This document shows, one piece after another, positions 1 to 23,392 of a stretch of DNA of 23,392 nt. The stretch's first letter is position 1; each line of letters begins with the position of its first letter. The position numbers were made by a program, and so were the translations under genes. Below the pieces are notes generated by a model. The model made no database searches, was not told where the DNA came from, and worked only from the letters and a program-made list of their open reading frames with translations. The stretch comes from a virus. Location of the stretch: positions 1 to 23,392 of IMG/VR virus record IMGVR_UViG_3300048835_000360, one strand, 5' to 3'.

Positions 1-33
1 GTAGCGGTCCATTGCGAAGCGGGTGACGACCAA
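1..33 (-). CDS. Possible 5' end of a further leftward gene, cut by the window edge
   Basis: After the stop codon of the GY/GD-repeat gene, the minus strand stays open to the window edge. The first possible start is a TTG at 33, followed in frame by an ATG at 12. Only about eleven codons are visible (LVVTRFAMDRY), so no family can be named. It would continue the leftward operon. No strong ribosome binding site is visible, so it could also be chance. Confidence 0.25.
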   Translation of the reverse strand, partial: MVVTRFAMDRY

Positions 34-34
34 A

Positions 35-459
<425 letters not shown>

Positions 460-475
<16 letters not shown>

Positions 476-726
476 TTTGCCCAAGCTTCGTCGGTGACCG
501 CGAACACGCCCGTGATGCTGTGGAGCATCGCGATATCGGCGGGCGCACTGATCTTGCTGCTGGACGTCGGGCCGGTCTCCGCGAGCTCAAGAACCCCGCG
601 GGTCGTGCCGAAGCGAATAGCCATCCGGGCGCCTTTCAGCGGCATCGAGGTCGCGGTGAGATCCTGATCATCATCGATCTCGCCGGCGAACACGCCACGG
701 TAGCTGGTTGTCACAAGTGCTTTCAC
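460..726 (-). CDS. DUF6948-like small phage protein
   Basis: An 88-aa protein starting at a GTG at 726, chosen because AAGGAG sits seven bases upstream and because the family motif begins right there (VKALVTTSYRGVFAGEID). Other notable segments are LKGARMAIRFGTTRGVLELAETGPT and VTDEAWAKW at the C-terminus. These resemble a small uncharacterised family common in alphaproteobacterial prophages (DUF6948, assigned from memory). The function is unknown. A longer reading to 774 adds a poorly conserved Pro/Ser-rich leader and has no good ribosome binding site. It lies 28 bases after the small membrane protein gene and overlaps the repeat-protein gene downstream. Confidence 0.75.
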
Positions 727-754
727 AGGTTCACTCCTTGGTTGGGAAGGGTTG

Positions 755-937
755 TCAGCCGAAGGTTCCGGCAATGGCGATCATCGCGCTCGCGCCGATG
801 ACCAGGACGAGGCCAGCCACGCCGATCATCAGGCGCCGGTCGCGTTCGAGCTGCGCCTGGTAGGCCGCGCGGCGTTGTTCAGTTTCGACCCGCAGCTGAG
901 CCTCTTCGAGGAAGGGCGGGGTGGTGCGCATGGCCAT
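755..937 (-). CDS. Small tail-anchored membrane protein
   Basis: A 60-aa protein. Residues ~10-35 are charged and helical (FLEEAQLRVETEQRRAAYQ), followed by one hydrophobic segment (LMIGVAGLVLVIGASAMIAIAG) reaching almost to the C-terminus, so it is probably a tail-anchored inner-membrane protein. The ATG at 937 overlaps the upstream stop as TGATG, which suggests translational coupling; a GTG one codon earlier is an alternative. Function unknown. A lysis role (holin or spanin-like) is possible but nothing specific supports it. Confidence 0.7.
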   Translation of the reverse strand: MAMRTTPPFLEEAQLRVETEQRRAAYQAQLERDRRLMIGVAGLVLVIGASAMIAIAGTFG

Positions 938-1323
938 CACTGGAACTCCCGGATCGTCTCACGGGGGAGGACAGGGGCGGGAGGGCGGCGCACCAGCGCG
1001 GTAAACTCGGTCTCGGCTGCTACGGCCTCGTCGGCGCGAGGATTAACCTTGCGGAAGGCCGAGGCGGCGAATGCTTCGCCGGGCCAACCAGCAAAGGATA
1101 GCCCGAGGATCTGGCCCAGCCCGTCGACCCGCACGACCGTAACGCCTGTCACCCGCCCGATGCGGCCATGGCGGGGTCCGGGGCAGACAGTGCCTGTCGG
1201 GTAGAGACGCCACTGGCCCATGTGGATGCATTCGGCCCAGTCGCCGACCTGCCAGTTCTCGGCATCGGGAGCACCGGCGGTCTTGCCTGACCGGCGCGAG
1301 AAGAAGCGGGCAAAGTAGCTCAA
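937..1323 (-). CDS. Hypothetical protein with TTG start
   Basis: A 128-aa protein that I do not recognise. The start is set at a TTG (1323): an AAAGGAGG Shine-Dalgarno sequence lies just upstream, and the TTG overlaps the stop of the preceding gene as TTGA. Earlier in-frame starts would run back through that gene in another frame and give low-complexity Arg/Ala-rich sequence. The protein begins MSYFARFFSRRSGK, then has a Trp-rich stretch (WQVGDWAECIHMGQW), a Gly/Val-rich middle (GRIGRVTGVTVVRVDG) that looks like a small beta domain, and AFRKVNP near the C-terminus. The alternation of Gly, Val and Trp suggests an SH3-like barrel, but that is a guess. Confidence 0.7.
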   Translation of the reverse strand: MSYFARFFSRRSGKTAGAPDAENWQVGDWAECIHMGQWRLYPTGTVCPGPRHGRIGRVTGVTVVRVDGLGQILGLSFAGWPGEAFAASAFRKVNPRADEAVAAETEFTALVRRPPAPVLPRETIREFQ

Positions 1324-1586
1324 GCGGTCCTCCTTTGTTGCCACGTGCGCAGAGCGGGCGCGTGAGCGGGGCAGATGTCCTTTTCGGGAGCGGGTGAGGT
1401 GGCGCAGCTGGCGCAGATCGGCGCGTCGCATGTGCCCGATCGACGTGTCGGCACCTTCCAGTCGCAGAGCAGCGTCGCCGGCTTGCCGCAGGCGCATCGA
1501 TCCTGCGCGCGCTGGCCGCGCGAGGCCCGCGTCCCGCAAACGATGGCAAAGCCGCCGCCGGGCAGGGAGATGCGCTCGCAGGCCAT
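1320..1586 (-). CDS. Cys-rich putative zinc-binding protein
   Basis: An 88-aa protein with a patterned set of cysteines: CACGKPATLLCDW, then CDAPICASC, then CPAHA. The spacing fits one or two structural zinc sites (treble-clef or zinc-ribbon type). The N-terminus reads MACERISLPGGGFAIVCG. Similar short Cys-rich proteins are common in alphaproteobacterial prophages, usually as hypotheticals. The ATG overlaps the stop of the 54-aa membrane gene as TGATG, and its own stop overlaps the next TTG start. It may bind nucleic acid or protein; the sequence alone does not decide. Confidence 0.75.
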   Translation of the reverse strand: MACERISLPGGGFAIVCGTRASRGQRAQDRCACGKPATLLCDWKVPTRRSGTCDAPICASCATSPAPEKDICPAHAPALRTWQQRRTA

Positions 1587-1750
1587 CAGCTCAGCACCGC
1601 TTTCGAGACGATTGCGAGCGCGATGCCAGCGAGAAAGAGCACGAAGTTACCCAGGACCGGCCGTTCGCCGACGAGGCCGGCAAGAACGCCGCCGGCGTGC
1701 CAGCCTGCAAAGCCGAGGCAAGCGATGAAGGTGAGGCCAGCGAGGTCCAT
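1586..1750 (-). CDS. 54-aa membrane protein with two predicted helices
   Basis: A very short gene read directly from the minus strand: it begins [17 protein letters not shown] and ends FVLFLAGIALAIVSKAVLS. Two hydrophobic stretches (about residues 4-27 and 35-50) are separated by a short charged turn containing GERP, so a helical-hairpin inner-membrane protein is likely. It is joined at both ends by TGATG overlaps, with the GapR-like gene upstream and the Cys-rich gene downstream. This precise tiling is the main evidence that it is real. Two-helix topology and small size would suit a class II holin-like or membrane-modulating protein, but no specific motif supports that. Confidence 0.75.
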   Translation of the reverse strand: MDLAGLTFIACLGFAGWHAGGVLAGLVGERPVLGNFVLFLAGIALAIVSKAVLS

Positions 1751-1986
1751 CACGCCATCCCCAGCGCGGCTTTGTAGGTTTCGAGGAGCATATCGGCCTC
1801 GGAGCGATCGTCGGGCTTCATCTTCCGAAGGCTCACGATCTGACGCATGATCTTGGGGTCGTACCCGACCGCCTTGGCCTCCAAGTAGACGTCGCGGATA
1901 TCGTCAGCGATGCCCTTCTTTTCCTCCTCGAGGCGCTCGATGCGCTCGATCAGAAGGCGCAGGCGATGGTCGGATGCATCAGCCAT
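1750..1986 (-). CDS. gapR: GapR-like DNA-binding protein (DUF2312)
   Basis: A 78-aa protein matching the DUF2312/GapR family along its whole length. The N-terminal coiled-coil [20 protein letters not shown] is followed by [24 protein letters not shown] and ends with [12 protein letters not shown]. Caulobacter GapR (about 89 aa) is a nucleoid-associated protein that binds overtwisted DNA ahead of replication and transcription and stimulates type II topoisomerases. A phage copy could manage DNA topology during phage replication or compete with the host protein; this is inference. The ATG has GGAGG eight bases upstream and overlaps the end of the preceding gene by eight bases. The basic residues of the middle segment expected to contact DNA (K, R, R, K) are present. 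Confidence 0.9.
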
Positions 1987-2329
1987 GTGCCTGCCCTCCA
2001 GCGACGATGGTGCTCTGTTCGAAGTGGATCCCCGCGGCGGCTGCGAATTCCTGCAAGCATTCGATGAAGATCTTCATGTCGTGCGCCATAAGCGAGCTCG
2101 CGATACCCACCGCCGTGATCGACACCCGGTGATCCGAGGCGCGGTCGATCACTTCGAGCATCGCCTTCCGGCCGCTTTCCGCCGCATGACAAGCGAGGTC
2201 GACGATCTCGTCGATCGCCGCATCGGGCATGGGAGAATTGTTCGAAGCCCGCATGTTCACGAGGTGCTGGCGCAGCTCCCGGCGAGGAGGAGGCGGGAAA
2301 CTGACAGAGGCAGGCGTGCTGGGCATCAT
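1979..2329 (-). CDS. Hypothetical protein
   Basis: A 116-aa protein that I do not recognise. A short Pro-rich leader ([23 protein letters not shown]) precedes a helical, acidic/Ala-rich body with segments such as [15 protein letters not shown] and [18 protein letters not shown]. The two adjacent ATG codons are preceded by GAAAGG at a good spacing. It overlaps the GapR-like gene by eight bases (ATGGCTGA), consistent with coupled expression. A competing minus-strand frame over the same bases gives an Arg/Pro-rich product without a ribosome binding site and is treated as a shadow. Confidence 0.65.
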
Positions 2330-2527
2330 CGAACCTTTCGGGCAGCAAAAAGCCGCTCCGGGAAGCGCGGTGCGCAGGCCGGTGCGGTGGGCAGATGTTG
2401 GAATGTGGGGGCAGGGAAGGCAGTCAGGCTGCCGCCCGTTGCGCTGGCGCGGAGGCGACTTCGACCCTGCCCCCGAGTATGCAGCGCGGTACGGGTCGGA
2501 ACCGCGCTACAATTCGGCCACCCGGGA
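2330..2527. other. Intergenic region inside the leftward operon
   Basis: About 200 bases without a convincing gene on either strand. It contains a short inverted repeat (GGCAG-TCAGG-CTGCC near 2425) without a following T-run, so I do not call a terminator. It could hold an internal promoter for the genes below it, but no clear -35/-10 pair is visible. Confidence 0.4.
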
Positions 2528-2992
2528 TCAGGGCGGCTGAGCTTGTCCCGCTAGCAGCGGCAAGATGTCGCGCAGCTTTTCGTAAGCCTCGCTCGCTTCC
2601 TTCAGCGCGTGCCGGCGATCATGTTCGGTCGCACCAGGGCGCGCGAAGGCGATCAGCGCAGCGTGAGCCTCGCCGCCTTCCTTGACGACGCCATGGGCGT
2701 AATCGAGCAGGCGGTGACGCTCGGCAAAGCGGCCGGCCTCGGCCAGATCGAGTTTTGCGGCGTAGGCTTCGAACAAGGGTGCACCGCTGCCACCTTCAGC
2801 CTGATAGGCCAGATCGAGCTCGATCGCGCATTCCAAGGCGATCTGCTCGGGACGGTCGGGATCCATCCAGGCGCGCACGGTGCCGGGCTGACGATGGGAA
2901 ACAGCGGCCATCTGGTCCACGCCGCCCGGCAGTTGCCCAGCGATGCGCTGCAGCGCCTGCTCAACCGAAAGTGGCGTGCGTTGTTTGGTCAC
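2528..2992 (-). CDS. CII/CP76-like phage regulatory protein
   Basis: A 154-aa protein beginning at a GTG (2992) with GGGAGG about ten bases upstream; the family-like N-terminus starts here (VTKQRTPLSVEQALQRIAGQL). A helix-turn-helix-like stretch covers about residues 12-48, with VRAWMDPDR resembling the recognition-helix end seen in CP76/CII-type phage regulators. The C-terminal half is helical and acidic (DHLER-like pattern with EASEAYEKLRDILPLL). The role is probably transcriptional control of early or lysogeny genes. A longer reading from an ATG at 3037 has no good ribosome binding site. It is the second gene of the leftward operon, 65 bases after the YdaS-like gene. Confidence 0.6.
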   Translation of the reverse strand: MTKQRTPLSVEQALQRIAGQLPGGVDQMAAVSHRQPGTVRAWMDPDRPEQIALECAIELDLAYQAEGGSGAPLFEAYAAKLDLAEAGRFAERHRLLDYAHGVVKEGGEAHAALIAFARPGATEHDRRHALKEASEAYEKLRDILPLLAGQAQPP

Positions 2993-3056
2993 TGGACGAT
3001 GGCCTCCCGATTGCAGGTGAGGCCAACTCGCGCGCATGAGAAGGTTGCGGCCATGA

Positions 3057-3446
3057 TCATGCGGCCATGCCCTTCAGCGGATCTGCGCCATCGCGCGAGG
3101 GCGCGTAATCGAGCGCGGGAACTGAACCGTCGGCGTCCTGACCAGCTAGGGGGGCGGACTGGACGGACGCCGACGGGTGCGCGGCCGATTGCTGCGCGGT
3201 GGCCCGAGCAGCGGGGGCATGCTCCTCGGGAGGGTAGATGTCAGGACGAAGCTCGTGGCGCGGGATGCCGAGGGCGGCTTCGATTTGGCGAACATACTCA
3301 GCCGGCAATGGCCGACCCTTCGCCAGCCACTCCTGTACAGTGGATTGGCGCTTACCGATCAGGGCTGCGAAAGCGACTTGGCTACCGGCAATGCGGACCG
3401 CCTTTGCGAGTGCTGAGTCGAGATCGTCTTGAAGAGCCATGGCCAT
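3057..3446 (-). CDS. YdaS/Cro-family transcriptional regulator
   Basis: A 129-aa protein (127 if the second ATG at 3440 is used). Residues ~10-72 form a compact helix-turn-helix domain typical of YdaS/Cro-like proteins: ALAKAVRIAGSQVAFAALIG, then KRQSTVQEWLAKGRPLPAEY, ending in the hallmark IPRHELRPDIYP. The C-terminal tail is Ala/Pro-rich and probably disordered. It is the first gene of the leftward operon and faces the rightward repressor across the operator region, so it probably acts as the Cro-like lytic regulator. No Shine-Dalgarno sequence precedes either ATG, and a candidate promoter lies so close that the message may be leaderless. The longer reading to 3566 would run through the operators and is rejected. 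Confidence 0.85.
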   Translation of the reverse strand: MAMALQDDLDSALAKAVRIAGSQVAFAALIGKRQSTVQEWLAKGRPLPAEYVRQIEAALGIPRHELRPDIYPPEEHAPAARATAQQSAAHPSASVQSAPLAGQDADGSVPALDYAPSRDGADPLKGMAA

Positions 3447-3475
3447 CAGATACCGGCTTACTGGTACCCCGTCAA
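3447..3475 (-). promoter_or_regulatory. Candidate leftward promoter
   Basis: On the minus strand, TTGACG (3475-3470) and TATCTG (3452-3447) are separated by 17 bases. The -35 is close to consensus and the -10 is weak. Transcription would begin at about 3440, right at the second ATG of the YdaS-like gene. The operator at 3451-3466 lies between the two elements and the operator at 3474-3489 touches the -35, so a bound regulator would block it. Confidence 0.45.
3451..3466. promoter_or_regulatory. Operator-like site 1 of the switch
   Basis: A 16-bp imperfect palindrome, TACCGG-CTTA-CTGGTA, sharing half-site and spacing with two neighbouring sites. It overlaps the candidate promoter of the YdaS-like gene. 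Confidence 0.6.
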
Positions 3476-3489
3476 CCGTTATGCCGGTA
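3474..3489. promoter_or_regulatory. Operator-like site 2 of the switch
   Basis: A 16-bp site, AACCGT-TATG-CCGGTA. Its right half is a perfect match to the common half-site and its left half is degenerate. It lies 23 bp from site 1 and 24 bp from site 3. Confidence 0.5.
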
Positions 3490-3497
3490 TTTTCTTC

Positions 3498-3513
3498 TAC
3501 CGGCCTTTCGGTA
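3498..3513. promoter_or_regulatory. Operator-like site 3 of the switch
   Basis: A 16-bp palindrome, TACCGG-CCTT-TCGGTA, with an extra matching base pair on each side in the alternative register CTACCG/CGGTAG. It ends right at the ribosome binding site of the rightward repressor gene, so binding here could reduce repressor expression. Confidence 0.6.
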
Positions 3514-3522
3514 GGATACCGC

Positions 3523-3927
3523 ATGGCCCTCGGAACCCGCATCAGTGAACGCCTGAAGGCGCTCAAGATGAACCAGTCTCAGCTGGCTCGTCGGTGTGGA
3601 ATACCCCAAACGACTGTAAACAGTATTATTAAGGAGGACCGGCGATCCTCCCCGCACTTGATGAAGTTTGCGGCAGCCCTTCGAACGACTCCAGCGTACC
3701 TTTTGAGCGAGACGGAAGATCCCGATTCGCAGACGGCCAGCGCAGCCATCACCTTCGAAGAGCAGGAGCTAATCGAGCTCACTCGTATGCTCGAGCGCGA
3801 AGACTACAACATAGTCCGCCATCTCATCCGACGCCTCGCTTCCGGCACACCGCCCAACTTCAAAGGCGCAGTCAATGATGCTGATGCAACGCAGCACGAT
3901 CGGCAGATAGGGTATCGATCAAGATGA
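3523..3927 (+). CDS. XRE-family phage repressor (CI-like)
   Basis: A 134-aa protein. Residues ~6-62 form an XRE/lambda-repressor helix-turn-helix domain: RISERLKALKMNQSQLARRC, then GIPQTTVNSIIKEDRRSSP, ending TTPAYLLSETED. The C-terminal ~60 residues are short and helical (ITFEEQELIELTRMLERED) and lack a LexA/CI self-cleavage domain, so derepression would not use RecA-driven autoproteolysis. The ATG at 3523 has AGGA six bases upstream; starts further upstream would cross the operators. Base composition is visibly less GC-rich than the flanking genes. Assigning it as the lysogeny repressor is inference from its position opposite the Cro-like gene. Confidence 0.85.
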   Translation: MALGTRISERLKALKMNQSQLARRCGIPQTTVNSIIKEDRRSSPHLMKFAAALRTTPAYLLSETEDPDSQTASAAITFEEQELIELTRMLEREDYNIVRHLIRRLASGTPPNFKGAVNDADATQHDRQIGYRSR

Positions 3928-3942
3928 GGGGGGTTCGTTAGT

Positions 3943-4677
3943 ATGTCGTTGCTGGCTAGGCTTATACGAGGGAAACGAGTTGTACCGCCAGTTCCTGTAG
4001 GGAAGGTGACCATGGTCGCCACACTGGAAGCTTATGAGCCGCCCAAACGGCGCACCAAAGTTTCCGGCAGCAGCTGTTTCATCGAATACACTGGCGCCGA
4101 TGGCGTCGACAGCATGCGTGTCATTACCCTTCACCGCATAGACGGTCCATCGGGCAATCCGCAGTTGATTGGAGCGCATTGCCATACCCGGGACGCGTAC
4201 CGGACCTTTCGGATCGATCGCATCCGATCGATGGTCGACGGCGCAACCGGGGAAGAGCTTGACCCAGTTTCTCATTGCATCGCCCTCCAGCGGAGCGGAG
4301 CGTTGAAAGTCGAGGACAGGGCACTGGGAAATATCATGACCATCATGACCTTTTTGGCGCGCTGCGACGGTGAGTTTCATGCGTTAGAGCAGGAGTCGCT
4401 GGACGACATAATCGGCCGTTACTTCCGCTTTTTCGGTGGCGATGATGCAGCTTATGAGTGTGCGCGGCGCGAGGCGATGCGGTTGGCTCCCGACGACAGT
4501 GACCTGCTCCGCGCCGTGCGGTCGATCAAGCGCAATCCAATGGCCAAGGATCTTGCAGGTTTTGTGCTCAAGGGCAGCATGGCGATGATCGATGCCGATG
4601 GGGTCCAACATAATGAGGAAGTCTATTGGGCGATCGAGTTGGGCAACGAGCTTAAGAAGATCGTGACGAGCTCCTAA
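3943..4677 (+). CDS. WYL-like and TerB-like domain fusion protein
   Basis: A 244-aa protein with two parts. Residues ~40-100 look like a WYL-type domain: a beta-rich stretch with SCFIEYTGADG, MRVITLHRIDG, then LIGAHCHTRDAYRTFRIDRI, the last being the characteristic RTFR-DRI end. Residues ~128-240 look like a TerB/TerB-like helical domain with acidic metal-binding-type motifs CDGEFHALEQE (D142, E144) and IDADGVQHNEE (D217, D219, E225, E226). WYL domains act as ligand-sensing modules in regulators, several of them in phage-defence loci. TerB-type domains are associated with stress or membrane-linked systems. It starts 15 bases after the repressor gene with a G-rich ribosome binding site, so both are probably co-transcribed in the lysogen. 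No DNA-binding domain is evident at the N-terminus. Confidence 0.75.
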   Translation: MSLLARLIRGKRVVPPVPVGKVTMVATLEAYEPPKRRTKVSGSSCFIEYTGADGVDSMRVITLHRIDGPSGNPQLIGAHCHTRDAYRTFRIDRIRSMVDGATGEELDPVSHCIALQRSGALKVEDRALGNIMTIMTFLARCDGEFHALEQESLDDIIGRYFRFFGGDDAAYECARREAMRLAPDDSDLLRAVRSIKRNPMAKDLAGFVLKGSMAMIDADGVQHNEEVYWAIELGNELKKIVTSS

Positions 4678-4748
4678 ACCTCTCCCTTTCCTGCGATTCT
4701 CACTTATGCTAAGACTTTGACCGGGCAGGGGCGGTTGGAGTTTCGCGG

Positions 4749-5171
4749 ATGCGGCCGCCGCAGGACATCGATGACGGCACAGCGGCGCCACGCCTCAGCC
4801 CCGAGATGGCCAGTTTTCGCGCGCTCGTGCTGGCGTTCGTTGTTTCCTACATCAACAGTTGGGGCCAATCACCGAGCTACGGCGAGATCGCCGCGGCGAC
4901 TGGCAGTAATCGCACGCGGGTAAAGCGTGCTGTTGCCAGCCTGGAGAAGGCAGGGCTGCTGCATCGCACGCCCGGCACGCGCGGTCTGTCATTGCCCGAT
5001 GCCATCGATCAGGCGCGTCAGACGCTGATCCGGGCTGGTGTCATGCCTGTTGTGGCCGCAGCCGTCACAAAACCGACCCTCTTGCCGCCGCCAGCGCTGG
5101 ACTATCCCTCACCCGCAAGGCGCGGAGCAAAGGGACATCGCAAGCATGGGAATTCAGACGATCGACGCTGA
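4749..5171 (+). CDS. LexA-like winged-helix DNA-binding protein
   Basis: A 140-aa protein. Residues ~20-85 resemble the N-terminal DNA-binding domain of LexA and MarR-like winged helices: FRALVLAFVVSYINSWGQSP, then SYGEIAAATGSNRTRVKRAV, then LEKAGLLHRTPGTRGLSLPD. There is no peptidase domain, so it is not LexA itself. The remainder is Pro/Ala-rich and ends basic. GGAG lies eight bases before the ATG. It overlaps the next gene by 26 bases. Position suggests a regulator of the following genes or a replication accessory factor; the sequence does not decide. Confidence 0.75.
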   Translation: MRPPQDIDDGTAAPRLSPEMASFRALVLAFVVSYINSWGQSPSYGEIAAATGSNRTRVKRAVASLEKAGLLHRTPGTRGLSLPDAIDQARQTLIRAGVMPVVAAAVTKPTLLPPPALDYPSPARRGAKGHRKHGNSDDRR

Positions 5172-5763
5172 GACGGCTCACGGGCGGTGGCAGGGCAATC
5201 ACCCGCAGCGCGCGTTTGAAGAGCGCGAGTTCCGCGAGCATTCTCAGTTGGTCGATCGCTGGCGCAAGCATGATGCCCATGGCACCCCGGAAACGCTGAT
5301 CAAAGCCGCTTCGTCATCGCAGGGATCGCTGGCGCGCATGTTCATGGCGGGACACATGTCGATCGATCAGCTGGCATGGGCGGAGGAGATACGGCGCGTC
5401 GCCGACATCATCGGCCGCGACGTCGCGATCGGCACGATCAGCCTTGAAACGCGGGTCGACAATGGTTTCACAGGTCATCGCATGGCCGAGGAAAGCCTTG
5501 GCCGGGTGCGTGCAGAGGTCGCCTATACCCGCTGGCGTGGGCAACTGCGCAAGCCTGCGCCGGTACTGGCCATGATCATCGAGGATCGCGGCATTCGTTG
5601 TGTCGGCCGCGCTTTCCGGATGCGCGACATCACCGCCCGGGCGTTACTTCTTCGCGCGCTGGATGCATGGCCGGATTGCTATGGCTGGGCGCGGGACAGA
5701 GTGGACGAAGAGGATCTGGCGGCCTTCTACAATCGGCTGAATGGAACTTTTTCTGGGTTGTAA
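5146..5763 (+). CDS. Hypothetical protein, possible regulator
   Basis: A 205-aa protein that I do not recognise. The ATG at 5146 (MGIQTIDAETAHGRWQ) is preceded by AAGGGA and lies inside the end of the winged-helix gene. The earlier start at 5038 would add sequence that is only the other frame of that gene. The central part is helical (SLARMFMAGHMSIDQLAWAE, EEIRRVADIIGRDV). The C-terminal part (PVLAMIIEDRGIRCVGRAFR, then MRDITARALLLRALDAW) has the alternation of a helical DNA-binding module. Coupling to a DNA-binding protein and position ahead of a hairpin and repeat region would fit a late-gene activator or antiterminator. That is inference only. Confidence 0.65.
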   Translation: MGIQTIDAETAHGRWQGNHPQRAFEEREFREHSQLVDRWRKHDAHGTPETLIKAASSSQGSLARMFMAGHMSIDQLAWAEEIRRVADIIGRDVAIGTISLETRVDNGFTGHRMAEESLGRVRAEVAYTRWRGQLRKPAPVLAMIIEDRGIRCVGRAFRMRDITARALLLRALDAWPDCYGWARDRVDEEDLAAFYNRLNGTFSGL

Positions 5764-5765
5764 CA

Positions 5766-5810
5766 AAAACGACCCTCCCTTTTGGTCACCAATCCGGGGC
5801 AAAACGACCC
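5766..5810. repeat. Ten-base direct repeat with small hairpin
   Basis: AAAACGACCC occurs at 5766-5775 and again at 5801-5810, 35 bp apart. The second copy lies within a small inverted repeat, CGGGG (5795-5799) and CCCCG (5808-5812). Just downstream of the unknown 205-aa gene, it could be a binding site for one of the upstream regulators. Confidence 0.55.
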
Positions 5811-5846
5811 CGCCACAGAACCGCCCAGTGCGGATCTAGGCTCACC

Positions 5847-5892
5847 AAACCCGCCGAACGCGCCCTTTGCCCAGGGCAGCGACGGCGGGTTT
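5847..5892. terminator. Strong nested hairpin, probable terminator or attenuator
   Basis: A perfect 10-bp inverted repeat, AAACCCGCCG (5847-5856) and CGGCGGGTTT (5883-5892), encloses a second stem GCCCT (5862-5866) and AGGGC (5873-5877). The outer stem begins with AAA and ends with TTT, so it could work as a terminator in both directions. It sits between the regulator pair and the block of genes leading to the packaging module. Confidence 0.55.
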
Positions 5893-5912
5893 CGTGATTC
5901 TGGAGACTCGAC

Positions 5913-6095
5913 TTGCCCAAACATGCACCCTCGATCGAGCAGCTGCTCGATGGGGCCATCGATGCGCTCGATGCGCTCACAAGTGAGGTGCGTGGCGGGA
6001 TCAAGGGACCGGACCATTTTGACAGGCTCGAGGCCGAGGCCACGCGGATCGGCGGGGAACTGCGGGATGCCTTCAGGAAAGGGCGGCTGCGGTGA
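5913..6095 (+). CDS. Small hypothetical protein with TTG start
   Basis: A 60-aa helical protein of unknown function (SIEQLLDGAIDALDALTSEV, then DRLEAEATRIGGELRDAFRK). The start is a TTG preceded by GGAG at seven bases; no ATG is available in frame near the start. Its stop overlaps the GTG of the next gene (GTGA). First gene after the hairpin. Confidence 0.65.
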   Translation: MPKHAPSIEQLLDGAIDALDALTSEVRGGIKGPDHFDRLEAEATRIGGELRDAFRKGRLR

Positions 6096-6259
6096 ACGAA
6101 CCGATCGACCGTGCTGCGCTGAAGCGCGAGGCTGAGGGCACCGATGGCGACCGCGTTGTCGTCAGTCGCGCCTGGCTCCGCCGCGTGCACGTCGAGCTCA
6201 CCATTCTCGACACCATGCGCTGCGGTATCGAGCAGGTGTTTGGCAAGGCCGATTCGTGA
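6092..6259 (+). CDS. 55-aa hypothetical protein
   Basis: A short gene read directly from the sequence: GTG start, then NEPIDRAALKREAEGTDGD, and on to EQVFGKADS. It is joined to the genes on both sides by four-base GTGA overlaps, which is the main support. It looks helical and charged. No family recognised. Confidence 0.65.
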   Translation: MNEPIDRAALKREAEGTDGDRVVVSRAWLRRVHVELTILDTMRCGIEQVFGKADS

Positions 6260-6579
6260 CCGCCAATCTTGCCGACCAGGTGCGCGAGGCCGTCGCCGAG
6301 CTGCATGGGCATAAAGGGCAGCTGAAGGCGCACAAGCAGCTGCCGTGGGCATCGATTACCTATTCTGGAACCAAACACGGCCTGGTGCTGGTGTTCGACG
6401 GTGCCGATGCTGTCCAGGCTGGCGAGGCGCTGATCGCCAATCTGCCAGATCACGAATTCAACATCACGGGCCAAGTCGTGGCCGATGCTTCGATCATGAT
6501 GGTCGAACATGATTTCATGGGCAGTGGCGAGCAGCTGCGGGTGACCGTGGTGCTTTTGCTCCTCGAGGAGAGGAAATGA
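6256..6579 (+). CDS. Hypothetical protein
   Basis: A 107-aa protein starting at GTG in a GTGA overlap. Alternating hydrophobic strands (WASITYSGTKHGLVLVFDGA, FNITGQVVADASIMMVEHDF, LRVTVVLLLLEE) suggest a small alpha/beta fold. It directly precedes the Gam-like gene, with a four-base overlap, so it may be part of a recombination or DNA-protection unit. Not recognised further. Confidence 0.7.
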   Translation: MTANLADQVREAVAELHGHKGQLKAHKQLPWASITYSGTKHGLVLVFDGADAVQAGEALIANLPDHEFNITGQVVADASIMMVEHDFMGSGEQLRVTVVLLLLEERK

Positions 6580-7103
6580 CAGATCTGTCGATCCGCAAGC
6601 CGCGCAGCCTCCCTGAGGCGCAGCGGCTATGCGAGCTGTACGCTGACATCGATGGCGAGATCGCCGCGATCGAGGAATCGCGCGAAGTCGCCATCGCGGC
6701 CGCCAATGCCGAGGTCGACAAGGATCTCCTGCCACTGATCAAGCGCCGCGATGCAATCGTCGAAAAGCTCGAGCCGTGGTGGAAAGCCAATGCGGCCGCG
6801 CTGACCAAGGGCAAGCGCAAGTCGGCCGAGCTTGGCGGCGTGCTGATGGGCACGCGGACGAGTAGCGGGAAGGTGACCGTTACCGGCGCCATCGATGCCG
6901 TGATCGAGAAGCTGCGGGCGAACCGCACTTTAGGCCGCCTGTTCGTGCGCCCCAAGTTCGAGCTCGACAGACCGGAGGTCCGCAAGGGCCTGACGGGCAA
7001 GCATGGCCCGGCGCTTAAAGCGCTCGGCCTCGGGTTCGAGGAGGGCACTGATACCTTCTTCATCGAACGTACCGCACAGTCGGGCACGCAAGGGAAGGCA
7101 TGA
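6576..7103 (+). CDS. gam: Host-nuclease inhibitor / Mu Gam-like DNA-end-binding protein
   Basis: A 175-aa protein of the Mu Gam family type. Residues ~12-72 form a long coiled coil (LCELYADIDGEIAAIEESRE, then AAANAEVDKDLLPLIKRRDA), followed by WWKANAAALTKGKRKSAELG and a beta stretch GVLMGTRTSSGKVTV. Mu Gam is a Ku-like dimer that binds double-stranded DNA ends and shields them from exonucleases such as RecBCD. It overlaps the genes on both sides by four bases. A Gam protein is typically found with phage recombination or replication genes; no recombinase is visible next to it here. Confidence 0.85.
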   Translation: MTDLSIRKPRSLPEAQRLCELYADIDGEIAAIEESREVAIAAANAEVDKDLLPLIKRRDAIVEKLEPWWKANAAALTKGKRKSAELGGVLMGTRTSSGKVTVTGAIDAVIEKLRANRTLGRLFVRPKFELDRPEVRKGLTGKHGPALKALGLGFEEGTDTFFIERTAQSGTQGKA

Positions 7104-7351
7104 CCGATCCTGCTCCTACCCCGACCGACATGACAAAACCTGTCATGCCCATTCTCGCAGCAGAACGGATGGAGGGTTATCGTGAGGGCGTCAGCACCAT
7201 CAATCAGGTCGTTGCCGATGAGGCTGCTTACGAAGCTCGTATTGCTGCACTGGCCGAGGGCTCAATAGAGCGCAGGCGCTGGGGCTTCTTCTGCTTCCTG
7301 TGCGGCATCGCACTGGCGGCGCTGTTGCACAAGATGGTGATGGCGGCATGA
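7100..7351 (+). CDS. Small single-pass membrane protein
   Basis: An 83-aa protein with a polar N-terminus, a helical middle (MEGYREGVSTINQVVADEAA) and one hydrophobic segment near the C-terminus (GFFCFLCGIALAALLH). Arg residues before the segment (ERRRW) favour a cytoplasmic N-terminus. ATGA overlaps join it to both neighbours. Function unknown. Confidence 0.7.
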   Translation: MTDPAPTPTDMTKPVMPILAAERMEGYREGVSTINQVVADEAAYEARIAALAEGSIERRRWGFFCFLCGIALAALLHKMVMAA

Positions 7352-7575
7352 AGCTGACTGAATTACCCGCAGCAAACGAGCTGGTTGACCAGAGGCATAA
7401 GCTACAGGCATTCGCTGATGCTGCCGAGCTCGGGCTAATCACCTTGCAGGTTGGCGGGAAGTACCCTGCCGACAGCCTGGTCGCGGTTTGCCGTGCGCCG
7501 TTCATCGCTGAGTGCCGGGCCCAGATCGCTGATGTCGATCGTCAGCTGGCAAAGCTGGGCGTCCAAGTAGACTGA
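7348..7575 (+). CDS. Hypothetical protein
   Basis: A 75-aa protein starting at the ATG at 7348, which overlaps the upstream stop as ATGA; earlier starts belong to another frame. Helical N-terminus (LPAANELVDQRHKLQAFADA), then a small strand-rich part and an acidic helix (CRAQIADVDRQLAKLG). Its stop overlaps the HNH start as TGATG. Not recognised. Confidence 0.7.
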   Translation: MKLTELPAANELVDQRHKLQAFADAAELGLITLQVGGKYPADSLVAVCRAPFIAECRAQIADVDRQLAKLGVQVD

Positions 7576-7904
7576 TGGCCGTGCGGCCGCCTGTCTTCCG
7601 CCCTCCAGGGTGGAAGCCACGGGAGCCGTGGGAGCGTCGCACCACCTACCGTGACAAGCGTATCAGAGGCAGGGCTGGACAGGCACTGCGGGCGCAGGTG
7701 CTGGCCGAGGAACCGTACTGCAGGCTTTGCCTGAAGGATGGGAAGCGGGTTCAAGCTACCGAGGTCGATCACATCAAGTCACTCGCTGCCGGCGGCGGCG
7801 AAGAGAGAGCCAACCGGCAAGCGCTATGCAAGCCATGCCATGAGGCCAAGTCGAAGGCCGAGCGAGCCGAGGCGCAGCACGGGGGGGGAGGGTCGATCTC
7901 TTAG
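7575..7904 (+). CDS. HNH endonuclease
   Basis: A 109-aa protein with an HNH motif: zinc-binding C49 and C52 (YCRLC), the catalytic DH pair (EVDHI, D65-H66), N80 and the second zinc pair C85/C88 with H89 (LCKPCHEAK). HNH proteins encoded next to terminase genes are needed for cos cleavage and DNA packaging in HK97-type phages, working with TerS and TerL. The C-terminus runs through an eight-G tract (QHGGGGSIS), a possible slippage spot that would change only the last residues. The gene overlaps its upstream neighbour by one base. Confidence 0.9.
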   Translation: MAVRPPVFRPPGWKPREPWERRTTYRDKRIRGRAGQALRAQVLAEEPYCRLCLKDGKRVQATEVDHIKSLAAGGGEERANRQALCKPCHEAKSKAERAEAQHGGGGSIS

Positions 7905-7960
7905 GTCGATCCGGACGGACACCGCCGCCCCCGTGTAATTTTCGCGCGGGCGATTTCAAA
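7881..7960. other. Putative cos (DNA packaging) region
   Basis: The segment between the HNH motif and the small terminase gene contains an eight-G tract followed by AGGG (7881-7892), a direct repeat GGTCGATC (7891-7898 and 7904-7911), then a C tract (7928-7932) and an AATTTTCGCGCG segment. Phages with this HNH-TerS-TerL order commonly carry G-tract and C-tract elements of this form at the packaging site. The call is by analogy; the cut position cannot be read from sequence. Confidence 0.5.
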
Positions 7961-7970
7961 AGGTAAAAAG

Positions 7971-8459
7971 ATGCCGCGAGGTGGAGCCCGGCCGGGGTCA
8001 GGGCGCAAGCGGCTTGAGCCTGCGATCAAGCGGCTCCGCGGCACCGATCGCGCCGATCGCGATGGCGAGGCACCGCCGCCGGCAATGACCGGCGGGATGC
8101 ATCCGCCGATGTATCTCGGCGAGTTGGAGCAGCTGCTGTTCGGGTCGATCGCGCAGATCCTCGAGCAGCAGGGCCGTGCCTCGCCGCACTACGTCGACAC
8201 GGTCGCGCTTACGGCGCAACGGTTTGCGCAGATCCAGCGCTGGCAAGCGGTGCTCGAAGTCGAAGGCGACACTTACGAGGCCAAGACCGCGCACGGAATC
8301 ATGATCCGCAAGCGGCCTGAGGTCCAGATGCTCAGCGATGCAATGCGTCATGCGCACGCATTGCTGGCCGAAATGATGATCACGCCGGCGACGGCACTTC
8401 GCCTGGGCGAGGGCCAGAAGCCCGAGGACAACCCCTTCAAGGCCCTCCTCGATCTGTAG
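7971..8459 (+). CDS. terS: Terminase small subunit (P27 family)
   Basis: A 162-aa protein with the P27-type small terminase layout. The N-terminus GGARPGSGRKR is an AT-hook-like basic motif common in this family. A helical oligomerisation region follows (LGELEQLLFGSIAQILEQQG, then YVDTVALTAQRFAQIQRW), then IMIRKRPEVQMLSDAMRHAH and NPFKALLDL at the C-terminus. TerS recognises the packaging site and loads TerL. AAAGG precedes the ATG. It is immediately downstream of the putative cos region and ten bases from TerL. Confidence 0.88.
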   Translation: MPRGGARPGSGRKRLEPAIKRLRGTDRADRDGEAPPPAMTGGMHPPMYLGELEQLLFGSIAQILEQQGRASPHYVDTVALTAQRFAQIQRWQAVLEVEGDTYEAKTAHGIMIRKRPEVQMLSDAMRHAHALLAEMMITPATALRLGEGQKPEDNPFKALLDL

Positions 8460-8468
8460 AGGACCTAT

Positions 8469-10199
8469 GTGGAGACCAAGGACTACGCGGCGATCGCGCA
8501 GCAGTATGCGCGCGACGTCGTCAGCGGAAAGCAACCGGCCTGCAAGTGGATCCGGCTGCAGTGCGAGCGGTTCCTCGACGAGCTGAAGCAGCAGCGCCGG
8601 AAGGAGTTTCCCTTCCGATTCGAGCCGCGCAAGGTCGCGCGGTTCTGCGCTTTCATCGAGTGCCTGCCGCACACCAAGGGCAAATGGGCGAGGTCGCGCG
8701 AGACGATCTGCCTCGAGCCGTGGCAGGTGTGGATCTTCGCCAACGCCTTCGGGTGGCTGCGCAAGTCCGATGGGCTGCGCCGCTACCGGGTGCTCTACGT
8801 TGTGGTGCCCCGCAAGAATGGCAAGTCGATCATCGCCGCCGGCGCAGGGCTCTACATGTTCTGCATGGACGGCGAGCCGGGGGCCGAAGTCTACTCCGGC
8901 GCGACGACCGAAGATCAGGCATGGGAGGTTTTTCGGCCGGCGCGCCTGATGGCGCTGCGATCTCCGCAGCTGACTTCGGCGCTGGGAATCGAGGTCAACG
9001 CCAAGAGCCTGGTGCGGCATGGCGACCAGTCGCGGTTCGAGACAATCACCGGTGATCCCGGTGACGGGCAGAGCCCGAGCTGTTCCATCCACGACGAGTA
9101 CCACGAGCACGACGACGACGGCCAGGTCGAGACGATGATCACTGGCATGGGTGCGCGCGAGCAGCCTATGCAGATCATCATCACCACCGCGGGCGATAAC
9201 CTCGCCGGGCCATGCTACGCCTCGATCCTCGAGGAGCGGGAGAAGCTCGAAGGTATCGGGTGCGAGGGGGGCAAGTTCCCGCTCGATCACGAAACCTTCT
9301 TCGTCGAGTACACAATCGACGACGACGACGACTGGAAGTCCGAGCGCGCACTGCGCAAGGCCAACCCGAACATGGGTATCTCGGTGCTCGAGGACTTCCT
9401 GTTCGGGCAGCAGCGATCTGCCGTGCGCACTCCGCGCAAGGCCGGGGTTTTCAAGACCAAGCACCTCAATCTCTGGGTTGCGGCCAGATCGGCCTACTTT
9501 GACATCGAGGCGTGGCGACGCTGTCAACGCGATTGGCTCCCGCCGCGCGCGGACGACGTGCTTGCGCTTGAGCGGCTGCGCGGGAGGAGGGCGATCGCCG
9601 GGCTCGACCTTGCGTCGAAGATCGACATTGCGGCGCTCGAGCTACTGATCTTGCCCGAGGGCAGCAAGGCGACACCGGACGATCCGTACATTCGCACGGG
9701 CTGGTACTTCCTGCCCGAGGAGACGGTGTCGAACAACCCGTCCTACACCGATTGGCACAGCAAGGAGCTGCTGTCCGCTAACCCGGGCAACATCATCGAC
9801 TACGACGAGATCCTGCTGAAGCTCGAGGAGATCAGCAAGATCCTGCAGCTGGAGCAGGTCCCCTACGACCCGCATCAGGCGAACTACTTCGTCACCACCG
9901 CCCTGAAGGCGGGGATGCCGATGCTCGAGTACCGGCAGATCGTGCTCAACATGAGCGAGCCGATGAAGGAGCTCGACGCGGTCACCCGCGCCGGCACCAT
10001 CGCGCATGGCGGCTGCGCCGTCATGGAATGGCAAATGAACAACGTCGTCGCGACGCTGGACGCCAAGGACAATGTCTACCCGCGTAAGCCGCGGGCCGAG
10101 GCCAAGATCGACAACCCAGTCGCGCTGATCATGGCGCTGGGCGCGTCAATGGTCGGCAATGAATCAACCCAGTCGTTCTGGGAGGTAATGAACGCATGA
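8469..10199 (+). CDS. terL: Terminase large subunit
   Basis: A 576-aa packaging motor protein. Walker A is at about residues 113-120 (VPRKNGKS), and Walker B with the catalytic Glu is at IHDEYHE (D209-E210). The C-terminal RNase H-like nuclease domain starts with IAGLDLASK (D380) and continues through acidic segments (IIDYDEILLKLEE, PYDPHQANYF). Length and layout match the HK97-type Terminase_1 family. It pumps DNA into the prohead using ATP and cuts at cos. The GTG start has AGGA five bases upstream. Its stop overlaps the next gene as ATGA. Confidence 0.95.
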   Translation: METKDYAAIAQQYARDVVSGKQPACKWIRLQCERFLDELKQQRRKEFPFRFEPRKVARFCAFIECLPHTKGKWARSRETICLEPWQVWIFANAFGWLRKSDGLRRYRVLYVVVPRKNGKSIIAAGAGLYMFCMDGEPGAEVYSGATTEDQAWEVFRPARLMALRSPQLTSALGIEVNAKSLVRHGDQSRFETITGDPGDGQSPSCSIHDEYHEHDDDGQVETMITGMGAREQPMQIIITTAGDNLAGPCYASILEEREKLEGIGCEGGKFPLDHETFFVEYTIDDDDDWKSERALRKANPNMGISVLEDFLFGQQRSAVRTPRKAGVFKTKHLNLWVAARSAYFDIEAWRRCQRDWLPPRADDVLALERLRGRRAIAGLDLASKIDIAALELLILPEGSKATPDDPYIRTGWYFLPEETVSNNPSYTDWHSKELLSANPGNIIDYDEILLKLEEISKILQLEQVPYDPHQANYFVTTALKAGMPMLEYRQIVLNMSEPMKELDAVTRAGTIAHGGCAVMEWQMNNVVATLDAKDNVYPRKPRAEAKIDNPVALIMALGASMVGNESTQSFWEVMNA

Positions 10200-10393
10200 C
10201 ACTGAAATCGCCGCAGCCGCCTCTCTCCGAGCGGGCGGGTGCGTTTGTGCGCGCGATCGCGCCTGACATCACTGCCGGGATTGGCGCTGCGCTGTTCGTT
10301 GCGGGTGTCGACATGATCCACCGCCCCTCGGCCATGATCGTGGCCGGGCTGCTTTGCCTTGCGGTGAGCTTGGCGGCGGCGCGGCGCATCTGA
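10196..10393 (+). CDS. Small membrane protein between terminase and portal
   Basis: A 65-aa protein with two hydrophobic segments (ITAGIGAALFVAGVDMI and AMIVAGLLCLAVSLAAA) separated by HRPS. Small hydrophobic genes at this position occur in several alphaproteobacterial HK97-like phages but their role is unclear. It overlaps TerL by four bases and the portal gene by one base, supporting translation. Confidence 0.75.
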   Translation: MTLKSPQPPLSERAGAFVRAIAPDITAGIGAALFVAGVDMIHRPSAMIVAGLLCLAVSLAAARRI

Positions 10394-11646
10394 TGCGAGG
10401 ATTTCTCGGGAGCCTGCTCGCTCCGCCTTCGGGCGGCGAGGCGAAGATGTCGAGCCGGGATCTGTTGCGGATCATGTCGCGCGGCAGCATGTCGCGGTCC
10501 GGAGAGCGGGTCACCTGGGAGCGCGCGCTGCAGGTCATGACGATGCTCGCCTGCGCGCGGGTCATCGCCGAAGGCGTGTCGCAGGTGCCGTGGAAGGTGC
10601 ATGTGGGCGGCCCCGGGCGGATGGAGGCGACGGACCACCCGGTCTACGACCTGCTTTATCGCCGGCCGAACTCGTGGCAGACCAGCTTCGAGTTCCGCGA
10701 GACGTTGATGTTCCACACGGTGCTCGGGGGCAATGCCTTCTTGCAGAAGCTGCGGGTGGGCAGCGCGCGCAGGCTGGCCGCGATCGAACCGTTCGAGCCA
10801 GGCTACATGCGGGTCGAGCAGGACGGTAGCCGCCGCCTCCGGTACCACTACCGCCCCGAAGGCGGCAGCGAACGAGAGATCCCGGCCGAGGATGTCTGGC
10901 ACGTGCGCGGGCCGAGCTGGAACAGCTGGCTGGGGCTCGACATCACCCGGCTTGCCCGTGAGGCGATCGGGCTGAGCCTTGCCACCGAGAGCGCGCATGC
11001 GGACCTGCACAAGGGCGGGGCGCGGGTTTCGGGGATCTACACGGTCAAGCCGCAGCTCTCGCCCGAGAAGTTCGCCCAGCTCGCTGCCTGGATGGACCAG
11101 TACAAGGCGGGCGGCCCGCGCGAGGGCGAGACCCTGCTGCTCGACAACGAAGCGAAGTTCGAGAAGACCTCGATGTCCGGGGTCGACGCCCAGCACCTCG
11201 AGACCCGGCGCTACCAGGTCGAGGAGGTCTGCCGCGCGATGCGGGTGATGCCGATCATGGTCGGCCAGTCCGACAAGGCAGCCACCTATGCCAGCGCGGA
11301 GCAGATGTTCCTCGCTCACGTCGTGCACACCCTGATGCCCTGGTACGAGCGGCTCGAGCAATCGGCCGACGTCAACCTGCTGACCCCCGAGGAGCGCGCG
11401 GCGGGCTTCTACACCAAGTTCAATCCCAACGCGCTGATGCGCGGCGCGGCGAAGGATCGCGGGGACTTCTACGCCAAGGCGCTGGGCGCGGGCGGCACGC
11501 CGGCGTGGATGACGCAGGACGAAGTCCGCGGGCTCGAGGAGCTTGCGCCGCGCGGCGGCCCGGCCGACGAGCTAAGCCGCGGCGCAATGAACCCGGCAGC
11601 CGATCCCGGCTCGCCTGACGACGAGGAAGACGATGCGGACAATTGA
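10393..11646 (+). CDS. Portal protein (HK97 family)
   Basis: A 417-aa portal protein, starting at the ATG overlapping the upstream stop (TGATG). An earlier in-frame ATG at 10354 would extend into the membrane gene and is not supported. Typical features are the early VTWERALQVMTMLACARVIA and VYDLLYRRPNSWQTSFEFRE, the central YHYRPEGGSEREIPAEDVWH and LLLDNEAKFEKTSMSGVDAQ, then RVMPIMVGQSDKAATYASAE and LMPWYERLEQS. The protein forms the dodecameric ring at one vertex through which DNA enters and to which the tail connects. It overlaps the protease gene by 14 bases. Confidence 0.93.
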   Translation: MRGFLGSLLAPPSGGEAKMSSRDLLRIMSRGSMSRSGERVTWERALQVMTMLACARVIAEGVSQVPWKVHVGGPGRMEATDHPVYDLLYRRPNSWQTSFEFRETLMFHTVLGGNAFLQKLRVGSARRLAAIEPFEPGYMRVEQDGSRRLRYHYRPEGGSEREIPAEDVWHVRGPSWNSWLGLDITRLAREAIGLSLATESAHADLHKGGARVSGIYTVKPQLSPEKFAQLAAWMDQYKAGGPREGETLLLDNEAKFEKTSMSGVDAQHLETRRYQVEEVCRAMRVMPIMVGQSDKAATYASAEQMFLAHVVHTLMPWYERLEQSADVNLLTPEERAAGFYTKFNPNALMRGAAKDRGDFYAKALGAGGTPAWMTQDEVRGLEELAPRGGPADELSRGAMNPAADPGSPDDEEDDADN

Positions 11647-12370
11647 GCGCGGCCTGATCGAGGTGAAGTCGGGCGGGATCCAGCGCAGCGAGTTTCCGCT
11701 GCGCGAGGTGAAGTTCGCCGGCGACGACGGGCAGGAAGGGCGCACCTTCACCGGCTACGGCGCGGTGTTCGGCAACCTCGATTCCTACGGCGACGTGATC
11801 GAGAAGGGCGCCTTCAAGAAAACGATCCGCGAGGCCAAGCGCACCGGCAACTGGCCGGCGATGCTGATGCAGCACGGCGGTTGGGCGATGTCGGCCGACG
11901 ATCTGACCCCGGTCGGGATCTACACCGAGATGGACGAGGACGACAACGGGCTCCTCGTCACCGGCGTGATCGCCGACACCCAGCGCGGCAACGAGGCGCT
12001 GGGCCTGATGAAGATGAAGCCGCGGCCGGCGCTGACCGGCCTGTCGATCGGCTACCGCGCCAAGAAGTTCACCATGGGCACCAAGCCCGAGGAACCGCGC
12101 CGGACACTGCACGAGGTCGAACTGGTCGAGATCAGCCTCGTCACCTTCCCGGCCAACCCCAAGGCCCGCATCGGCTCGATCAAATCGGGCGGCGGGCTGA
12201 CCATCCGAGATGCGGAGAGCGCCCTGCGGGATGCGGGCTTCTCCTCGAACGAAGCCAAGGCGATCGTCGCCAAAGGCTTCACGGCGATCGATCACCGGGA
12301 GGGTGATGATCAGCTCCAGCGTCTGAACGACGCGACCACCGACCTGCTGAAAGCGCTGCAGGTTCGCTGA
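11633..12370 (+). CDS. Prohead protease (HK97 type, U35)
   Basis: A 245-aa protein with the prohead-protease fold motifs: FTGYGAVFGNLDSYGDVIEK, the catalytic His in MLMQHGG (H81), the catalytic Ser in TGLSIGYR (S138) and the Glu region VELVEISLVTFPANPKARI (E166). It cleaves the delta domain of the capsid protein and probably itself during head maturation. The C-terminal ~60 residues form a helical tail. The overlap with the portal gene and position before the capsid gene are standard. Confidence 0.93.
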   Translation: MRTIERGLIEVKSGGIQRSEFPLREVKFAGDDGQEGRTFTGYGAVFGNLDSYGDVIEKGAFKKTIREAKRTGNWPAMLMQHGGWAMSADDLTPVGIYTEMDEDDNGLLVTGVIADTQRGNEALGLMKMKPRPALTGLSIGYRAKKFTMGTKPEEPRRTLHEVELVEISLVTFPANPKARIGSIKSGGGLTIRDAESALRDAGFSSNEAKAIVAKGFTAIDHREGDDQLQRLNDATTDLLKALQVR

Positions 12371-12394
12371 CCTCCACTCCCGAAAGGAAAGACC

Positions 12395-13801
12395 ATGAAG
12401 ACCAAGAACCTGCTGGAGCAGGATAGCTCCTTCGCGCCCCTCGAACAGAAGGACGCGGGCCTCCCGACCGATCCGGCCATTGCCATCAAGCAGATCGCCG
12501 AGGCGGTCGAGGCGTTCAAGGCCAGCCACTCCGAAGAGATGGCCGAGCTGAAGAAGAAGGGCACCGCCGACCCGGTCCTGCTCGAACGTCTCAGCAAAAT
12601 CGACACGCAGCTCAACACCGCGACCGAGGCGAAGACCGCACTCGAAGCAGCGATCGCGGCAGAGCGCAAGGAGCGCGAAGATCTCGAGCTGCGCCTCCAG
12701 CGCCACGACATCAAGGGCGACGGCGACGCCGCGAAGGGTGCGCTCGAGCTGAAGGAGTTCAACCTGGCGGCGGCTGCCATTGCGGCGGACCGTAAGCGCA
12801 ACTTCACCCCGCTCGACCAGAAGGCCTTCGACGAGTACCGCGCGGTTGCCGTAAAGCATATGCGGCTCGGCAAGGACGCGCTCGACGCGGACGAGCTGAA
12901 GGCGATGTCGGTCGGCTCGGATGCGGACGGCGGCTACCTCGTCACCCCCGATACCACCGGGCGCATGGTCAAGAAGATCTTCGAGACCAGCGACATCCGC
13001 GCGATCGCCAATGTCCAGGCCATTTCCAGTGACAAGCTGGAAGGGTCGGAGGACCTCGAGGAAGCCGGCGCGGGTTGGGTCGGAGAGACCGAAAGCCGAT
13101 CCGAGACCGGCACGCCCAAGCTGGGCGAGTGGGAAATTCCGGTGCACGAGATGTATGCCGAGCCGCGCGCCACGCAGAAGCTGCTTGACGACGCTTCGGT
13201 CGACGTCGAAGCTTGGCTGGGTGACAAGGTGGGCATGCGCTTCGGCCGCATCGAGAACCTCGCCTTCGTCAAGGGCAACGGGATCCGCAAGCCGCGCGGC
13301 TTCGCCAGCTACGAGGTCGAGGCCGACGAGGGCAACGGCGTCCCCTGGGGCAAGATCGGCTTCGTGAAGTCGGGCGCGAACGGCGCATTTGTCGCGTCGA
13401 ATCCGGCCGACCGTATCCACGATCTCATCGGCCTGCTCAAGTCCGCCTACCTTCAGGGTGCGACCTTCGTCACCAAGCGGCAGATCGTCACCTTGATCCG
13501 CAAGTTCAAGGACGGCCAAGGTCAGTACCTCTGGCAGCCGAGCCTTGTGCTTGGCGAGCCCGAGCAGCTGGCCGGCTTCCCGATCGTGCGCGCCGAGGAT
13601 CTCGACGCTCCGGCGGCGGGTTCGCTCTCGCTGTGGTTCGGCAACTTCCGCGAAGGCTATCAGGTCGTCGAACGCCAGGGCACGCGCACGCTGCGCGATC
13701 CCTTCACCAGCAAGCCCTTCGTCAAGTTCTATTCGACCCGCCGCGTCGGCGGCGGGGTAGTGAACTTCGAGGCGCTGAAGGCGATGCAGTTCTCGGCCTA
13801 A
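12395..13801 (+). CDS. Major capsid protein (HK97 fold)
   Basis: A 468-aa protein. Residues ~30-110 form a charged coiled coil, the delta/scaffold domain that the protease removes. The HK97 fold begins near residue 170 (SVGSDADGGYLVTPDTTGRM), continues through the E-loop and P-domain, and ends in the A-domain (LSLWFGNFREGYQVVERQGT). It is longer than HK97 gp5 because of an extended linker (about residues 110-170). AAAGGAAAG precedes the ATG. A terminator follows the gene, as expected for the most abundant protein. Confidence 0.95.
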   Translation: MKTKNLLEQDSSFAPLEQKDAGLPTDPAIAIKQIAEAVEAFKASHSEEMAELKKKGTADPVLLERLSKIDTQLNTATEAKTALEAAIAAERKEREDLELRLQRHDIKGDGDAAKGALELKEFNLAAAAIAADRKRNFTPLDQKAFDEYRAVAVKHMRLGKDALDADELKAMSVGSDADGGYLVTPDTTGRMVKKIFETSDIRAIANVQAISSDKLEGSEDLEEAGAGWVGETESRSETGTPKLGEWEIPVHEMYAEPRATQKLLDDASVDVEAWLGDKVGMRFGRIENLAFVKGNGIRKPRGFASYEVEADEGNGVPWGKIGFVKSGANGAFVASNPADRIHDLIGLLKSAYLQGATFVTKRQIVTLIRKFKDGQGQYLWQPSLVLGEPEQLAGFPIVRAEDLDAPAAGSLSLWFGNFREGYQVVERQGTRTLRDPFTSKPFVKFYSTRRVGGGVVNFEALKAMQFSA

Positions 13802-13822
13802 GGCCGAGCCCACATTCCGCGA

Positions 13823-13851
13823 GGGGCGGCGTCACTGACGTCGCCCCTTTT
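13823..13851 (+). terminator. Rho-independent terminator after the capsid gene
   Basis: An 11-bp stem, GGGGCGGCGTC (13823-13833) and GACGTCGCCCC (13837-13847), has a single G-U pair and the three-base loop ACT, followed by TTTT. It probably attenuates transcription between capsid and tail genes. Confidence 0.8.
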
Positions 13852-13881
13852 GCTTTCCCCAGCTCCCCAATGGAGGCTTCA

Positions 13882-14316
13882 ATGCACACCATCACTGAAA
13901 ACATCGAGATCCGCGAAGTCGGCGCGCCTGTCGCCGCCGGCGCGACGATCGACAACAGCTCCGACCGCATCGACATGGACGATTACGAGAGCGTCACCTT
14001 CATCGCGGTTATCACCGACAGCGTCGCCACTGGCGTTGCCGCTCTCACCATCGAGAGCAACGACGCAGACAGCGACAGCGGCATGGCCGCGATCACCGGT
14101 GCCGTCGCCACCGTCACCAGCGTGGCCAACGATGACGTCAACGACAAGCTCCTGATCGTCGAAGTCCGCAACCCGGGCAAGCGCTTCGTCCAAGCGGTGC
14201 GCACCTCGCTCACTGCGAACATCGCCTACGGGTCGGTGATCGCACTGCTCACGCCGCGTCGCCGGCCGGTGGTCGATCACACCACCGTCGCGGACATCGC
14301 CCGCGTCAGCGACTAA
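13882..14316 (+). CDS. Possible head decoration or fibre protein
   Basis: A 144-aa protein. The start at the ATG at 13882 is supported by GGAGG five bases upstream; an ATG four codons earlier overlaps that site. The sequence is beta-rich and Ala/Thr/Val-rich (ITENIEIREVGAPVAAGATI, YESVTFIAVITDSVATGVAA, VATVTSVANDDV). It lies directly after the capsid gene and its terminator, where decoration proteins are often found. No specific family recognised. Confidence 0.6.
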   Translation: MHTITENIEIREVGAPVAAGATIDNSSDRIDMDDYESVTFIAVITDSVATGVAALTIESNDADSDSGMAAITGAVATVTSVANDDVNDKLLIVEVRNPGKRFVQAVRTSLTANIAYGSVIALLTPRRRPVVDHTTVADIARVSD

Positions 14317-14319
14317 CCG

Positions 14320-14916
14320 ATGCGCGCGCAAAAGCCGGAGCGGGTGACCGCTCCGGCAACCGCCCTGATCACACTTGCTGAGGTCAAGCAGTACCTGCGG
14401 ATCGAGGAAGACGAGATCGCGGAAGATCTGCTGCTCGGGTCGCTAATCCTTTCAGCGACGAATACGCTTGATGGCTATTCCGGACTGCTCGGCCGGGCGC
14501 TGGTCGACCAGCAATGGCGCCAGCGTTTCTCCGACTTCCCCGAGGGCGACCTGCTGCCCCTTCCACTCGGCACCGTCCGCACCCCGCCGGTCGTTACCTA
14601 CCGCGACACACTCGGCGGCGAGCAGAGTTTCACTGCCTTCCACCTCGTCACCACCGCGCTCGGCCCGGCGATCGAGCTGCAGGATGGCGCAACCTGGCCG
14701 CAGACCGCGACGCGGCCGGATGCGGTCACAGTCACCTGGACCGCGGGCTACGGCCCCGCTCCCGCTGACGTGCCCGAGATCTTCCGCACCGCCGCGCTGC
14801 AGCTGATCGCACACTGGTACGGCACGCGCGAGACGGTCAACGTCGGCAACATCGTGACCGAGGTCCCATGGGGCCTGCGCCAGACGATCGCCGCGATGGG
14901 CGCGGTGACCGGCTGA
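14320..14916 (+). CDS. Head-tail connector protein (gp6-like)
   Basis: A 198-aa protein with the helical N-terminus typical of gp6-like adaptors (LITLAEVKQYLRIEEDEIAE, then LILSATNTLDGYSG), a middle containing LPLGTVRTPPVVTYRD, and the family signature VTVTWTAGYGPAPADVPEIF followed by AALQLIAHWYGTRE. It docks on the portal ring. Position directly before the head closure gene agrees. Confidence 0.88.
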   Translation: MRAQKPERVTAPATALITLAEVKQYLRIEEDEIAEDLLLGSLILSATNTLDGYSGLLGRALVDQQWRQRFSDFPEGDLLPLPLGTVRTPPVVTYRDTLGGEQSFTAFHLVTTALGPAIELQDGATWPQTATRPDAVTVTWTAGYGPAPADVPEIFRTAALQLIAHWYGTRETVNVGNIVTEVPWGLRQTIAAMGAVTG

Positions 14917-14917
14917 G

Positions 14918-15262
14918 ATGCTCAAGTCTGGCAACCTCGAACGCCGCATCACACTGCTGCGGCGCGAGCTCACTCATGACGGCCTGCAAAGAGTCGAGAC
15001 TTGGACGACACTCGGAAACCGTTGGGCCTCACGCAAGCCCCTGCCGGGCGGCGAACGTAGCGAGGGCGAGGGGCGGCGCAGCTTTGGCCGCTATTCGCTC
15101 TGGCTGCGCTGGGACAGTCTGAGCCGCACCCTCACGGCGGCCGACGCCGTGGCAATCGACGGCCAGCGTTACGAGCTGCTGCAACCACCGCTCGAGATCG
15201 GCCGGCGCGAAGGCGTGGAGTTGCTGGTCGAGGGCACAGGTGAAGAATGGTGCGCGCCATGA
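14918..15262 (+). CDS. Head closure / head-tail adaptor protein
   Basis: A 114-aa beta-rich protein of the head closure type (SPP1 gp16 / HK97 adaptor family). It has LKSGNLERRITLLRRE at the N-terminus, an RYSLWLRWDS core strand and VAIDGQRYELLQPPLEIGRR near the C-terminus. It caps the connector after packaging. The ATG is one base after the previous stop. Confidence 0.85.
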   Translation: MLKSGNLERRITLLRRELTHDGLQRVETWTTLGNRWASRKPLPGGERSEGEGRRSFGRYSLWLRWDSLSRTLTAADAVAIDGQRYELLQPPLEIGRREGVELLVEGTGEEWCAP

Positions 15263-15756
15263 AGATCGAGGTCTCCGGCTTGGCTGATCTCCAATCGGCG
15301 CTGCGCGAGCTGGGTGAACCCAAAGCCGTCCGGACCGCGCTCCGCGCGGCGCTGCGCAAAGCGGGCCGCCCAATGCTGGAGGCGGCACAGGCGCGCGTAC
15401 CGGTCGACAAGGGTGACCTGAGGCGATCGATCAAGATGGCGGCCGCCAAGGGCGAGAAGGTGGACAGCCCCAAGTTCGGCATCGTGATCGGGATCGATAT
15501 CAACGAACAGCCGGCAATGATCGTGCCCCGGAAGAAGCGCGCAAAGGGCAGGCGCGGCGTCACCTATCGTGACCCCGGCGTGGCCGGCGTGGGTCCAATG
15601 ACAGAATTCGGCACGCCCCAAAAAGGGGCTGAGCCGTTCATGCGACCTGCCTTCGATACCGAGGGCGAAGCTACGATCCGCCGCTTTGGCGAAGTTGCGG
15701 GCCCGGAGATCGAACGGGTCGCTGCACGGCTCGCCAAGAAGCGAGGGCGGGCATGA
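15247..15756 (+). CDS. HK97-gp10-like tail completion protein
   Basis: A 169-aa protein of the HK97 gp10 family: VSGLADLQSALRELGEPKAV, then ALRKAGRPMLEAAQARVPVD and KGDLRRSIKMA (the family's PVDTGxLRxS-type motif), then EFGTPQKGAEPFMRPAFDT. It links the head and tail. The start may be the ATG at 15247, which has an AGG upstream, or the ATG at 15259 in an ATGA overlap; the conserved part begins after the second. Confidence 0.88.
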   Translation: MVRAMKIEVSGLADLQSALRELGEPKAVRTALRAALRKAGRPMLEAAQARVPVDKGDLRRSIKMAAAKGEKVDSPKFGIVIGIDINEQPAMIVPRKKRAKGRRGVTYRDPGVAGVGPMTEFGTPQKGAEPFMRPAFDTEGEATIRRFGEVAGPEIERVAARLAKKRGRA

Positions 15757-16142
15757 GCTGGGAAGAGGCCGTGGTTTTGCGGCTGATGGCCAATAGCGCC
15801 GTTGCTGCCATCGCTGGTCAGAACATCGAATGGGACGAACGCGCACCGGATGCGCCGCTTCCCGCGATCATGCTGCAGACCATCACGGACGCGCAGCCTC
15901 AGAACAATGACGGCTTTGATCCCTTCTGGCCAACGCGGGTGCAGGTGAACTGCCTCGCGCCGGACAAGAAAACGGCGGTTGCCCTGCGCAAAGCGGTCAT
16001 CCCCGTGCTGGTCGCAGCCGGCGAACAGGACGGCGTCATCTTCCTGCAAAGCTTCGTCGACGGCGGCGGGTCCGACGCCGAGCGAACCACAACCGGCCGC
16101 ATCTGCCGCGACCGGACCGACCTCATCATCTGGCACAACTAG
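15753..16142 (+). CDS. Tail completion protein (DUF3168)
   Basis: A 129-aa protein with the DUF3168 pattern: an N-terminal helix (EEAVVLRLMANSAVAAIAG), LPAIMLQTITDA, VQVNCLAPDKKTAVALRKAV and an ending of RICRDRTDLIIWH. It completes the tail and joins it to the connector. It overlaps the previous gene as ATGA. Confidence 0.85.
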   Translation: MSWEEAVVLRLMANSAVAAIAGQNIEWDERAPDAPLPAIMLQTITDAQPQNNDGFDPFWPTRVQVNCLAPDKKTAVALRKAVIPVLVAAGEQDGVIFLQSFVDGGGSDAERTTTGRICRDRTDLIIWHN

Positions 16143-16152
16143 GAGACAGCCG

Positions 16153-16593
16153 ATGGCACTTTCCAAGACTACGCACGGCTTCGGTTCGGAGCTGTGGATC
16201 AAGATCGGCGCAGGCGCCCTGACCAAAGTCGCCGAAGTCGATGACATCCCCGAGCTGCCGACCTCGGCCGAGCGCGAGCTTTACGAGACGTCGAGCTTCG
16301 ACACCGAGGAATACAAGGAGTGGAAGAAGCTCCCGCTGAAGGACGGGGTGCCGATCACCATCCGCGGCAACTATGTCATCAACTCGGCCTCGGACGCTCT
16401 CCTCCAGTCGGCCGACGACGAAGAGGGTGCCTGCGAATATCGCATCATCCTGCAGGAAGGCGCAGACGTCTACCACTGCGAAGGCAGCGGGCTGTTCTAC
16501 AACCTGAAGCGGATGAATCCGAAGGACGCCAAGCGCACCTTCGAAATCACGCTCAAGCCGGTTGACGCCGCAGCCATCGAAGAGCCCGCGTAA
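16153..16593 (+). CDS. Major tail tube protein
   Basis: A 146-aa protein starting at the ATG with AGGAGA upstream; a longer frame to 15979 is a shadow. Strand-rich motifs include GFGSELWIKIGAGALTKVAE, VDDIPELP and FDTEEYKEWKKLPLKDG, with DVYHCEGSGLFYNLKRM and FEITLKPVDA at the C-terminus. It resembles lambda gpV-type tail tube subunits, which stack into hexameric rings. It overlaps the chaperone gene by one base (TAATG). Confidence 0.88.
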   Translation: MALSKTTHGFGSELWIKIGAGALTKVAEVDDIPELPTSAERELYETSSFDTEEYKEWKKLPLKDGVPITIRGNYVINSASDALLQSADDEEGACEYRIILQEGADVYHCEGSGLFYNLKRMNPKDAKRTFEITLKPVDAAAIEEPA

Positions 16594-17021
16594 TGAGCAG
16601 GCTCGACGAAAAGCGCTTCACCGCGCTCGGTGTAGAGTGGATCGCTCGCTTTGATTTCAACTCCACCTGCGCGATCGAGGAGGAAACCGGCGACAGCTTC
16701 TACTCGATCGCCGCGCCGTTCCTCGGCCAGATGGATGAAGCGAATGCAAGCGATCCTGAAAAGGTGCTCGCGGCGCTGGGCGGCCGCTACAATTCGCGGA
16801 TCCGCCTGCTGCTCTTCCATGCCTTGTCCGGACAGCACGAACTGACGATTGAGGAAGTCGGCGACATCATCGGCGACATCGGCCTCCAGTCCGCCTTGGT
16901 GGTTGTGCTCTGGGCAATCGCCAGGGGGCTTGGCGCCGACGATGAGGACGCTGAGGGAAACGGGAAGACGACACCGGTCGGCAACCGTCGACAGCGGAAA
17001 GCCGCCGCAAAGGCTGGCTAG
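16593..17021 (+). CDS. Tail assembly chaperone G
   Basis: A 142-aa protein comparable to lambda gpG and GTA gp10-type chaperones: LGVEWIARFDFNSTCAIEEE, then GDSFYSIAAPFLGQ and LLLFHALSGQHELTIEEVGD. It wraps the tape measure protein and recruits tail tube subunits. An in-frame G GGA AAC heptamer near its 3' end is a slippery site, giving the longer GT product. The last ~20 residues are basic. Confidence 0.88.
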   Translation: MSRLDEKRFTALGVEWIARFDFNSTCAIEEETGDSFYSIAAPFLGQMDEANASDPEKVLAALGGRYNSRIRLLLFHALSGQHELTIEEVGDIIGDIGLQSALVVVLWAIARGLGADDEDAEGNGKTTPVGNRRQRKAAAKAG

Positions 17022-17332
17022 ACCTGCTCGGCCGATGGCTCGCCTCCGGGCGAACTGAGGCCGAGTTCTGGCGGCAGACCCCGGCCACCTTTGCGGCCGC
17101 GATGAAGGCCGATGCCAAGGCTCGGCAGATCGCGATCGAGGAACAGATCGCGGTCCAGTGGTTCGCTGCCCAGATGCAGACAATGGCGAGCGGCGGCAAG
17201 CTTGCCCCTCTCGATGAGTGGCTGGCGAAAGTCCGGCCGCAGCCCAAGCGTACCGTGCGCGACATGATCCTCGCCCTGCAAGACCTGCAGGCGCGGGGAG
17301 CAAAGATCTCGATCAAAAAAGTGGAAGGATAG
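16593..17332 (+). CDS. Tail assembly chaperone GT, by -1 frameshift
   Basis: The join is 16593..16961 then 16961..17332, giving about 246 aa. The second frame is open with no stop from the slippery site to 17332. It reads RKGWLDLLGRWLASGRTEAE, then FWRQTPATFAAAMKADAKAR, and ends with ARGAKISIKKVEG. This is clearly coding sequence and contains the WLxxLGRW-type opening seen in T-domains. There is no good separate start before an ATG at 17102 that would cut the domain, so a frameshift is the best explanation. In lambda and relatives G and GT are made at a fixed ratio this way. Confidence 0.85.
16955..16961 (+). promoter_or_regulatory. Slippery heptamer for -1 ribosomal frameshift
   Basis: GGGAAAC is placed as G GGA AAC in the G reading frame, matching the X XXY YYZ rule and differing only in the last base from lambda's GGGAAAG. 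A small stem GCGG-AAAG-CCGC lies about 32 bases downstream (16993-17004). Confidence 0.85.
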
Positions 17333-17336
17333 CGGC

Positions 17337-19541
17337 ATGGCGATCAGGATCGGTTCCCTGCTGATCCGGCTCGCGGTCGAGCATGGCATTCTTCAGGAAG
17401 GCCTCGCCCGCTCCGAACGCGATGTCGCGAAAACGACAAAGTCGATCGAACGCCGAGCGAAGGATATCGCGGATTTCGGCAAGAAGCTGGCGGTGGCGAT
17501 ACCGTTGGCGGCGATTGTCAAAAATTCGATCGATGGCGCGATTGCGCAACGCCAAGCGATCGCCGATGTCAGCGCGGCCTTAGCATCAATGGGCAACGCG
17601 TCGGGCAAAACCGCTGGCGAGCTGGCGAAGACAGCTGACCAGCTGGAAATGCGTTCGCTGTTCGATGCCGACGTGATCCTCAAGCAGGTTACCGCTCAGC
17701 TGCTTACCTTCGGCAATGTCGCTGGCCGTGAGTTCGATCGCGCGCAGCAGGCGGCGGTCGACATGGCCACCCGTCTTGGCGGCGAACCGCAGGCGGCAGC
17801 GATCATGTTGGGCAAGGCGCTCAATGATCCGATCAAGGGCATCGCCGCGCTGACCCGGGTTGGCGTGCAATTCACCGAACAGCAGAAGGCCCAGATCAAG
17901 GCGATGGTCGAGGCTGGCAATGTCGCCGGCGCACAAGGAGTGATCCTCAAAGAGGTCGAACGGCAGTTCTCCGGTGCCGCTGACGCAGCGTCGAATGCTT
18001 CGCCCTTCCGACAATTCCAAGTGATCATGGGGCAAATCGGCGATACGATCGGCGAGGCGCTGCTGCCGTACATTCTTCAGCTGCGGGATGCGGTGCTGCG
18101 CAACCGCGAGCAAATCCTCGCGGCGGCGCAGGGCGCACTGGAGTTTGGCAGCTCACTGGTCCGCTTGGTGCAGGCGCTCACGCCATTGATCGTGAACATC
18201 ATTGCCTACCGTGCCGCGCTCCTCGTCGCCAGCATCGCGCAAGCGGCTTACGTCGCCGGGATGACCGCGTTCTCGTTTGCGGCCGGCGCTGCGGGTGGTG
18301 CGATGCGCGGGCTCGCTGCGGCATTGATCGCGAATCCGTTCGTGGCCGTCGCGACCGCTGTGGGCATTCTCAGCGCCGCCTTCATCGGACTAGCCAACTC
18401 GCAATCGGAGGCGAAGGCCAAGACGGACAGTCTGATCACTTCGCTGAAGGCCGCGGCGCAGGCGCGATCGGCGGACTTCGCTGTGCAACGCAGGGCTTTG
18501 CAGGCGCGGATCGGAGTGCTCGAAACCCCGCAGGCCCCATCGCTTTCGCAGCGCGTTGCCCGCGCGACCGGTGTCAACTTCATCGCCGACGCTGTCGATG
18601 CCGAAGATACCAAAGAGCTCATCCGCCTGCGCCGGGAATTGGTCCTGGTGGACAAGGCCTATGAGGAGGCCGGCAAGGCCGCCGATACGATGAAGGCGCC
18701 AGTAGGCGGCGCGACAGCTGCGACCTCCGGTCTCAGCAAGGAGCTACGCGGCGCGGGCAAATCTGCAAAGGACGCCGCTCAAGAGTTCCAAGCCCTCTAC
18801 GATCGGCTGTTCCCGTACCAGGCCGCGAGCCGGAAGTTTGCCGAAGAGATGGCGGCGATCCAGACGTCGCGCCTGTCCGACGCCCAGAAGGAGCGGGCGA
18901 TCAGCCTGCTCGAGCGCGAGGCATTCCTTAACCGAACGCAAAGTCTTGGCGACGCGACCGTTTCCAAATGGCTGGCGCGCGACACGCCGCTGGTCGACTT
19001 CGGCAAGCAGATGGATGACCTTCAGGAGCAGCTCGGCGCTGCCGCTGACGCTGCTCGCACAAAGACGGTCCGGATCTCCGAGAGCTTCAAAGAGATGGCC
19101 GACAAGTCGGTGCAGGCGCTCGACCGCATGATCAATGCGATTCAGGGCGGCGGCTTCCTCAACATCCTCAGTAGCGTGATCGGCCTTGGTTTGCAGCTCG
19201 GGGGCATGGGGCTGTTCGGCAAGGACATTGCCAGGAACATCAACTCTCCGATTCCGGGCAACGCCAACGGCACCGCGTATCACCCCGGCGGACTGATGAA
19301 GGTCGGCGAACGCGGGCCCGAGATCTTGCAGGTACCGCGCGGCGGCCGCGTGGTGCCCAACCACGAGCTGCGCGACGCCGGCAGTCAGGCGATTCGCATC
19401 ATCCTGGATGAGCGAACCGACATCGTCGAAGCCCGCATCGGGCGGACGGTGGCAGGAGCCGCGCCGGCGATAATGGACGGCAGCGCCAAGGTGACCGCCG
19501 CGCGGTTTGCCCAGCGGCAGAGCAGGCGGATCGGCTCATGA
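17337..19541 (+). CDS. Tape measure protein
   Basis: A 734-aa protein with the tape measure layout: a coiled-coil N-terminus (ARSERDVAKTTKSIERRAKD), long Ala-rich helices, a central hydrophobic region (about residues 280-350, including VNIIAYRAALLVASIAQAAY and AALIANPFVAVATAVGILSA), and a C-terminus with YHPGGLMKVGERGPEILQVP and GGRVVPNHELR, typical of phage tape measures. Its length sets tail length, about 110 nm by the usual 0.15 nm per residue. GGAAGGA precedes the ATG. Confidence 0.95.
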   Translation: MAIRIGSLLIRLAVEHGILQEGLARSERDVAKTTKSIERRAKDIADFGKKLAVAIPLAAIVKNSIDGAIAQRQAIADVSAALASMGNASGKTAGELAKTADQLEMRSLFDADVILKQVTAQLLTFGNVAGREFDRAQQAAVDMATRLGGEPQAAAIMLGKALNDPIKGIAALTRVGVQFTEQQKAQIKAMVEAGNVAGAQGVILKEVERQFSGAADAASNASPFRQFQVIMGQIGDTIGEALLPYILQLRDAVLRNREQILAAAQGALEFGSSLVRLVQALTPLIVNIIAYRAALLVASIAQAAYVAGMTAFSFAAGAAGGAMRGLAAALIANPFVAVATAVGILSAAFIGLANSQSEAKAKTDSLITSLKAAAQARSADFAVQRRALQARIGVLETPQAPSLSQRVARATGVNFIADAVDAEDTKELIRLRRELVLVDKAYEEAGKAADTMKAPVGGATAATSGLSKELRGAGKSAKDAAQEFQALYDRLFPYQAASRKFAEEMAAIQTSRLSDAQKERAISLLEREAFLNRTQSLGDATVSKWLARDTPLVDFGKQMDDLQEQLGAAADAARTKTVRISESFKEMADKSVQALDRMINAIQGGGFLNILSSVIGLGLQLGGMGLFGKDIARNINSPIPGNANGTAYHPGGLMKVGERGPEILQVPRGGRVVPNHELRDAGSQAIRIILDERTDIVEARIGRTVAGAAPAIMDGSAKVTAARFAQRQSRRIGS

Positions 19542-20128
19542 TCACGCTCCCTTCGTCGCCAGCACCCAACGATGCCCAGGCTGGGATGATTGATTTCGGT
19601 GCGAACCTGCGCGGTGCGCTGGGCGCGCGGACGGTGCGCGTCGATCGACCTGGCAACCGTTTCAGGGCCGCGATCAGCTTCCCCCTTATGAAGCCCGACG
19701 AGGCCCGCGTCTTCGTGTCCCGCCTGCTTCGCGCCAAGTCGAGCTTCATCCGCCTGCCGTGGCCGCTGCTGGGTATCAGTCAGGGGTCGCCCGGCAGTCC
19801 GGTCGTGAACGGTGCCGGCCAAGCCGGGACGGCGATCGCGCTGCGGGCGCTGACGCCAGGCTATCAGTTCCGCGAAGGGTACTGGATCAGCATCATCGGC
19901 GGGGGCAACCACTTCCTCCACAACGTCACCAACGCCGTAACCGCCAACGGATCCGGGCAGGCGACTGTCAGCATCGTCCCGCCGCTGCGTTTTCCTTTCC
20001 CCGATGGCGCTGTGGTCAATGTCGCGCAGCCAATGATCGACGGCTTCCCGGAAGGCGAAAGCACGGATTGGGCAATCCGCGTGGACCGGATGGTGCAGGT
20101 TGGCTTCATGATCGAGGAGTTCGCCTGA
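19538..20128 (+). CDS. Distal tail protein (putative)
   Basis: A 196-aa protein overlapping the tape measure gene as ATGA. Recognisable stretches are TVRVDRPGNRFRAAISFPLM, KPDEARVFVSRLLRAKSSFI and WAIRVDRMVQVGFMIEEF. Position and the beta-rich central part suggest a tail-tip ring protein. The family is not certain. Confidence 0.7.
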   Translation: MITLPSSPAPNDAQAGMIDFGANLRGALGARTVRVDRPGNRFRAAISFPLMKPDEARVFVSRLLRAKSSFIRLPWPLLGISQGSPGSPVVNGAGQAGTAIALRALTPGYQFREGYWISIIGGGNHFLHNVTNAVTANGSGQATVSIVPPLRFPFPDGAVVNVAQPMIDGFPEGESTDWAIRVDRMVQVGFMIEEFA

Positions 20129-20745
20129 TGGTCGCCATCACCGGGCTGCTCAAGATCGAGTTTCCGGATCACACTGTGCGGCTCTGCGATGGCGGCTTCT
20201 TCGTCTTCGAAGGGGAAACCTATCAGAGCAGCGATCCGGTGTTTGGCAACATCGCTTCGCTCGAGCCGCTGAGCGAGGGCATGGGAGATGAAGTGCCCGC
20301 ACTCGAGCTGACCCTGCAGCCGCCTAGTTCAACGGCGGCGGCCGACCTATCCCAGCCCAGCTTTCAGCAATCGCGCGCGCGATTCTGGATCGCCGAGTTC
20401 AATCCTGCGACCGGCGTCATCACCGGGACGCCCGATCTCGCCTTCGAAGGGCAGGTCGATCAGACCAGCATTCGCGTTGGCAAGGGTGAGCGGTTGCTGC
20501 CGATCAGCATCGTCTCGACCGCCGAACGATTGTTCGAGCGAAACATCGGCAACACGCTGTCGCCCAACTTCCACAAGTCGATCTGGCCCGGGGAGCTGGG
20601 TCACGACAACGCGATCGGCCTGAAGATGCCGATAGCCTGGGGCGTGGCTGCGCCGGTCCGCGCGTTCGGTGGCGGCGGCGGTGGTGGCGGTGGCGGCTTC
20701 GGCAGCGACGTTCTCAACAGCATTATCAACGTGGTGCGGCAATGA
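20128..20745 (+). CDS. Tail hub / baseplate-like protein with poly-Gly linker
   Basis: A 205-aa protein starting at the ATG overlapping the previous stop (TGATG). It is strand-rich (LLKIEFPDHTVRLCDGGFFV, FEGETYQSSDPVFGNIASLE), then has a stretch comparable to phage hub proteins (LPISIVSTAERLFERNIG, SPNFHKSIWPGELGHDNAIG). Ten consecutive Gly (residues 181-190) form a flexible linker before a short amphipathic C-terminus (FGSDVLNSIINVVRQ). It probably attaches to the neighbouring tail-tip proteins. Confidence 0.7.
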   Translation: MVAITGLLKIEFPDHTVRLCDGGFFVFEGETYQSSDPVFGNIASLEPLSEGMGDEVPALELTLQPPSSTAAADLSQPSFQQSRARFWIAEFNPATGVITGTPDLAFEGQVDQTSIRVGKGERLLPISIVSTAERLFERNIGNTLSPNFHKSIWPGELGHDNAIGLKMPIAWGVAAPVRAFGGGGGGGGGGFGSDVLNSIINVVRQ

Positions 20746-21185
20746 CCTCTCAGCTTCCCGAACTTGAACGGCGCCGGATTGCGACCGCTGCCACCATGCG
20801 TCGGTACAGCGGCAAGCCGTTCAACTGGCGCAAGAGCACCACGTGTCTGCACCTCGTCCGATTCCAGATGCGCCAGATGGGGCATAAGCCGCCCTCGATG
20901 CCGCCGCTGCGATCGGCCCTGCGGGCCCGGCGTGAGCTCGACGGCCGCGGCTTTGAAAGTGTGATCGCCCTGATGGACAGCTTGCTGCCCCGCATTGCCC
21001 CGGCCGAGATGCGGCTTGGCGATCTCGCGGCAATCCCCGGGGACGAGGAGGGCAACGACAGCTGGCTCGATTGCCTTTTGGTCAACATCGCTCCGCGCAA
21101 ATTCGCAGGCTGGCATCCGGACGCGCATCTCATGGCGGTGATGGACATCAACCTTGGCGACATCGCCGCGGCCTGGAGGCTCTAA
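20742..21185 (+). CDS. DUF6950-like / NlpC/P60-related tail protein
   Basis: A 147-aa protein. FNWRKSTTCLHLVRFQ carries the Cys (C35) expected at the start of an NlpC/P60-like core, LRSALRARRELDGRGFESVI follows, then LGDLAAIPG, and AAAWRL closes the protein. This pattern matches DUF6950, a family in phage tail clusters related to peptidoglycan peptidases. No obvious catalytic His in the usual context is visible (H125 and H129 are candidates), so activity is uncertain. It overlaps the hub gene as ATGA. Confidence 0.7.
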   Translation: MTSQLPELERRRIATAATMRRYSGKPFNWRKSTTCLHLVRFQMRQMGHKPPSMPPLRSALRARRELDGRGFESVIALMDSLLPRIAPAEMRLGDLAAIPGDEEGNDSWLDCLLVNIAPRKFAGWHPDAHLMAVMDINLGDIAAAWRL

Positions 21186-21188
21186 GCA

Positions 21189-23392
21189 ATGGCGAAGGCG
21201 CTGCGCACCATTGCTGTGGTTGCCGGCGCGGTGGCTCTTATCGCGACCGGTATCGGCGCGATCGGCGGTGCGGCGTTTGCCGCGACAGCGCTGGGCGGCA
21301 CGATCGCCAGCGTGGCAACCTGGGCAGGCGTCGTTGCCGGCGTTGCTGGTATCGGCGCGCGGCTGCTGACAAAGCCGCCGCCGGCTCGGGGTAGCGTCAC
21401 CGAGACGATCATCGATATCGACGCGCCATCGCCCTACGGAATGGGCGAGGGATACTTCGGCGGCGTCATGCGGCACCGCGTTGGCTATGGCCCGACGTTG
21501 AAGAAGGTGCCAAACCCGTTCCTGTTCGAAGTGATCGCGCTGTCGGTCGCCGGACCGATCGCGGGCCCGATCACTCCCCAGGTCGATTTCGGTGCGGTGA
21601 CCAGCTATTATTCGGGCTGGCTCGCCACGGACACTCGCCTCGGCGCACGCCCGGATACGGCGCTGACTGCGCCGTTGCAGGCGAGCCCTCCCGGATGGTC
21701 GACCGCTCACAAGCTGAGCGGCACGGCGGCGATCGCGTGGAACCACAAGTTCGACAAGGATGGGAAGATCTACGCGTCGGGCCTGCCGACGCGCGGCGTC
21801 GTGGCCAAGTGGGTTTTGGTCTACGATCCGCGCAAGGACAGTACGCGGCCGGGCGGATCCGGCGCGCACCGGCTCGGTGACGAAACCACATACGAGTGGA
21901 GCGAGAACCCGGCCCTGCACGCGGGCACCTATGCCTTCGGCCGCTACATCAATGACAAGCGCGTGATCGGCGTCGGCCTGCCCGACGAAGGCATCGACTG
22001 GGAAGGCATCGCCGCCTGGGCCAATGATTGCGACGCCAATGGCTGGCGGATGTTCGGCTTCGTGTTCGAAGGCGCGCAGGATGATGCGCAACGCCGGTGG
22101 CAAAACCTGCGCGACATCTGCATCGCCGGCGGAGGCGAGCCGCTCTTCTCCGGCGCGGTGCTTGGCTTCCACTGGAACCGCCCGCGCATCGCGCTCGACA
22201 CCGTGACCGAGGCCGATCTTGCCGATGGGCCGCAGGAAGTTACCGCGATGCAGAGCTGGCGCGACCGGCTCAACACGCTGCGCCCGCGATACATCTCGCC
22301 GCTGCACAACTGGTCGATGGTGCAGGCCGACCAAGTGCAGATCGAGAGCTACCTCACCGAGGATGGGCAGGAGCGCGCCGAAGACATCCCGTTCAACTTC
22401 GTCAAGGACGTCGACCAGGCAGCGGAGCTCGCAGCGTACTGGCTGGTCAATTCGCGCGAGCTGACGCCGATCACCCTCACTCTGATGCCGCGACTGCGCG
22501 GCTATCGCCCTGGGGAATGCCTACGGCTTGAACTGCCCGAGCTCGGCCTCGATCACGATGCGGTGATCCTGCGCCGCCAGTTCGATCCGGGCAGCATGAC
22601 GGTGACCCTGACGCTGGTGACCGAGGATCCGGACAAGCACGCCTTCGCGCTCGGCCGCACCGGCGTTGCGCCGCCAACGCCGGCACTGACCAACAGCGCG
22701 GAGGATCGCGACACAATCACGCGGGAAGCGCGCGCGCCGTTCTGGCCAGAGGTCGATGGGCCCGGGCGCCCGGCCGACGACGCGACCCGCAATGTGCCGA
22801 TGGGCACTTACGACGCGGGCACTACCTACCTGCGCGGCGACAATGTCATCTTCAGCGGATCGAGTTATCAGCTGATCGTCGACGAAAGCACTGGCAATGA
22901 TCCGCCGGATGCCTTGCGCTGGGCGCTGGTGGCAAGCGCGGGTTCTGGCACGCCGGGCGCTGACGGGCTCGAGGGTCTGACGATCATCGTCAGCAATGAT
23001 TCGGTCACCATTCCAACCGACGCTGATGGCAGCGGTGGCGATTTCAGCTCGGCGGGTGGGCAGATGAAGTTGCGCCGCGGCGCGACGGATCTGGCGCCCA
23101 CATTCAGCATAGCTGCCGCTTCGCCTGCCACCAGCTGGATCAGCATGAACCCCACTACGGGGGTGTACAGCGTCATCGACCCGAGCGTGAACTTCGCTAC
23201 CGCGACCTTGCGAGCGACCTGGGCGGGAGTGAACTACGACAAAACCTACACCGTGGCCAAAGCCCCGGCGGGTGAGCCTGGGCCTCAGGGTGACGACGGC
23301 GCACCTGGCGTCAGCGTCGCTGAGTTCACGATCTATCGCCGCGCGGCCTCTGCTCCGGCCACCCCGTCCGGCGGATCGCTGAACTTTACGAC
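21189..23392 (+). CDS. Tail tip / host-specificity protein, incomplete at the right edge
   Basis: An open frame of at least 734 codons that runs off the window. GGAGG lies nine bases before the ATG. Residues ~5-60 are strongly hydrophobic and Gly/Ala-rich (TIAVVAGAVALIATGIGAIG, then GVVAGVAGIGARLL). The body is a gpJ-like tail-tip sequence (VGYGPTLKKVPNPFLFEVIA, FGRYINDKRVIGVGLPDEG, WRDRLNTLRPRYISPLHNWS). Residues ~538-583 look like a CBM5/12-type carbohydrate-binding module (YLRGDNVIFSGSSYQLI, then RWALV). Two collagen-like Gly-X-Y stretches (near 587-597 and 695-708) flank an Ig-like beta region. It likely governs host recognition. Confidence 0.9.
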   Translation, partial: MAKALRTIAVVAGAVALIATGIGAIGGAAFAATALGGTIASVATWAGVVAGVAGIGARLLTKPPPARGSVTETIIDIDAPSPYGMGEGYFGGVMRHRVGYGPTLKKVPNPFLFEVIALSVAGPIAGPITPQVDFGAVTSYYSGWLATDTRLGARPDTALTAPLQASPPGWSTAHKLSGTAAIAWNHKFDKDGKIYASGLPTRGVVAKWVLVYDPRKDSTRPGGSGAHRLGDETTYEWSENPALHAGTYAFGRYINDKRVIGVGLPDEGIDWEGIAAWANDCDANGWRMFGFVFEGAQDDAQRRWQNLRDICIAGGGEPLFSGAVLGFHWNRPRIALDTVTEADLADGPQEVTAMQSWRDRLNTLRPRYISPLHNWSMVQADQVQIESYLTEDGQERAEDIPFNFVKDVDQAAELAAYWLVNSRELTPITLTLMPRLRGYRPGECLRLELPELGLDHDAVILRRQFDPGSMTVTLTLVTEDPDKHAFALGRTGVAPPTPALTNSAEDRDTITREARAPFWPEVDGPGRPADDATRNVPMGTYDAGTTYLRGDNVIFSGSSYQLIVDESTGNDPPDALRWALVASAGSGTPGADGLEGLTIIVSNDSVTIPTDADGSGGDFSSAGGQMKLRRGATDLAPTFSIAAASPATSWISMNPTTGVYSVIDPSVNFATATLRATWAGVNYDKTYTVAKAPAGEPGPQGDDGAPGVSVAEFTIYRRAASAPATPSGGSLNFT

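Follow-up and report, generated by a model that had tools for sequence, protein, structure and literature searches.

In phage lambda, the coding region for the tail assembly chaperones gpG and gpGT is flanked by the genes for the major tail protein and the tape measure protein: G and T overlap in the -1 frame close to the 3' end of G, the slippery heptamer is G_GGA_AAG and T has no start of its own. Of the two parts, G binds the tape measure protein and T the tail tube protein; the product ratio is 30:1 and both chaperones are absent from the virion (PMC5009743). GGGAAAC has been reported as the tail chaperone shift site in Caulobacter phage Colossus (PMC3556154), Burkholderia phage KL1 (PMC3483164) and the haloarchaeal virus HCTV-1 (PMC5009743). 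The same heptamer is found near the 3' end of G, with a -1 extension, in Cronusvirus (i.e. RcCronus and vB_DshS-R4C); a joined chaperone gene with GGGAAAC is annotated in RcCronus. A similar gene pair is g10/g10.1 of gene transfer agents (GTAs; PF11836/PF09550, TIGR02216).

Here we analyse a stretch of 23,392 bases from an IMG/VR virus record (hereafter the window) and find that its tail chaperone pair is almost certainly expressed by programmed -1 ribosomal frameshifting of the lambda G/GT type (probability about 0.95). The window locus shares with lambda (i) a location downstream of the major tail protein gene and upstream of the tape measure gene, (ii) a -1 overlap close to the 3' end of G, (iii) a heptamer of the form G_GGA_AAN and (iv) a second reading frame without an independent start; it differs in that the heptamer ends in C, not G, which replaces a Lys with an Asn codon in the A site. 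It shares with Cronusvirus the heptamer, the -1 extension and related tape measure proteins (40% identity over 31% of the protein for RcCronus). By contrast, the Cronusvirus heptamer immediately precedes the G stop (GGGAAACTGA), and the extension in the -1 frame is short there (~50 aa) and lacks the FW.QTP domain. Colossus, KL1 and HCTV-1, compared through a collection-wide sequence search, have the same heptamer at their chaperone genes, whereas the window chaperones have no sequence match in the phage collection (tblastn of G and T against 50,697 named phage records). The likeness to the GTA pair consists of a weak PF09550 match of T, a weak PF11836 match of some G proteins and the same gene order; many GTA-like pairs differ in having a start that overlaps the G stop instead of a heptamer.

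G/GT frameshifting at GGGAAAC is therefore an already known phage mechanism, to which the window adds a case, because this heptamer has been published for Colossus, KL1 and HCTV-1 and is present in RcCronus. What is new is the record for a family without a named phage match, in which the window represents a clean, well-supported case of a widespread mechanism. A relative by tape measure also illustrates how annotation loses the second chaperone: the record of Dinoroseobacter phage vB_DshS-R4C annotates the short chaperone only, despite GGGAAAC and an open -1 frame, just as the initial annotation had expected of standard gene calling.

Organization of the tail chaperone locus

The late region of the window is of the HK97 type, with the gene order terminase, portal, capsid, tail completion, tail and tape measure. 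The source is a long-tailed phage known from metagenomes only, with Alphaproteobacteria as the likely host group. The features around the chaperone pair are as follows.

16153..16593, + strand: probable major tail protein gene in the gpV position (PHROG 158 'major tail protein', E 7.4e-6), with a Shine-Dalgarno-like sequence upstream (-7.3 kcal/mol)
16593..17021, + strand: gpG-like tail assembly chaperone ORF, 142 aa (PHROG 2115 'tail', E 2.2e-6; viral chaperone-like predicted fold, best E 4.7e-4), conserved in 12 family members
16952..16954, + strand: -1-frame TGA stop immediately upstream of the heptamer, which bars entry into the T frame from farther upstream
16955..16961, + strand: slippery heptamer G_GGA_AAC, in phase and conserved in the family
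16961..17332, + strand: gpT-like extension in the -1 frame, 123 codons past the predicted shift (PHROG 19318, E 1.4e-11), under purifying selection
17060..17122, + strand: T-domain stretch matching PF09550, with the conserved FW.QTP motif (from 17066)
17102..17104, + strand: first ATG of the -1 frame, within the T domain and without a Shine-Dalgarno-like sequence (-1.7 kcal/mol)
17323..17329, + strand: GGAAGGA, a Shine-Dalgarno-like sequence for the tape measure gene, inside the end of T
17337..19541, + strand: gene for the tape measure protein, 734 aa (match to PHROG 27166 tape measure, E 3.1e-35)

The order is thus major tail protein, G, T and tape measure. The TAA stop of the probable major tail protein gene overlaps the ATG that follows it (TAATG), and the G frame ends with TAG at 17019-17021. 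Codons GAG, GGA and AAC at 16953, 16956 and 16959 place the heptamer in the X_XXY_YYZ phase of the zero frame, as the initial annotation had read it; its account of the -1 frame is equally accurate. This frame is open from 16955, i.e. exactly from the heptamer, to the terminal TAG at 17330-17332, and contains both quoted peptides (WLDLLGRW and FWRQTPATF). It was also correct that no suitable T start precedes an ATG that would cut the domain: the -1 frame has no ATG, GTG or TTG upstream of 17102, and the ATG there falls 3' of the FW.QTP motif. This ATG is not a credible T start. The predicted gpGT fusion has 246 aa with the junction ...EGN|REDD...; its tryptic junction peptide would be GLGADDEDAEGNR, with GLGADDEDAEGNGK as the zero-frame counterpart. 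A second contig (L007; 4,426 bases) is identical to the window throughout its length (window 14593-19018), which makes a sequencing indel at G/T unlikely.

We compared the predicted proteins with known families and folds. The PHROG match of T is of unknown function (PHROG 19318, listed above), and its match to PF09550 (Phage_TAC_6) is below the Pfam cut-off (16.1 versus 23.4 bits); across the family, PF09550 is matched weakly (E<=1) by T of 12 of 18 members and PF11836 (GTA-gp10) by G of 3 of 15. The window G protein has no match in Pfam. Since G and T both fall below the Pfam cut-offs, we regard the window pair as related in kind to GTA g10/g10.1 and do not class it as a member. The AlphaFold2 model of G (mean pLDDT 76.9) has a folded domain at about residues 7-112 and a low-confidence linker at residues 117-135, where the heptamer falls in the codons of residues 121-123. 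When the model is compared with viral models, annotated tail assembly chaperones are among the top matches (E 4.7e-4 to 9.4e-4, probability 1.00, TM ~0.5); this is moderate evidence that G adopts a tail assembly chaperone fold. A search of the G model against the PDB gave no credible solved-structure match, and structural comparison of the T model gave no significant match. The tape measure protein matches those of RcCronus and vB_DshS-R4C, and PF06791 (TMP_2) slightly below the Pfam cut-off (E 6.5e-7).

Relatives in cellular genomes are found for the major capsid protein (i.e. in Pleomorphomonas, Rhodovarius and a Rhizobiaceae MAG). A profile search of the stretches with these capsid relatives recovered no recognisable G/T of the window's family, and a pattern scan found no cellular relatives of G. 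Near the contig end, the window also carries ~29 tandem copies of AGCCGT (61-234), in which several frames are open and encode Ala-Val or Gly-Tyr/Asp dipeptide repeats; this array may be a repeat at which assembly ended.

Conservation of the heptamer and selection on T

Viral contigs were scanned with G and T profiles, yielding 12 distinct members with both halves, window included. The 11 further relatives have G proteins 38-72% identical and share the same -1 arrangement. Nine members are close (the window, L008-L012, L017, L022 and L029), with protein identity down to ~55%. An alignment of relatives had been proposed as a check on the initial annotation, and it bears that annotation out: all nine close members have GGGAAAC in phase, followed by an open -1 frame. 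Among the more distant members, the heptamer is GGGAAAC in L026, GGGAAAG in L013 and AAAAAAC in L023; the last two thus substitute one slippery sequence for another. In the alignment of close members, the longest invariant run of the region is GAGGGAAACG, which contains the heptamer, and the linker around it varies in both length and sequence.

Of the 3,534 in-frame codon positions in 12 late genes of the window, 6 carry an XXXYYYZ heptamer, so that 0.04 would be expected in the 22-codon overlap; GGGAAAC is the sole one of the six with Y = A. Synonymous-codon shuffles of the G ORF place GGGAAAC at the same position in 2.2% of cases, and any XXXYYYZ within the last 24 codons in 4.7%. Taken for the window alone, apart from its relatives, these statistics are only suggestive. 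The decisive evidence for the heptamer as the predicted shift site is its conservation across relatives. GGA makes up 15 of the 318 Gly codons in the window late genes (4.7%) and the codons GAG GGA AAC occur in all nine close members (p ~0.025 per sequence); the joint p of ~10^-14 assumes independence, and the nine sequences are related.

The T frame is under purifying selection, judging from comparison of the nine close members. Its length past the G stop is 102 codons in each of them, differences by codon position are 0.22/0.22/0.43 and dN/dS relative to the window is 0.18-0.49, similar to G; these features argue that T is translated. A T-frame start between the heptamer and the FW motif is absent from eight of the nine, the ninth having a single TTG with a weak Shine-Dalgarno match, and none of the nine has one near the G stop. 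In these alignments, the heptamer is the sole conserved entry into T. In two other contigs, L041 and L042 (overlap near 2440-2600), a G-like ORF is overlapped in the -1 frame by a T homologue, and the overlap contains neither an XXXYYYZ heptamer nor a start before the FW motif.

Predicted frameshifting and alternative explanations

Gene position, overlap, heptamer conservation, the missing T start (8 of 9 close members), selection and family matches all support the lambda-like G/GT frameshift advanced in the initial annotation. Under this model, the majority of ribosomes would translate 16593-17021 into the 142-aa gpG-like protein, while a minority would slip by -1 at G_GGA_AAC. The P-site tRNA would then pair with GGG instead of GGA and the A-site tRNA with AAA instead of AAC, and reading of the new frame up to 17332 would yield the gpGT-like fusion of 246 aa. 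If the two parts act as they do in lambda, G would cover the tape measure protein and T would recruit the major tail protein, with neither staying in the completed tail; the two chaperones may likewise be made in a fixed ratio. The efficiency of the AAC-ending site in the window's host is uncertain because in E. coli A_AAA_AAC promotes shifting less strongly than A_AAA_AAG (PMC5009743). No convincing stimulatory RNA was detected: folding of the 89 nt that follow the heptamer is unremarkable (z -0.95), and the family consensus fold downstream of the heptamer shows almost no covariation. Shine-Dalgarno-like purine runs are present upstream of the heptamer in most members (L026 has none), and these are explicable because acidic linker codons alone produce such a sequence.

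Alternatively, the heptamer might be incidental and T an independent gene, with translation beginning at a start codon of its own or by reinitiation once G has terminated. A T start overlapping the G stop is indeed found in 21 of 31 classified -1 pairs, all from distant alphaproteobacterial genomes. The initial annotation had counted homologues in which the second frame has its own start and the heptamer is missing as evidence against frameshifting; such homologues do exist, but only as distant relatives in bacterial genomes (GTA-like clusters), where overlapping start and A-type heptamer are mutually exclusive. The close members, on the other hand, offer almost no ATG, GTG or TTG ahead of the FW motif and no such codon close to the G stop; the ATG at 17102 would cut the domain and lacks a Shine-Dalgarno sequence. 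A separately started T is thus largely refuted and very improbable.

We consider the two other explanations to be even less probable. Frame breaks in metagenome contigs are sometimes errors, so the two frames could be an artefact of assembly or sequencing, or the remains of one decayed gene with T unexpressed. However, the identity of the second contig across the region, the -1 arrangement shared by the 11 further relatives and the purifying selection on T all speak against this, and conservation across independent contigs refutes it. The frame could also be changed by RNA polymerase slippage instead of by the ribosome. Transcriptional slippage usually requires long homopolymer runs, but the site has no run longer than three bases, and what is conserved there is a two-tRNA heptamer (X_XXY_YYZ), not a run. 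A precedent for such substitution exists in some bacterial genes, e.g. Thermus dnaX, where transcriptional slippage takes the place of frameshifting (PMC5009743); for the window, we regard slippage by the polymerase as extremely improbable. Programmed ribosomal frameshifting remains our preferred explanation.

Chaperone pairs in alphaproteobacterial GTA-like clusters

PF09550 matches occur in 42 of 61 genomes of one alphaproteobacterial order and in 18 of 142 of the class, and appear to be mostly GTA-like clusters. From a sample of alphaproteobacterial genomes (L052 and L055-L092), we classified 31 readable -1-related pairs, with the heptamer class defined by NNNAAAN or AAACCCN within the final 75 nt of G. 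Eight pairs have an in-phase heptamer and no start at the G stop; the 21 pairs with a T-frame start there have no such heptamer; two fit neither class clearly, and none combines a heptamer with an overlapping start. Fisher's p for heptamer versus overlapping start is 2e-7 without the two unclear pairs and 6e-6 with them, which we treat as a lead and not as a test because the classes were defined post hoc and the genomes are related.

These pairs suggest, tentatively and at slightly under even odds, that the PF11836/PF09550-like pair of alphaproteobacterial phages and GTAs has two interchangeable routes to T: a -1 frameshift or a start overlapping the G stop. The frameshift route would use GGGAAAC in the window, and GGGAAAG, AAAAAAC and perhaps A_AAC_CCN in GTA-like clusters. 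If this holds, some lineages would be able to do without the T-G fusion, and A_AAC_CCN may be a natural shift site that has so far gone undescribed. The contrast between the window and its GTA-like relatives could make it testable why lineages keep a ratio-setting fusion or swap to a coupled start. Two GTA papers that cover g10 and the adjacent gene do not refer to frameshifting.

An in-phase AAACCCC or AAACCCT (A_AAC_CCN) is present in the G/T overlap of L052 (1462-1468), L065 (1459-1465), L035 (2477-2483) and L039 (2459-2465), and an A-type heptamer is absent from the overlap in all four. A literature search for A_AAC_CCN found no tail chaperone precedent, and we regard these sites as possible shift sites. 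Separately, Bradyrhizobium phage ppBeUSDA76-1 (L049, 5600-5830) has an in-phase AAAAAAG in an ORF annotated as 'gene transfer agent family protein' and overlapped by a -1 frame that carries no annotation; this is probably a missed chaperone frameshift in a named phage.
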